Part shown: piece after piece, positions 1-64,000 of the stretch
Position numbering within the stretch: the stretch's first letter is position 1
Layout of the letters: each line of letters starts with the position of its first letter
Assembly: GCF_003364215.1 (NCBI RefSeq)
Contig: NZ_NXLU01000002.1
Location: 248,001-312,000, forward strand
Reading direction: 5' to 3'
Origin: Helicobacter cholecystus
GTDB taxonomy: Bacteria; Campylobacterota; Campylobacteria; Campylobacterales; Helicobacteraceae
Length of the DNA stretch: 64,000 nt
Notes under the pieces: model-generated
What the model saw: only the letters and a program-made list of their open reading frames with translations
The model's database searches: none
What the model was told of the DNA's origin: nothing
Position numbers and translations under genes: made by a program

Positions 1-1
1 C

Positions 2-436
2 TCTAAAGAAAATTTGCCTATTGTTTCTTATGCACCATTACTTAAATATAAGGGAAGATTTTTTATCTATATTAGTGAGGTTGCAGACCATTATGCTTCA
101 TTGCGTGCAAATCCCAATGCTTTAGAAGTTTTGTTTTTGGAGGATGAATGCAAAGCAAAATCTGTAATTTTGCGCAAAAGATTAAAATATAAGGCAAGTG
201 TTGAATTTAAGCAAAAAGATGCTGAATTTGAAGAAATTTTTTCTGCATTTGAAGAATCTAATGCATCTGCAGGAGGCTTAAAAAGTATAAAAAATATGAA
301 AGATTTTCATCTTATTGAGCTTTATTTTAAAGAAGGACGATTTGTTAAAGGGTTTGGTGGAGCTTATGATATAGATTTAGAGGGCAATCTTACTGCGGCA
401 CAAAGTGGTAATCCCCACCAATTCTCAAAAAATTAA
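2..436 (+). CDS. hugZ: HugZ-type haem oxygenase, 3' part only
   Basis: C-terminal 144 codons of a gene that enters from the left edge in an open frame, so the start is not in the window. The sequence resembles the split-barrel, PNPOx-like haem oxygenases of Helicobacter and Campylobacter (HugZ/ChuZ), which degrade haem to release iron. Supporting features are a hydrophobic barrel stretch, a conserved VKGFGGAYDI segment about 30 residues from the end, and a His-containing tail (GNPHQF) of the kind that reaches the haem pocket in this family. It converges on uvrC and overlaps its stop by 4 bp. Family is fairly sure; haem cleavage is inferred from the family. Confidence 0.72.
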   Translation, partial: SKENLPIVSYAPLLKYKGRFFIYISEVADHYASLRANPNALEVLFLEDECKAKSVILRKRLKYKASVEFKQKDAEFEEIFSAFEESNASAGGLKSIKNMKDFHLIELYFKEGRFVKGFGGAYDIDLEGNLTAAQSGNPHQFSKN

Positions 437-2091
437 TTTTGGGGGATAAGGCTTTTTGTTTTGCTTTTTCTATGGAAAGTAATTGCAAAGCGATGAGCCT
501 CATCTCTGAGCTTTTGAAAAAAATGCAAACGTTTATCACTTGGTAAAAGCCTAAACTCTTTACATTCTTCATCTATATATGCTCTTAAGATATCTCTTGC
601 TCTCCCCTTAGCTCTATGGGCTTTATGATCTAATTTTTCTTTTGAAATTGCAATAACTCCAATATTCACCCCTGCACTTTCTAAAACCTCTTGTGCAATA
701 TGAATTTGCGCTTTTCCCCCATCCAAAAGCCACAAATCTGGAGGAGAAATTTGATCAAAATTTTTGGCTCTACGGATAAGCATTTCTCGCATCTGAGAGT
801 ATTCATCACTCCCTTGCAAATGATAGTGTCTATAAGAGCTTTTAACAAACTCACCATTATCATAAACAATCATTCCTCCCACATTATTCTCTCCTGAGTG
901 ATGGCTTGTATCAAAGACTTCAATACGTTGCGGAAGATATTCAAGCACAAAGAGTTCTTTAAGGGCAAATTTAATCTCATATTCACAATCTTGAATTTTT
1001 AAAATCTCCCTTGCATTTTTATAAGCAAGATCAAGCAGTGCTTTTTTATTACCTTTTTGGGGGAAGTAGAGTTTGATTTTTTTATCTGCAAGCCATTGGG
1101 AATATTCACTTATTCCTTCCTTAATTTCTGCTGGTAAAATCAATCCTTTTGGAGGAATGGGGAGTTCTTTTTGATAGTGATTAATCAAAGCTTGTTGGTA
1201 GAGTGAGAGTTTTTGCTCCCAATCAAGAATGTGAGAATGCAAGGGAATTTTTTCAAAATCACTTGAAATAATTCTTCCCTCTCTCATATAGAGTTTAAGT
1301 AGAAGGGCAAAATCTTGATTGTGTTCAATGGCAAAAATATCCCAATTCGCATCAGGAGAATGTAAATCAATACTTGATTGCATTGTCAGTGAGGAGATTT
1401 TTTTGATTCTTTCTCTTAAAGTAATAGCTTCCTCAAATCTCTCTTGTTCTGCAAGTTTAAGCATTTTATCTTCAAGACTTGCCAAAAGAGATTTCTTATC
1501 TTTAAGATAAGAAATTGCAAGGTTAAGAAGACTTTGGTATTGCTCTTGGGTAATTTTTCCCTCACAAGGGGCTTTACATTTTTGAATCTGATAGAATAAA
1601 CAGGCCTTTTTCTCTCTTAAGCATCCTTCTTTTTGCACAAGTGGCACGATATCATAAAGACTTTCTAGCACTTCCTTACTCCCAGTGCAAAATGGTCCAA
1701 AATATATGCTTGATTTTCGCTTAATTCTTGTAATTTTAGGACGTGGAAATGCTGAGGTTGTATCAATATAAATGTAAGGATAGGTTTTATCATCTCTAAG
1801 TAAAATGTTATAACGAGGTTTAAGTTGCTTAATCAAAGAATTTTCCAGTATCAGTGCATCTATTTCATTGTTTACGACAATTGTTTGAATACTTGCAATT
1901 TTTAAGACCATATTATGAATTCTTGGACTAAGATTAGAGCTAGGGCTTGCATCTGTAACTTTAAAATAACTTCTTACTCGTTTGTATAAATTTTTTGCTT
2001 TTCCTACATAAAGCAACTTTCCTTTCTCATCATAATATTGATAAATTCCGCTTTGCTTAGGAAGTGTTTTTAGAGTTTGGAGGATTGACAT
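433..2091 (-). CDS. uvrC: Excinuclease ABC subunit C, lacking the C-terminal HhH domain
   Basis: Nucleotide excision repair nuclease that makes both incisions after UvrAB finds damage. Visible in order: GIY-YIG domain (residues about 13-35, with GIYQYY and LLYVGKAKNL), a Cys-rich stretch near 157-176, a UVR domain that binds UvrB near 200-235, and the RNase H-like 3' nuclease with FDTSH (about 394), LLDGG (about 455) and DEAHR (about 530). At 552 residues it stops about 15 residues after DEAHR. Most UvrC proteins are about 590-610 residues and end in a helix-hairpin-helix domain, which is missing here. The stop overlaps the convergent hugZ by 4 bp. Confidence 0.95.
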   Translation of the reverse strand: MSILQTLKTLPKQSGIYQYYDEKGKLLYVGKAKNLYKRVRSYFKVTDASPSSNLSPRIHNMVLKIASIQTIVVNNEIDALILENSLIKQLKPRYNILLRDDKTYPYIYIDTTSAFPRPKITRIKRKSSIYFGPFCTGSKEVLESLYDIVPLVQKEGCLREKKACLFYQIQKCKAPCEGKITQEQYQSLLNLAISYLKDKKSLLASLEDKMLKLAEQERFEEAITLRERIKKISSLTMQSSIDLHSPDANWDIFAIEHNQDFALLLKLYMREGRIISSDFEKIPLHSHILDWEQKLSLYQQALINHYQKELPIPPKGLILPAEIKEGISEYSQWLADKKIKLYFPQKGNKKALLDLAYKNAREILKIQDCEYEIKFALKELFVLEYLPQRIEVFDTSHHSGENNVGGMIVYDNGEFVKSSYRHYHLQGSDEYSQMREMLIRRAKNFDQISPPDLWLLDGGKAQIHIAQEVLESAGVNIGVIAISKEKLDHKAHRAKGRARDILRAYIDEECKEFRLLPSDKRLHFFQKLRDEAHRFAITFHRKSKTKSLIPQN

Positions 2092-2573
2092 TTTTGTAAA
2101 ATTGCCTTTCTAATTTGCTCAAATAGTTTATAGAGCTTGGGATGTGTAGCTTGGTTAAGAAATTCACCCTTTGCTTGTTCTGGAAAGCTTTGAATATAAA
2201 TTATTTCTATTTTTTCACTATAAATTGCATAATTTTTTCTGGCTTTAAAATATTTACCTTGAGTATTTTCTTTCAAAGCTTTAGGATAATAGAAGATAAT
2301 TTTTTTAGTTTTGCTGATTTTGGGAAAAAACTCTTTCATAGCATAAAGAGTATGAAGAATATGACTAGAATGATAAGTATTATATTCTTGGATAATTACA
2401 GGATTTTTAAGAGCAAAATATAAATTTTCTCCTCTTTGAAAACCAAAAGCTATATACTTACGTATTTGTATTGGGAGTGATGAGATGAGTTTATTGATCT
2501 CATCAAAGACTCCAATCTTTTGGAATTGAGATTTTTCTTTAATAAGGGAGATAATAGTATGAGAACTTTTCAT
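2070..2573 (-). CDS. Conserved hypothetical protein, possibly DciA/DUF721-like
   Basis: 167-residue basic protein overlapping the 5' end of uvrC by 22 bp, so probably translated with it. No signal peptide or membrane segment. The middle (ENLYFALKNPVIIQEYN, then a helical stretch ending MKEFFPKI) has the strand-helix look of DUF721/DciA proteins, which help load the replicative helicase; this resemblance is weak and made by eye. The 5' end overlaps the start of the divergent small lipoprotein gene, so a downstream start is possible. Function unknown. Confidence 0.6.
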   Translation of the reverse strand: MKSSHTIISLIKEKSQFQKIGVFDEINKLISSLPIQIRKYIAFGFQRGENLYFALKNPVIIQEYNTYHSSHILHTLYAMKEFFPKISKTKKIIFYYPKALKENTQGKYFKARKNYAIYSEKIEIIYIQSFPEQAKGEFLNQATHPKLYKLFEQIRKAILQKCQSSKL

Positions 2574-2675
2574 TGCATAATTTTAACATATACTCTTTTG
2601 CTTTTGGGATGTGGATACAAAACAACTCCAGTGTGGGTAGATTCAAAATCAAAGCAAGATCAACAAATAAAATGA
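2559..2675 (+). CDS. Small LptM-like lipoprotein
   Basis: 38-codon gene with a good ribosome binding site (AAGGGAG, 8 nt before ATG). It encodes a hydrophobic signal segment followed by the lipobox LLLGCGYK, then a short polar tail containing TPVW. The pattern C-G-x-K-x-x-P right after the lipidated Cys is that of LptM (YifL), the small lipoprotein that helps mature the LptD translocon in proteobacteria. The stop overlaps the nadB ATG (ATGA), indicating coupled translation. The 5' end overlaps the divergent gene by 15 bp. The lipoprotein call is strong; the LptM assignment is inference from a short motif. Confidence 0.7.
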   Translation: MRTFHCIILTYTLLLLGCGYKTTPVWVDSKSKQDQQIK

Positions 2676-4120
2676 AATACGATGTTGTCATAGTTGGGGC
2701 AGGAGTAGGGGGGTTGTATTGCGCGATGAATCTTCCTAAAAGTCTTAAGGTTCTTATTGTATGCAAGGGCGAGCCTTGGGAATGTAATACTTTTTATGCT
2801 CAAGGAGGGATCAGTGTGGCTGTAGATGAAGATGATGTAGCTGTACACATTCAAGATACTCTGGGGGCTGGAAGTCATACAAACAATCTTTCAAGTGTGA
2901 ACTATCTCTGCAATGCTTCTTTAAATCTTATCAAAGACTTTGAAAAAATTGGATTAAAGGTAGATAGAGATAAAGAGGGGAGAATTATGTATGCTAAAGA
3001 AGGAGGACATCAGAAAGCAAGAATTGTGCATTTTAATGGTGATGGAACAGGAAGGCATTTACACACTCATTTAATTACACATTTACAACATCCCTTATGG
3101 AAACAATCCAGTGTTGTAGATTTGCTCATTGATAATGAAAAATGCTATGGCATCAGCTTGGAAAGTAGGGGGGAGATTCATCGAATCTATGCGAAATGCG
3201 TTGTTTTAGCAAGCGGGGGTGTAGGTGGATTGTATCGATACCATACAAATGCCTCAACAATTAGCGCAGAAGTGCAGGGAATGATTTTAGAGCATTATGG
3301 AAAGCTTAAAGATATGGAAATGATGCAGTTTCATCCAACCGCCTTTACTCTTGCCAATACTGCTAGAAAACCTTTAATCAGTGAAGCTGTAAGAGGTGAG
3401 GGTGGAAAAATTATAGACACAAAGGGAAGAAGATTTTTATTTGATTATGATCCAAGAGGAGAACTTGCGCCACGCGATATTGTTTCAAGAGGAATTTTTG
3501 ATTACACGATGCGAAACAAAGAACAAGCATTTCTAGATCTTTCAAGTTTTACTCAAGAGAGCTTTCAAAAGCGCTTTCCCAATATTTATCATTCCCTTAC
3601 TTCTCATCGCCTTAAAATCCCAAATGATAAAATTCCTATTTCTCCGGCATTCCATTATTCAATGGGGGGAATTGCCGTGAATGCAAAGGGTGCAGTATGT
3701 GGGATTGAAAATCTTTATGCACTTGGCGAATGTGCTAATAATGGCGTACATGGAGCCAATCGTTTAGCATCAAATTCCCTGCTTGAAGGAATTATTTATG
3801 GAAAATGTGTGGCAGAAGAAATACTTGCTCAAAGTTTTGGGGGGGAGAGCAAACAAATTTTTCCACCCTTAGATGAGCCACTCATGATTGAAAATGATAT
3901 TAAACTCAAAGAATTTTTAAGAGGCATAATGTGGGAAAAGGTGGGGATTGTGAGAAGTGTTGAGGGGTTGAATTCTGCTCTTGGTGGAGTGGAGGCAATG
4001 CTTCAATCTAATATTGGACGAATGTTGAAGCTTCGTTTACTTTGCGCAAAAGAAATTATCCTTCAAGCTCTCCAAAGAAAAGAGAGCTTGGGAGCACATT
4101 ATATTATAAGCGATGCTTGA
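2672..4120 (+). CDS. nadB: L-aspartate oxidase
   Basis: FAD flavoprotein oxidising L-aspartate to iminoaspartate, first step of de novo NAD synthesis (with NadA and NadC, not in this window). Starts with the dinucleotide fold VVIVGAGVGGLYCA and carries the family signatures NTFYAQGGI (near 45), MEMMQFHPTAF, SEAVRGEGG, HYSMGGI and GVHGANRLASNSLLEG. The ATG at 2672 is chosen over in-frame upstream codons because it overlaps the lipoprotein stop and sits immediately before the Rossmann strand; this gives 482 residues. The 3' end overlaps the convergent YhcH-family gene by 17 bp. Confidence 0.96.
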   Translation: MKYDVVIVGAGVGGLYCAMNLPKSLKVLIVCKGEPWECNTFYAQGGISVAVDEDDVAVHIQDTLGAGSHTNNLSSVNYLCNASLNLIKDFEKIGLKVDRDKEGRIMYAKEGGHQKARIVHFNGDGTGRHLHTHLITHLQHPLWKQSSVVDLLIDNEKCYGISLESRGEIHRIYAKCVVLASGGVGGLYRYHTNASTISAEVQGMILEHYGKLKDMEMMQFHPTAFTLANTARKPLISEAVRGEGGKIIDTKGRRFLFDYDPRGELAPRDIVSRGIFDYTMRNKEQAFLDLSSFTQESFQKRFPNIYHSLTSHRLKIPNDKIPISPAFHYSMGGIAVNAKGAVCGIENLYALGECANNGVHGANRLASNSLLEGIIYGKCVAEEILAQSFGGESKQIFPPLDEPLMIENDIKLKEFLRGIMWEKVGIVRSVEGLNSALGGVEAMLQSNIGRMLKLRLLCAKEIILQALQRKESLGAHYIISDA

Positions 4121-4655
4121 TATATTTTATTGGAACTTTAAAGATTGCTTTTTTAACAAGTTTTCCCATATCCTCCTTGTATCCAATTCCTACACCATGA
4201 ATATCTTCAGGAAATAAAATTACCATTTCTTTTGGATTCATTCTAAGATAGTTTAGAGCAGATTTGGGGGTATATACTTCCAAATCTTTATCTTTGTTAT
4301 AAACTTGAGTGAGATTAAATTTATCCTTACTTCCAATTAAGTATCCTTCAAATCCTTCAACAACGATTTGAAAATCAATATACTTCTGATGAGATTCAAA
4401 AAAGCCATCTTGTTCACTTTTGAGTGCATAACAAGAAGCATTGTAAAACATGCCGTAATTTAAATCTATTCGATGATTTTCTCCACATTGAAGTGCTTGA
4501 ATTTCCTTAAGCCTCTCTCCAGAAAAAATACTCTCAATATTAATGAGCAGATATTCAAGTTCTTGAGTTTTAGTAAAGAGAAGTTTAAGATCCTCTATTC
4601 TTCCAAAAATTGCCACTTTTCCTCCTTCTAAAGTCAGATGATTAAATTCTACCAA
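4104..4655 (-). CDS. YhcH/YjgK/YiaL family protein (DUF386)
   Basis: 183-residue soluble protein of the cupin-like YhcH/YjgK/YiaL family, whose members include NanQ (sialic acid anomer handling) and EbgC. Seen here: the family core ESHQKYIDFQIVVEG near residue 90, with the metal-site-like His and Asp, and the C-terminal FPEDIHGVGIG followed by KKAIFKVP. No sugar operon is adjacent, so the substrate cannot be named. It is convergent with nadB (17-bp overlap) and divergent from the ferritin gene. Confidence 0.85.
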   Translation of the reverse strand: MVEFNHLTLEGGKVAIFGRIEDLKLLFTKTQELEYLLINIESIFSGERLKEIQALQCGENHRIDLNYGMFYNASCYALKSEQDGFFESHQKYIDFQIVVEGFEGYLIGSKDKFNLTQVYNKDKDLEVYTPKSALNYLRMNPKEMVILFPEDIHGVGIGYKEDMGKLVKKAIFKVPIKYIKHRL

Positions 4656-4680
4656 ATATATCTACAGCCTTAAGAGTTTT

Positions 4681-4689
4681 TGATACAAT
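4681..4689 (+). promoter_or_regulatory. Extended -10 promoter of the ferritin gene
   Basis: TGATACAAT, an extended -10 box (TG-N-TACAAT), lies about 55 bp before the ferritin ATG in the 87-bp gap between divergent genes. Position and match are seen; use as a promoter is inferred. Confidence 0.5.
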
Positions 4690-4742
4690 CAAAATGTTGC
4701 CCTACAGTGTTGGTAACAAACACATATTTCAAAGGAGAAACA

Positions 4743-5234
4743 ATGCTCTCAAAAGAAGTAGTTCAAAAACTTAACTCTCAAATCAATAAAGAAATGTTTT
4801 CAGCAAATCTTTATTTGAGCATGAGTTCATGGTGTTATTCAAATGGATATGATGGAGCAGGAGATTTTCTTTTCGCTCATGCTGATGAGGAAAGTGCTCA
4901 TGCAAAAAAATTGATCGTCTACCTTAATGAGACAGATTCTCAAGTTACACTTGAAATGATTGAAAAACCTCAAAATGATTTCAAATCTTTGCTTGATGTT
5001 TTTGAACAAACATTCAAACATGAAGTAGAGATTACTACAAGCATCAATGAATTAGTTGATTTTACGCTCTCTCGTAAAGACTATGCAACTTTTAATTTTT
5101 TACAGTGGTATGTTTCTGAACAGCATGAAGAAGAGGCCTTGTTTAGATCAATTGTAGATAAACTTAAAATGGTGAGTGACAGTGGGAATGGTCTTTATCT
5201 AGCTGATCAATACATTAAAGGATTAGTAAAATAA
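4743..5234 (+). CDS. ftnA: Non-haem ferritin
   Basis: 163-residue bacterial ferritin (Pfr/FtnA), a 24-subunit iron store that oxidises Fe2+ and protects against iron and oxidative stress. Ferroxidase ligands are visible in the four-helix bundle: Glu in INKEMFSANLY (near 17), the Glu-x-x-His of HADEESAHAKKL (near 48-53), and the later helix with Glu in WYVSEQHEEEALF. The ATG at 4743 follows AAAGGAGAAAC; an in-frame extension upstream lacks a start of similar quality. Own promoter predicted just upstream. Confidence 0.96.
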   Translation: MLSKEVVQKLNSQINKEMFSANLYLSMSSWCYSNGYDGAGDFLFAHADEESAHAKKLIVYLNETDSQVTLEMIEKPQNDFKSLLDVFEQTFKHEVEITTSINELVDFTLSRKDYATFNFLQWYVSEQHEEEALFRSIVDKLKMVSDSGNGLYLADQYIKGLVK

Positions 5235-5315
5235 ATACCATACATACATAAAATAGGGGGTGATTTTCTTCAAAAAATAACTTTTTTCTTCAATAAAATG
5301 GTATAACACTTATTT

Positions 5316-5321
5316 TATAAT
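5316..5321 (+). promoter_or_regulatory. Probable -10 box of ribA
   Basis: TATAAT preceded by T-rich sequence, 25 bp before the ribA ATG in a 111-bp gap. A second possible box (GGTATAACAC, about 5300) lies just upstream. Confidence 0.45.
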
Positions 5322-5345
5322 TTAATTACTTTATTAAGGAATAAA

Positions 5346-5936
5346 ATGAAATTTGAAATCTCAAAAACTGCTAATCTTCCCACTACTTTTGGGAATTTTA
5401 AATTAACTGCTTTTAGAGAATATACCCAAAATATCCATAAAAGGGAATGCGAGTTAGAGCATTTAGTAATTTGCTCAGACGTTTTGCCTCAGATTCCTTT
5501 AGTACGCTTACATTCTGAATGTTTAACTGGAGATGTTTTGAATTCTTTAAAATGTGATTGTGGAGGAGAATTGCATCTTGCACTTAAACTTATTGCAAAG
5601 CAGGGGGGAATGCTTTTATATTTGCGTCAAGAGGGGAGAGGAATAGGATTATTTAATAAAATTAATGCTTATGCACTTCAAGATGAGGGACTGGACACAG
5701 TAGAAGCTAATGAAGCATTGGGATTTCCTAAAGATGCAAGAAGTTATGAAATTGTGGGAGAAATATTTAAACATTTTAATCTTAAGGAAATCAATTTGCT
5801 TACCAATAATCCCAAAAAAATCAACCTCCTCTCTCAGTATGTTAAGGTTAACCGTTCACCTATTATTATTGAACCAAATTGTCATAATAAGCACTACTTA
5901 GAAGTTAAAAAAGAAAAAATGGGACATTTACTTTAA
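5346..5936 (+). CDS. ribA: GTP cyclohydrolase II
   Basis: Converts GTP to the diaminopyrimidine precursor of riboflavin. The zinc site is visible as C-x10-C-x-C (ECLTGDVLNSLKCDCGG, near residues 58-72), and the GTP-binding and catalytic loop as LRQEGRGIGL. It is the stand-alone 196-residue enzyme without a RibB (DHBP synthase) domain, so RibB must be encoded elsewhere. It is followed 9 bp later by moeA, so the two are probably co-transcribed. Confidence 0.95.
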   Translation: MKFEISKTANLPTTFGNFKLTAFREYTQNIHKRECELEHLVICSDVLPQIPLVRLHSECLTGDVLNSLKCDCGGELHLALKLIAKQGGMLLYLRQEGRGIGLFNKINAYALQDEGLDTVEANEALGFPKDARSYEIVGEIFKHFNLKEINLLTNNPKKINLLSQYVKVNRSPIIIEPNCHNKHYLEVKKEKMGHLL

Positions 5937-5945
5937 AGGAAAAAA

Positions 5946-7181
5946 ATGAAAAGCAATATCAGTTACCAAGAAAGTATTGAGATCTTAAACTCACTCCAAA
6001 TCCAACCCAAAAGTATTGAGAAGATTTTATTTTCTCAAGCTTTAGGAAGAATTTTGGCTGAGGATATTATTGCTCAAGAGAATATGCCAAAATATCCTAC
6101 TTCAGCTATGGATGGCTATGCGTTTAATTCTGAGGATATTGACTTGCTTTTTTCAAGTGGATTGAAACTTTTATCCATCAATAAGGCAGGGGAGAGTGAA
6201 GAGCAAATTTGTCAAAAAGGAGGGTGTATCAAGACTTTTACAGGTGCAAAAATGCCTAAAAATTGTGATACCTTAATTCTTGTAGAAGAAGCAAAAGAAG
6301 AGGGGGGTAAGGTATTTGGACTTACAGGGGTGCAAATTCAAAAAGGTAAATGGATTAGGGCAGTAGGTGAAAATTATTCAAAAGGTGAGATTCTGCTTAA
6401 AAAAGGAGGTCAGATTTCTCCTTTTGAAGTTGGTCTTTTAGCTGAGTTAAACCGTGTTTTTGTTTGTGTGTATCTTAAGCCTAGAATTGCGATTTTGAGT
6501 GGGGGAGACGAAATCATTGAAGTTGGGGAAAGTAAAAGAGAAAATACAATTAGAAGTGTTAATAATCATCTTATCCAAGCTTTATGCAATTCTATGGGAG
6601 TAGAGGGAAGAATCTATCCCTTACTCACTGATAATAAAAGTCAGATCAAAAATCAAGTCAAAGAGGCATTAAGGGAATGTGATATATTAATCACCACAGG
6701 AGGAGCAAGTAAAGGAGATTTTGACTATACTCAAGAAGTAATTAAAGAAGTATGTGAAATACAGTTTAAGGGAGTGAGAATGAAGCCTGGAAAGCCTGTG
6801 GGCTTTGGGATAAGCAAAGAGGGACAATATATCTTTTCTTTGCCTGGTTTTCCTAACTCTTGTGCCGTAACTTTTATGCTTTTTGTACGCATAGTTTTGG
6901 AAAAAATGCTTAGAAGAAACTCAGCTTTAGAACCGATTAAAGCCAAACTTACACAATCCATTAAACGCACAGATAGCCGAATGGAATTTAGAATTTGCAA
7001 CCTAAGAGTGCAAAATGGAATTTATGAGGTAGGATTTTGGGATAAAAAAACTCTGCAAAGTTCAGTAGTAAATAATTTTTGCTCCACAAGTGCATTAATG
7101 ATTTTACAAGAGAATGGAACAGATATACAAGAGGGTGAAATGGTAGATATTTTACATCTCGATTCACTCATTAAACTATAA
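5946..7181 (+). CDS. moeA: Molybdopterin molybdenumtransferase
   Basis: Inserts molybdate into adenylated molybdopterin in molybdenum cofactor synthesis. Features in order: N-terminal TSAMDGYAF (near residue 55), the MoeA linker VRAVGENYSKG-like segment (here IRAVGENYSKGE), the MPT-binding domain with ILSGGDEI and ITTGGASKGDFD, then SLPGFPNS, and a C-terminal beta domain. At 411 residues it is full length. It sits between ribA and moaD in one plus-strand unit. Confidence 0.95.
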   Translation: MKSNISYQESIEILNSLQIQPKSIEKILFSQALGRILAEDIIAQENMPKYPTSAMDGYAFNSEDIDLLFSSGLKLLSINKAGESEEQICQKGGCIKTFTGAKMPKNCDTLILVEEAKEEGGKVFGLTGVQIQKGKWIRAVGENYSKGEILLKKGGQISPFEVGLLAELNRVFVCVYLKPRIAILSGGDEIIEVGESKRENTIRSVNNHLIQALCNSMGVEGRIYPLLTDNKSQIKNQVKEALRECDILITTGGASKGDFDYTQEVIKEVCEIQFKGVRMKPGKPVGFGISKEGQYIFSLPGFPNSCAVTFMLFVRIVLEKMLRRNSALEPIKAKLTQSIKRTDSRMEFRICNLRVQNGIYEVGFWDKKTLQSSVVNNFCSTSALMILQENGTDIQEGEMVDILHLDSLIKL

Positions 7182-7192
7182 GGAGAGAGAAA

Positions 7193-7420
7193 ATGGCAAA
7201 AATTAAAGTGGAGTTCTTGGGTCCAATTGGTCTAGAGGCTAAAGAGTTTGAAGTGCAAGATTTACACGAATTAAAAAATAAACTTCAAGAAATTGAAGTT
7301 TTACACGAATGGCTTAAAATCTGTGCAATTGCCTTAAATGATAAAATTATTGAGGATCTTAATATGCCTTTAAGAGATGGGGATCAGCTCGTTTTACTTC
7401 CTCCAGTATGCGGAGGCTAA
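7193..7420 (+). CDS. moaD: Molybdopterin synthase sulfur carrier subunit
   Basis: 75-residue ubiquitin-like protein ending in the Gly-Gly tail (PPVCGG) that carries the thiocarboxylate sulfur for molybdopterin synthase. DGDQLVLLPPVCGG is the family C-terminus. Good ribosome binding site (AAGGAGAG) 11 bp after moeA. The partner MoaE is not in the window. Confidence 0.93.
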   Translation: MAKIKVEFLGPIGLEAKEFEVQDLHELKNKLQEIEVLHEWLKICAIALNDKIIEDLNMPLRDGDQLVLLPPVCGG

Positions 7421-7510
7421 TTCCCACATCCATCATCAAATCAAATAGAATAGATTAGAAACGTACACTCACTGTCTTTTACATCTACATTTTGCCGCTT
7501 GCCGCTTATT

Positions 7511-7630
7511 ATAGAGTTTTCAATAGAGTTTTCAATAGAGTTTTCAATAGAGTTTTCAATAGAGTTTTCAATAGAGTTTTCAATAGAGTTTTCAATAGAG
7601 TTTTCAATAGAGTTTTCAATAGAGTTTTCA
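7511..7630. repeat. Ten perfect tandem copies of a 12-bp unit beside the dif-like site
   Basis: Exactly ten uninterrupted copies of ATAGAGTTTTCA (120 bp), in an otherwise non-coding gap between moaD and xerH. No open reading frame with a start covers the array. The array ends 4 bp before the dif-like site. The unit contains GTTTTCA, which is also the inner part of the right arm of that site, so the array may be derived from, or bound by, the same factor; that part is inference. The period of 12 is not a helical multiple. Confidence 0.97.
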
Positions 7631-7634
7631 ATTT

Positions 7635-7661
7635 GGTTTGAAAATTATGGTTTTCATAACT
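7635..7661. other. difH: Chromosome dimer resolution site (difH-like) for XerH
   Basis: Imperfect inverted repeat: left arm GGTTTGAAAA (7635-7644), 6-bp centre TTATGG (7645-7650), right arm TTTTCATAACT (7651-7661). The arms match at 8 of 11 positions when the left is extended by one base, and the right is the better match to the GTTATGAAAA-type XerH half-site. Geometry (arms of about 11 bp around a 6-bp centre) is that of Xer sites. It lies 71 bp upstream of xerH, the usual place for XerH/difH in this phylum. XerH resolves chromosome dimers here at division. Confidence 0.8.
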
Positions 7662-7701
7662 AAATAGGAATTCTTTTCTCTCAGAAAACTAAACCAAATA
7701 C

Positions 7702-7707
7702 TATAAT
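7702..7707 (+). promoter_or_regulatory. -10 box of xerH
   Basis: TATAAT, 25 bp before the xerH ATG and about 40 bp after the dif-like site. Binding of XerH to that site could therefore influence its own transcription; this is inference. Confidence 0.5.
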
Positions 7708-7732
7708 AATAAAAAATAAAAGTGGAGGATCT

Positions 7733-8803
7733 ATGCGTTATACACTTGATTGTCATTGTAATTTTGATTTTACGCTACTCTTTTGGATAACACGTTTTAT
7801 CCGTTATAAGCTCACAACATTATCAAATAAGAATGTTCAAGATAAACAACGCTTTGCTTTCATGGTAGGGAAACTCCAACGAGGTGTAAAAAATATTGCA
7901 GAACTTGAAATAATATGCAAAGAGGCTAGAAATGCTGGATTAATAGGGATTGCCACCTACTCTAACCCACTCTTAAGACTTTATCCCTATCTGTGTGGTT
8001 TGGGGTTACAAAGTATGAAGGAAATTGATGAGGAGTGTTTGAGTGATTTTCTTATGATTGAAGGCAGTGGGCTAAGTGCGGCAAGTAAAAAAAATTATCG
8101 TATTGCCCTTATTAGTTTCTTTGGCTATATTGATAAACAAAATGAAAGTTCCAATGGACAAAGCTTTGTTTATAACATTGAATTGAAAAATATTGGAGGG
8201 ATTCGGGGAAAAAGTGGACAAAAACTTCCAGCATATATGAATGAGGCAGAAATACAAAAATTTTTACAATGTATTGATGAATTTGAACAATCAGATAAAA
8301 TTAATGCTAGAAATCGTCTTATTATTAAACTTATCATTTATACAGGAATTCGTGTAAGTGAAGCCCTTAACCTAAGATTAAAGGATATCTTTCCAGAGGG
8401 TGAAGTGTATTTACTTCAAATTCGTGGAAAGGGAGACAAAATGCGTATAGCAATGATTAAGCGTCAACATATTCAAAATCTGCTCAATGCATGGCTTGCT
8501 AAACGTAAAGAATTAGGAATAAAAAGCGAACTACTGATTTGCAACCAAAAAGGGAATGCTCTCACCCAAGCTTATATTTATAAGGTCGTTGATAGTATTC
8601 TTAGCTATGGAGGAATCTTTAAAGAAAAAATGGGGGCACATATGCTACGTCATAGTTTTGCCACCCTACTCTATCAAAAGAGTCAGGATCTTGTGCTTGT
8701 TCAAGAAGCATTGGGGCATGCTGATTTAAATACAAGTCGAATCTATACACATTTTGACAAAAATCGCCTTATGGAGGCAGCTAGCATTATGGATAATCTA
8801 TAA
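7733..8803 (+). CDS. xerH: Tyrosine recombinase XerH
   Basis: Single Xer recombinase of Helicobacter/Campylobacter type, resolving chromosome dimers at difH. 356 residues with an N-terminal SAM-like core-binding domain (to about 165) and a catalytic domain carrying Arg207 (TGIRVSEAL), Lys233 (RGKGDK), His303-x-x-Arg306 (HMLRHSFATLLYQ), His329 (LGHADLNTS) and the nucleophile Tyr338 (SRIYTHFDK). The LWITRFIRYK-like N-terminus also recalls H. pylori XerH. Start chosen at ATG after GGAGG. All catalytic residues are present, so it should be active. Its target site lies directly upstream. Confidence 0.96.
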   Translation: MRYTLDCHCNFDFTLLFWITRFIRYKLTTLSNKNVQDKQRFAFMVGKLQRGVKNIAELEIICKEARNAGLIGIATYSNPLLRLYPYLCGLGLQSMKEIDEECLSDFLMIEGSGLSAASKKNYRIALISFFGYIDKQNESSNGQSFVYNIELKNIGGIRGKSGQKLPAYMNEAEIQKFLQCIDEFEQSDKINARNRLIIKLIIYTGIRVSEALNLRLKDIFPEGEVYLLQIRGKGDKMRIAMIKRQHIQNLLNAWLAKRKELGIKSELLICNQKGNALTQAYIYKVVDSILSYGGIFKEKMGAHMLRHSFATLLYQKSQDLVLVQEALGHADLNTSRIYTHFDKNRLMEAASIMDNL

Positions 8804-8808
8804 ACCTT

Positions 8809-9504
8809 TCACAATCCTCCAAACCTTCTCTTTCTTTTTTGATAATCTTTAATAATATTTTCTAACTCATTTGAAGTAAAATCGGGCCAAAGAGTAGAAG
8901 AGAAATACAGTTCTGCATAAGAGCATTGCCACAGTAAAAAATTTGAAAGTCTTTGTTCTCCCCCTGTGCGTATAAGCAAATCAACATCACCAAACTCTTT
9001 TGTATCCAGATGTGAGGAGATAAGGGATTGGATCTGATCAGTATTCTTCCCCATAATTTCATGAGCTATAGAGCCAATGGCTCGTGAAATTTCATTTCTA
9101 CTTCCATAATTGAGTGCTAAGACTTGATTTAATCCACTGTTATATTTTGTAACTTCTTGAGTATAGGCAATACGCTCTTTGAGTGGAGTGGAAAACTTTT
9201 GCATATCCCCTATAGCAAAAAAGCGAATATTGTATTTTTGATATTTTTCCAGCTCACTTTCAAGATAATCTTTGAGCATTTTCATTAAAAACTCAACTTC
9301 ATATTTGGGTCTTTTCCAATTTTCAGTAGAAAAAGCATAAAGTGTGAGAGTGTCAATCTCCTTTTGCACGCACCATCGTGTAATCTCATCAACAACTTTT
9401 GCACCTTTTTTATGTCCTTCTATACGCTTTTTTCTTCGATTCTGAGCCCAACGTCCATTGCCATCCATAATAATTGCTAGATGTCTGAGTATGTTACCCA
9501 TCAA
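8809..9504 (-). CDS. uppS: Undecaprenyl diphosphate synthase
   Basis: Cis-prenyltransferase making the C55 lipid carrier for peptidoglycan and LPS. Signatures: HLAIIMDGNGRWA with the catalytic Asp (near residue 14), GHKKGAKVV, LYAFSTENWKRP (near 75-86) and the C-terminal DVDLLIRTGGEQRLSNFLLWQ. Last gene of a long minus-strand operon; 6 bp after the hypothetical gene upstream. Convergent with xerH. Confidence 0.96.
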   Translation of the reverse strand: MMGNILRHLAIIMDGNGRWAQNRRKKRIEGHKKGAKVVDEITRWCVQKEIDTLTLYAFSTENWKRPKYEVEFLMKMLKDYLESELEKYQKYNIRFFAIGDMQKFSTPLKERIAYTQEVTKYNSGLNQVLALNYGSRNEISRAIGSIAHEIMGKNTDQIQSLISSHLDTKEFGDVDLLIRTGGEQRLSNFLLWQCSYAELYFSSTLWPDFTSNELENIIKDYQKRKRRFGGL

Positions 9505-9510
9505 GTGTCC

Positions 9511-10213
9511 TTAAATGCTAAGATTAAGTAGTTGCTCTTGCATGCAAAAAAGTGGCTGAATTTCTGAGGCAATACTGATTTTTATCTCCCCCCTCCACTC
9601 AAGATCATTAAGATTCTCATTTAAAAATTTTGCTACAGTAGGATACATCACCTCAATCTCTAGAATATCCCTAGAAATTCTTCCCCTAAGCACTCCAAGA
9701 TTTGGAAAGAGGGCATAAAATTCTAAATTTGTTTTTTGTTTTTTCACTTGTGTATAGTGTTCCTTATCTCCATCTTTGATATTTAAGCTTAACACCCCTT
9801 TTTGCAATCCTGAAAGAAGAAATGCCCACTGTAAAAATTCTTCTTTAGTGCTTGATTTAGTAAGCTGCTCACTTGCAAACTCACCAATTTCTTTAAAAGT
9901 ATTTTTACTTAACAATTCCTTACTTTGGTCAAAATCAAGCCAGAGAGGAGTTTTATTGAGTTTTGGCTCAGGAGCAAGAGAGGAGAGAATAATATTTCCA
10001 GCCCTACCTGTTTTCATCATTGCGAAATATTTTCCCCCTACTTCAAGCTCTCGATGTGATTTAGTTTCCAAGGTCCTTGCCCCTACTTCAAGAAGATATT
10101 TCATTCCTGCTTTTTTTGCAAGAACTTTGAGTTTAATAGGGAGTGTAGAGTTAAATACACTTTCTTTGCTAATTTTACTTGCAAGATTTAATTTTTGAAT
10201 TTTTAATAAACGA

Positions 10214-10227
<14 letters not shown>
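9511..10227 (-). CDS. Conserved hypothetical protein between coaBC and uppS
   Basis: 238 residues, no signal peptide or membrane segment. Long amphipathic N-terminal part, then mixed alpha/beta sequence. I recognise no domain. It overlaps coaBC by 14 bp and is 6 bp from uppS. Campylobacter has an unknown gene in the same position between dfp and uppS, so the linkage appears conserved; that comparison is from memory. No function proposed. Confidence 0.75.
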
Positions 10228-14165
<3,938 letters not shown>

Positions 14166-14188
<23 letters not shown>

Positions 14189-14621
14189 TTAACCCTTCAA
14201 TACATGCATAATAGGTGAAAATTCCAAAAATGAACCATCCACTACTTGTTGCACCATAGTTTCCAATCATTCCCAAAAGAAAAAATAATCCTAAATAACA
14301 AAAACCTATACAAAAAATAGAAACCTTTTTTTTTAATAAAAAACTTAAGGGTATAAAAATAACTGCATAGAGCAGGAGAAAATACACAATCATTCCTCCA
14401 AAAGGCATTCCCCTCTCACAATCTAACCATAAAAGCATTGCAATAATTAAAGTTAAATGAATGATTTTATTATTTCTTAGAGCATGAGCAAAAAGAATAA
14501 AAAATAAGCCTAATAATGGTGGTAAAAAAATATAGAGATTGCCCATCGTGCAATAAAATATATAGAGTAAAAAAATTACAAAATAGCTTAAAGCTTTTTG
14601 AGTAAGGCTATTTCGTCGCAT
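14166..14621 (-). CDS. Small polytopic membrane protein, MreD-like position
   Basis: 151 residues with about four to five hydrophobic segments and almost no soluble region. It lies directly upstream of the PBP2 gene and overlaps it by 23 bp, the position of mreD in many genomes and of HP1566-like genes in Helicobacter. Sequence alone does not prove MreD; the size and topology fit. It overlaps the acetyltransferase gene by 34 bp. Confidence 0.65.
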
Positions 14622-15046
14622 ACTGGAAATCTTTTACATTTTATACAGTCTGTCCATATTTTATGATCAGGAATAAGCTCTTTTGCAATGATTTCAAATC
14701 CCATTTTTTTAAAAAACTCAACTTGATAAGTTAAAGACAGAACTTTCTCTACTCCAATTTCTCTACCCTCTTTTAAAATGGCTTCAACCAATCCTCTGCC
14801 AACTCCCCTCTTCTGGTAAGTTGGGGTAACAATTAAACTTCGTACTTCTGCTAGATCTTTAGAGTAAATGTATAGGGCACAAAACCCAATAATTTTACCC
14901 TCTTCTTTTGCAAGGGTATAAGAACGTATGGTGTTAGCAATTTCTTCTGAAGAGCGATATAAAATTATACCTTTTTGCACCTCAGGATTCACAAGTTTGA
15001 TCATCTGCTCAATATCGTTAAGAGTTGCCTTTGTATATTCAATCAT
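14588..15046 (-). CDS. GNAT acetyltransferase, short N-acetylglutamate synthase-like
   Basis: 152-residue GNAT fold with the acetyl-CoA loop TPTYQKRGVGRGLV (near residue 73-86). The C-terminus FFKKMGFEIIAKELIP followed by KIWTDCIKCKRFPVCDE matches the short, single-domain N-acetylglutamate synthases (ArgA-like), including the Cys pair. That would start arginine synthesis; however, it lies in an envelope operon with no arginine gene beside it, so the substrate remains inferred. Confidence 0.8.
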   Translation of the reverse strand: MIEYTKATLNDIEQMIKLVNPEVQKGIILYRSSEEIANTIRSYTLAKEEGKIIGFCALYIYSKDLAEVRSLIVTPTYQKRGVGRGLVEAILKEGREIGVEKVLSLTYQVEFFKKMGFEIIAKELIPDHKIWTDCIKCKRFPVCDEIALLKKL

Positions 15047-15653
15047 ATCCTCTTCCTAGTGCCATTGCAATAATTTTAGATCGCAATGTGTTGATTGAAG
15101 TAGTTTTGGCTTCATTAGGATTTATAGAAGTCAAAACCTTTCCTTTGGCTAACAAAGAATTTTTAGCTTGATTTTTGAGTTTATCGGCTTTTGTGTAGAT
15201 TTGTAAAATTGCTTGATCTCCTCTAATCAACTCATTTAAAAATTTAGAAACAAATAAGTCATTATTAAGCTCTAAATGTCTTGAATCAATAAGATGCAAA
15301 AAGAGTTTAATACTTGTACGTTTGCTCAAAAACTCTACAAGATTATATTCCCAAGACTTTTTTTGCTCTTTTGAAACCTTAGCATATCCAAAGCCAGGCA
15401 AATCAATAAGCTTGAAGGGAATTTTTTCTTCTCCTTGAATAAACTCTGCACCAAAAAAATTAATCAGTCGGGTTTTCCCTGGTGTAGAAGAGCTTTTAGC
15501 TAAAGCATTTTTCCCCATAAAAAGATTAATAAAGCTTGATTTGCCTACATTACTTCTTCCCAATACAACAATTTCTAGACAATCAGCCTGTGGACATTGA
15601 GAGAGATGGGAAGCAGAAGTAATAAAACTTGGAGCAAAGATTTTATTTTCCAT
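15039..15653 (-). CDS. engB: Ribosome biogenesis GTPase EngB/YsxC
   Basis: Circularly ordinary TRAFAC GTPase needed for 50S assembly. G1 LGRSNVGKSSFIN (near residue 30), G2 region SSTPGKTRLINFF, G3 DLPGFGYA, G4 TKADK. Start set at ATG 15653 (MENKIF), giving 204 residues; the frame is open further up to 15722 but that part lies inside lptA. Overlaps lptA by 11 bp and the acetyltransferase by 8 bp. Confidence 0.94.
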   Translation of the reverse strand: MENKIFAPSFITSASHLSQCPQADCLEIVVLGRSNVGKSSFINLFMGKNALAKSSSTPGKTRLINFFGAEFIQGEEKIPFKLIDLPGFGYAKVSKEQKKSWEYNLVEFLSKRTSIKLFLHLIDSRHLELNNDLFVSKFLNELIRGDQAILQIYTKADKLKNQAKNSLLAKGKVLTSINPNEAKTTSINTLRSKIIAMALGRGYD

Positions 15654-16152
15654 TTTTCTTTTTATTTCCCTCCTTAATATCATCAAGACTAAAGGTAATC
15701 TTTGCAGGTTTTTTTTCTCCATTTTTACTTTTACTCCCTACAATACTTGCATAACCACTTTTGGTATTAAGGATAATTTCCTCACCTTTAAGTGCATTGA
15801 CTTTGCCCTCTTCTTGCACCAAGGCTTTGCCTGTGAGACAATATTCACTTTTAAGTGCATCATAAGTGATATGTTGTGCCTTGCCTCTCATAATACGCTT
15901 ATCTTCTAAGGTGATTTTAAAAGTTACATTGCCTCTTGCATCATAAAAAGTTGGCTTACGATTTTTATCTGTTTTCACTATTGCTTCTGATGCCCTTAAA
16001 ACATCATCACCCTTAATAATTACAACGTTTCCACTAATTTGTGTGTAACCTTTTTCTTGATTAGCATAGATTTTATCTGCACTCACCTCAAGAAGCTCAA
16101 CACCTATTGAAAGAGAGGCAAAAAAGAAGCAAAAAACTACTGATCTAACCAT
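15643..16152 (-). CDS. lptA: LPS transport periplasmic protein LptA
   Basis: Secreted beta-jellyroll bridge protein that moves LPS from the inner membrane to LptD. Signal peptide MVRSVVFCFFFASLSIG, then the OstA-like repeats VSADKIYANQEKG, SGNVVIIKGDDVLRASEA and a charged, Lys-rich tail. 169 residues. Follows the LptC-like gene with a 16-bp overlap, which supports the assignment. Confidence 0.88.
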   Translation of the reverse strand: MVRSVVFCFFFASLSIGVELLEVSADKIYANQEKGYTQISGNVVIIKGDDVLRASEAIVKTDKNRKPTFYDARGNVTFKITLEDKRIMRGKAQHITYDALKSEYCLTGKALVQEEGKVNALKGEEIILNTKSGYASIVGSKSKNGEKKPAKITFSLDDIKEGNKKKNGK

Positions 16153-16691
16153 ATCATTCCCCTAGGTAAGGATGCGCGTATTTCAGAAGTTATACCATCA
16201 AAATACAAATCTTCCCCCCAAAACTCCCCCTCTGTATTTTTTAATTCAAAATCACCTTCTCCCCTAAATTGTTGATTATTTGAATCATAGATTCCTTTAT
16301 CTGCAATAAATGCAATCCCTGATTCATTAAGATAATCAATCCCTTTAGAGAATTCATAAATATCTTTTCTTTTAATAGCCTTGCCTACGTGAAAATATTC
16401 AATATCTTTTTGTGTGAAAGTTTGCTTATTTTTTTGCAAACCAAAATTTGCCAAAAACAAATCAATAAATTCTTCACGATTATCAAAATGATATGCATTT
16501 GACCCAATAACCAAGAGCTGAGGCTTTCTATCTTTAATTGAATAAAGTGCAAAATTTTCTAGCTCTAGCTTAGCAACTTCTTCATAAGCTCTATGAATCT
16601 CTTCTCGTTTTTGAGGGGGCTGTAAAACAAAATAAATAGAAAAAGCCAAAATACACAAAAAAAATGCATAAATCTTAAGTGAAGATTTCAA
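16137..16691 (-). CDS. lptC: LptC-like LPS export protein
   Basis: 184 residues with an N-terminal membrane anchor (residues about 6-24) and a periplasmic beta-rich domain containing IADKGIYDSNNQQFRGEGDF, the OstA/LptC-type pattern. Located between kdsC and lptA with overlaps on both sides, the classical kdsC-lptC-lptA order. The sequence is divergent, so the context carries much of the call. Confidence 0.8.
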   Translation of the reverse strand: MKSSLKIYAFFLCILAFSIYFVLQPPQKREEIHRAYEEVAKLELENFALYSIKDRKPQLLVIGSNAYHFDNREEFIDLFLANFGLQKNKQTFTQKDIEYFHVGKAIKRKDIYEFSKGIDYLNESGIAFIADKGIYDSNNQQFRGEGDFELKNTEGEFWGEDLYFDGITSEIRASLPRGMIWLDQ

Positions 16692-17169
16692 GCCACCTCT
16701 CCTCTAATTTCTCTTGATGCATTAAAATTTCAATCATTTCTCTCACTGCACCCTCACCCCCTCTTTTGCTAAGAATAACATCTGCATATTTTTTAATCAT
16801 ATCAGCCGCATTTAAAGGAGCAAATTTTAGACCGCTTTGAGCAAACATTGGTAAATCATTACAATCATCACCAATGCATGCAATCTCTTCTTTGCTTAAG
16901 GAATATTTCTCTTGTAAAATTTTCACTGCTTCTGCCTTATTTTCAACCCCCATAAAAATATCATCTACGCCTAATTCATTGCCTCTTTTTTCTATAATGG
17001 GAGATTCTCTTCCAGTAATAATGGCTGACTTTCTTCCAAGCTTTTTCCATACTCTAAGCCCTAATCCATCTTTAACATCAAAAGCTTTATACTCCTCACC
17101 CTTATTATTATAATAAATCTTACCATCACTAAGTGTGCCATCAACATCTAATAAAATAAGTTTAATCAT
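16675..17169 (-). CDS. kdsC: 3-deoxy-D-manno-octulosonate 8-phosphate phosphatase
   Basis: HAD-family phosphatase releasing Kdo for LPS inner core. Catalytic LLDVDGTLSDG at the N-terminus, IITGRES (motif II), IGDDCNDLPMF (motif IV). 164 residues, no cap domain, as expected for the tetrameric KdsC. Overlaps rlpA by 4 bp and lptC by 17 bp. Confidence 0.95.
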   Translation of the reverse strand: MIKLILLDVDGTLSDGKIYYNNKGEEYKAFDVKDGLGLRVWKKLGRKSAIITGRESPIIEKRGNELGVDDIFMGVENKAEAVKILQEKYSLSKEEIACIGDDCNDLPMFAQSGLKFAPLNAADMIKKYADVILSKRGGEGAVREMIEILMHQEKLEERWLEIFT

Positions 17170-18101
17170 TGTCGAATAATTACTTTTGCTTTAATATTTG
17201 GATGAGCAGAAAGAAAGTCTTGGGCTTCTTCTTCACTCCTAAATCCTTCAATAAGCACACGATAAATTACACCATCATCAAGCTCTTGTTCTTTGATAAC
17301 AGTTTTATAGTTTTTAAGTTGATCAAAAACTTGCCTTGTCTCCTCAGCACCTTCTTTGCGTCTAAATGCACCCACTTGAAGGGCAAAACTTCCACCATCT
17401 ACACTCTCTTTACTCACACCAACTTTAAATTCAGATTTAAGTTCTTGATTCATCTCACTTGGGCGACTCATTTGTGTTCCAATAATACCCTGAAAACCAA
17501 TGACCTCTAGTTGGACTTGTGCAGTTCCTTTTTGAACCATGCTAATATCATGTGCTGCGGCATTTGAGAGATCAATAATTCTCCCATCAACAAAAGGTCC
17601 CCTATCATTAATTCGCACAATTGTACTCTTTCCATTTTCTTTGTTATACACACGCACAACTGTATTCATAGGCAAAATCTTGCTTGCAGCAGTATGGGCA
17701 TGCATATTATAAATCTCACCATTAGAAGTTTTTTTAGCATGAAAATTTGGTCCATACCAGCTTGCAATTCCATCAAACTTTTCCCCCAAACTCACCCTTT
17801 GAGGATAATACCACTTACCATCAATCTTATAAGGACGCATTGTGGCTCTTTGGATGGCTTTAGATTCCCTCATTCCACGAGTATCAACACCTGCCCCCTT
17901 ACCTCCATTATAACTTGGCAATGCCCCACTTTCTCCTCCTCCATATCCTGCATTATATTCAGGATCAAATGTTGTGCCTTTGCGAAAAAGTGAGAAATCC
18001 TCATAATCTTCAAATCCCCCACTTCCTCCACGATAAACACTTTTGCTTGAACATCCAATCATCAAAAACGAAACAAAAGTTAGAACATAATATTTTTTCA
18101 T
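17166..18101 (-). CDS. rlpA: Septal ring lytic transglycosylase RlpA (lipoprotein)
   Basis: Outer-membrane lipoprotein that cleaves denuded glycan at the septum. Lipobox MIGCSS (Cys near residue 17), a Gly-rich linker, the double-psi barrel with GIASWYGPNFHAKKTSNGE and NDRGPFVDGRIIDLS, and a C-terminal SPOR domain (about 230-311: FALQVGAFRRKEGAEE). 311 residues. Overlaps mltD by 4 bp. Confidence 0.94.
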   Translation of the reverse strand: MKKYYVLTFVSFLMIGCSSKSVYRGGSGGFEDYEDFSLFRKGTTFDPEYNAGYGGGESGALPSYNGGKGAGVDTRGMRESKAIQRATMRPYKIDGKWYYPQRVSLGEKFDGIASWYGPNFHAKKTSNGEIYNMHAHTAASKILPMNTVVRVYNKENGKSTIVRINDRGPFVDGRIIDLSNAAAHDISMVQKGTAQVQLEVIGFQGIIGTQMSRPSEMNQELKSEFKVGVSKESVDGGSFALQVGAFRRKEGAEETRQVFDQLKNYKTVIKEQELDDGVIYRVLIEGFRSEEEAQDFLSAHPNIKAKVIIRQ

Positions 18102-19216
18102 CGTCTTTGAGCCACTTTCTTATTGTATTGGTCTTTTAAAATAGGAATAATCAAAGCCTGTTTAATAGTAAGATGCGAATTTTTAACCTCATTGACACTC
18201 TGAATATCTTTGACTTTAGTATTATATTTTTTAGCAATACTTGAAAGAGTTTCTCCTTTTTTGACATGATGGAGAACAAACATTTCATTTGCACGTTTAG
18301 AAGTTTGGTATTCTTGCTTAAAAAGTGCAAGGCGATCATAAGGCATATAAACCGTATATTTTCCCTTACCAGGAGGAAGAAAATTATATTTAAATTGCTT
18401 ATTGTATTTTTTAAGTTCTTTTAAATCCATTCCTATAGATTTTGCAATCTCACTTAAAGGTGTTCCTGCCTGCACTTCAACCCCAGCAATTGTACTTCCT
18501 GCACCACGATTAAGAAAATATTCCCTATCCTCATTTTTGAGTACATAAGCATCATTAAATGCTAAACTCATTCCTAAAATCATACGAATATAATGACGTG
18601 TTTCAGCAGGTAAATAATTCTTCTGAGAATCAAGTAAAACTTCTAAATCTTTTGTTCCTGCTTTTTTTACAGCTTTTTGCAATCTTCCTATACCACAATT
18701 GTAAGCCATTGCAGCTAAATACCACTCACCTGTAATACGTTTCAAAAATTTTAGATATTTAATGGCTGCTTTAGTACTTTTAATTGGATCACGTCGTTCA
18801 TCAATATAATCATTAATTTTTAATCCCATTTCTTTGGCAGTTTTTGGCATTAATTGCCAAATTCCACTTGCTTTTTTAGGACTATAAGCTCGCATTGAAA
18901 ATTCGGATTCTGCCATTGCAAGAAATAAAAACTCTTGAGGAATCCCCTGCTCAATCATCATCATTCTAAGTGTTGGAATGACTTCATAACCTTTGTCAAA
19001 CTTTTCTACAAAATAATCCCATCTTGCCTTTACGCTCCTTTTATAAACAGCATTTGACATATTGAGTGTAGGCAAAAATGAAGCATCCAAATCAAAAGAG
19101 TTTAAGATATTTTCGCTTGTCCTTACCTGTGGCATTTTAAATTCAACAATACTTTGAGTAGAAATTGCTCCAAACAAAGTTATTACACCTAAGCAACAAC
19201 CCGCTAAAATTTTCAT
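18098..19216 (-). CDS. mltD: Membrane-bound lytic murein transglycosylase D
   Basis: Exported muramidase. Signal segment at the N-terminus (no clear lipobox Cys after it; a Cys-Cys pair lies at residues 7-8), SLT domain with the catalytic Glu in MAESEFSMRAYS and SGIWQLMP, AMAYNCGIGR, and at least one C-terminal LysM repeat (VKKGETLSSIAKKYN). 372 residues. First gene of the overlapping envelope block, 41 bp after tatD. Confidence 0.92.
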   Translation of the reverse strand: MKILAGCCLGVITLFGAISTQSIVEFKMPQVRTSENILNSFDLDASFLPTLNMSNAVYKRSVKARWDYFVEKFDKGYEVIPTLRMMMIEQGIPQEFLFLAMAESEFSMRAYSPKKASGIWQLMPKTAKEMGLKINDYIDERRDPIKSTKAAIKYLKFLKRITGEWYLAAMAYNCGIGRLQKAVKKAGTKDLEVLLDSQKNYLPAETRHYIRMILGMSLAFNDAYVLKNEDREYFLNRGAGSTIAGVEVQAGTPLSEIAKSIGMDLKELKKYNKQFKYNFLPPGKGKYTVYMPYDRLALFKQEYQTSKRANEMFVLHHVKKGETLSSIAKKYNTKVKDIQSVNEVKNSHLTIKQALIIPILKDQYNKKVAQRR

Positions 19217-19257
19217 TCTTTTGCATCCTTGATTTTTATAAAAATGTGGATTTTACC

Positions 19258-20019
19258 CTATAAATTAAAAAGTTCCCTTGCATTTTGATCACTTTGTTTT
19301 GAAATTTTCTCCTTAGCAATTTGTAAAACTTCAGAGATTTTTTCTACAATGAGAGGAATATATTTGGGCTCATTTCTCTCTCCTCTATATGGGTGTGGAG
19401 TAAGATAGGGAGAATCTGTTTCTAAAAGCAAACGATTCAGGGGGATTTTTGGCAAAACTTCTAGCAATCGACGTGCATTTTTAAAGGTTAATACCCCTCC
19501 AATCCCATAAAAAAAGCGATCTTTAAACTCTAAAAGAATTTCATCAGCATTAAAACAATGAAATACCCCTCTAGCTCGTGGATAATCCCTTAAAATCTTT
19601 ACCACATCACCACTTGCTTCTCTTACATGTAAAATTAAAGGTTTATTTCCCTCAAGTGAAAGCTCAATCTGCTCCCTAAAACACTTTTCTTGCAGTGCTT
19701 TTATTGCTCTTTTTTCTTCTTCACTCCCCTCTAAGCGAAAATAATCTAATCCACATTCACCAATTGCAACACATTTTTCATCCTTTAGCACAGCCCTAAG
19801 AGAGCAAAGATCATAAGTGCTAAGATGATAGGGATGCACCCCACTTGCAAAATAAACATCTTCATAAGTATGTGCCAAACTCTGTGCTCTTGCAAGATCT
19901 TTAATATCTACCCCAGGAATAATAAAAGCACTAATTTGATTTTCTCTTGAATCCTTAAGCACACTATGAATATCATCAAAAAATGCCTCACAATCAAGAT
20001 GACAATGTGTATCAATCAT
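19258..20019 (-). CDS. tatD: TatD family metal-dependent hydrolase
   Basis: TIM-barrel hydrolase/DNase of the TatD family. Metal ligands visible: IDTHCHLD at the N-terminus, GECGLDYF, LHVREA, and ETDSPYLTP near the end. Start placed at 20019 (MIDTHC) because GGAG lies 7 nt upstream; an ATG four codons earlier (20031) lacks a ribosome binding site. 253 residues. Confidence 0.93.
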   Translation of the reverse strand: MIDTHCHLDCEAFFDDIHSVLKDSRENQISAFIIPGVDIKDLARAQSLAHTYEDVYFASGVHPYHLSTYDLCSLRAVLKDEKCVAIGECGLDYFRLEGSEEEKRAIKALQEKCFREQIELSLEGNKPLILHVREASGDVVKILRDYPRARGVFHCFNADEILLEFKDRFFYGIGGVLTFKNARRLLEVLPKIPLNRLLLETDSPYLTPHPYRGERNEPKYIPLIVEKISEVLQIAKEKISKQSDQNARELFNL

Positions 20020-20077
20020 TGTTTTCTCCATTTTTTGCTTTTATTATATAATCTTTTATTTTAATACAGGAGGCTAC

Positions 20078-20686
20078 GTGTTTAGCGGTTTGGTTAGAGA
20101 AATTGCAGAAGTAAAAAGTTTTAAGAATAACACTTTAGAAATTTTCTCTTCTTATTGCCCAAACATTGGAGATAGTATTGCAATTAATGGGGCATGTTTA
20201 ACAGTTGTTGAGCTTTTTAAAAGTGGATTTACACTCAATCTTACTTCTCATACACAAGAAAAAATTGCCATAGAGAATCTCAAAGGAAAAGTTCATCTTG
20301 AGCCTGCACTTAGATTTTCAGATCGTTTAGATGGACATATTGTGCAAGGACATATTGATGGTATTGCCACACTCACGCATATTTATAAACAAAATTCTCA
20401 AACATGCTTTATCATAAAACTTCCCTCCCATCTTCACCATCTTATGGTGCTTGATGGCTCTATATGTGTTGATGGTATCAGTCTTACAATTACAGATTTT
20501 CAAGCCCCCTACCTTACTCTTACTCTTATTCCCCATACACTCACTCATACGCTTTTTCATACTTATGAAATAGGGAGAAGACTCAATATTGAGAGTGATA
20601 TGATTGTCCGAAGTATTGCCAAGCTTATGGGAAAAATGAGCAAAGAAGGATGGGAGAAATTTGATCACTTAACCTTAGGATATTGA
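20078..20686 (+). CDS. ribE: Riboflavin synthase alpha chain
   Basis: Dismutates two 6,7-dimethyl-8-ribityllumazine molecules to riboflavin. GTG start with AGGAGG upstream, then the signature MFSGLVREI; two lumazine-binding repeats, with INGACLTVVE in the first and GHIDGIATLTH plus VDGISLTITDF in the second. 202 residues. ribA at 5.3 kb serves the same pathway. Overlap of frame end with the start of the next gene is 0; the gap is 2 bp. Confidence 0.95.
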   Translation: MFSGLVREIAEVKSFKNNTLEIFSSYCPNIGDSIAINGACLTVVELFKSGFTLNLTSHTQEKIAIENLKGKVHLEPALRFSDRLDGHIVQGHIDGIATLTHIYKQNSQTCFIIKLPSHLHHLMVLDGSICVDGISLTITDFQAPYLTLTLIPHTLTHTLFHTYEIGRRLNIESDMIVRSIAKLMGKMSKEGWEKFDHLTLGY

Positions 20687-20688
20687 AA

Positions 20689-20955
20689 ATGAAAAAAGCT
20701 GTAGCCCTAGCCTATAATCAAGCTTTGCACAATGCTCCACAAGTTGTTGCTAGCGGAAAAGGAGCCATTGCGCAAAGTATTATCTATAAAGCAAAAGAAT
20801 TTGGAATCCCTCTTTTTCAAAATCAAGTTTTAGTAGATTCTCTTTTAAAATTTGAAATTGATGAAGAAGTCTCAAGTGATCTATATTCTGCACTTGTAGA
20901 AGTTTTCATTTGGCTAAATGAATGTGAGAAAAAAGCCCAATTGAGTAAAGATTGA
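20689..20955 (+). CDS. FlhB C-terminal domain homologue (FlhX/FlhB2)
   Basis: 88-residue soluble protein resembling the cytoplasmic C-terminal domain of the flagellar export gate FlhB: KAVALAYNQALHNAPQVVA, GAIAQSII, AKEFGIPLFQNQVLVDSLL. The NPTH autocleavage segment of FlhB precedes this region and is absent, as in the FlhX proteins of Helicobacter and Campylobacter, which can stand in for the cleaved FlhB piece. Start taken at the ATG 20689; an in-frame TTG lies 2 codons upstream. Confidence 0.88.
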   Translation: MKKAVALAYNQALHNAPQVVASGKGAIAQSIIYKAKEFGIPLFQNQVLVDSLLKFEIDEEVSSDLYSALVEVFIWLNECEKKAQLSKD

Positions 20956-20974
20956 AATTCTCCAGTATTGATGA

Positions 20975-21400
20975 CTAGATACAAGATTTAATCATCTCTT
21001 GCAAAAAATGATTAATATTTTTTACCACTTGCTGATTTTTGATCTTGTATTTTTTTGCAAGATCATTAATGTCTGTATAAACTATATAAACATTATGATT
21101 ATTGTCTTCATAAACAGAAACTTTAAGAGGAAGTTCAAGAGAAATTGCAGGGTTTTCTTGCATTAAAAATGTTCCAACTTTTGGATTTCCAAAGACAATA
21201 ACCTTAGTAGCATTGAGTTTCATTCCTACATCTTGAGCATTTGCATAATGATCAAACTCTGCAAAAATTGGAGTATTTTTACCCATAAGAAAACTTTTAA
21301 GATTTTCATAAGTTTTCATAAAATCATATTGACTTTTAATGGGTTCTAGGGCATTGCCTAATCCTGCAAATATAAATAAAGAAAATAAAACTTTTTTCAT
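20975..21400 (-). CDS. Secreted DUF302 protein
   Basis: 141 residues: signal peptide (cleavage probably after GNALE-like sequence, residues about 16-18) and one DUF302 domain, recognised by IFAEFDHYANAQDVG, VIVFGNPKVGTFLMQENP and the following LPLKVSVYED. DUF302 proteins are common in periplasm, function unresolved; some are linked to redox or lipid binding. Ribosome binding site AAGGAG. Ends 19 bp after the convergent FlhX gene. Confidence 0.85.
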   Translation of the reverse strand: MKKVLFSLFIFAGLGNALEPIKSQYDFMKTYENLKSFLMGKNTPIFAEFDHYANAQDVGMKLNATKVIVFGNPKVGTFLMQENPAISLELPLKVSVYEDNNHNVYIVYTDINDLAKKYKIKNQQVVKNINHFLQEMIKSCI

Positions 21401-21424
21401 GAATTCTCCTTAATTTTGAAAGAT

Positions 21425-22570
21425 TTAAAAAGTAAAAGTGCTGCCAATCTTGAAACCAAAATTTGTAGGCGCAACAAGTTTACTTCCATTAAATTTTACA
21501 AAATTTGTTCCTATTTCACCAACAATATCCAAGATTCCAAAAGCATTTAATCCTGCACTCATCTTTAAGCCATCTTTACCCAACATATCCATAGAAAGTC
21601 CAAATCTAAAATCAAACTTCGTATAATCTCCCATAATGCCTAAACCAAAATATTGGCTTTTTGGTGTAGCAAGAGAATAAGAATCGTAGGGTAACAAATC
21701 CATATCCATTGCTACAACATAGTGTTGTGCAAACTCATAACTCATTCCAAGTCTAAGCCTAGCATCAAGCTGAATTTTTTCATTATTGTTTTTAAATGTT
21801 GGACAATTAATATTTTTTGCAGTGAGTCCAATATGAAAATTACTATAAGAGTATAAAAACCCCAAATCAATTCCAAAATTTTGTAAAGGAGACATGGAAA
21901 GAAAATTAGGCATACGAACATCAATACCACCATAAGCATTACCCTTATAAGCACTGTGATCAAAAACAACCCTAAGGTATTTCATCGCAACCCCAAAATT
22001 AAAATCTCCAAAATCTGTGATGAGTTTATAAGCATATCCTATAGGCACTTCCATGAGCGCAATTCCAAAACTAGATGCTTGATAATTTACCCCACCTGCA
22101 TTACTGATAGAAATATCAACAACAGAGCTTGCAAAAGCACCAATTCCAAAAGCACTTGATTTCTCTTCTTTGCTTACACTTATAACACGACCATATTCAT
22201 CCTCTACTGTGCTCATATTTGTTTTGACAAATCCACTAATTTGTGCCACCACTCCCATCTGAGTTTCAAGTCTAGCCTTACTATTTTGCAAATTTGAGAG
22301 AATTTGCTCAATTTCTGAAGTTTGTGTATCTGACGTGATTTCTAAGATCTTATTAAGATTAGTACGAGCAAAGTAAAACCCTCCGCTAAAAGAGAATTTA
22401 CTTCTAGGGTCACTTGAAAGCAAGGCGGGATTATAATAAAGTCCCCATGCAGAATTTCTTAATGCGACCCCCACACCGCCCATAGAGGTTGATACATTTC
22501 CCATAGATGTGAGACCAAGAGAATATCCAAGAGTAGAACAAATGATAAGGAGCGAAATAGGCTTATACAC
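21425..22570 (-). CDS. TraF-like outer-membrane beta-barrel protein
   Basis: 381 residues with a signal peptide, many amphipathic strands and a terminal aromatic residue (FGFKIGSTFTF), typical of an outer-membrane barrel. The N-terminal VALRNSAWGLYYNPALLS matches the family named conjugal transfer TraF (PF13729-like), which is widespread in genomes without conjugation genes. It overlaps the upstream aminotransferase gene by 8 bp. Cargo unknown. Confidence 0.8.
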   Translation of the reverse strand: MYKPISLLIICSTLGYSLGLTSMGNVSTSMGGVGVALRNSAWGLYYNPALLSSDPRSKFSFSGGFYFARTNLNKILEITSDTQTSEIEQILSNLQNSKARLETQMGVVAQISGFVKTNMSTVEDEYGRVISVSKEEKSSAFGIGAFASSVVDISISNAGGVNYQASSFGIALMEVPIGYAYKLITDFGDFNFGVAMKYLRVVFDHSAYKGNAYGGIDVRMPNFLSMSPLQNFGIDLGFLYSYSNFHIGLTAKNINCPTFKNNNEKIQLDARLRLGMSYEFAQHYVVAMDMDLLPYDSYSLATPKSQYFGLGIMGDYTKFDFRFGLSMDMLGKDGLKMSAGLNAFGILDIVGEIGTNFVKFNGSKLVAPTNFGFKIGSTFTF

Positions 22571-23885
22571 GAAGCTTCTTAATAGCTTTTTTTAATGAGG
22601 AAATAAAATATTCAATATCCTCAATACTATGAGTGTAATGCACACTTGCTCTAATCCAACTTGGTTTTATTCCCATTTCACTCGCACTGTCCTCAAGTCC
22701 AAATAAATCATATCCATAAGGTCCTGCACAAGAACACCCTGAACGAGTTTGAATCCCATATTTTTGACTCAGCTCTAAAGCAAGATCAAAGGGTGAGATA
22801 CCACCAATATTAAAAGAAAAAACACCCAAACGATCCACTTCACTATTGCCATAAAGAGTAAGGGCGGGAATACTTTTAAGTTCATGCATCATGACTTCAA
22901 CAAGCACCTTTTCTCTTTGATGAATTAAATCCAATCCAATTTCATTTCTAAGCTGATAAGCAAGTGCAGCCGTAAGGAGCTGAATAATCCCTGGTGTACC
23001 CGCTTCTTGACGATAATCAATATTTTCAAGATATTCATGAGTGGTTCGATTAGCATTGCGAATAGTTCCACCACCTCCAAATGTTGGAGGAAGAGAAGTA
23101 TCAATTAATTGGGTTTTAATTCCTAATAATCCACAACTCCCAACTCCTCCTAAAAGTTTATGAGGAGAAAGAAAACAGGCATCAAATAAGGTGCTTGGAA
23201 CATTCATATAAGGTGAACTTGAGGCCATATCAAAGGCAATAATTGCATCTTTATTTCTTAAAATTTTTGATATTTCTTCATAAGGAGTAATAATGCCTGT
23301 CACATTGGAGGCTACATTAAATGAGCCAATGATTTTTCCTTGAGTTTTGTGCACACTCTCTTGCAGTTCCTCAATATTTAACAGCCCTTTAGCATTGAGT
23401 GAAATGCGTTGCAAATGGCATAGACCCTCACGATAGCTAATTTCATTAGAGTGATGTTCATATGCCCCCACAAATACATAAGGAAGATTTTTCATCTCTC
23501 TTATTCCTAAAATCTCTTTAGTTTTAGGAGGGATATAAATTCCTAAAAGCTCTTGAAAAAGCTTAATTGCTCCCGTTGAACCACTTCCAACATTAAGCAA
23601 TGAAAACTCTTCACTTAACCCTAAACACTCTTTAATGACTTCTTTAGAATACTTATAGAGCGCAGTTGTAATTGTTGCATGTTCTGAAGTATCAGAATGA
23701 GTGTTTGCATAATAAGGCAAGAAAGAAGCAAGACGTTTTTGAATGGGTGCAAAAGCAAGTCCTGATGCAGTAAAATCAAAATATCTTGCACCCTTTTTAA
23801 GAATTGTTGCTTTTTTGCATTGTTCAATTTTGTCTTGATTTTGATCTAGAATTGGAGCGAAAAAATTATTAATGATCTTTTTCAC
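22563..23885 (-). CDS. Class V aminotransferase, cysteine desulfurase-like
   Basis: 440-residue PLP enzyme of the SufS/CsdA-like fold. The PLP-Lys is in the segment ACFLSPHKLLGGVGSCG (near residue 230-245), the thiol loop near the C-terminus is RSGCSCAGPYG, with two Cys, and GSGSTGAIK binds the cofactor phosphate. The RTGxxCA-type loop argues for Cys desulfuration or selenocysteine lyase, but it is a distinct subgroup from NifS/IscS. Downstream it overlaps the TraF-like gene. Confidence 0.88.
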   Translation of the reverse strand: MKKIINNFFAPILDQNQDKIEQCKKATILKKGARYFDFTASGLAFAPIQKRLASFLPYYANTHSDTSEHATITTALYKYSKEVIKECLGLSEEFSLLNVGSGSTGAIKLFQELLGIYIPPKTKEILGIREMKNLPYVFVGAYEHHSNEISYREGLCHLQRISLNAKGLLNIEELQESVHKTQGKIIGSFNVASNVTGIITPYEEISKILRNKDAIIAFDMASSSPYMNVPSTLFDACFLSPHKLLGGVGSCGLLGIKTQLIDTSLPPTFGGGGTIRNANRTTHEYLENIDYRQEAGTPGIIQLLTAALAYQLRNEIGLDLIHQREKVLVEVMMHELKSIPALTLYGNSEVDRLGVFSFNIGGISPFDLALELSQKYGIQTRSGCSCAGPYGYDLFGLEDSASEMGIKPSWIRASVHYTHSIEDIEYFISSLKKAIKKLRV

Positions 23886-23964
23886 TATTGACCTCTTTTT
23901 GGTTTAGTATTACAAAGCAGATTTTACTACAATGCCCTTAGAAAAAAAGTCAAAAAGGAAGGAA

Positions 23965-24333
23965 ATGAAAAAGATTATTACACTTAGCCTACTGACTTTA
24001 AGTCTACAAGAAGCACAACAAGAAGATCAAACTCTTTATCAAAAAGCTTTAAGACAAAGTCAAGAATTTTATGAGAAGGCCTCAAGGGAAAGTAAAGAGC
24101 TTTATGATCAGTATTTAAAAGATGGCATCAAGCAAGGGAGTGAAAAAAGTATTGAATTCTATGAAAAATATCTTAAAAACAATATAGAAGAAGGGCTTGA
24201 AAAGGGTGAAGAGTTTTATGACCAACATTTAAAAGAAAAAATGGATAAAGTACTAGAAAAAGGCAAAAAACTCTATGAAGAGGGGGAAAAGGAAATCAAA
24301 GAACTTAATAAGAAGGAGAGAGGGGAAGATTAA
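23965..24333 (+). CDS. Short secreted protein with charged helical repeats
   Basis: 122 residues: probable signal peptide ([18 protein letters not shown]), then only Lys/Glu-rich helix with Tyr/Phe spaced about every 18-22 residues. Imperfect units such as [38 protein letters not shown] and [19 protein letters not shown] follow one another. Start at 23965 after AAGGAAGG. I recognise no family. It is convergent with gatB (4-bp overlap). It may form an extended coiled coil in the periplasm. Confidence 0.72.
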
Positions 24334-25751
24334 AGCTTTTCTTTAAGAAGCTCATTGACCCTTGCTGGATTTGCACCTTTAGCATTTTTCATCACCTGCC
24401 CTACAAAGAAACCAAATAATTTATCTTTTCCACTCTTATATTCCGCCACCTTATCAGCATTAGCACCCAATACTTGCTCAATGACACTTAAAATTGCACC
24501 ATCATCATTAACTTGCTCCAATCCCATACTCACAATGAGTTCATCAACATCTCCCCCCTTATTTTCTACAAGCACATCTAGAATTTCTTTTGCACTTTTT
24601 CCACTAATCTTACCCTCTTGCACTCTCTGAACAAGGGTTGCTAAAAGCTTACTCTCAATTCCGCAAGTTTGCAAAGTATTCTCACCCTTAAGTCTTCCTA
24701 AAAGCTCAGTATTTAACCAAGTAAGTGCACTTTTTGGAGTGATTTGATAGCTTAACATTTCCTCAAAATAACTGCAAAGCTCAAGTGAGGCTACAAGCAC
24801 TTCTGCATCACTCTCTTTAATCCCATATTCATTCATATATCTAACCTTTTTCTCATCAGGAAGCTCAGGCACCTCTCTACCCTCTCTCATCAGGTCTTCA
24901 TCAATAAATACAGGCAACAAATCAGGATCTGGAAAGTAGCGGTAATCTGCCGCTTCTTCTTTGCCTCTCATAGAACGAGTTATTCCTTTTGTGGTATCAA
25001 AAAGTCTAGTCTCTTGCACAACTTCTTGCTCATATACACCATCTTGCCATGCCTCAATCTGTCGCTCTACCTCATATTCAATTGCCTTTGCAATAAACTT
25101 AAAGCTATTGAGATTTTTGATCTCTACTCTTGTATAAAGTTTGCTCTCACCTTTAGGACGAATAGAAACATTTGCATCACAGCGAAAGCTTCCCTCTTGC
25201 ATATTTGCATCTGAAATTCCAATAAAACGCACAATAGAGTGAAGTTTTTTAAGATATGCTACGGCCTCATCTGCATTTCTCATATCTGGCTCACTCACAA
25301 TTTCGAGCAAAGGTGTACAAGCACGATTAAGATCAACTTTTGAAAGGCTATCTTCATGAATATTTTTTCCCGCATCTTCTTCAAGATGTGCACGAGTTAC
25401 GCCAATGCTTTTCTTCTCTCCATTCTCTAAAGTAATCTCAATGCTCCCTTTTCCTACAATTGGAATTTCAAATTGGCTGATTTGATAGGCTTTAGGTAAG
25501 TCTGGATAAAAATAATTCTTGCGAGCAAAAACAGAATTTTGATTAATCTGAGCCTTAATTGCTGTAGCAAATGTAATGGCCTTCTTCACTGCCTCACGAT
25601 TAAGTACAGGAAGAGCGCCAGGTAATCCTAAGCAAGTTGGACAAACATTGGTATTGGGCGACTCACCAAATGAAGTCGCACAAGAACAGAAAATTTTCGT
25701 TTTTGTATTGAGTTGAACATGGACTTCAAGACCAATAATGGTTTCAAACAT
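24330..25751 (-). CDS. gatB: Asp-tRNA(Asn)/Glu-tRNA(Gln) amidotransferase subunit B
   Basis: tRNA-binding and kinase subunit of GatCAB, which makes Gln-tRNA and Asn-tRNA by transamidation. N-terminal [16 protein letters not shown], zinc-site Cys ([16 protein letters not shown]), [12 protein letters not shown], and the C-terminal YqeY-like domain ending [12 protein letters not shown]. 473 residues. A tRNA-Asn gene is at 55.5 kb. The related yqeY gene lies 1.6 kb away, transcribed the same way. Confidence 0.96.
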
Positions 25752-25819
25752 TAGGATTCCTTAAAATTTTTAATTTATAAAACCATATTGTAGCGTAATT
25801 CCCACCTCCTTTTAAAGTC

Positions 25820-27322
25820 TTAGAATCGGCAGGCCATAGAGACATTCACAAGTTGAAGTTTTCCCAACCCACTATCAGATTGGATATAAGATTCACGATT
25901 ATCTTTAAATGTCATTGAATATGCAGCACCTAAATCTAAGGTATCCTCAAACATTGAATATCGCACACCTACTCCCATCATATAACCGTCTGCATCAGGG
26001 ATACCGAATGCATCTTTTGGCACTGGAGTTTGATCATAGGCAAATGACGCCATTGCTTTAAACTTTTGTGTAACATCATAAGTTACTCCCACACGATAAG
26101 AGCTTGTATCTTTCCACCCTCTTCCAATAGCTACTGCATCATAATCTGCACCACTCATCATATTTTCCATAAATTTTGCTCTTTGTTCATCGGTTGAACC
26201 CATTTGATTTGCCATACTTCCACCAATATTGCTAAATTTTTGGTTTTGGTATTGGAATTCAAATTTATCTCCATAGCTCCAAAAATTTCTCTCATACACA
26301 GCTTCAATCAAAAAACTTCCAAGTCTTTGTGCTATACCAATTTGCAAAACTGGAGGAATATCAGTTGAAAGGAGTAAATCTGCATCCATATTGGCTTTGA
26401 CAATAGGGTCTTCTCTTTTTCCCGTGATTGCAACTGCACTTAATCTCCCCTTAAAATCAATATGGACTGGAGAACGATATGTGGCGGAAATAATCAAGGA
26501 ATCTGTCCAAAATGCCAAAGGTTTAAGCGTAAGCGCAATATTGTATCCAAACCCCTTTCCCTTGGTAGAAGAAACTTGATCAACAGTAGAAGTTCCCTTT
26601 GTCGTAACTATGGCATGCGACCCTGGAAGACCTTGCATCATGGTGGCAACATAGGGGACATTAAGTGTATTAGCAAACTTTCCCAATCCATAAACAAATC
26701 TTCCTCCAGCACCTACTCCAAACCACTCTCCAATTTTAAAAGATATACTAGGATTGGCTTCAATCATTGCAATAAAGCTAGAATCTAAAAATTCTCCTCC
26801 TACTCCATCCCAATCCATTGTCATTCCTGATGGTGCAGTTACGGCTAAACCAATATTAAATCCACCCCAAAATGTAGGGCTTTTGTAAAAAATCTCAGGA
26901 TAGACAAAATTTGTTGCATTAGCATGTCCTCTTGCTGAGGTAGGGCCAGCTTCTACTTGAGGAGCAAAAGCACCAACAAGAGAGCACGTAATTGAACCAA
27001 ACCAACCATCAGCCCCTTTGACAGGTTGGCATGTAACTTGTGTTCCCTGATCACGTCCTGTTTGGTTTTTAATTTTTGTAAAATCTGTTGTAAAATCAAA
27101 TGCTGGAACATGAATCCAAGTTGTAGAAATTTCAAGCTCATGCTTATCAGAAAACCTACCCATTCCCATATTTGCAGGGTTATAATATGCACTGTCTGCA
27201 CCAGAAGCTCCTGCGACATAAGCAGAACTTAAAGCAATGGAGTTTAAGCTATGTTCATTCATCTTGAATCCACCTGCAAACGCTACACTACCCATTAAAA
27301 CTGACGAAAAAACCTTTTTCAT
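25820..27322 (-). CDS. FadL/OmpP1/TodX family outer-membrane protein
   Basis: 500-residue barrel for hydrophobic compounds. Signal peptide MKKVFSSVLMGSVAFAGG, then the FadL-type N-terminal plug region with AYVAGASGADSAYYNPANMG, repeated amphipathic strands, and a terminal Phe (VSMACRF). Start at 27322, where GGGAGAAAA precedes ATG; the frame is open to 27346 without a better start. Substrate (fatty acids or aromatic compounds) not determinable. Confidence 0.9.
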   Translation of the reverse strand: MKKVFSSVLMGSVAFAGGFKMNEHSLNSIALSSAYVAGASGADSAYYNPANMGMGRFSDKHELEISTTWIHVPAFDFTTDFTKIKNQTGRDQGTQVTCQPVKGADGWFGSITCSLVGAFAPQVEAGPTSARGHANATNFVYPEIFYKSPTFWGGFNIGLAVTAPSGMTMDWDGVGGEFLDSSFIAMIEANPSISFKIGEWFGVGAGGRFVYGLGKFANTLNVPYVATMMQGLPGSHAIVTTKGTSTVDQVSSTKGKGFGYNIALTLKPLAFWTDSLIISATYRSPVHIDFKGRLSAVAITGKREDPIVKANMDADLLLSTDIPPVLQIGIAQRLGSFLIEAVYERNFWSYGDKFEFQYQNQKFSNIGGSMANQMGSTDEQRAKFMENMMSGADYDAVAIGRGWKDTSSYRVGVTYDVTQKFKAMASFAYDQTPVPKDAFGIPDADGYMMGVGVRYSMFEDTLDLGAAYSMTFKDNRESYIQSDSGLGKLQLVNVSMACRF

Positions 27323-27369
27323 TTTTCTCCCTTCTCTTCTTTTCAAGTCTCTTAATTACAGAAGACAAC

Positions 27370-27813
27370 TTATGACAAAAGATCCCTTGCCATTGTACTG
27401 ATTCTTCTTCCATCTGCTACTGCAGAAAGTTTTTTTGCAGCTCCCATCACTTTACCAAGATCTTTAACTCCTTCAGCCCCAATCTCTATGATTAAAGATT
27501 TTACAGCCTCTCTAAGCTCTTCATCACTGAGCTGTTTTGGAAGATATGAGAGGATTATATCCATTTCTCCCTTCTCTTTTTGTGCCAAATCATCTCTCTT
27601 TGCTTGAACATAACTCTGTAGCGCATCTTCCCTTTGTTTATATGCACTTTTTAAAATAGAAATGACATCATCATCACTCAAAATAATGCGCTTGTCTACT
27701 TCCACTTGTTTAAGTGCAGAATTGAGTAATCTTAACGTATCACGCTTGAAGGTATCCCCACTCTTCATCGCTTCTTTTAAGTCTTGTGCCATTTTTTCCT
27801 TGATTGCGCTCAT
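27370..27813 (-). CDS. yqeY: GatB/YqeY domain protein
   Basis: 147-residue stand-alone YqeY protein, related to the C-terminal tRNA-contacting domain of GatB. Visible: FKRDTLRLLNSALKQVEVDKR, QREDALQSY and the C-terminal GKVMGAAKKLSAVADGRR. Cellular role uncertain. 24 nt downstream the FadL-like gene leader begins; its start region is divergent from flgH. Confidence 0.92.
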   Translation of the reverse strand: MSAIKEKMAQDLKEAMKSGDTFKRDTLRLLNSALKQVEVDKRIILSDDDVISILKSAYKQREDALQSYVQAKRDDLAQKEKGEMDIILSYLPKQLSDEELREAVKSLIIEIGAEGVKDLGKVMGAAKKLSAVADGRRISTMARDLLS

Positions 27814-27880
27814 TCTTTCTCCTTATGGAATAAAACTTGCTAATGCTCCTTCAAGAATATTTTTGAAAGGAATCAAAGCT

Positions 27881-28588
27881 GTGAGAAAAGTTTATTTTAT
27901 ACTATTATTTCTGCCACTCATACATCTTAAAGCAGAAAATGAACCACAAATTGACTTTAATCCCCCAAATTATGTAGAAGAAATGCCCCAAAAAGAATTT
28001 ATTCCTGAGTTCAATAAAGCTGGAAGTCTCTTTGGACAAGGGGATCGCCCACTTTTTGCGGATCGCAGAGCAATGAAACCTGATGATTTAATTACTGTAA
28101 TTATTCAAGAAAATGCCAATGCTTCCTTTAATGCAAACAAAACCTATAATGGAAGTTCTGGTGGAAATGTTACACCTCCATTATTGTCTTATAATGGGAG
28201 TGATGAAGAACAAAAAAAGGCAACTGAATACCTTAATAATCAAGCCAACTATAATCTTCAAAAAAGTAATAATACTTCAAATTTCCAAGGTGGTGGGAAT
28301 CAAAGCCGAAGTCAAAGCACAACACTTACTCTCACAGCAAGAGTAATTAAAGTGCTTGAAAATGGAAACTATTTTATCTATGGCAATAAGGAAATTCTTG
28401 TTGATGGAGAAAAACAAATTATGAGAGTTAGCGGCGTGATTCGTCCCTATGATATTTCAAGAGACAACACAATTAACTCCAAACATATTGCTGATGCTCG
28501 CATTGAGTATAAAAGTGTAGGTGCAATCAGCGATACTACAAGAAGAAAACCCACAACTGCCCAAATTGAAGATGACTACCCATTCTAA
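27881..28588 (+). CDS. flgH: Flagellar L-ring protein FlgH (no visible lipobox)
   Basis: Outer-membrane ring of the flagellar basal body. GSLFGQGDRPLFADRRAM (residues about 48-65) followed by DDLITVIIQENANAS and the C-terminal VSGVIRPYDISRDNTINS are FlgH signatures. GTG start at 27881 with AAAGGA 10 nt upstream; 235 residues. The signal sequence MRKVYFILLFLPLIHLKAE has no Cys, whereas enterobacterial FlgH is a lipoprotein. It overlaps pseF by 17 bp, linking basal-body and glycosylation genes. Confidence 0.94.
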   Translation: MRKVYFILLFLPLIHLKAENEPQIDFNPPNYVEEMPQKEFIPEFNKAGSLFGQGDRPLFADRRAMKPDDLITVIIQENANASFNANKTYNGSSGGNVTPPLLSYNGSDEEQKKATEYLNNQANYNLQKSNNTSNFQGGGNQSRSQSTTLTLTARVIKVLENGNYFIYGNKEILVDGEKQIMRVSGVIRPYDISRDNTINSKHIADARIEYKSVGAISDTTRRKPTTAQIEDDYPF

Positions 28589-29258
28589 ACTCTATTGTAT
28601 TATCCCCGCTCGTGGGGGGAGCAAACGAATTCCTCAAAAAAATATCAAACCCTTTTTAGGAAAACCACTCATTGCCTATTCTATCTTATGTGCTCAAAGT
28701 ATTGGAGCTGAAGTGATTGTAAGCACTGACAGTAAAGAAATTGCTAAAGTAGCACAAGAATGGGGAGCAAGCGTGCCTTTTAAAAGGGAGAAGTCTTTAA
28801 GCGATGATTTTACCCCCACACTTGATGTCATTAAAGATGCACTTTTGCGCACAAAAATTTCAAAAGATTCCCTTATCCTCACACTCTATCCCACAGCTCC
28901 ACTTCTAAGCACTCAAACACTTCAAAAAGCACTCGAAAGTTTTAATCAACATGCCTCATATGTCTTTTCTGCAACACGATTTGACTTCACTCCTTTTAGA
29001 GGATTTTCTTATCAAAATAACAAACTAGAAATGCTCTATCCAGAATATCAAAATACACGCTCTCAAGATCTTTTAGAAATTTATCACGATGCAGGGCAGT
29101 TTTACATCGGTTTGGCTGAAAGTTTTTTAGAAAAAAAACCTATTTTCTCCCAAAAAAGTATTCCCTATATTCTCCCCTCACTTTGTGTGCAAGATATTGA
29201 TACACTAGAGGATTTCAAACTTGCAGAGCTTAAATACAAGGCACTCTATGAGGATTGA
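28572..29258 (+). CDS. pseF: CMP-pseudaminic acid cytidylyltransferase
   Basis: Activates pseudaminic acid with CTP, last step before transfer to flagellin. Nucleotidyltransferase motif IIPARGGSKRIPQKNIKPF near residue 10 and the family segment LYPTAPLL. 228 residues, start at ATG 28572 inside the end of flgH. Overlaps the next gene by 11 bp. As in H. pylori (flgH next to pseF), but there the following pse genes are arranged differently. Confidence 0.94.
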   Translation: MTTHSKLYCIIPARGGSKRIPQKNIKPFLGKPLIAYSILCAQSIGAEVIVSTDSKEIAKVAQEWGASVPFKREKSLSDDFTPTLDVIKDALLRTKISKDSLILTLYPTAPLLSTQTLQKALESFNQHASYVFSATRFDFTPFRGFSYQNNKLEMLYPEYQNTRSQDLLEIYHDAGQFYIGLAESFLEKKPIFSQKSIPYILPSLCVQDIDTLEDFKLAELKYKALYED

Positions 29259-30525
29259 TATTTTTTGTGAAAGTGGTGAAAAATATGGATTAGGGCATTT
29301 AAGGAGATGTGAGAATCTCCTTTTACATTTACAAGAAGTTTTTCCAAGTCTAGAATTTAAAGTCACTTTTCATTCTTGTTTTACTCCTCTAGTTTCTGAT
29401 ATTGTCATTATTGATAGCTATATTGCACCGCTGAGCTTTTATGAGAGTATAAAGTGTGAGATTTTAATTTGTCTTGATGATTTTCATCGTCTTTCTTATC
29501 CTAAAAATGCCCTCATCCTTCGCCCCACTTTAGGTGCAAAAACATTTGCAAAAAGCTATGGAGGAAGTGAGTATGTTATTCTTCATCCTGTTTTTTTAGG
29601 TCCAAAAAGAAAGCAAACTCAAAAAGGAAAGGTGCTTATTCATCTTGGAGGAAGTCAACAAACTTCCCTAATTTCTCATATTCTCTCCACTCTGCACACA
29701 GAGGTTCATATCATTAATCCCTATTTTAAGCATTCTCATTACAAAACCTATCATGCTTTATGTGCCCAAGAAATTTGTGATTTAATTGACAGCAGTGAAA
29801 TTGTAATTTGCGCAGGGGGTGGAGGAATGAATGAAGCTCTTAGTCGTGGAAAAAAAATCATTGCCTTATGTATTGCAAATAATCAACGCACTCAACTCTT
29901 GCACACCCCTCCCCTTCCTTCAATTTTTACTTTTTTTTCACTCTCAAATCTTTCTTGCAAACTCTCCTATGCACTAAAAATCCTAGATACCCTGCCTCCT
30001 GCAAAGCCTTTAAGCTTGGGGAATCGTCTTAAACCTTGGCTTTATAAAACTCTCCTTCCACTCATTTCTGCAAAAAATGCATTGCATTTCTCTTTGCTTA
30101 CACATAAACAAAAGCTTGAAGTCTTATCTTTGAGAAATCAAAAAGAAGTGAGAGAAAACTCCTTAAATCCCTGTATCATCAGCGCAAAAGAGCATTTTGC
30201 CTTTATTTCTTCATTGCATTTTTGTGATTTTTTTTGGGCATTTTTTGAAAATGAAGAGAAAAAAGGAGAAATTATTGCCGTGGGATCTTTAAGCCTAAAG
30301 CCAGATTTAAAAGCAACTTTAGGAATTTATAAAAATATACGATATAAACATATAGGAGAAAAAATTTTGCACTTATTATTTCAAAGTGCTAAAAAACTTA
30401 ATGTAAGAACCATAGAAGTGGAAGTTTTAAAAACAAATGCAAAGGCAATTTACCTTTATAGTAAACTTGGCTTTCTCACTCAAAAAGAAAAAGAAAACTC
30501 TTTAATGATGGAGAAGAGATTATGA
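29248..30525 (+). CDS. pseG-pseH: Fused PseG hydrolase and PseH acetyltransferase
   Basis: One 425-residue frame holding two pathway enzymes. Residues 1 to about 265 are PseG (UDP-sugar hydrolase releasing UDP): CESGEKYGLGHLRRC at the start, the Asp-rich VIIDSYIAP segment, LIHLGGS and ICAGGGGMNEALSRGK. Residues about 285-425 are a GNAT domain like PseH (N4-acetyltransferase): LKATLGIYKNIRYKHIGEKI and TNAKAIYLYSKLGF. The frame is continuous with no start between the halves. ATG 29248 overlaps pseF by 11 bp; the stop overlaps pseI (ATGA). Confidence 0.92.
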   Translation: MRIDIFCESGEKYGLGHLRRCENLLLHLQEVFPSLEFKVTFHSCFTPLVSDIVIIDSYIAPLSFYESIKCEILICLDDFHRLSYPKNALILRPTLGAKTFAKSYGGSEYVILHPVFLGPKRKQTQKGKVLIHLGGSQQTSLISHILSTLHTEVHIINPYFKHSHYKTYHALCAQEICDLIDSSEIVICAGGGGMNEALSRGKKIIALCIANNQRTQLLHTPPLPSIFTFFSLSNLSCKLSYALKILDTLPPAKPLSLGNRLKPWLYKTLLPLISAKNALHFSLLTHKQKLEVLSLRNQKEVRENSLNPCIISAKEHFAFISSLHFCDFFWAFFENEEKKGEIIAVGSLSLKPDLKATLGIYKNIRYKHIGEKILHLLFQSAKKLNVRTIEVEVLKTNAKAIYLYSKLGFLTQKEKENSLMMEKRL

Positions 30526-31523
30526 TTCCTTTTATTGTTGCAGAGCTTAGTGCTAATCACAATCAAGATCTAGATATTGCATTCAAAAGTATCAAAGCCG
30601 CCAAAGATATTGGAGCAGACGCAGTAAAAATCCAAACCTATACCCCCTCTTGCCTAACACTCAATAGTAATAAAGAGGAATTCTTAATCAAAGGGGGATT
30701 ATGGGATGGAGAAAATCTTTACTCCCTCTACTCTAAAGCTTGCACTCCTTTTGAGTGGCATAAAGAATTATTTTCTTATGCCAAAAAGATTGGAATCGTT
30801 CTCTTTAGCACTCCTTTTAGTCAAGAAGGGTTAGAACTTTTAGAAAGTCTCTCTTGCCCAATGTATAAAGTTGCAAGCTTTGAACTTACTTATTTGGATT
30901 TGATTAAAAGTATTGCTTCAACACAGAAGCCTATTGTACTCTCGAGTGGAATAGCAACTGATGAAGAAATCACACAAGCTATTGAAGTATGTAGAAGTGT
31001 AGGAAATGAAGATATCACTCTACTGAAATGCACCTCCTCTTATCCTACTCCACTTCACCAATCCCATTTAGCTGCAATGAAAAAATTTAAGAAAAAATGG
31101 AATGTTAAGGTTGGACTGAGCGATCATACACAAGGCTTTTTAGCCCCAATCATTGCAACAAGTTTAGGGGCAAGCATGATTGAGAAGCACTTTATTCTTG
31201 AAAAAAGTCTAGGTGGTGTGGACAGTGCCTTTAGTCTTGATGTTGTTGAATTTGCAGAAATGATTAAATATGTAAGAAATGCCTCTATTGCCTTAGGGGA
31301 TGAAAACTACCAAAACAGCATTGATGATAGCAAAAGAAAATTTTCAAGAAGTATTTTTACCTCAAAAGATATTAAAAAAGGAGAGATTTTTACAGAAAAA
31401 AATCTAACAATTAAACGTCCAAATTGTGGACTTCACCCTAAGTTCTATAAAGACATTCTTGGAAAAAAAGCTCTAAGAGATCTCCCTTTTGCTACACCAC
31501 TTCAAGAAGGAGATTTTAATTAA
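30522..31523 (+). CDS. pseI: Pseudaminic acid synthase
   Basis: Condenses the 6-deoxy-AltdiNAc sugar with phosphoenolpyruvate. NeuB-like TIM barrel: ELSANHNQDLDIAF (near residue 8), IQTYTPSCLTL, VGLSDHTQG, IEKHFIL, and a C-terminal SAF (antifreeze-like) domain from about residue 275 (FSRSIFTSKDIKKGE). ILEKSLGGVDSAFSL favours PseI over NeuB in this setting. 333 residues; start overlaps the preceding stop. Convergent with the sugar aminotransferase gene by 8 bp. Confidence 0.94.
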   Translation: MIPFIVAELSANHNQDLDIAFKSIKAAKDIGADAVKIQTYTPSCLTLNSNKEEFLIKGGLWDGENLYSLYSKACTPFEWHKELFSYAKKIGIVLFSTPFSQEGLELLESLSCPMYKVASFELTYLDLIKSIASTQKPIVLSSGIATDEEITQAIEVCRSVGNEDITLLKCTSSYPTPLHQSHLAAMKKFKKKWNVKVGLSDHTQGFLAPIIATSLGASMIEKHFILEKSLGGVDSAFSLDVVEFAEMIKYVRNASIALGDENYQNSIDDSKRKFSRSIFTSKDIKKGEIFTEKNLTIKRPNCGLHPKFYKDILGKKALRDLPFATPLQEGDFN

Positions 31524-32625
31524 GAAGAGAAATTAATTTTTCACTCACCTCTTTAACTTCTTCCCTGCTTAAATGCTCACCCATTGGTAAAGAGAGTATT
31601 TCTTTTGCATATTGCACTGCCTTAGGACAATTATTTTGAGCTATTTTATCTTCACAAGCCTCAAGGAATGGAAGTGCAATGGGGTAATGAATCCCTACTT
31701 CAATCCCCAAACTCTGCAATCCTCTTAAGATTTTATCCCTATCTTTAGCTACTCTAATAACATAGAGATGATAGACATTTTGCCTATCTTTGGGGCTTGG
31801 GGGAAGAATCAAATCACAATGACAAAGAAATTCTTCATACCATTTTGCCACTTGGATTCTATGTGAGTTCCATTGATGAATGTATTGAAGTTTAACGCTT
31901 AAAATTGCACTTTGAATTCCATCAAGTCTTGAGTTCCTTCCAATATAGCGATGACGATATTTTTCTTCACCCCTTCCATGATTTGCTAGTGAGAGACATT
32001 TTTCATATACTTCTTTTGAGTTTGTGCTAACTGCCCCTCCATCTCCATAAGCTCCAAGATTTTTTCCAGGATAGAAGCTAAAACATCCCACATCTCCAAT
32101 ACTTCCCACTCTTTTTTTCTCTCCAAATACCTCAATCTCCGCACCAAAACTCTGAGCACAATCCTCAATCACACGCAAGGAATGCTTATGGGCAATATTT
32201 AAAATCTCTTCCATATCACTTGCTTTTCCATATAAATGAACAACCAAAATTGCTGAGGTTTTAGAGGTGAGAACTTGAGAAATTTTTGAAGGATCAATGC
32301 AATAGTCTTCTTTACAATCCACCATGACAGGTTTAAGCCCAGCATTAACAATCCCCTCAAGTGAACCAAAGAAAGTATTGGCTGGTAAAATCACCTCACT
32401 CCCATAAGGTAGATTTAATGCTCTAAGTGCAAGCTCAATAGCATCTGTCCCATTTGCTACTCCTAGGGCATATTTTACACCTATTTCTTTTGCAAAGGCA
32501 TCTTGAAATCTCTCAACAAATTTTCCACCCACAAATGCTCCATTTTCTAAAACTTCTATAACTGCTTGATCAATTTGAGATTTAATGCTTGTGTATTGTG
32601 TTTGCAAATCCAGAAATTTAATCAT
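31516..32625 (-). CDS. DegT/DnrJ-type nucleotide-sugar aminotransferase (not PseC-like)
   Basis: 369-residue PLP enzyme installing an amino group on a keto-sugar. FLDLQTQYTSIKSQID, GVANGTDAIELALRALN, VLPANTF-like ILPANTFFGS, VIEDCAQSFGA and the PLP-Lys in FYPGKNLGAYGDGGA are visible. The pattern FVGGKFVERFQDAFAKEIG is that of the QdtB/FdtB/WbpE branch (3-amino or related sugars) rather than PseC. It has no dTDP-sugar genes beside it, so the substrate is unknown; the pse cluster is next to it but on the other strand. Confidence 0.88.
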   Translation of the reverse strand: MIKFLDLQTQYTSIKSQIDQAVIEVLENGAFVGGKFVERFQDAFAKEIGVKYALGVANGTDAIELALRALNLPYGSEVILPANTFFGSLEGIVNAGLKPVMVDCKEDYCIDPSKISQVLTSKTSAILVVHLYGKASDMEEILNIAHKHSLRVIEDCAQSFGAEIEVFGEKKRVGSIGDVGCFSFYPGKNLGAYGDGGAVSTNSKEVYEKCLSLANHGRGEEKYRHRYIGRNSRLDGIQSAILSVKLQYIHQWNSHRIQVAKWYEEFLCHCDLILPPSPKDRQNVYHLYVIRVAKDRDKILRGLQSLGIEVGIHYPIALPFLEACEDKIAQNNCPKAVQYAKEILSLPMGEHLSREEVKEVSEKLISLLN

Positions 32626-32692
32626 TCTATCCTCTTGTGTTTTTGAATAATATTGTAAAACTTTTTTAAAGAGAAAGAAGGGAATAAAAGAA

Positions 32693-32719
32693 TTTATGCA
32701 GTCAAAAAGACTGCATAAA
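32693..32719 (-). terminator. Hairpin terminator after sodB
   Basis: Perfect 11-bp stem (TTTATGCAGTC / GACTGCATAAA) with a 5-nt loop, beginning 2 bp after the sodB stop. Read on the minus strand it is followed by an imperfect T-rich run (ATTCTTTTATT). Confidence 0.7.
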
Positions 32720-32721
32720 AT

Positions 32722-33348
32722 TTAAGCATAAAGATTAGAGATATAATTTTTGATTGCATTCATTCCATTTGTTTTTGCCTCTTCATACATTTTTGAAGCA
32801 AAATCCCAATTAATAAATTCCCAAAATTTTCCTAAATAATTGGGTCGAGCATTTTTATAATCAATATAATAAGCATGTTCCCAAACATCTATTGTTAATA
32901 ATGGGATTTTACCCTCAGTCATTGGAACTTGTGCATTACTTGTTTGGATAATTTCAAGCTTGTCATTAGTAAGCACAAGCCAACACCAACCTGAACCAAA
33001 AAGCGTTGTAGCCTTTGAGATAAGCTCTTCTTGGAATTTTTCCACACTTCCAAAACCTGCTTCAATTGCACTTTTAAGATCAGAACTCATTACACTCCCC
33101 TTTGGTGCGATGCTATCCCAATAAAAATCATGATTAAAAATTTGTGCAGCATTATTAAATACCCCTCCACTGCTTTTAAGGATAATATCCAATAAATGCA
33201 TATTTTCAAACTCATTATCTTTAATTAGATTATTAAGGTTGTTGATATAAGTTTGATGATGCTTACCGTAATGATATTCCAAAGTTTTTTCACTAATAAA
33301 CTCTACAATGCTTTCTTGAGTAAATGGCAATGATCTGAGCTGAAACAT
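32722..33348 (-). CDS. sodB: Iron superoxide dismutase
   Basis: Removes superoxide in the cytoplasm. 208 residues with the metal ligands His in LEYHYGKHHQTYI (residue about 26), His in IFNHDFYW, and Asp/His in DVWEHAYYIDY. The AQIFNHDF and GSGWCWLV segments are of Fe-SOD type. Own terminator immediately downstream. Divergent from truD. Confidence 0.96.
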   Translation of the reverse strand: MFQLRSLPFTQESIVEFISEKTLEYHYGKHHQTYINNLNNLIKDNEFENMHLLDIILKSSGGVFNNAAQIFNHDFYWDSIAPKGSVMSSDLKSAIEAGFGSVEKFQEELISKATTLFGSGWCWLVLTNDKLEIIQTSNAQVPMTEGKIPLLTIDVWEHAYYIDYKNARPNYLGKFWEFINWDFASKMYEEAKTNGMNAIKNYISNLYA

Positions 33349-33435
33349 TTAATTAATTCTCCTTATTTTTAACTTTTTTCCACAAAATGGAAATGCAATG
33401 ATAACGACAAATCAATAATTTTCCTACCTCTTTGA

Positions 33436-33441
33436 TATAAT
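33436..33441 (+). promoter_or_regulatory. -10 box of truD
   Basis: TATAAT within TTGATATAATT, 28 bp before the truD GTG; the leader would be short. Confidence 0.5.
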
Positions 33442-33469
33442 TAAAAAAATCCACGATTAAAGGTTTGAG

Positions 33470-34564
33470 GTGAAAATTTATCCCTATTCCCACTCTCCTA
33501 TTGATTTTTTATTTACACAAACCCCAAGAGACTTTGTTGTACAAGAAATTCCTCTTTATCCAAGTAGTGGAGAGGGGGAACATTTGATCATTGAAGTGAG
33601 AAAAAAATCACTCTCCACTCCCGAACTTCTGAAGATTTTAAGTTCAACCCTATGTATTCAGAGTAGAGAAATTGGTTATGCAGGATTAAAAGATAAAAAT
33701 GCCCTCACCACTCAATATCTTACAATTCCAAAATCTGCACAAAATAAGCTTAAATATCTTGATACACAAAATATTAAGATTCTTTCCACATCTTTACATA
33801 GTAATAAGCTACGTATTGGGCATCTTAAGGGAAATAAATTCTTTATTCGTCTAAAAAAAGTACAAAAAAAAGATTTGCAAAAAATCTCTCAAGTCTTAGA
33901 GAATATTAAAAAATATGGAATACCTAATTATTTTGGTTTTCAAAGATTTGGAAAATTTGGAGACAACTATCTTGAAGGCAAGACTTTGGTAGAAAAAAAG
34001 AAAAAAATACGCAATAAAAAACTTGCACTCTTCTTAATATCAAGCTACCAAAGTCATCTTTTTAATCTTTGGTTATCTCAGAGAATTAAACTTAGCAAAC
34101 TTCTTTGTGATTTTAAAGGAAAAGAGCTAGAAATAGCATTAAAACTTCAATCTCTTCCTCCACTTAATACAATACCCAAACCTCAAGAACACCCATTTAA
34201 GATTCTTGAAGGAGATTTAATGCATCATTATCCTCATGGAAAACTCTTTTTTACACAAGATCTTGACAGTGAAGCGCAGAGATTTGTACAAAAAAATATT
34301 GTTCCTTGTGGGATTCTCTCGGGTAAAAAAATCACTCTTCCTTTAAGTGATGCACTGACTTATCAAGAGGCCTTTTTGGATCCTGCAATTTATGAAATTG
34401 GCTCTCATCGATTCTGCTGGGTCTTTCCTGAAGATTTAGAATATCGCTATATTGAAGAAAAAGCTCATCTAGAATTAAACTTTTATCTTCCTAAAGGCTC
34501 TTATGCCACAATCTTACTAGAAACTCTAGCTAATAGAGAAATTAAAGGAGAAAACAGTGTATAA
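33470..34564 (+). CDS. truD: tRNA pseudouridine synthase D
   Basis: Makes pseudouridine-13 in tRNA. Catalytic Asp lies in GYAGLKDKNALTTQY (near residue 75-80); later TruD signatures are PNYFGFQRFG and FLISSYQSHLFNLWL. 364 residues. GTG start after AAAGGTTTGAG. The 3' end overlaps folE by 8 bp. Confidence 0.94.
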   Translation: MKIYPYSHSPIDFLFTQTPRDFVVQEIPLYPSSGEGEHLIIEVRKKSLSTPELLKILSSTLCIQSREIGYAGLKDKNALTTQYLTIPKSAQNKLKYLDTQNIKILSTSLHSNKLRIGHLKGNKFFIRLKKVQKKDLQKISQVLENIKKYGIPNYFGFQRFGKFGDNYLEGKTLVEKKKKIRNKKLALFLISSYQSHLFNLWLSQRIKLSKLLCDFKGKELEIALKLQSLPPLNTIPKPQEHPFKILEGDLMHHYPHGKLFFTQDLDSEAQRFVQKNIVPCGILSGKKITLPLSDALTYQEAFLDPAIYEIGSHRFCWVFPEDLEYRYIEEKAHLELNFYLPKGSYATILLETLANREIKGENSV

Positions 34565-35102
34565 AGAGTTCTTTGAAAACCTCTGCAAAAAGATTGGAGA
34601 AAATCCCCATCGTGAAGGGTTACTTAAAACTCCAAAACGTCTTGAACAATCTCATCTTGAACTTTTTTCTGGATACAAGAAATCTGCTCAAGAAGTCTTT
34701 CATACGACTTTTTGTGAAATTCCCTACAATGAAATGATTGTAATCAAAAATATTGAATTTTATTCTATGTGTGAACATCACCTACTCCCCTTTTTTGGAA
34801 CGATGAGTATCGGTTATATTCCTAAAAAAAAGATTGCAGGAATTGGAGATTTTGCTAAACTTATTGAAATGTATGCAAGAAGATTACAAACACAAGAAAA
34901 TCTAACATTTCAAATCATTGAATCTTTAATGCAGGAGCTCTCTCCCCAAGGAGCAATGCTTGTATGTGAGGCAACACATCTGTGTATGACAATGCGAGGA
35001 GCTGAGAAAAAGTCTTCTACCTTACTCACAAGTGCACTGAGAGGGATATTTAAAGAAAACCCCAAAACTCGGAATGAGTTTTTAGAACATATTAAAGCCT
35101 AG
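34557..35102 (+). CDS. folE: GTP cyclohydrolase I
   Basis: Makes dihydroneopterin triphosphate for folate and, in many bacteria, queuosine. Zinc ligands Cys-His in YSMCEHHLLPFFG (near residue 72) and Cys in EATHLCM-MRG region (near 140). 181 residues. GTG start with AAAGGAG. It overlaps truD by 8 bp and converges with the DJ-1 gene by 4 bp. Confidence 0.95.
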   Translation: MYKEFFENLCKKIGENPHREGLLKTPKRLEQSHLELFSGYKKSAQEVFHTTFCEIPYNEMIVIKNIEFYSMCEHHLLPFFGTMSIGYIPKKKIAGIGDFAKLIEMYARRLQTQENLTFQIIESLMQELSPQGAMLVCEATHLCMTMRGAEKKSSTLLTSALRGIFKENPKTRNEFLEHIKA

Positions 35103-35650
35103 GGAAGTAAGAGTTCTCTTTTTAGCTCTTGTACAACATTATGATTTGTAAGATTTTTTACAAGTTCAATTGCAAAAAGCATTGCAAATGCAGGACCTGT
35201 GCCTGTAACAAGATTTTCTGAAGTCTTAAAAGCTAAATTAAGACGTTTATTTTGGGTATTTTTCATCATTTTCTCACACCCTGGGTAGCAACAGAAATCT
35301 TGATTAAGCAATTTAAGTTCATCAAGTACTAATGGAGCAGCACAAATTGCTCCTATAATCTTTTGAGCGTTGGCAAATTCACTAATCACATGCAAAAGAA
35401 GTGGAGAGGAAAGCATATGATTTACCCCCTCCATTCCACCATGCATGACGATTGCATCAAAATCATCAACTCTAAGTGCTTGAAGAGAAGTCTCAGCTTT
35501 TAAAGCAATATGATGTGCACCTTTAATTTCAAGAGAAGAAGTAAGACTTGCTAAAGTCACCTCAATCTTGGCACGACGAAGAATATCAGCAATACAAACT
35601 AGCTCAATCTCTTCAAAACCTTGAGCTAAGGGAAGTAAAACTTTTGACAT
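35099..35650 (-). CDS. DJ-1/PfpI (ThiJ/YajL) family protein
   Basis: 183-residue cytosolic protein with the nucleophile elbow GAICAAPLVL (Cys near residue 100) and the partner Glu in GFEEIELV (near 14). DJ-1/YajL relatives act in carbonyl-stress protection or as chaperones; the exact activity is uncertain. The ATG overlaps the efp stop by 1 bp, so it is translated after efp. Confidence 0.92.
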   Translation of the reverse strand: MSKVLLPLAQGFEEIELVCIADILRRAKIEVTLASLTSSLEIKGAHHIALKAETSLQALRVDDFDAIVMHGGMEGVNHMLSSPLLLHVISEFANAQKIIGAICAAPLVLDELKLLNQDFCCYPGCEKMMKNTQNKRLNLAFKTSENLVTGTGPAFAMLFAIELVKNLTNHNVVQELKRELLLP

Positions 35651-36213
35651 TACTTTACTTTTTCTACATATTCACCTGTTTCTGTATTAACACGAATGAC
35701 CTCTCCTTCAAGTACATGAAAAGGAATTTGAACAACTGCACCGCTCTCAAGAGTTGCAGGTTTTTTTCCACCGCTTGAAGTGTCTCCTTTGAAATTAGGA
35801 GCAGTTTCAATAATTTTAAGCTCAACAACTTGAGGAACATCTACAGAAATTGCTTTGTGATTATGGAAAAGAATTTGCACGCTCATCCCATCAATCATCC
35901 ATTTTGCAACCTCACCCACCTGATCATCGGTAAGTGCAATTTGCTCATAAGTTGTTGTATCCATAAATTGAAAATTCTCTCCATCATGATAGAGATATTG
36001 CATACTTTTTTCTTGTAGATTGGGTTCATCACACTTATCTCCAGCGTGAAAAGTCTTTTCAATCACCTTTCCATCTAAAAATGATTTAATTTTTGCTCTC
36101 ACAAAAGCGGCACCCTTTCCAGGTTTTACATGTTGATATTCTGTGATTCTATAAGGAATCCCATCAATTTCAATTTTCAATCCTTTTTTGAGTTCACTCA
36201 TTCCAATTGCCAT
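35650..36213 (-). CDS. efp: Elongation factor P
   Basis: Relieves ribosome stalling at proline runs. 187 residues, KOW-like N-domain with [14 protein letters not shown] (Lys near 34 is the site modified by beta-lysylation in EpmA systems), then two OB domains ending [20 protein letters not shown]. Same order cbf2-fba-efp as in H. pylori. 16 bp from fba. Confidence 0.96.
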
Positions 36214-36229
36214 TATCTTTCCTTATCAT

Positions 36230-37153
36230 TTAGATTTTTCCTGCACTTCCAAGAAGTTGCATTCTTTCTTTAATGACCTCTTCTACTGCATTCATTGCTG
36301 GTGAAAAAAACTTTCTTAAATCAAATTCTGAGTTATTATCATTAGCCACCTTTCTCACTTCAGCAATAAAAGCAATTCTAAGGTCTGTATCGGTATTAAT
36401 TTTATTAATTCCCCCCTTCACAGCTTCTTGCAAAAATGCAAAGGGTACTCCTCTACTCCCCTTAAGGTCACCACCACTTAAAAGAAAGTTTTCTCTAACA
36501 TTTTGGGGAATTGCACTTGCACCATGCAAAACAAGAGGAATTTTTGTCAATCTTTTAACTTCGCTTAAACGTTCAAAGTCAAGCTTTGGCTCACCTTTAA
36601 ACTTGAAAGCACCGTGACTTGTTCCAATTGCTGGAGCCAAGAAGTCTACCCCTGTTTCTTTTACAAAAACTTCTGCTTCTTTAGGATTGACTAAAGTTGC
36701 ATCTTTCTCATCCACTGAGATATTATCCTCAATCCCCATTAATCTCCCCAATTCCGCTTCAACACTTACACCAAAACGATGAGCATATTGCACAACTTCT
36801 TTTGTCATTGCCATATTTTCTTCAAAGCAATGATGAGATGCATCAATCATCACAGAGGTAAAACCAGCATCAATTGCACTTTTACAACTCTCAAAGCTTG
36901 TGCCATGATCTAAATGAAGAGCAACAGGAATATGGGGATATTTTTGAGCAAATGCATTCACAAGTGAAACAGCAATATCAAGACCCATATATTTAATTGC
37001 CCCCTCACTTGCCTGCACAATAATTGGAGAAGAAACTTCACAAGCTGCCTGGAAAATACTTTTAAGCATTTCAAGATTTACAAAATTAAATGCACCTACA
37101 CCATATCCCTGTTCATGAGCAGGGATTAAAATCTCATTTCCAGAAACAAGCAT
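36230..37153 (-). CDS. fba: Fructose-bisphosphate aldolase, class II
   Basis: Zinc aldolase of glycolysis and gluconeogenesis. Zinc and active-site residues visible in ALHLDHGTSFES (near 80), SVMIDASHHCFEEN, GTSHGAFKFKG and LVLHGASAIP. 307 residues, the short class IIB form. Lies between cbf2 and efp, 27 bp and 16 bp away. Confidence 0.95.
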   Translation of the reverse strand: MLVSGNEILIPAHEQGYGVGAFNFVNLEMLKSIFQAACEVSSPIIVQASEGAIKYMGLDIAVSLVNAFAQKYPHIPVALHLDHGTSFESCKSAIDAGFTSVMIDASHHCFEENMAMTKEVVQYAHRFGVSVEAELGRLMGIEDNISVDEKDATLVNPKEAEVFVKETGVDFLAPAIGTSHGAFKFKGEPKLDFERLSEVKRLTKIPLVLHGASAIPQNVRENFLLSGGDLKGSRGVPFAFLQEAVKGGINKINTDTDLRIAFIAEVRKVANDNNSEFDLRKFFSPAMNAVEEVIKERMQLLGSAGKI

Positions 37154-37180
37154 TTTCTCTCCTTTTTAAATTATGAGAAT

Positions 37181-38023
37181 TTATTTGATTGGCTCAATTT
37201 TAACTTTTGCCTTCTCTCTCATCAACTTCATTTTTTCTCTAATCTTTTGCTCTACAAGCTGGGCTTTAAGATTATTTTGGATTGCACTTTGTGCTTGATC
37301 AAATGGCACTGTCTTAGCTTCTGTTTTACTTTGTAGATAGATAATATGATATCCGGCTTCTGTTTGAATTGGGGTTGTTGTAATGGATTGTGGAGCTAGA
37401 CCAAAGACAGCTTCAGTAAATTGTGGCAACATTTGATTACGATTTACAGTTCCAAGATCTCCTCCATTTTGACTTTTTTGAGTTCCAGCATCAATTGATT
37501 TTTCATTTGCAAGTTTAATAAAGAGTTGTTGAAGTGCATCGCCTTTTTTACCACTAAGTTCAGCGATAATCTTGTCTGCCTCTTCTTTCGTCTTGACAAC
37601 AATTTGTCTTACTTGCGCTTGCTGATCAATAAAAAGAGCTTTATTTGCATCATAAAACTTTTGAGCATCTTCTTGAGAAACCTTAATTGTTTTTGCGATA
37701 TTTTGTTGGAGTTGCTTTACCCATAAATCAATTGCAAGATTTGATTTAATAATCTGCAAAGCTTCTTTGTATTCTTTATCTTTTTCAATATTGTCTTTTT
37801 TTGCTGCAATTAAAGCAAGTTTTCTTTCAATGAGTTGATTAATTGCCATTTCCTTATCTTGCTTTGAAAGCTTTTCGAAATTAAATCCTGGAATGACTTG
37901 CTTAAAGAAATCCATATCCTTATCAGTAATTTTTTGTCCATCAACTGTTGCATAAACTTCAGCAGTTGCCATTGTAGCACACATCATACTAGCTAGAATA
38001 GAACTAATTAATACTTTTTTCAT
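37181..38023 (-). CDS. Periplasmic peptidyl-prolyl isomerase, PEB4/Cbf2-like
   Basis: Parvulin-type chaperone aiding outer-membrane protein folding, similar in layout to H. pylori HP0175 and Campylobacter PEB4. Signal peptide to about residue 20 (ATAEV), SurA-like N-terminal helical part, parvulin domain from QARVRQIVVKTKEE-like sequence (near 130) to GYHIIYL. Two adjacent ATGs exist (38026, 38023); the second has better spacing to AAAGGA. 280 residues. Confidence 0.92.
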   Translation of the reverse strand: MKKVLISSILASMMCATMATAEVYATVDGQKITDKDMDFFKQVIPGFNFEKLSKQDKEMAINQLIERKLALIAAKKDNIEKDKEYKEALQIIKSNLAIDLWVKQLQQNIAKTIKVSQEDAQKFYDANKALFIDQQAQVRQIVVKTKEEADKIIAELSGKKGDALQQLFIKLANEKSIDAGTQKSQNGGDLGTVNRNQMLPQFTEAVFGLAPQSITTTPIQTEAGYHIIYLQSKTEAKTVPFDQAQSAIQNNLKAQLVEQKIREKMKLMREKAKVKIEPIK

Positions 38024-38135
38024 CATATCTTCCTTTGCGATAAATTTGATACCACCTCTTGACATGGCTTAAAAACCCCAAAACGTGCGTAATGCAAAAT
38101 TCTACAATGAAAAAAGGAAATATATTTTAATTTTT

Positions 38136-38801
38136 TTAGCCCTCTTTAAATTTTTCTTGCAAAAAAAGTGTGGCTTTATAGATCTCTTGAATTTGCAAAA
38201 TTTCTGCTTTAATTCCTTGTCTAAAAGCATTAAATGTAGTTTTTCCTAAAGCAACTGCTCTATAACTCTCATCCCATTGAAATTTTTGTAGAAAAAAGTG
38301 ATAAGCACTGGGTGAAGTGAAAAGTAAAACACTTCCCTTGGGTGGAAGATCTGTTTGACTTAAATTTGCAGGAACACTCTGATAAGAAACAATAGAATGA
38401 ACACAAAAATCTCTTTCTCTTAACTCTTTATCCAAATTTGAAACAATCTTGTAGGCTCTAAAATAAGCATACTTTTTTCTCTTATCTAAAAGCTGAGATA
38501 GCTCATTTGCAAATTCTTTTCCATGTGCATTAGAAGAAATGTATGCAAGATTACCACCAAGATTTTGCAACATCTTCGCACTTGATTGGCCTATAACATA
38601 TGCAGGGATAGATCTCCACCTCTGCATTTGAGGATATTTTATGGAATTTTTTTCTAAAGAAAGAATCGCATTTTTTGAAGTAAAAATTAAGCCATCAAAA
38701 ACTTGTACATCTAAACAAAAATCTTTATAAAGAATTTCTCCTACAACAAGACTTTTGGCAAAATCATAATTTTGATATCCAACAATAATGATTTGAGCCA
38801 A
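38136..38801 (-). CDS. hemD: Uroporphyrinogen-III synthase
   Basis: Cyclises hydroxymethylbilane for haem synthesis. 221 residues, two-domain HemD fold recognised by DGLIFTSKNAILSL (near 38-50), SIPAYVIGQSSAKML and VLLFTSPSAYHFF. hemE is elsewhere in the window (56.5 kb). HemD sequences vary greatly, so recognition relies on these motifs. Confidence 0.85.
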   Translation of the reverse strand: MAQIIIVGYQNYDFAKSLVVGEILYKDFCLDVQVFDGLIFTSKNAILSLEKNSIKYPQMQRWRSIPAYVIGQSSAKMLQNLGGNLAYISSNAHGKEFANELSQLLDKRKKYAYFRAYKIVSNLDKELRERDFCVHSIVSYQSVPANLSQTDLPPKGSVLLFTSPSAYHFFLQKFQWDESYRAVALGKTTFNAFRQGIKAEILQIQEIYKATLFLQEKFKEG

Positions 38802-38814
38802 AACTAAATCCTTT

Positions 38815-39027
38815 TCAGATTTTTTTCAAGAAACAAGTTTTAAGCACAATTACACCCGATTTCTCTACTCTTCCTTCAATTTCATCTTCTTTATTTGTAA
38901 GACGAATATTTTTAACAACAGCACCTCGTTTAAGAATTGCAGAACATCCTTTAACTTTTAAATCTTTAATAATTTGCACATTATCCCCAGCATTAAGCTC
39001 ATTTCCATTGCTGTCTTTAACACTCAT
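38815..39027 (-). CDS. PhnA/YjdM C-terminal domain protein
   Basis: 70 residues matching the C-terminal SH3-like domain of PhnA/YjdM (VKDSNGNELNAGDNV, IKDLKVKGCSAILKRGAVVKNIRL). The N-terminal zinc ribbon is absent, so it is a single-domain form. PhnA is historically tied to phosphonates, but the activity of this domain is unknown. Divergent from tpx. Confidence 0.85.
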   Translation of the reverse strand: MSVKDSNGNELNAGDNVQIIKDLKVKGCSAILKRGAVVKNIRLTNKEDEIEGRVEKSGVIVLKTCFLKKI

Positions 39028-39145
39028 TTTCTTCTCCTGATTTTTTTCTTTGACTTTGAAAATTTATCTAAAAATATATACTTTTTTGCTACATTACTAG
39101 AGTCTTCGCAGACAAAAATATCTTTAATATTATAAAGGAAGCAAA

Positions 39146-39640
39146 ATGAAACCAACTTTTCAAGGAAATCCCGTTAGTCTTGTAGGAAATATTTTAAATA
39201 TTGGCGAAAATGCACCAGAGGTTACTCTACCGGGCAAAGATTTAAATGAAGTTAAAGTTGGTGGTGTGAGTGAAAAATATCAAATCATCAATGTTGTACC
39301 AAGCCTTGATACAGGTGTTTGTGCAATGCAAACAAAAAAATTCAATACTGAAGCTTCAAAACTTCCAAATGCAGAGGTATTTGTCATCAGTATGGATTTA
39401 CCCTTTGCACAAGGAAGATTTTGCTCAACTGAGGGAATTGAAAATCTTACTGTTTTAAGTGATTTTAGAAACAAAGAATTTGGAGAAAAATACGGATTAC
39501 TCATTAATGATACTGCTTTAAAGGGGCTTCTCACTCGTGCTGTAATTGTCATTGATCCAGAAGGAAAAATTATCTATCAAGAAGTTGTTCCAGAGATTAC
39601 AACTGAGCCAAATTATCAGGCTGTTTTAAATCTATTCTAA
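39146..39640 (+). CDS. tpx: Thiol peroxidase
   Basis: Atypical 2-Cys peroxiredoxin that reduces hydroperoxides using thioredoxin. Peroxidatic Cys in PSLDTGVCAMQT (near residue 60), resolving Cys in GRFCSTEGI (near 94). 164 residues. Ribosome binding site AAAGGAAG. It lies 6 kb from sodB, with which it is paired in H. pylori. Confidence 0.96.
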   Translation: MKPTFQGNPVSLVGNILNIGENAPEVTLPGKDLNEVKVGGVSEKYQIINVVPSLDTGVCAMQTKKFNTEASKLPNAEVFVISMDLPFAQGRFCSTEGIENLTVLSDFRNKEFGEKYGLLINDTALKGLLTRAVIVIDPEGKIIYQEVVPEITTEPNYQAVLNLF

Positions 39641-39646
39641 GATTAT

Positions 39647-39664
39647 CCACCCTCTTGGGGGTGG
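39647..39664. terminator. Possible bidirectional terminator between tpx and lpxR
   Basis: CCACCC/GGGTGG stem of 6 bp with a 6-nt loop between the convergent genes tpx and lpxR. The U-run is poor on both strands, so function is uncertain. Confidence 0.4.
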
Positions 39665-40708
39665 TCAAAAACTGCAAGAAAACGCAAAACTTCCTATTGC
39701 ATGTGATCCATCTTGAGTTTTAAACTCCTTACTGCTGTAAATAATCTGATAAGTAAAGCTCATCACTCCTGAAACAATTGAAAATCCACCCACAACAGAA
39801 CCAACAAAATTTTCTAATTGTGTGTTAATGGGATAGGCACTGGATCCAAACACATTACCCTGAATGAATAGATTATGCCCTACATAAGATCCATATATTC
39901 CTGCAAAACCATATACTCCCACTCCATCGCTATACACTCTCCCACTTTCAAATCCCCAATTCTCTCCAGCAATTCCTTGAGGTAAAAATGTAGTCTTAAG
40001 ATTATAACCCATTCTAAATATCCCTCCGAGCTTTGCAAAGACATTGGCATTTCCAAAAGCTAACTCAAGTGAAGGAATCACATCAATATCAAAATAATGA
40101 CTATAAAATAGCCCATAGCGGTAAGCAAGCTCATAAGAGAGATTAAGAATCACTTCATCGCCAATTTGTGTGTCCCAGCCATTTGAAAGTCTTAAATTCA
40201 TTAAAGCATGAATCCCGTTTTGTGCTTCTTGTGCAAAAGAATATTTTCCACTCACCCCAAACCTTACACCCAAAGTTTCAAGGAAATTTTGGGTGCGATG
40301 ATGAAGTGCAAAACCAAGATTAAGATACCCTGCATAAGGATGATCACCAATTGCTGGTATTGATGCAAATTTATCAACTGGAGTATAAATGCTTTGATTA
40401 ATTGCAACTGAAAAAGAGGTATTTCCTTTAATCAAGCCAATATCCCCTAGCAACCCATAATCTCCTTCAGGCGAACTATACAATATTCCTTGTCCAGCTG
40501 TATAGTAGCGATCAATCACAGAATTAAAATAAGCATCATTTTGGCTAATTACTCCAAGATAATGTTTTTTATAAAGAGGAAGGAAGGGTGTATGTTCTTG
40601 AGATTTTTCTTTTGAAGCTTGAATAGGGTGGAGCAAATCTTCTTGTGCATTTAAAATTTGATAAATCACCAGTAAAATCAAAGTCTTTTTAAATATCCCT
40701 ACTCTCAC
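39665..40708 (-). CDS. lpxR: Lipid A 3'-O-deacylase LpxR family protein
   Basis: Outer-membrane barrel removing the 3'-acyloxyacyl chain from lipid A, which in H. pylori lowers TLR4 recognition. Signal peptide, then LGVISQNDAYFNSVIDRYYTAG (Asn/Asp active-site region, near 50-70) and DHPYAGYLNLGF, both DUF2219/LpxR signatures; final SFAFSCSF ends in Phe. 347 residues. Deacylase activity is inferred from family. Confidence 0.88.
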   Translation of the reverse strand: MRVGIFKKTLILLVIYQILNAQEDLLHPIQASKEKSQEHTPFLPLYKKHYLGVISQNDAYFNSVIDRYYTAGQGILYSSPEGDYGLLGDIGLIKGNTSFSVAINQSIYTPVDKFASIPAIGDHPYAGYLNLGFALHHRTQNFLETLGVRFGVSGKYSFAQEAQNGIHALMNLRLSNGWDTQIGDEVILNLSYELAYRYGLFYSHYFDIDVIPSLELAFGNANVFAKLGGIFRMGYNLKTTFLPQGIAGENWGFESGRVYSDGVGVYGFAGIYGSYVGHNLFIQGNVFGSSAYPINTQLENFVGSVVGGFSIVSGVMSFTYQIIYSSKEFKTQDGSHAIGSFAFSCSF

Positions 40709-40782
40709 TTAATCTCCTTATAAGGGGAATTATTAATAAAATCTAGCACTTAAGATATAAAGTGCCAATATTTGTCTGACAC

Positions 40783-41430
40783 TTATATTTTAAGATTTGT
40801 ACCCAAAAAATTCCTTTTCACCTCTTGGCAACATTTTAAGACACTAAACCCCCCTGCTGCAGGATCTAAAACGATATCTCCCTCTTGTGTGCAAGAAAGG
40901 ATTAAAGCTTTTTGCAATCCCCTAGGCTTACTGTGAGGATGAAGTATTATTTCTTCTTTAGAGAGCCTCTCACTCCATACATCACGAATATTATGAGAGT
41001 TCCAAGTGTCCTTAGCCTTTATGGGTTTTTTTTGCAAAACAAGCAAATATTCACTCTGACGTCTTGTGCGATACCCCATCCCCATTCTCCCCTTATCCCA
41101 AGTGATCAAATCCACACTTTGAAAGGTTGTATCCTCTAGCCACTCTTGGATTCCCTCACACAAGTGAAACTTATCAATCCAAAGCATTAAATAAGCACTG
41201 CTTTTAAGGGTGCGATGAATCTGGGCAATAAAATTTACAATCACTTCTTCACTCATCTGAATAAGTGTGTGCCTTCCTTTTTGCCTTTCTCCCTCATTGC
41301 CATATCTCATTTTATCTAATACACCGCGATATTGAGGATCAAAGAATGCCAATGCAATACTCTCATCTTCTACCTGAGAAAGGAGCTTTAAACCACAGAT
41401 ATCAAGAGTTTGATTAAGCAAAGATTCCAA
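40783..41430 (-). CDS. Solitary beta-class DNA methyltransferase (N4-C or N6-A)
   Basis: 215-residue amino-methyltransferase. Motif [10 protein letters not shown] (near 29, DPQY in place of DPPY) precedes the SAM motif [15 protein letters not shown] near the C-terminus, the order of the beta class. No restriction gene partner overlaps it; the DUF262 genes lie about 180 bp upstream on the same strand. Short, without a clear target-recognition insert. Target sequence unknown. Confidence 0.85.
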
Positions 41431-41610
41431 GGTACTCCTTTGATCAAAATGAAGATAGGATTTTAACTTGAAAAGTTCTCAAATCATAAATCAATATTTC
41501 CAAAATACCACTATTAGTGCTTAAAAAGCTATCTATTTGATGATGGATTTTTGCTATAAGAAATTTTATAAATTTGACACAATTTTATTTCTCTTAATTT
41601 CTCATAAACT

Positions 41611-41827
41611 CTAGTTATGGTAATAGAATTTTATTACACTCTTATCACCCCTTAAATAAGCAATACAGAAATCCTTGATAGGAAAAAAATCAAAATCAAG
41701 CAAGGATTCTATAATTTTTTCTTGCTCGTCTACACTAAAGACTTTTTTCAACCTATCCCATTTGATAGAATCTATTTCTCTTATATTATTTGGACTGATA
41801 AGGATATGCTCTAATTTAGCTTTAAAA
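41611..41827 (-). pseudogene. C-terminal tail of the second DUF262 gene in another frame
   Basis: Immediately past the stop of the 726-residue DUF262 protein a second frame is open for about 72 codons with no stop and no convincing start; it encodes sequence like KLEHILISPNNIREID, WDRLKKVFSVDEQEK and DFCIAYLRGDKSVI. It joins the main frame if one T is added to the TTTT run at 41824-41827 (minus strand). Composition and helix pattern look like coding sequence. Reading: lost tail or slippage product. Not confirmed. Confidence 0.6.
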
Positions 41828-43991
41828 TTCTACCAAACTCATTAAAAATATTGTTACCTTTTTCAAGATTGATTGGATATTCTTTATCATCAAAGTAAAT
41901 CTTGGATTCCATACTATTGCATAAAACTTTCATATTATCTAAAGAAAAATGTGATAATAACTCAAATTTATCTCCATATTGTTTCTCACTGCATTCATAC
42001 TCCGAAACTTTTAAACCCTTATCTTTGCAATAGCAACAGAAACTGTAATCAAGTAAATCTTTTACATTTGTTGTATTTCTTAAACCAGGTAAAAGTTCAA
42101 CTTTATTGATATTATCAAAATATCGAATTCTAGAATATCTTTGAAAAACCTCTTTTCTCTCATTAAGAAAGTCAAATAGTGCTGGCTCTCCAATTAAAAG
42201 TTGCTCCCACCATTCTTTTTGTGACAAATCAGTTTGTTTGATTATTTCTCGCATTTTATCAACCAAATTTTCACCTTTAGACTTCAATAAATCATCTAAA
42301 AAATTCTTGAAATACGGTAATCTTAAATTGTTTCTGTTTCCTTTAAGAATCCAATTTAAGGCTTCCCTATCTCTAAAAATATCAGCAGGGGAATTTCCAT
42401 AAAACCAGTTCGTGCTATAAAAGCTAAAATTCCCTATACATAGAAAAGCTCTTTGAAAAAGTGTAAGATTCTTATCTAAAAATCCCTCCTTATCTAAAAT
42501 TTGCATTGTTATATCCGCATATTGCTGAAATTTATGTAGGTTTGGTTGTTTTAAAAATTCGGATTCTTCACTATAAGATTTAAAATCAAACTTTTCATCG
42601 CTAAAATCAAGGAGGAAATCCACCCAACCTTTTAAAATTTTATGCTCACTTGTTTGGTTAAGTATTTTCTCCCAATTTTCTCCTCCCTCACGACTATCCA
42701 AAATTAGTTTTGCTTTTTTTACTTCTAAAGTATAAATATTTTTATGAAATTCATAGATAGGATTGTCTATCAAGAATTGATAGATATTTTCATATCCTTG
42801 TGAAAGATGTTTAAAAAGCCTAAAAAATGAGGATATATGCTCTTCTGGGTTATCAAGACGATGATTTTCAATAAAATGCCTACTCACTCTTAAATAATCA
42901 TTAAATGCAGATTTATCAATATTCTCTACCTCTCTATTTTCTTTTACAAAAAATAAAATAGAGAAAAAATAGCAAATATCTGGATAACTCAATATTTTAT
43001 CAAAAAAGGAGGAATCCTTTATTTTTACAACCTCTTTAATTTCTAAAGTATCAAGTAAACTACACAAGCTTACCACTCTATCAAGTAATTTGATGTTTTC
43101 AACATTTTGCAAAGGTTCATAAAATTCATTTATGGGTTGGTTGGGATTTTCAATAGCTTCTTTAATGTCTTTAGATTCTATTTCTTTATTTTCCAATGCA
43201 AAAAAGAGAGTAGCATAATGGAGAAAATTACACCCTCGCGCATCAAACTTTTCTGTATTTTTACTATCAAAAAAATAATCACTCCAATTCGTATCCATAC
43301 TCTCTAAAAGTTTTTGTTCTTTAGAGATTTTAGAATCTTTTTCAATGAATGATTTAAGGTTTTCATATTTACTAAGCTGTTTGCCTCTTGCATTCATTTT
43401 GATATATAGCTCTTCACCAAGTTCAAATTTTCCCATATCAAATAAATAAAAGGTTATACTATCTAAGTTTTCTGCAAGTTTTTTAATCTCTCTTTTGCTC
43501 TTAACTTCTTCAAAAATCCAATCAAGCATATTTAACATTGCTTTAATGGTAGGGTCATTATTGAGATTTTCTGCTTTCTCAAACTCTCCACCTTTATTTC
43601 TGATGGCTTCGCTTGGTTTTTCATTTATATCAAAGTCTTTTTTTAATAAATTTTTACAAAAATTTGCAGAGCTTCTGCGAGTATTATAAGAAAACTTTGC
43701 CAACAAATCTTTTATTTGCTCCAAACAACCCGCTTTTTTATAAAGATAAAAATGCAATAGCCAAAGTGTTGTAATACGTTGTTGTCCATCAATGAGCAAA
43801 AATTTATCATTTTCTTGATAGCCATAAATAAAATCAATATGCAAGGATTGTCTTTTACCATTTAATACATTAAAGATTGCAGATAGAAACTCATTGGCGA
43901 TTTTACTTTGAGACTTCCTGCCTTGTGCATAGTCTCTTTGTAATATAGGAATTTCAATTCTATATTTTTCTAACAATTCTTTGAGATTCAT
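41811..43991 (-). CDS. DUF262 protein (second gene of GmrSD-like pair)
   Basis: 726 residues, no signal peptide. DUF262 motifs at the N-terminus: EIPILQRDYAQGR (residues 13-25) and IDGQQRITTLW (67-77), which in GmrS/ParB-like folds bind nucleotide; a long helical middle; no HNH motif seen, but a Cys-rich SFCCYCKDKG near 650. It overlaps the preceding DUF262 gene by 4 bp (ATGA), so the two are co-translated. The 3' end stops in a T4 run, with the apparent tail continuing in another frame. Confidence 0.9.
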   Translation of the reverse strand: MNLKELLEKYRIEIPILQRDYAQGRKSQSKIANEFLSAIFNVLNGKRQSLHIDFIYGYQENDKFLLIDGQQRITTLWLLHFYLYKKAGCLEQIKDLLAKFSYNTRRSSANFCKNLLKKDFDINEKPSEAIRNKGGEFEKAENLNNDPTIKAMLNMLDWIFEEVKSKREIKKLAENLDSITFYLFDMGKFELGEELYIKMNARGKQLSKYENLKSFIEKDSKISKEQKLLESMDTNWSDYFFDSKNTEKFDARGCNFLHYATLFFALENKEIESKDIKEAIENPNQPINEFYEPLQNVENIKLLDRVVSLCSLLDTLEIKEVVKIKDSSFFDKILSYPDICYFFSILFFVKENREVENIDKSAFNDYLRVSRHFIENHRLDNPEEHISSFFRLFKHLSQGYENIYQFLIDNPIYEFHKNIYTLEVKKAKLILDSREGGENWEKILNQTSEHKILKGWVDFLLDFSDEKFDFKSYSEESEFLKQPNLHKFQQYADITMQILDKEGFLDKNLTLFQRAFLCIGNFSFYSTNWFYGNSPADIFRDREALNWILKGNRNNLRLPYFKNFLDDLLKSKGENLVDKMREIIKQTDLSQKEWWEQLLIGEPALFDFLNERKEVFQRYSRIRYFDNINKVELLPGLRNTTNVKDLLDYSFCCYCKDKGLKVSEYECSEKQYGDKFELLSHFSLDNMKVLCNSMESKIYFDDKEYPINLEKGNNIFNEFGRILKLN

Positions 43992-45664
43992 TTATTCTCC
44001 TTTGTGTATCTTTTTAAAGACTCTTTAATGGCTGCAAGATAATCCTCTTGGTCTTTTTGTTCAAAAATATCAGGATTACTCTTGTTTTCAGAAAATACTT
44101 TTTCAAACACTTTTCTTGTAGCAATGGGAATGAGTTTGTCCTGTTCGCCGAGTTTCTGTATTGCTTTGCGTTTTTGACTAAATATTTGATTACCAATTTG
44201 ACTATTTGACTCTTTATCAAGCAATGTGAGATTTTGGATTGTATGTAAAGTATCATCATCTTTAAAATTTTCATCAATGCTTCTAAATAATTCATCAGTA
44301 AGGTTCTCTTCCTCTATACTTTTCTTAATATCCTCTTCAAGTTTAGTATCATCAATATATAGCAAAGTTTCTTGGAGCCACTCAATAATGTTTTGAATCT
44401 TTTTACCCTTTATAGCCTCTTTGATACTTTTAGAATTTTGAGCGTAAATATGCTCTAAACTCCATTGCTCCAGCACAAAACGATTGAATTTAAAATATTC
44501 ATTGGAGCTTTCCTCACGAATAAGATATTCCAAATTAAAAAGTAAGAGAATCTCTTTTATTTTTGCATCATCTTTTTTATACCGTAGTTGCTCTATATTT
44601 TCAATCTTTGAAATTTTATTTTGAATCATCTTTAAAAGACTTTGTGAAAACGATTCTTTGTTGGTATCATTTTTCCATTCTTTATAGAGGGAATAAATAT
44701 TTTCTCCACTTAAAATCAAAAATCCAAGATAGTGGAAAATTTCTCTATCTATTTTGTCATTTCCTTGTCCGCTTGCAAAGCCAGAGAGTGTATTGATCGC
44801 GTTCTCTAATTCATTCCATTGATTATTGAGTGTCCCATCTTTATAGCATTTGTAAAAATACTCAAACAAATTATTTGAGGGAGGAACAAGTGATTTTAAA
44901 TATGCCTCAATTCGTTGGATATCATCTTTTAGGATTTTATTTTCTATATCTTCTTTCTCATTAATTTTATTTAACACACAATACCTAAAATCCCTATTTT
45001 CTCTCGCTTCAATTTCGCTTTGATACCAAAGTTCTGCCCTATCTTTTAAATCATCAGAATCTAATTTATCATTTTTGCTCAAAAATAAAGCTTTAACATT
45101 TTCCGCTTCAACTAAAGGGATTTTTCCAATATTCAGGCGAATAAAAACTTCATTTTCATTTTCTTTGGGGGCTATTTCATACCAGAGGACTTTACATTTA
45201 TTGAGCAATATCTCTAAGAATTTATTTTTGTCAATGCTTTTATTGTTAAAAAAATCTTGTATAACTTCATAAGCTTTATGAAAATGGTAAAAATCTATGT
45301 TTTCAATTTCTTCTTGAGTTTTATCTTTAATATTTTTCAAAAAATCAGTGCTCTTGAGACGAGTTTCATAGGAAATATTAAAGAAATCTTTATTTTCAAG
45401 GAATTTTATGATTAAAAATATTGTCGTTAGCCTTTGTTGTCCATCAATGATTCTATATTCTTTATTATTACTTTTCATAACCACAGGTTGTAAGCAATAA
45501 AAATCAGGTTGATTCTGCATTTGTGTAAAATCCCAAATATCTTGCAGTAAAGCTTGAATCTCCCTCTCACCCCAACGATAACCTCTTTGATAACTTGGGA
45601 CAATAAAATTTTTACCCTCAAGATTTGCAATAGCTCTTAAAGACTGATCTTGTTGCTCACTCAT
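43988..45664 (-). CDS. DUF262-DUF1524 (GmrSD-like) nuclease
   Basis: 558 residues. N-terminal DUF262 with FIVPSYQRGYRWGE (residues about 20-33) and IIDGQQRLTTIF (72-83), and a C-terminal DUF1524/HNH-type region with WSLEHIYAQNS (Glu404-His405), then IQNLTLLDKESNSQIGNQIF-type Asn residues (from about 477) and SQKRKAI. This architecture is that of GmrSD type IV enzymes, which attack modified phage DNA. It is 25 bp after guaA and overlaps the second DUF262 gene. Defence role is inference. Confidence 0.9.
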   Translation of the reverse strand: MSEQQDQSLRAIANLEGKNFIVPSYQRGYRWGEREIQALLQDIWDFTQMQNQPDFYCLQPVVMKSNNKEYRIIDGQQRLTTIFLIIKFLENKDFFNISYETRLKSTDFLKNIKDKTQEEIENIDFYHFHKAYEVIQDFFNNKSIDKNKFLEILLNKCKVLWYEIAPKENENEVFIRLNIGKIPLVEAENVKALFLSKNDKLDSDDLKDRAELWYQSEIEARENRDFRYCVLNKINEKEDIENKILKDDIQRIEAYLKSLVPPSNNLFEYFYKCYKDGTLNNQWNELENAINTLSGFASGQGNDKIDREIFHYLGFLILSGENIYSLYKEWKNDTNKESFSQSLLKMIQNKISKIENIEQLRYKKDDAKIKEILLLFNLEYLIREESSNEYFKFNRFVLEQWSLEHIYAQNSKSIKEAIKGKKIQNIIEWLQETLLYIDDTKLEEDIKKSIEEENLTDELFRSIDENFKDDDTLHTIQNLTLLDKESNSQIGNQIFSQKRKAIQKLGEQDKLIPIATRKVFEKVFSENKSNPDIFEQKDQEDYLAAIKESLKRYTKENK

Positions 45665-45689
45665 TTTTATTCCTTAACAATAAAATAAT

Positions 45690-47237
45690 CTACTCCCACT
45701 CAATCGTGCCTGGGGGTTTGCTTGTAATATCATAGACTACGCGATTAATGCCCTCTACTTCATTGATAATTCGATTAGAAATTTTTTCAAGTAATTCATG
45801 TGGGAGATGAGCAAAGGTCGCCGTCATTCCATCAAGTGCTTCCACCGCACGCACACAAATTGTATTATCATAAGTGCGATTATCCCCCATTACCCCGACA
45901 CTCTTAACATTTAAAAGCACACAAAATGCCTGCCATACCCTATTATAATACCCACTGCTATGAAGCTCTTGAAGGAATATCCTATCAGCTTTTCTAAGAA
46001 GTTCCAAATCTTCCTCATTCACCTCACCCATAATCCTAATTGCCAAACCAGGTCCTGGGAATGGATGGCGCATGAGCATAGTTTCTGGCATTCCCAACTC
46101 TCGTCCCAAAGCACGAACTTCATCTTTAAAAAGCTCTCTAAGAGGTTCAATAAGCTCAAATTTCATCCAGTCAGGCAATCCCCCAACATTATGATGAGAT
46201 TTGATTGTTTTACTTGGACCTTTTACGCTCACAGATTCAATGACATCAGGATAGAGTGTGCCTTGAGCAAGGAATTTGATCTCACCTTGAGCATTATGTT
46301 TTTTTGCCTCTGCTTCAAAAACTTCAATAAAAGTTTCACCAATAATTTTTCTCTTCATCTCAGGATCGCGCACACCTTTAAGTTTGCTCAAGAAAATTTC
46401 TCTTGCATCCACAGTAATAAGAGGCACACCTAAATTTTCTCTAAACATCTGTTCTACTGCTTCTCTCTCATCAGCCCTAAGCAATCCATGATCAACAAAT
46501 ACAGGAATGACTCTCTCCCCAATTGCACGATAAAGTAAAGTGGCTACAACACTTGAATCTACTCCACCACTCACTGCACAAAGCACTTTTCCCTCTTTGA
46601 TAATTTCACGCAATTTTGCAATTTCTGATTGAGCAAAATTATGCATACTCCAATTGGATTGGCACTTACAGATAGAGAGTGCAAAGTTTTTAAGCATTTC
46701 TCCCCCACACTCGCTATGAACAACCTCGGGATGATATTGAATTGCATAAATTTTTCTAGTAAAGTCGGCAATTGCGCAATAATGTGTATTTCCACTTCTT
46801 GCTAATTCAACAAAACCTTGTGGAATCTTCTCTACCTTATCAGCATGACTCATCCATACAATGCTTTTATCCTTAATCCCCTCAAGCATACCTTCAGCTT
46901 GAATAATCTCTAGCTCTGCTTTACCAAATTCTTGCTCATGGGCACGTACAACTTTTCCTCCAAAAAAATCAGCAATGTATTGCATCCCATAGCAAATCCC
47001 AAGGATTGGAATTCCTAGCTCAAAAATACCTTCATCTGGTTTATATGCCCCTTCTTCATACACACTTGCTGGTCCACCACTCAAGATAATACCCCTAGGA
47101 TTTTTAATGCTAATATTTTGCAGAGATTCAAAATAAGGAACAATTTCAGTATAAACCCCAAACTCGCGCAGTCTTCTTGCAATAAGTTGAGTGTATTGAC
47201 TTCCAAAGTCCAAAACTAAAATTTCAACTTGATTCAT
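45690..47237 (-). CDS. guaA: GMP synthase (glutamine-hydrolysing)
   Basis: Amidates XMP to GMP. Class I glutaminase with [14 protein letters not shown], catalytic Cys in GICYGMQYI (near residue 81), HPEVVHSE, and the PP-loop ATP pyrophosphatase with [14 protein letters not shown] (near 222), then the dimerisation domain ending [13 protein letters not shown]. 515 residues. Upstream of the DUF262 pair on the same strand, so they may share its transcript. Confidence 0.97.
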
Positions 47238-47411
47238 TTCACACCTTTTAAAACTTCTTAGTTTTAAATTATAGAAAAACTTACAGGGATTTTGAGATTT
47301 TTTACTCTAAAAAAATCCTATTTAACCTAAAATCTAAAAGTTTGTATTTAATTTTAATTTATTTTGATTCTTTAATATTAATAACCTAAAGTTATAGATA
47401 AAGGATATAAA

Positions 47412-48077
47412 ATGAAATTAAGAACCCTAGCCTTATCAGTTTTGCTGACTTCTCTCACATTTGCTTCTACGCATTCACAGCACACACATCACAATGAAGG
47501 ACATACACAAAATAAACTATGCGATATCTCAATGATTAAGCAAAGTGCCAACACGCCAAGCCAAAAAGTTAATGCATTAATGCATACACCAATGATGTGT
47601 AGCCCTTGGGTTGAGAGCAAAAATATTGAAATTGATTATCTTAGCAACATGATCCCCCACCATCAAGGTGCCATTCTCTCCTCTGAAGAGTTCTTAAAAT
47701 ATACAAAGAATCCAGAACTCATTAAAATTGCTCAAGAAATTATTCAAACACAAAAGAAAGAGATTAAAGATTTTCATCACTTACTTGAAACAATAGATAA
47801 AAAAGAAAGCCCAAACTATGAAATCTTTACTCAAGAAGCAAAAGAAGATATGCATAAAATGATGAAAGCAATGGGGATTGAAAATGATTCAAAAGATGTG
47901 GAAATAGACTATATGCAATCAATGATTGCACATCATCAAGGTGCTATTGATGCTTCAAAACAGGTTTTAAAATATACAAAAAATCAAGAAATCATTAAAG
48001 TAGCAAATGAGATTATCTCTGCACAAGAGAAAGAAATTCAACAATTTCAACAATTGCTTAAGAATAAGAGAGGATAA
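47412..48077 (+). CDS. Secreted tandem DUF305 protein, His/Met-rich
   Basis: 221 residues: signal peptide (to about residue 19), a His-rich segment (SQHTHHNEGHTQ) that looks metal-binding, then two DUF305 units, each with a Met-x-His-His-Gln-Gly core: IDYLSNMIPHHQGAILSSEEF (first, near 77) and IDYMQSMIAHHQGAIDASKQ (second, near 175). DUF305 domains adopt a ferritin-like four-helix fold; some bind copper. Copper or metal handling in the periplasm is inference. Followed by a strong hairpin. Confidence 0.88.
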   Translation: MKLRTLALSVLLTSLTFASTHSQHTHHNEGHTQNKLCDISMIKQSANTPSQKVNALMHTPMMCSPWVESKNIEIDYLSNMIPHHQGAILSSEEFLKYTKNPELIKIAQEIIQTQKKEIKDFHHLLETIDKKESPNYEIFTQEAKEDMHKMMKAMGIENDSKDVEIDYMQSMIAHHQGAIDASKQVLKYTKNQEIIKVANEIISAQEKEIQQFQQLLKNKRG

Positions 48078-48088
48078 CCTCTCTTATT
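48063..48088. terminator. Bidirectional terminator between DUF305 gene and ABC-F gene
   Basis: Perfect 11-bp stem (AATAAGAGAGG / CCTCTCTTATT), 4-nt loop ATAA that contains the TAA stop of the DUF305 gene, followed on the plus strand by TATTTTTCTC. The ABC-F stop (48084-48086) falls in the right arm, so it serves both convergent genes. Confidence 0.8.
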
Positions 48089-49685
48089 TATTTTTCTCTA
48101 AATATTCCTCATAGCTCCCTCTAAAATCAATAACCTCTGCTCCATCTTTACCAAACTTTAATTCAATGATACGATTAGCATAAGCATCAATAAGCTCTCG
48201 ATCATGGCTAACACAAATTACATTTCCATTAAACTTATAGAGTGCTTCACCTAATGCAATAATACTTTCAAGATCAAGATGGTTTGTAGGCTCATCGAGT
48301 ATAAGAAAATTTCCACCCTCAAGCATAAGCTTACTGAGCATCATTCGATGTTTCTCTCCTCCACTTAAGGCATTAATACTCTTCTCTTGCTCCTCTCCAC
48401 TAAAAAGCATTCTTCCAAGATTGCTTCTAATTTCATTGCTGTCTGCTTTTTTATCAAAACCTCTTAACCACTCATAAAGTGTTTCCTCTCCCCTAATCTC
48501 CTCACTCACATTTTGAGGAAAATAACCTCTTTGTGTAGTTACACCCCACTTCACATTTCCACACTGTGGTTTTATCTCCTCTACTAAAATTTTGCAAAGT
48601 GTGCTTTTACCTACACCATTTGCACCAATTAAAGCGATTTTATCCCCTGGCAAAATCTTTAAGCTCACATCATTAAGCACCTTTTTATCCCCATAACAAT
48701 GGCTTATCCCTTCGCATTCTAATGCCTCATTTCCAATTGTTCTTTTGGGCTTAAACACAATGCTAGGATCTCTTCTTGAACTCACTGCTAAAGCTTGAAT
48801 ATCTAGCTTTTCAAGTTGTTTTTGACGTGAAGTGGCTTGTTTAGCCTTACTTGCATTGGCACTAAACCTGGCAATAAAATTTTCAAGTTCTTCTTTTTCT
48901 TTAAGTTTTTTATTTCTCTCAGCTTCTTGTTGCTTTGCAATTAGTGTTGAGGCAATATACCAATCATCATAATTTCCACTAAACTCTCTTACTCCACCAA
49001 AATCTACATCTAAAATATGCGTACAAACCTCATTTAAAAAATGACGATCATGGCTGATAACTACCATTGTGCCTTCGTGACGTTTTAGATTTTCTTCAAG
49101 CCAAGAAATAGAACTAAGATCAAGATTATTTGTAGGCTCATCAAGAAAAAGAATATCAGGTTTAGGGAAAAGTACTTGTGCAAGGAGGATTTTGAATTTA
49201 TCTCCTCCTGTAAGTGTGCTCATGAGTTCATCATGCTTAGAGGAAGGAAAACCTAAATCCTGTAAGATCTTTTCAATCACTACATCATATTCATACATTG
49301 GATCTTCTTCAGCACAGATAATTTCTAACTCCCCTAGCCGTTCATTGACTTTTTCATCACTCAAATCCCCCTGCATATAGAGCTTTTCTTTTTCTTTGAC
49401 TGCATCATAAAGGCGCTTATTGCCAATTAAAACTGCATCCTTAAGACTAAGATCTTCAAATGCATATTGATTTTGCCCTAATACTCCAAGACGTGCATGA
49501 GGATTGATAATCACCTCTCCGCTACTGGCCTCATATTCTCCACTAAGTATTTTTAAAAGTGTGGATTTTCCTGCACCATTTGCACCAATGAGTCCGTATC
49601 GCTTTCCACTGTCAAGCTTGATATTGACATTTTCAAAGAGTTTTTTAGTTGCATATCGCATTGTAAGATTTATCGTTTGTAACAT
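48084..49685 (-). CDS. ABC-F family ATPase (YbiT/EttA-like)
   Basis: 533-residue ribosome-associated ATPase with two ABC cassettes and no transmembrane segment. Walker A GLIGANGAGKSTLL (near 32) and ALIGANGVGKSTL (near 340); signatures LTGGDKFKILLAQ and LSGGEKHRMMLS; Walker B ILFLDEPTNNLDL and LILDEPTNHLDL; P-site linker in between with Lys-rich helix KEKEELENFIARF. Paralogues modulate translation elongation or resistance; this one is nearest YbiT by length. 85 bp downstream of the radical-SAM pseudogene. Confidence 0.94.
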   Translation of the reverse strand: MLQTINLTMRYATKKLFENVNIKLDSGKRYGLIGANGAGKSTLLKILSGEYEASSGEVIINPHARLGVLGQNQYAFEDLSLKDAVLIGNKRLYDAVKEKEKLYMQGDLSDEKVNERLGELEIICAEEDPMYEYDVVIEKILQDLGFPSSKHDELMSTLTGGDKFKILLAQVLFPKPDILFLDEPTNNLDLSSISWLEENLKRHEGTMVVISHDRHFLNEVCTHILDVDFGGVREFSGNYDDWYIASTLIAKQQEAERNKKLKEKEELENFIARFSANASKAKQATSRQKQLEKLDIQALAVSSRRDPSIVFKPKRTIGNEALECEGISHCYGDKKVLNDVSLKILPGDKIALIGANGVGKSTLCKILVEEIKPQCGNVKWGVTTQRGYFPQNVSEEIRGEETLYEWLRGFDKKADSNEIRSNLGRMLFSGEEQEKSINALSGGEKHRMMLSKLMLEGGNFLILDEPTNHLDLESIIALGEALYKFNGNVICVSHDRELIDAYANRIIELKFGKDGAEVIDFRGSYEEYLEKNK

Positions 49686-49770
49686 TCCAAATCCTTAAGA
49701 GGAGTTATAAGGGAAAAATTATAAATGATTTTAGAGATTATTTCAATCCTTATTCCTTTTCTCTCTTCCT

Positions 49771-50622
49771 TCAAACTTTGGTGTTTTTCTTGATTTGATC
49801 GTGATAAAAGTAATTCACCACAATAGGTTTGGAGCGTGGAATAAGAGCATCATCATTTAAACATACTCTAGCCCCCTACTTTGCACAAATGCCTTAAGTT
49901 TAGAATCTAGCCACTGCCAATCAGTCATCTTGCTTTGTGTATAAATCTCTTGATAAAGAGAGAGAAAATGAGGGTATTTGATACGGATATACTCCATAAT
50001 CACAAATTTATAGATTCCTCTAAGATTAAGGTTTTCTAGCCAAATAAAATGACAATCTTCTTGCACTTCATGAATGATTGCTTCCACATCAATAATTTGT
50101 GGAAAAATGGGAGAGATGAAACAGATTGTAATAATTCCTTCATTATAGAATATCTTCATCGCCTCAAGTCGCCTTTTTATCTGCACAGCCCTATCCATAT
50201 CTTTTCTAAAATTTTCATCTAGGGTATTGATAGAGAAACGCTTTTAATCAACTCTAAATCTCATAAGGTTAAATCTGATTTTGTAGCAATGCTAAACTTT
50301 ATTCCACTGTCTTTAAGCTCTTCAAGAAGTGGCTTTTGTGCGCTGATATTTTTTTCTTGAGGATTATAAGGATCTGTAACTGAGCCAATAAAAAGCTCTT
50401 TATTGGCATATTTTTGAGTATTTTTTAAAGACTCCCAATATTTCACATCTATAAACTCTCCCCATTCCTCTATATGATTGCTAAATCTTTTCATCAAGCA
50501 CGCATAACAATACTTACATGCAAAGGTATAACCTGTGTAAGGGTTCGCTAAATAATCCCCCCCCCCCCTGGAAGATTAGATTTGGAGAGTATGCTTTTAA
50601 CTTATATTTCTTTAATTTTCAA
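49771..50622 (-). pseudogene. Decayed radical-SAM (SPL-like) gene with a 12-G tract
   Basis: Fragments in several frames align with a SplB/Rv2578c-like radical-SAM protein: VKSILSKSNLPG, then DYLANPYTGYTFACKYCYAC, then KRFSNHIEEW, FIGSVTDPYNPQEK, FSINTLDENFRKD, RRLEAMK, and KPIVVNYFYHDQIKKNTKV. Lesions: TAA at codon 7 after a TTG start (50602-50604); a run of 12 G on the coding strand (50557-50568) that puts the halves out of frame, where 10 or 13 would restore it; the first Cys of the CxxxCxxC motif is Tyr; TGA at 50261-50263; a frameshift near 50240; another near 49860-49875. 50 bp after dnaJ. Confidence 0.8.
50557..50568. repeat. Homopolymer of 12 C (G on the minus strand)
   Basis: The only long G/C homopolymer noticed in the window. 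Runs of this kind slip during replication and switch genes on and off in Helicobacter and Campylobacter. Here it lies in the 5' part of the decayed radical-SAM gene; because other lesions exist, switching would not restore function. Confidence 0.95.
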
Positions 50623-50672
50623 ATACTCTCCTAGCTTAAAAAGAAAAAATTTGATTGATTAGCTATAAATTT

Positions 50673-51788
50673 TTAGTTTTTAAATTCTGAAAACCATTTC
50701 TTAGCCTTATCAAATGCTTTTTTAAGTGTACTTTTATGGGGTTGGCTATGATCACCAAAACTTGCTTGAAGTTTTTGTGCAAGCTCTTTTTGTTCACTTG
50801 TAAGTTTTTTAGGATAAACAATTTTAATTTCTGCAATCAAATCTCCATAATAATTACCTTGGATACTTTTCACCCCATGTCCTTCAAAAATAAATTGTGT
50901 TCTATCTTTTGAGCCCACAGGAATATTAAGCTCCAATTCCCCTCTTAATGATGGAATTTTTAATCCACCTCCTAGAAGAATTGTTGTGAAAAATACAGGA
51001 ACTTCTACATAGATATTCTCTCCATCTCTAATAAAGTGTTCATCATCTTTAATTGAAATTTGGATATATAAATCCCCCCTTTCACCATTTTTGCCCTCAT
51101 TCCCTTTTTGAGAAACTCTAATTCTTGCCCCCTGAAATACTCCTTCAGGAATATCAATCTTAATTTTTTCTTTTTGAGTTTTATAACCCTTAGCATTACA
51201 TTTAGGGCATTTCTCAACAACAATCTTTCCATCCCCTTGACATCTAGGACAAGTTTGCGCAAAAGTCATAAATCCTTGACGAATTCCAATTTGTCCCTGC
51301 CCTTGACAATCTGGGCAAATTTCTTTTTTCTTAGCACCACTTCCCTTGCACTCTTGACATGCGACTTTATAAGAGACTTCTATCTCTTTTTTACATCCAA
51401 AAACTGCCTCTTTAAACTCAAGCGTGAAAGCAAGTGCCACATCAAGTTGAAATGTTAAATCATCTCTTTGACTCCTTCTACGACTCCCACCGCCAAAAAA
51501 GCCCTCAAAAATATCACCAAAAATATCACCAAATCCACTCATCCCCCCACTACTCCCTACACCTTGAAGCCCTGCTTTTCCATAACGATCATAAGTTGCT
51601 CTCTTCTCCTCATTACTTAAAACCTCATAAGCTTCATTAATTTTTTTAAATTGTTCTTCAGCTTGTGGATTATCAGGATTACGATCAGGGTGATATGCCA
51701 TTGCTAATCTTCTAAAAGCTTTTTTGATTTCATCACCAGATGCAGTACGATTCACTTCTAAGACTTCATAGTAATCAAACTCTTCCAA
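50673..51788 (-). CDS. dnaJ: Chaperone protein DnaJ
   Basis: Hsp40 partner of DnaK. J-domain with [12 protein letters not shown] (HPD near residue 33), Gly-rich linker, zinc domain with four CxxCxGxG repeats ([32 protein letters not shown]), and C-terminal substrate-binding barrels. 371 residues. Divergent from recR. Confidence 0.96.
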
Positions 51789-51886
51789 AACATTATCCTT
51801 AAAAATTAAAAGTTAAACTCTAAAAAATATAATTTTAGCAAACTCACAAGGAGAATTTAAAAACACTTACTCAAGAAAAAAATCAA

Positions 51887-52480
51887 ATGCTACAATTCCA
51901 AGTTATGAGAATTAAAAATCTTCAATCTTTTTATTTGCTTGTTGAAACTCTTGAAAAACTTCCCTCGATTGGAAGAAAGTCTGCAGAAAAAATGGCATAC
52001 ACTCTTTGTGTAGAAAATAAATATTTGGGAATGCAAATTGCAAAAAATATCCAAAATGCCATAGAGAATGTGCAAAAATGCTCAATATGTGGAGGATTAA
52101 GTCAAGAAGAAGAATGTCAAATCTGCCAAAATCAAGAGCGCAATAATGGCCAACTTTGTATTGTCGGACATCCAAGAGATATTGCAATTATTGAAAATAC
52201 CCATAGTTTTTTTGGGAAATATTTTGTATTAGAATCCCTTGAAAGTGTTGATTTTGAAGCACTGATTACACTAATTGTAAAGAATAATATCCATGAGGTA
52301 ATTTTTAGTCTTTCTCCTTCTTTAGCCAATGATGCACTCATGCTCTTTATTGAAGATAGATTAAGCGCAATTCCACTTACTTTTAGCAAAATAGCACAAG
52401 GAGTTCCTACTGGGATTGGACTTGATCATATTGATGAGCTTTCACTCACTCGAGCCTTTGAAGGAAGAATAAAAATCTAA
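51887..52480 (+). CDS. recR: Recombination protein RecR
   Basis: DNA-gap repair with RecO and RecF-type loading of RecA. Helix-hairpin-helix LPSIGRKSAEKMAY (near 25), zinc Cys in CSICGGLSQEEECQIC (near 65-80), Toprim with CIVGHPRDIAIIE, and VPTGIGLDHIDELSLTRAF at the C-terminus. An alternative ATG at 51905 would shorten the N-terminus by 6 residues. 197 residues. Confidence 0.94.
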   Translation: MLQFQVMRIKNLQSFYLLVETLEKLPSIGRKSAEKMAYTLCVENKYLGMQIAKNIQNAIENVQKCSICGGLSQEEECQICQNQERNNGQLCIVGHPRDIAIIENTHSFFGKYFVLESLESVDFEALITLIVKNNIHEVIFSLSPSLANDALMLFIEDRLSAIPLTFSKIAQGVPTGIGLDHIDELSLTRAFEGRIKI

Positions 52481-52555
52481 AATTATCTCAAAAACACGAT
52501 AAAATATAAAGTTACCTCGTGCTTAAGGTAAATAAAACATTTTAGGAGAATTAGT

Positions 52556-52846
52556 ATGAAAAAGTTCGTTGCAATTTTTGCACTAGGATTGGCTTCTATG
52601 CTTTTTGCAGAAGCTCCAGCAGTATATAAGAAGTGTACTACTTGTCATGGTGTTGATGGTAAAAAAGTAGGTGTAGCTCCAAAACCAATTGCTGGGCTTA
52701 GCAAGCAACAAGCGATTGACCTTTTAACTGGCTATAAGAACAAAACAATCAAAACACCAAAAGCAAACACAATGTTTATCCAAGTTAAGAATCTTTCTAA
52801 TGAGGATATCAATACTTTGGCAGAATATATCGCAACGCTTAAATAA
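52556..52846 (+). CDS. Periplasmic cytochrome c553
   Basis: 96 residues: signal peptide (MKKFVAIFALGLASMLFAE), one haem c site CTTCHG (near residue 28), and axial Met plausibly in the NTMFIQVKNLS segment. Small class I cytochrome passing electrons from the bc1 complex to terminal oxidases. AGGAG ribosome binding site. Confidence 0.92.
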   Translation: MKKFVAIFALGLASMLFAEAPAVYKKCTTCHGVDGKKVGVAPKPIAGLSKQQAIDLLTGYKNKTIKTPKANTMFIQVKNLSNEDINTLAEYIATLK

Positions 52847-52851
52847 TTTTT

Positions 52852-52869
52852 AGGGGGAAAAATCCCCCT
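52852..52869 (+). terminator. Probable terminator after cytochrome c553 gene
   Basis: AGGGGG/CCCCCT stem of 6 bp with the loop AAAAAT, 5 bp after the stop; a T-run comes only about 9 nt later, so strength is uncertain. Confidence 0.5.
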
Positions 52870-52904
52870 CTCATAAGCTCTTTTTACAATAATTAAGGAA
52901 AAAA

Positions 52905-53927
52905 ATGGCAGAAGTTTTAATTAACTCTCAATACTTTAAACATAATCTCAATCTTATTTCCAAACATCTCTTCAATCGACAAACTCTAGCTCTAGTTCTT
53001 AAAGATAATGCTTATGGTCATGGCCTTAGAGAAATAGCAAGCTTAGCGAGAGAGAATGGGATTGAGAGTGTGTTTGTTAAAAATGAATTTGAAGCTCTGC
53101 AAATTAAAAATGACTTTAAACATATCACAGCCTTTTATGGCTCTATCTCTCATGATTCTCCAAACAATATTTACCAAAGTGTTCAAACACTTACTACACT
53201 CAAAAATCTCTCTACAAATCGTGGGTTTGAGCTTGAAATAAATTGTGGAATGAATCGCAATGGAATTCACCCTACGCAACTCAAAGATGCATTTGCAATC
53301 ATTGCAAAAAGAAATTTGAAACTTATTGGAGTTTTCTCTCATAATGGTTTCAGTGATGAGGGGGGAGAATGTATGAAGATGCAAGAAGATACAAGTCTTG
53401 AAGTTCAAAGACAAGTCCTAGATCTATGTTCATTTTATTCTTTACCAACGCCAAGATTTCATTTTCATAATTCTTCAGGTACTTTTAGAAAAAAAAATAT
53501 TCAAGAGCTTGTGCGTATTGGGATTGCTGGTTATGGATATCTTTGTGCTAATCATCCACTATGCGCGGAGCTTAAGCCTATTGCAAGTCTTTGGGCAGAT
53601 AAAATTTGCTCTCATCAGCTTAAAAAAGGAGAAAGAATAGGATATGGCGGTGTTTGGCAAATGCCAAATGATGGAGTTGTAAGTAGCTATGATCTCGGTT
53701 ATGGTGATGGACTTTTTAGAATTAGCGAATATACAAAAAAGAAGCTATATTGTGCCGAGGGAGAGCAAATTCTTCCTAGAATGTCTATGGATTGTTTTTC
53801 AACTATTAGCCAAAAGGAGCGTATTTGTCTTTTTAGGGATGTGAGAGAGTGGGCAGAGATTTTTGAAACTATCCCTTATGAAATTCTCACAAAACTTTCA
53901 CCCTTTATCAAACGAAGGATTGTTTAA
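52905..53927 (+). CDS. alr: Alanine racemase
   Basis: Makes D-alanine for peptidoglycan. PLP Lys in LALVLKDNAYGHG (near residue 32), IGYGGVWQMP with a catalytic-type Tyr region, and the conserved RMSMDCF near the C-terminus. 340 residues, slightly short for the family (about 360-375). The stop overlaps the start of the next gene by 1 bp. Confidence 0.93.
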   Translation: MAEVLINSQYFKHNLNLISKHLFNRQTLALVLKDNAYGHGLREIASLARENGIESVFVKNEFEALQIKNDFKHITAFYGSISHDSPNNIYQSVQTLTTLKNLSTNRGFELEINCGMNRNGIHPTQLKDAFAIIAKRNLKLIGVFSHNGFSDEGGECMKMQEDTSLEVQRQVLDLCSFYSLPTPRFHFHNSSGTFRKKNIQELVRIGIAGYGYLCANHPLCAELKPIASLWADKICSHQLKKGERIGYGGVWQMPNDGVVSSYDLGYGDGLFRISEYTKKKLYCAEGEQILPRMSMDCFSTISQKERICLFRDVREWAEIFETIPYEILTKLSPFIKRRIV

Positions 53928-54376
53928 TGGAAGAATATGGATTAATTGGACTTTTTTTGGCAACAATGGCTTCTAGCACAATATTACCCATCCCCTCAGA
54001 GGCTGTTGTAGCAACTTTTATCGCACTTAAATATAATCCTTGGACTATCTTAATCGTTGCAAGTGTAGGAAATGTGCTGGGAAGTATTACAACTTACGCA
54101 CTAGGATATTTTGGACTCACTAAGATATTGGAGAAATTTTCAAAGATTGACAATATCAAAGTGAGATACTTTAGACAAAAAAGTCTTCAACACGGGGATT
54201 TGCTCTCCTTTCTTTCATTTCTACCTTTTTTAGGTGATATCTTTACCTTAGCTCTAGGATTAGCTAAATACAATGTTTATCGCTGTATTTTCTTTATTGC
54301 ACTAGGGAAGACCCTACGTTATGCTGTAATTATTTTCTTTGCAGACTATGTAATGAAATATATTCATTGGTTTTAA
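53927..54376 (+). CDS. DedA/YqaA-like (VTT domain) membrane protein
   Basis: 149 residues, about four membrane segments. SSTILPIPSEAVVATFIAL near residue 16 and SFLPFLGDIFTLALGLA (near 98) are the VTT/SNARE-associated pattern of YqaA, a small relative of DedA. Possible role in lipid-carrier recycling; unproven. Starts within the alr stop codon. Confidence 0.85.
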   Translation: MEEYGLIGLFLATMASSTILPIPSEAVVATFIALKYNPWTILIVASVGNVLGSITTYALGYFGLTKILEKFSKIDNIKVRYFRQKSLQHGDLLSFLSFLPFLGDIFTLALGLAKYNVYRCIFFIALGKTLRYAVIIFFADYVMKYIHWF

Positions 54377-54388
54377 GCACTTTTTTAG

Positions 54389-54502
54389 ATCTTTCTATTC
54401 TACTTACAAAAATATTTTAAAGATGATTCTCAAATCTTTGGAAGCAAAATCTTATCTCTCATTGGAAAAGAGAAATATAGCCCTTATAAACTATTGAATT
54501 AA
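54389..54502 (+). pseudogene. Remnant: 38-codon open stretch without start
   Basis: Open frame after a TAG, ending in TAA, with sequence like FLQKYFKDDSQIFGSK-type and SLIGKEKYSPYKLLN. There is no ATG/GTG/TTG start with a ribosome binding site. It overlaps the 3' end of the convergent glycosylase gene by 12 bp. It reads like the tail of a lost gene; I do not recognise the family. Confidence 0.3.
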
Positions 54503-55087
54503 CTTTGCTTCTTTAAAAGCATTACGCCATTGATTTCTTTTTTCATCACTATTCATAGAACGATTTAATCGACTTGGGCTAGGCAAATAAAATAATTGGC
54601 TAGAGGTGTAATCACAATGCTTAAATTCACTTTTAAATTTATTTTCAGCCTTTCTTGAGGTGAACATAATTTTTGTTTCTTTATATTGATCCAAAAAATT
54701 TTCAACAAATTCTAAGCAATATGTATGATTTCGAGCACATGTAAATAAATCTTTATCATTTGAATACCAGTTAAACCCCTCATAACTCTCAACAATATCA
54801 TAAATAGCAATTCCTCGGTTATTAATCCAGTCTTCTTTTTGCTCTTTTGGCATTTTTATCAAATCAGCATCAAATACATACCCCAAATATTCCCAAAACT
54901 CATTTGTTTTATTTCCATAAAAATACCCATTATCTCTTGATGCTTTAGAAGGAAAAGTCCCAAGAATTAAACACTTATAATGATATTTACCACTAAGATA
55001 TATCTCTTTTCTATTGGCAAAGGGGTAGGTAAACTCAAACCAATCCATATCCATATCTTTGATTTTCTTCTTAAATTCATTCATCAT
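54491..55087 (-). CDS. Uracil-DNA-glycosylase superfamily protein (HDG-like)
   Basis: 198 residues. CLILGTFPSKASRDNGYFYG and NEFWEYLG at about 40-70 resemble the hypoxanthine/mismatch-specific DNA glycosylases (family 6 UDG), and LFYLPSPSRLN near 170 resembles their second motif. Likely excises deaminated bases. Short, AT-rich flanks on both sides hold only remnants. Fairly confident in superfamily, not in substrate. Confidence 0.75.
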   Translation of the reverse strand: MMNEFKKKIKDMDMDWFEFTYPFANRKEIYLSGKYHYKCLILGTFPSKASRDNGYFYGNKTNEFWEYLGYVFDADLIKMPKEQKEDWINNRGIAIYDIVESYEGFNWYSNDKDLFTCARNHTYCLEFVENFLDQYKETKIMFTSRKAENKFKSEFKHCDYTSSQLFYLPSPSRLNRSMNSDEKRNQWRNAFKEAKLIQ

Positions 55088-55194
55088 AAACCCGCTGTAT
55101 TCAATTTTAAAATTGGATCATTACAAAATCAAACTTAACTATACCTTAATTTATTTATAAAAAACTTTATGATTTATTATTTGGATATTTATTT

Positions 55195-55350
55195 TTATTC
55201 AGAAGCTTCCAATATATCCTCTAAATCCTCCCATAAATCATCAAAATTTTATATAGTCTCTTTAATATTTGTGTGAAACACTAAATTTATCGCGTAAAAA
55301 TACTTTCTTGATCCTAACTCTATTTGATCTACTTCTCTTTTTTGTTTGAA
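55195..55350 (-). pseudogene. Remnant open frame beside tRNA-Asn
   Basis: In the 380-bp gene-free stretch 55088-55466, one minus-strand frame reads FKQKREVDQIELGSRKYFYAI, LVFHTNIKETI, a TAA, then NFDDLWEDLEDILEASE and a stop: 52 codons with one internal stop and no start. Looks like a decayed small gene; no family recognised. The rest of the stretch shows nothing but AT-rich sequence. Confidence 0.4.
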
Positions 55351-55466
55351 TTAATTTATCCACAATTATATTGTCAAGATTATTGCAAAAAGACTTTGAG
55401 ATACTACAAAAAACTATAAGAAAAATTAAAAATGATGATTGAATCTATAAACTGTAAGATGAAGTA

Positions 55467-55541
55467 TGGCTCCGGATGCAGGATTCGAACCTGCGACCAA
55501 GCGGTTAACAGCCGCCTACTCTACCGCTGAGCTAATCCGGA
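55467..55541 (-). tRNA. trnN: tRNA-Asn (GTT)
   Basis: 75-nt cloverleaf with CCA encoded: acceptor TCCGGAT pairs with ATCCGGA, D-arm with GCTCAGCGGTAGA, anticodon loop CTGTTAA giving anticodon GTT, T-arm GCAGGTTCGAATCCTGC. It serves the Asn codons charged directly or via GatCAB (gatB at 24.3 kb). Confidence 0.97.
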
Positions 55542-55566
55542 ATACGAAGCTCAATTTAAAGTTAAG

Positions 55567-55572
55567 ATTATA
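55567..55572 (-). promoter_or_regulatory. -10 box of tRNA-Asn
   Basis: TATAAT on the minus strand, about 26 bp before the tRNA 5' end. Confidence 0.5.
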
Positions 55573-55591
55573 GGGGAAAAATTCTTATATG

Positions 55592-56509
55592 TCAAGATAT
55601 TGGAGCAAAAAAACTCATATTTGCAACTTTTTTTATCTGTATTTTCCCATTTTCTAACATTTTTTTACAGATTTGCTCTCCATCAAAGAGTGCAGAAAAC
55701 TCATCCACACTGATTGGGCGTTTTTTAAGAATCTCTAAGACATCTTCTTCACTCTCTAAAAGAGTTTTTTGCTCCAAAGTAATCTCTTTCCTTACAGGGA
55801 TACTTACGCATTGCCCCTCAAACACTAAAGAAAGCTTTTTTAAAATCTCTATATCCACACCCTCAATTCTATAAGCTGGAGGACGATCTAATGTTCCTAA
55901 ATCTACACGATGCACACCTACCTCACGCATAAAATTTGCAAGTAAATGCATCTCTTCAAGATTATCATTGAGATTTTTAAGAACTAAAATCTCTGCAACA
56001 AGCTCTCCATCATATTTTTTTGCAAAGTCTTTAATCCCCTCTTTGATTTGTTCAATATCTAAAGATTTGTTTGGACGATCAAGCTTTTTGAAACACTGTG
56101 CAGAGTAACAATCAAGAGAAAATTTCACAATATCAAATTCTTTGAGTGCTTTTTGCACTTGTGGATCACCAAAACAAGAGCCATTACTGAGAATGAGTGT
56201 TTTATATTTTCCTCCAATCTTCTCTTTGATTTTAGTAATGAGTTCATAAAGGTGGGGATAGAGCGTAGGTTCACCATTAGCGCTAAGAGTAATGACATCA
56301 AGTTTTGGCCCACTCTTTAATCTTTTAAAAAGTGTATCAAGGATTTGTTCTACCTCTAAAACTTCCTCCATCTTCCCCATAGTCTTCGCTCCACCAAGCT
56401 CACAATAAAGACAATCAAAATTGCATTGTTTTTTACTTGGAGAAAGATCGATCCCCAAAGAGATGCCAAATCTTCTTGAATGTATAGGGCCAAAGATAAT
56501 ATTTTGCAT
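55592..56509 (-). CDS. Radical-SAM protein (elongator-like small family)
   Basis: 305 residues. GPIHSRRFGISLGIDLSP near the N-terminus followed by CNFDCLYCE, the CxxxCxxC 4Fe-4S motif (residues about 29-36). The GPxxSRRxGxSLGxD pattern is a recognised family in archaea and epsilonproteobacteria, of unsettled substrate. Its stop-start arrangement with hemE (1-bp overlap) suggests co-transcription. Confidence 0.88.
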   Translation of the reverse strand: MQNIIFGPIHSRRFGISLGIDLSPSKKQCNFDCLYCELGGAKTMGKMEEVLEVEQILDTLFKRLKSGPKLDVITLSANGEPTLYPHLYELITKIKEKIGGKYKTLILSNGSCFGDPQVQKALKEFDIVKFSLDCYSAQCFKKLDRPNKSLDIEQIKEGIKDFAKKYDGELVAEILVLKNLNDNLEEMHLLANFMREVGVHRVDLGTLDRPPAYRIEGVDIEILKKLSLVFEGQCVSIPVRKEITLEQKTLLESEEDVLEILKKRPISVDEFSALFDGEQICKKMLENGKIQIKKVANMSFFAPIS

Positions 56510-57531
56510 TAGCGTTTAGTTTTTTCTTTTACAAGCTTGACAAGCTCAATGGCATTTTCTCTTGGAAGATCAGGGATCATTCCATGTCCAAGATTAAAAA
56601 TATGTCCCCTTCCTTCATTCATCACAGAGAGAATTTGCTCCACCCCTTCAAGCATGGCATCCACATTATAAAGTCTTGCAGGCTCAAGATTACCTTGTAA
56701 AACATACTTTTTGCCAAGTTTTTCTTTTGCCAAACTCATTGGAGTTCCCCAATCCACTCCAAAGACATCAAAATCTCCATCTAGGTATTCAAGATATGCA
56801 CCGACACCTTTAGGAAAAAGCATTATAGGGATATGAGGGTATTCTCTTTTGATTTCTTTAGCAATTTTTTTCATATACTCCCAACTAAAGCTAAGATATG
56901 CACTCAACTCTAATGCCGAAGCCCAAGAATCAAATACCATTACAGCATTTGCTCCTGCCTTGATTTGAGACTTGAGATATCCAATCAAATCTTGGCTAAT
57001 CATCTCAAGCAAAGAGTGTAAAAGTGTGGGATTACTATAAAGCATCTTTTTACTATGCGTATAGGTTTTGCTTCCTTCTCCCTCAATCATATAAGTTGCC
57101 AATGTCCAAGGTGATCCACAAAATCCAATCAAAGCTTTATCTTTTGCAAGCTTACCTCTAATGCAACTTACTGCATCATAAACATATCCAAGCTTTTTAT
57201 AAGATCCACTTTCTAAAAGTTTAAGATCCTCTTGTGAGCGAATAGTTTTGCCAAATTTGGGTCCCTCTCCTGCAAGAAATTCCAAAGGCAGTCCCATTTC
57301 AAAAGGCACAACCAAAATATCGCTAAATAAAATTGCTGCATCAACATCTAAAATATCAATAGGCTGAAGTGTAACCTCTGCTGCAAGTTCTACATTTTGA
57401 CAAAGATCTAAAAAACTTCCTGCTTTAGATCTTGTTTCTCTATATTCACTGAGATATCGTCCTGCTTGTCGCATCATCCAAATTGGGGTATAAGGAGTTG
57501 ATTTCCTTAAAGCAGCATCAATAAAAATCAT
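56509..57531 (-). CDS. hemE: Uroporphyrinogen decarboxylase
   Basis: Removes four acetate carboxyls from uroporphyrinogen [21 protein letters not shown] near the N-terminus, [25 protein letters not shown] and [13 protein letters not shown]. 340 residues. Downstream radical-SAM gene overlaps by 1 bp. Confidence 0.95.
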
Positions 57532-57612
57532 ATTTTTCCTTTTTTGACCAAACTAAAGTCAAAATTATATAAGAAACAAAAAACAAATCAAAGGGAATAA
57601 GTGAAGAAAATA

Positions 57613-57635
57613 AACCCCTCCAAAAAGAAGGGGTT
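57613..57635 (-). terminator. Terminator of the thrS-infC-rpmI-rplT operon
   Basis: Stem AACCCCT/AGGGGTT with a 9-nt loop, 10 bp after the rplT stop; on the minus strand it is followed by TATTTTC. Confidence 0.75.
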
Positions 57636-57645
57636 GAAGTGGAAA

Positions 57646-57996
57646 TTAGAGGGCTTTCTTTGCACTCTCTACAATTTTTGAAAATGCACCTATATCATTC
57701 ATTGCCATATCAGCAAGAATTTTTCTATCAAGTTCAATATTTGCTAATTTTAAACCATGCATAAATTTAGAGTAACTCATATCGTGCATTCTACAAGCTG
57801 CATTAATTCTTACGATCCATAGACTTCTAAATTCTCTTTTCTTTTGTTTTCTATCGCGGAAAGCATAATACATACTTCTTTCAAGTTGTTCTTTTGCTTT
57901 TCTAAAATGTTTTCTTCTACCGCTATAAAAACCTCTAGCAAGTTTTAAAATTTTCTTGTGGCGTCTTCTTCTTACCACGCCTGTTTTTACTCTCAT
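57646..57996 (-). CDS. rplT: 50S ribosomal protein L20
   Basis: 116 residues, highly basic: [22 protein letters not shown] at the start and [19 protein letters not shown]. Early assembly protein that in many bacteria represses its own operon. Terminal gene of the operon. Confidence 0.97.
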
Positions 57997-58080
57997 CTTT
58001 TCTCCTTTACCTTTTATTAGGTGTGATTTACATCAAACTTTCCCTTTTTTTATCAAAGGGGGACTACAACTCACTCTGTA

Positions 58081-58275
58081 TTATGCTTTACACAATAGCT
58101 TTTTTACAGAATCCATATTTGCATCATGAACATATTTGGGTGCATTTAAGTTAGCTTTTCTTTTGTGATCTTTCTTAGTCAAAATATGACTTTTAAAAGC
58201 ACTGCCACGCTTTACAAGGTTCTTTTTTACCTTAAAACGTTTAGCTGCACCGCGATTTGTTTTCATCTTTGGCAT
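58081..58275 (-). CDS. rpmI: 50S ribosomal protein L35
   Basis: 64 residues: [19 protein letters not shown], then [17 protein letters not shown] 58275 is chosen because the upstream GTG at 58281 lies against the AAAGGAGA box, too close for initiation. Between infC and rplT. Confidence 0.95.
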
Positions 58276-58303
58276 TTTCACTCTCCTTTCATAAGATTAA
58301 AAA

Positions 58304-58819
58304 TTATTTCTTTTTAGGAACAAATAGAATATTAACATATCGTCCTTCAAGTTTTGCCTCTTTCTCAGCAATTGCAATATCTTCTAACATCTCACTAATT
58401 TTTCCCAAGAGGTCAAGTCCTACGCCTGGAATACCCACTTCCCTCTGCTTGAGGAATACTCTAAAACGCACATGTTTACCATTTTCTAAAAACTCTCTTG
58501 CATGCTTCACTTTGTAATTAATATCATTTTGCGCAATTTGCACAGAAAGTTTAATCTCTTTAATTTCAATTTGCTTTTGCTTTTTTTTAGCCTCTTTTTG
58601 TTTTTTTTCGACTTGATATTTAAACTTCCCATAATCCATAATCTTACAAACTGGCGGATTGGCATTTGGAGAAATCAAAACCAAATCTAAATCATGCTCA
58701 ACTGCAAGTTCTAAAGCTTCCCTAGAACTCATAATCCCAAATTGCTCTCCACCCTCACCAATACAACGCACTTCTTTTAGTTGAATATCTTCATTTAATA
58801 ATGTTTCTTCTTTGCTCAA
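58304..58819 (-). CDS. infC: Translation initiation factor IF-3
   Basis: 171 residues: N-terminal [38 protein letters not shown] linker, C-terminal domain with [21 protein letters not shown] start at 58819, overlapping the thrS TGA (TTGA); a rare start recalls the AUU of E. coli infC that lets IF-3 control its own synthesis. Whether the same holds here is inference. Confidence 0.95.
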
Positions 58820-60627
58820 AAGCTAACCTCTTTCATTTTAGTTTCTACAAGTTTAAGGAATTCTACTTCACTTAACTCATATTGTGTCTTCTCTCTTCTA
58901 TCTCGGATTGCCAAGATTTTATTTTGCATTTCTTTTTCACCCAAAACAATAATCATTGGCACCTTTTGCTTCTCAGCAGTTCGAACACGTTTACTCAATG
59001 TCTCATTCTTATTAAAAATTTCAGCATAAGCACCAAGAGACAGCATTTTCTCCCTTAACTCATTGGCATATCCAACCTGTTGAGCTGAAATTGGAATAAT
59101 CACTACTTGAGTTGGAGCAATAAAGAATGGAAGCTCTCCACCAAAATGCTCAATCAAAATAGCAATAAATCGTTCAAATGATCCTAAAATTGCCCTATGT
59201 ATCATTACAGGTTGCTTAGCAGTATTGTCTTCATCAATATACTCCAGCGCAAATCTTTGTGGAAGATTCATATCAATTTGCACTGTTCCACACTGCCATT
59301 TTCTCCCAATTGCATCTGTAATCTTAATATCAATCTTTGGGCCATAAAACGCTCCACCGCCCTCATCAATCCCATATTTAATCCCACAAAAACTCAGTGC
59401 ATCTTTAAGAGCCTGTGTAGAAATTTCCCAAATTGCCTCATCACCAATAGATTTTTTTGGTTTGGTTGAAATTTCCATCTCATATTTAAATCCAAAAGCA
59501 TTCATAATGCGTTGAGCAAATTTCACAATAGAAACAATTTCATCACAAATTTGATCAGGCTTACAGAAGATATGCGCATCATCTTGAGTAAATTCTCTCA
59601 CCCTTAAAAGTCCATGAAGCACTCCACTTTTTTCATGACGATGCACCACGCCATACTCATAAAATCTTAAAGGAAGTTCTCGATAGGAACGGATAGAACT
59701 TTGATAAACCTTAATATGGCCTACACAGTTCATTGGTTTAATCCCATATTCTACTTCATCAATCTGTGTAAAATACATATTCTCACCATAATTTTGATAG
59801 TGCCCACTGATTTTCCATAAATCACTCTTAAGGATTTCTGGTCCTCTTACAGGCTCATAGTAGCGAATAATATGTGCTTGAGTGAGAAGTGTTTCAAGTG
59901 TGCGTCTAAGCCTTGCACCTTTGGGAAGCCAAATAGGCAGTCCTGCACCTACATCCTCATCAAATGCAAAAAGCCCCATCTCATTTCCAAGCTTTCTATG
60001 ATCCCGCTTCTTTGCTTCTTCAAGCTGAAAAAGATGTTGTTTTAAAGATTCTTTATCAGAAAATGCAATCCCATAGATTCGCGTAAGCATTTTAGCTTTC
60101 TCATCTCCCCCTAGATATGCACCTGCAACCTTTGTAAGTTTAAATGAATGCAAGAACTTAGTATTGGGTAAATGAGGTCCACGACAAAGATCTTCAAAAT
60201 CTCCTTGGGTATAAATAGTTAAAATTGGGGAATCAATTTTTGAAATCACCGCCATCTTGAGATCATCATTTTTAAAACGCTCAATGACTTCTTCACGAGA
60301 GAAAGTGCATTTAGTAATTTCAAAGCCTTGTTTTACAAGCTCTTTCATTTTCTCTTCAATCTTTGGCAAATCTTCCTCTGAGATTTTACTCTCTACCTCA
60401 AAATCGTAATAAAAACCTTCATCAACAACAGGACCAACAAAGAATTTCGCTTCAGGATAGAGGGATTTGATTGCTTGTGCCATAAGATGAGCACAGGAAT
60501 GCCGAATGATTAAGAGAGATTCGGGTGAATTGTCAAAAACTACTTCCTCACCACTTGCACCCATTTCTTTGGCAGTGGCAAGATCTAAAACTTTATCTTG
60601 ATATTTAATGCCTATGACTTCAGACAT
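58816..60627 (-). CDS. thrS: Threonyl-tRNA synthetase
   Basis: Class II synthetase. 603 residues: reduced N-terminal TGS region, [16 protein letters not shown] (editing domain, near 43), zinc Cys in [13 protein letters not shown], class II motif 2 [14 protein letters not shown], and C-terminal anticodon-binding domain ([11 protein letters not shown]). Shorter at the N-terminus than E. coli ThrS (642). Confidence 0.96.
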
Positions 60628-60666
60628 ACAACCTCTGTAATATTAAATTTCCCATAAAATTTGCGA

Positions 60667-61182
60667 TTATACTACTTTTCTCTCATCTTTTTTCCAAAAT
60701 ATCATCATTAAAAGTAAAATTCCAATCCCAATATTAATAAAAACATCAGCAAGGTTAAACACTGCAAACTCAAATTTATAGTGCCAAAAAATATAATCTA
60801 CTACACCACTATGCTTAAAACGATCATATAAGTTTGATACTCCAGAACCCATAAGTAGGCCAAAAGGAATGAAATAGTTTCTAAGCAAATCTTGTGAAAC
60901 CAAAAAAATATAAGTAAGGACAATAATAAGCCCCATCTGAATCCACTTAAGATTCTCTCCTAAAAACGAAAACATTGAAAACGCTACACCTTTATTTAAA
61001 ACTGAAACAATAGAAATCACACTGCCCTCATACCTAAAACCTTGCAAAATCAAATTTTTAACATATTGATCAAGTATAAAACACATCACACCCAAGAGTA
61101 AAAAAATTCCCATTCTTCCATAGTAGCGTTTAAAATTTTTATACAGGTTACAAGGACATAAAAAAATCTTTTTCTCTTCCAT
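60667..61182 (-). CDS. lspA: Lipoprotein signal peptidase
   Basis: Aspartyl membrane protease cleaving prolipoproteins before the Cys. Catalytic Asp regions: FILDQYVKNLI (first) and FNLADVFINIGIG (second), with VLNKGVAFSMF and GVSNLYDRF. About four membrane segments. 171 residues with a basic N-terminal extension; an in-frame ATG at 61113 gives 148 residues. Confidence 0.94.
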   Translation of the reverse strand: MEEKKIFLCPCNLYKNFKRYYGRMGIFLLLGVMCFILDQYVKNLILQGFRYEGSVISIVSVLNKGVAFSMFSFLGENLKWIQMGLIIVLTYIFLVSQDLLRNYFIPFGLLMGSGVSNLYDRFKHSGVVDYIFWHYKFEFAVFNLADVFINIGIGILLLMMIFWKKDERKVV

Positions 61183-61268
61183 TATCTCTCTTTTTCATAG
61201 CAAATCAACTTAATGAATTCAATTATATCTTTATTTATTTTTTATTTTGTCTCTCTTGCTAAATTAAT

Positions 61269-62999
61269 CTATATCCCGCATCCAACAGAAAAATAAAAAT
61301 ATCGCTCCTTCTCTTTTCTAGGATTATAAAAAGCCTTATAACCCCACAATTGGACTTGAAAATATTCTTTATAATTCATTCTTAATCCAATACTCCCGCC
61401 ACTTAAAAAGCCTCTATTCCTTAAAATAAAACTAGAAGGGGTAAAGAGATCAATGACATAGCCCATATCTATACCTATACTTGATGTTATAGCAAACCCT
61501 TTAAAATTTAAAAGATCATAAACTAAATCATTTCGATTAAGTATTCCAAAATCTCCACTCAAAGCATTGTTTTCAAATCCTCGAATACTGTACATTCCTC
61601 CTAGTCCCATTTTTTCACTTGCATAAAGCTGGGTGCGTGAGAATTGAGTTTTGATGAGTGATGAGAAACGCATACGTTGGTTACTCAACATAAAAGGGAT
61701 GTTCAAATACAAATCAAAAGTAGGGAGAGTATAGAAAAAATTTGGAGGATTTTTCTGTTGAGTTGGAAAATTTGACATAGACCCTAAGGCCTTAACTCCT
61801 TGCTTTACTCCCAAACTAAGAGAAAGAGAGGAGCTATTTTGAAAATATCTTAGATAATCTAATGAAATAAAAATATAGGTGAGATTCCTTCTTTGGGAAA
61901 GAAGTTCAATTTTCTCTAATAAATTTTTTGCCCATCGCTTTCCCAATCCAAAATTGATTGAAAGCTGGTTAAGGTTATCCATATAAGAAAGAATCTTCCC
62001 CTTAACCTCAAAACTTGTCAAATAGCCACTATACTTAAGCTCTCTTCCTACGAATTTTAAGGGATAGGCATAAAAAGAATAACTTCCTGAAGCAAAAAAT
62101 ATAAATCTCCTCAGGGGAATAGAAAAATCTAATGAAGTATAAAGACTATGTGCATTAGTTTTCCAATATGGGGTAATCACACTATAAGAACTCAGAATCT
62201 CTCCAAGAGAAAGAATATTCTCCACTCCTGCTTGAAGCGAAGTTTGATAAATCCCACTTCCACTATTACCTCCATTATCCATACTTACTAAGAGATAGAA
62301 TGGTAGGGGTACTCCACTGATTTGCTTTGCATCAAATTCCACATCAATTTGTGTTTGTGCCAGAGTATTATTGCTTTTTTGTGGTTGAATAAAAAATCTT
62401 GGGAAAAGGGTTTTAAGCCTTCTGTAATTATAAATCCCTCGCTCAAGAGGAGAAATATTAAGAATATCACCCTCTTTTATTGCAAAATCTTTTCCCCAAA
62501 ATGCAATAAGAGAAGGATAGCGAATAGATCCCACAAATGAAGTTTCTATATTGATGATTAGCTCACCCTTTTTAAGGTTTTGTGGTGGAAGAGCAAAAAG
62601 TGTAGTGATATATCCCCTCTTGATTGCTTCTTTTTTTAATTCTTCTAGCAAGATATAAATCTGTTTTTGATTAAGACACTGATTCTTATATTTCTTTAGA
62701 TTTTTTTCAAGAAAGGCAAACTCTTCAAGCACTTTTGACAAATCAGCATATAGAGTAATGCTGTGAATATCAAAACAAGGCAATCCCTCTTCTTTTGTGA
62801 TAGATTGGATATTTTCCTCTAATTCCTCCAATTCTTTTTCTTCTTTTAAACTCTCTTTTGGCGGGATTAAAAGAGGTGAAAGATCCTGAAGAAGAAGATT
62901 TTGTTTTCTAGCTGAATTAAGCCTATCAACAAGATCTGATGGGTTAATAATTTGAGAATGCAATAAGATAGAACCCATCAAACCTAAAACTAATTTCAT
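61269..62999 (-). CDS. TpsB/FhaC-type two-partner secretion transporter
   Basis: Omp85-family barrel exporting its TpsA partner. 576 residues: signal peptide, a POTRA-like segment (about 75-155), then 16-strand type barrel with MGLGGMYSIRGFE (motif VRGF/IRGF, near 475-490) and terminal FYFSVGCGI. Start at ATG 62999 after GGAGAG. It is divergent from tpsA rather than in an operon with it. Confidence 0.9.
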   Translation of the reverse strand: MKLVLGLMGSILLHSQIINPSDLVDRLNSARKQNLLLQDLSPLLIPPKESLKEEKELEELEENIQSITKEEGLPCFDIHSITLYADLSKVLEEFAFLEKNLKKYKNQCLNQKQIYILLEELKKEAIKRGYITTLFALPPQNLKKGELIINIETSFVGSIRYPSLIAFWGKDFAIKEGDILNISPLERGIYNYRRLKTLFPRFFIQPQKSNNTLAQTQIDVEFDAKQISGVPLPFYLLVSMDNGGNSGSGIYQTSLQAGVENILSLGEILSSYSVITPYWKTNAHSLYTSLDFSIPLRRFIFFASGSYSFYAYPLKFVGRELKYSGYLTSFEVKGKILSYMDNLNQLSINFGLGKRWAKNLLEKIELLSQRRNLTYIFISLDYLRYFQNSSSLSLSLGVKQGVKALGSMSNFPTQQKNPPNFFYTLPTFDLYLNIPFMLSNQRMRFSSLIKTQFSRTQLYASEKMGLGGMYSIRGFENNALSGDFGILNRNDLVYDLLNFKGFAITSSIGIDMGYVIDLFTPSSFILRNRGFLSGGSIGLRMNYKEYFQVQLWGYKAFYNPRKEKERYFYFSVGCGI

Positions 63000-63131
63000 T
63001 TTCTCTCCAAAAGAAAAATCATTTTTGACAAATTTTATGAACATCTCTGTAAATTTTAGTGTAAGATTGATTAATTTAAGATTTGATTTTGTCTAAGCTT
63101 TTATTTAGGTTGCCTTTAAAAAAAGGAGAAT

Positions 63132-64000
63132 ATGATGAAAAAGCTTTCCTTCTTATTGCAATGTTGTTTATCTTCTCTCCTTTCTTTATCTCTTATCTTT
63201 CTTCCACTCTGTGCTAACTCTGTATCTTCTTTGAATTCTCCAATCTCAAATCATCCCCTGCCTTTGAATAATTCTACACCCTCCTCTCCTCCAATCATCA
63301 TTGACCCTTCTTCTTTAAATACAAGCCTTGATATTTCTGCTAATGGGGTGGATATTCTCAATATTGCATCTCCTGATAGCAAAGGGATCTCTAATAATCT
63401 CTTCTTAGAATTTAATGTCAAAGAAAATGGCTTAATCTTTAATAATTCAACTCTAGCCCTTACTCCTAGTCTATTAGGAGAGATGATTACTGCTAATCCA
63501 AATCTCATCAATCCTGCTTCTTTTATTCTTAATCAAGTCACTTCTACTTCTGCTTCTACTCTACTGGGTTTTATGGAGATTGCAGGAAGTTCTGCTTCAC
63601 TTTTAATTGCAAATCCAAATGGAATTACTTGTCAGGGTTGTGGCTTTATTAATGCCAATGATATTACTCTCTCCACTGCATTGCCTCAAATAATGGATAA
63701 TGGGCATATAGAGTTAAATATTCAAAAAGGCATAATCAATATTAACTCTCTTAATGCTCTAGGATCTGCTTCTCTTTCCCTTTTGGCAAAAAGTCTCTCT
63801 TTTAATGCAGAACTTTATGCCAATACACTAAGAGCAATCCTAGGCTCTAATATGATTACTTTGGATCAAAAAGGTTCTCTTCTACTCTGGCAACCTATCC
63901 AAAGAGAAGATCACTCTACCTCCCTTGCTCTTGATGTAGGCTATCTGGGAAGAGTGTATGCTAGTTCTATCTTTATGGTTGCATCCGATGAGGGAGTGGA
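63132..64000 (+). CDS. TpsA haemagglutinin-type exoprotein, 5' part only
   Basis: Runs off the window edge with no stop. Signal peptide (to about residue 30), then the TPS domain: NNLFLEFNVKENGLIFNNST, NPNLINPASFILNQV, LLGFMEIAGSSASLLIANPNG, ITCQGCGFIN, DITLSTALPQI. The NPNL and NPNG motifs and the CxxC near 170-180 are hallmarks that TpsB recognises. Start ATG 63132 after AAGGAG. Two-partner secretion of a large beta-helical adhesin is expected; total length unknown. Confidence 0.92.
   Translation, partial: MMKKLSFLLQCCLSSLLSLSLIFLPLCANSVSSLNSPISNHPLPLNNSTPSSPPIIIDPSSLNTSLDISANGVDILNIASPDSKGISNNLFLEFNVKENGLIFNNSTLALTPSLLGEMITANPNLINPASFILNQVTSTSASTLLGFMEIAGSSASLLIANPNGITCQGCGFINANDITLSTALPQIMDNGHIELNIQKGIININSLNALGSASLSLLAKSLSFNAELYANTLRAILGSNMITLDQKGSLLLWQPIQREDHSTSLALDVGYLGRVYASSIFMVASDEGV

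Follow-up and report, generated by a model that had tools for sequence, protein, structure and literature searches.

In Helicobacter cholecystus, the difH site beside the recombinase gene xerH directly touches ten identical copies of a 12-bp unit. With a probability that we put at about 0.58, this array is a recent, lineage-specific expansion of minisatellite type, in which the native flank of dif would have been multiplied through slippage or unequal recombination, in a region prone to duplication. The window analysed here is the whole stretch of 64,000 nucleotides, and its relevant features are the following.

7193..7420, + strand: moaD-like gene bounding the gap opposite xerH (match below the curated cut-off; gene end and gap conserved in the sister species)
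7511..7632, + strand: 12-bp tandem array (TRF, host-genome repeat census and family-wide search)
7633..7662, - strand: difH core in the 30-bp frame of PMC5241119, TAGTTATGAAAA-CCATAA-TTTTCAAACCAA (sequence, 56 other family loci and a nearby GC-skew sign change)
7633..7644, - strand: historic right, weaker XerH arm, adjoining the array (sequence; PMC5241119)
7651..7662, - strand: historic left, high-affinity XerH arm TAGTTATGAAAA (sequence; arm naming of PMC5241119)
7687..7699, + strand: possible degenerate right-arm-like stretch AACTAAACCAAAT (sequence inspection; low confidence, and not needed for the finding)
7733..8803, + strand: xerH, a single-chain Xer tyrosine recombinase of 356 aa (phmmer to PDB 5jjv_A)

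All ten copies of ATAGAGTTTTCA at 7511-7630 are exact, and the unit continues for two further bases (AT) to 7632, where array and difH core meet; TRF gives 10.2 copies, a 100% match and a score of 244. The initial annotation had placed ten identical repeats in a non-coding gap beside dif, and so they are: the array occupies part of the 312-bp gap between moaD, which ends at 7420, and xerH, which starts at 7733. The 4 bp that it had left between array and site fall away, since that spacing is set by the start chosen for the site, and the 30-bp frame, which is that of the XerH-difH crystal structure (PMC5241119), starts at 7633. Ten perfect copies imply a recent origin or homogenisation. The host assembly consists of 40 contigs, and short reads may have collapsed the array, so ten copies are perhaps a lower bound. 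A coding origin was rejected, as no ORF of at least 60 aa covers the array and the frames open throughout it have no credible start or context. RNA structure was rejected as well, the folding of array plus dif being no better than that of shuffles (z=0.6).

Judged from its sequence, the gene downstream of the array encodes a true XerH. The best PDB match of its product is H. pylori XerH (5jjv_A), over residues 14-354 with a phmmer E-value of 2.8e-119, it is the sole Xer gene matched in the host genome, and no NCBIfam model scores above cut-off for the protein. The core, with arms TTAGTTATGAAAA and TTTTCAAAC around a 6-bp centre, lies upstream, 70 bp from its end to xerH, close to both the recombinase gene and the replication terminus, and the GC skew changes sign nearby. 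Related dif sites have the same arms, and a site of the same kind is present at 56 other loci of the family, which bears out the earlier proposal that the array adjoins a genuine XerH/difH system. The systems of H. pylori and Campylobacter likewise have a single XerH, two arms with a 6-bp centre close to xerH, and a skew sign change in the vicinity, whereas a tandem array of this kind next to difH was seen in the host only among the genomes examined.

Two further observations concern the host's arms. The AACTAAACCAAAT stretch immediately precedes the presumed -10 box of xerH, TATAAT (7703-7708). A second dif-like site, TTGGAAAAGTTTAGTTTTCATAACTAA, whose left arm is perfect and whose right arm is weaker, is found in the intergenic region after rnhB (L108:5567-5593; G000:C11:27567-27593); it may be either an ectopic XerH site or a remnant. 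Avoidance of the dif arm across the genome was considered and dropped: the arm occurs 14 times against 48 for the reversed motif, yet a rearranged arm of the same composition is similarly low (10).

The array is unique within the part of the host genome that was surveyed. A repeat census of 753,721 of the 1,367,704 bases (55%) contains no other short-unit array of more than 3.4 copies; a 93-bp pair in the same census appears to consist of adjacent tRNA genes. The double unit has no other occurrence in the host genome, which excludes a dispersed repeat, and a phage origin was discarded as viral contigs hold no exact double unit. Because no second short-unit array in these 754 kb exceeds 3.4 copies, its placement at dif is very unlikely to be due to chance; by an after-the-fact estimate, about 20 positions in 754,000 would put the sole strong array against dif. 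Either mutation or selection thus ties the array to the site.

Across the family, a search of 121 genomes, one per species, with TATTGAAAACNNTATTGAAAACNNTATTGAAAA and up to 3 mismatches matched the host only (0/120 others), and the dif flanks of the relatives hold no comparable array, their longest short-unit arrays being about 4 imperfect copies. Both H. brantae and Ca. H. avistercoris can be aligned with the host over the end of moaD, dif and xerH, and they have the same gap without the array. The recent expansion proposed in the initial annotation is supported both by the perfect copies and by this absence from 120 relatives, two of which share the gap. Bacterial minisatellite or VNTR loci likewise have perfect or near-identical units arranged head to tail (12 bp in the host), in non-coding DNA and in one lineage, with no array at the same site in sister species; the host array differs from them in being the sole one in 754 kb and in touching a recombination core. 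The conservation beside the core that would mark an accessory array is not seen in any of the 120 other genomes.

Under the expansion reading, a short non-coding stretch bordering the right arm of difH would have served as the seed, and the array would have grown in place by slippage or unequal recombination, within a terminus and dif neighbourhood prone to repeated local duplication. The flank is favoured as the seed because the dif-proximal part of the last copy, GAGTTTTCAATTTGG, resembles the outer dif flanks of H. brantae and Ca. H. avistercoris (GTGATTTTAATTTGG, GGTTTTTATTTTGG). This comparison of three AT-rich sequences is modest evidence for growth of the array out of the native flank. 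No direct evidence of slippage at dif was found in the relatives.

Duplication around dif is observed in other species. Among 57 dif sites, the window included, the 34 kb lying within 300 bp of dif contain 5 left arms with at most 1 mismatch outside the site itself, against 0 in the 111 kb further away; two of the five belong to sister species, leaving about four independent cases. In six genomes of the genus, exact extra copies of TTAGTTATGAAAAC are rare and most are found near dif or xerH. In H. brantae and Ca. H. avistercoris, a direct repeat of 67-94 bp has two copies per genome that flank dif on either side, and a second dif arm follows at the xerH promoter.

L115:2136-2229 and 2428-2521; L114:2029-2095 and 2295-2361: direct repeats flanking dif (H. 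brantae, Ca. H. avistercoris)

These repeats look as though the dif neighbourhood was duplicated in tandem long ago and its second dif has since decayed to half. Two intact direct copies of dif are expected to recombine with each other, an established behaviour of Xer systems, so that only decayed copies would be left to see. Some of the enrichment of extra arms near dif may reflect selection rather than mutation, given the two copies at the xerH promoter.

In both sister species, the lone left arm lies right behind the presumed xerH -10 box (L115:2533-2561; L114:2437-2453), which makes it a candidate for XerH autoregulation. Other arrangements were noted elsewhere in the family. An inverted near-copy of dif about 10 bp from the site produces, in one genome, a long palindrome whose arms measure about 22 bp (L092, G096), and an extra exact inverted left arm lies 51-60 bp from dif in two others (L102, G109; L091, G004), that of G109 being part of a second dif-like site. 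Pairs of inverted dif-like sites about 127 bp apart occur away from the main dif (L111 and L112; G059:C49:190065-190218 and G063:C5:62480-62633), and several contigs in three genomes of one genus (G054, G056, G058) carry the dif-like sites TTTGAAAATAACGATTTTCATAACAAA and ATTGAAAATAAGACTTTTCATAACTAA.

On the - strand the array reads ACTCTATTGAAAAC, and TGAAAAC is common to every unit and to the local left arm. The initial annotation had recognised this motif, as GTTTTCA, in both unit and dif arm and is right on that point; its label of right arm is reversed in the published nomenclature, in which the window's + strand arm GTTTTCATAACTAA is the left, high-affinity arm TTAGTTATGAAAAC and the array abuts the right, weaker arm. 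The unit shares 7 contiguous bases and 8/14 positions overall with its own dif arm (P 0.02-0.04 for the run, 0.34-0.56 for identity), and 10 contiguous bases and 10/14 with the TTAGTATTGAAAAC arm of other genera (P 0.004 and 0.05 with periodic 12-mers from the window as control; 0.005 and 0.09 with shuffled units), these P values being post hoc and drawn from several arm types. The left arm is TTAGTATTGAAAAC in seven related dif sites and is nearly so in Campylobacter and Arcobacter (PMC3325230). Position T4 is kept in the unit, and G3 is replaced by C. The likeness appears to come largely from the common TGAAAAC core and is suggestive only as support for a half-site; the idea that the array spread from one is weakly supported by the shared core, and the unit fits the arm of other genera better than its own. 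Short arm cores show no general clustering or enrichment near dif in relatives.

The array, the sole strong one in 754 kb, stops at the edge of the XerH core, its units are oriented as the high-affinity arm and each contains TGAAAAC, which run counter to expansion alone and could reflect selection for a role related to dif or XerH. One such role, which we consider unlikely, is that of an accessory array in which weak, putative left-arm-like half-sites would hold XerH beside the weaker right arm and help to load or orient the synaptic complex. The retained T4 fits this role, as H. pylori XerH contacts T4 through the lysine K290 (PMC5241119) and the aligned host residue appears conserved (numbering inferred), as do the 10-bp run to the TTAGTATTGAAAAC arm type (P ~0.004) and the binding of H. 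pylori XerH to a single left arm, with a KD of 180 nM against 150 nM on full difH (PMC5241119). However, whole-arm identity is not unusual, G3 is lost, and neither the array nor an enrichment of arm cores near dif is found in the relatives. Moreover, a 40-bp difH is all that recombination requires in H. pylori (PMC3325230), so that an accessory array is not needed in that system; for this reason, and because no relative has it, the array is probably not essential to dimer resolution. Binding to adjacent units would be limited too: one arm and half the centre take up about 15 bp, and since the 12-bp pitch is shorter than the stretch covered by one XerH, neighbouring units could probably not all be filled at once. 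That a species-specific array of ten half-site-like units grew against the weak difH arm to serve as a built-in platform for loading XerH, giving a chromosomal Xer site an accessory array of its own, seems to us quite unlikely. The accessory or arm-type sites of other tyrosine recombinases (lambda Int, cer/psi) likewise place repeated or extended DNA by the core; in the host, the units resemble the recombinase's own arm. The lambda arm sites use a separate protein domain; at cer, PepA and ArgR act on about 180 bp (PMC5357621). The host array differs from all of these in its lack of conservation among relatives, and binding of XerH to it is putative.

The array could instead influence transcription, acting on xerH from upstream or forming part of a divergent - strand promoter, with copy number as the tuning element as in Helicobacter contingency loci. 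Its outer edge does form a - strand TTGAAA-16-TATAAT that matches at 11/12 positions (7535-7508) and reads away from xerH, and repeat length controls the H. pylori sabA promoter (PMC4081817), where a repeat tract upstream of a Helicobacter gene could likewise vary in length. But the region holds 2 promoter-like matches against 1.5 in shuffles, and no sense-oriented gene lies just beyond the - strand promoter. Unlike the sabA rheostat, the host unit is 12 bp long and dif sits between array and xerH promoter, so that copy number leaves the spacing of dif and promoter unchanged; a transcriptional role is accordingly improbable. Scarcely credible is a signal for replication or translocation, in which the oriented, T-tract-containing array would slow or orient the fork or FtsK at dif. 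The array is oriented, unique and near the GC-skew sign change, as such a signal would be, but it is in no relative, and other occurrences of the unit core are few and show no obvious strand pattern.

The available text of PMC3325230, PMC5241119 and PMC5357621 makes no mention of a tandem array of this kind next to difH, and none of the papers in the library searched joins XerH, dif and tandem repeats. Among the relatives examined and, as far as their available text goes, these three papers, the array would be the first case of tandem repeats adjoining a chromosomal XerH site. If its origin is mutational, the array and the sister-species dif duplications mark the dif neighbourhood as repeatedly duplicated DNA; if it is functional, the host would have a single-recombinase Xer system with an accessory array.
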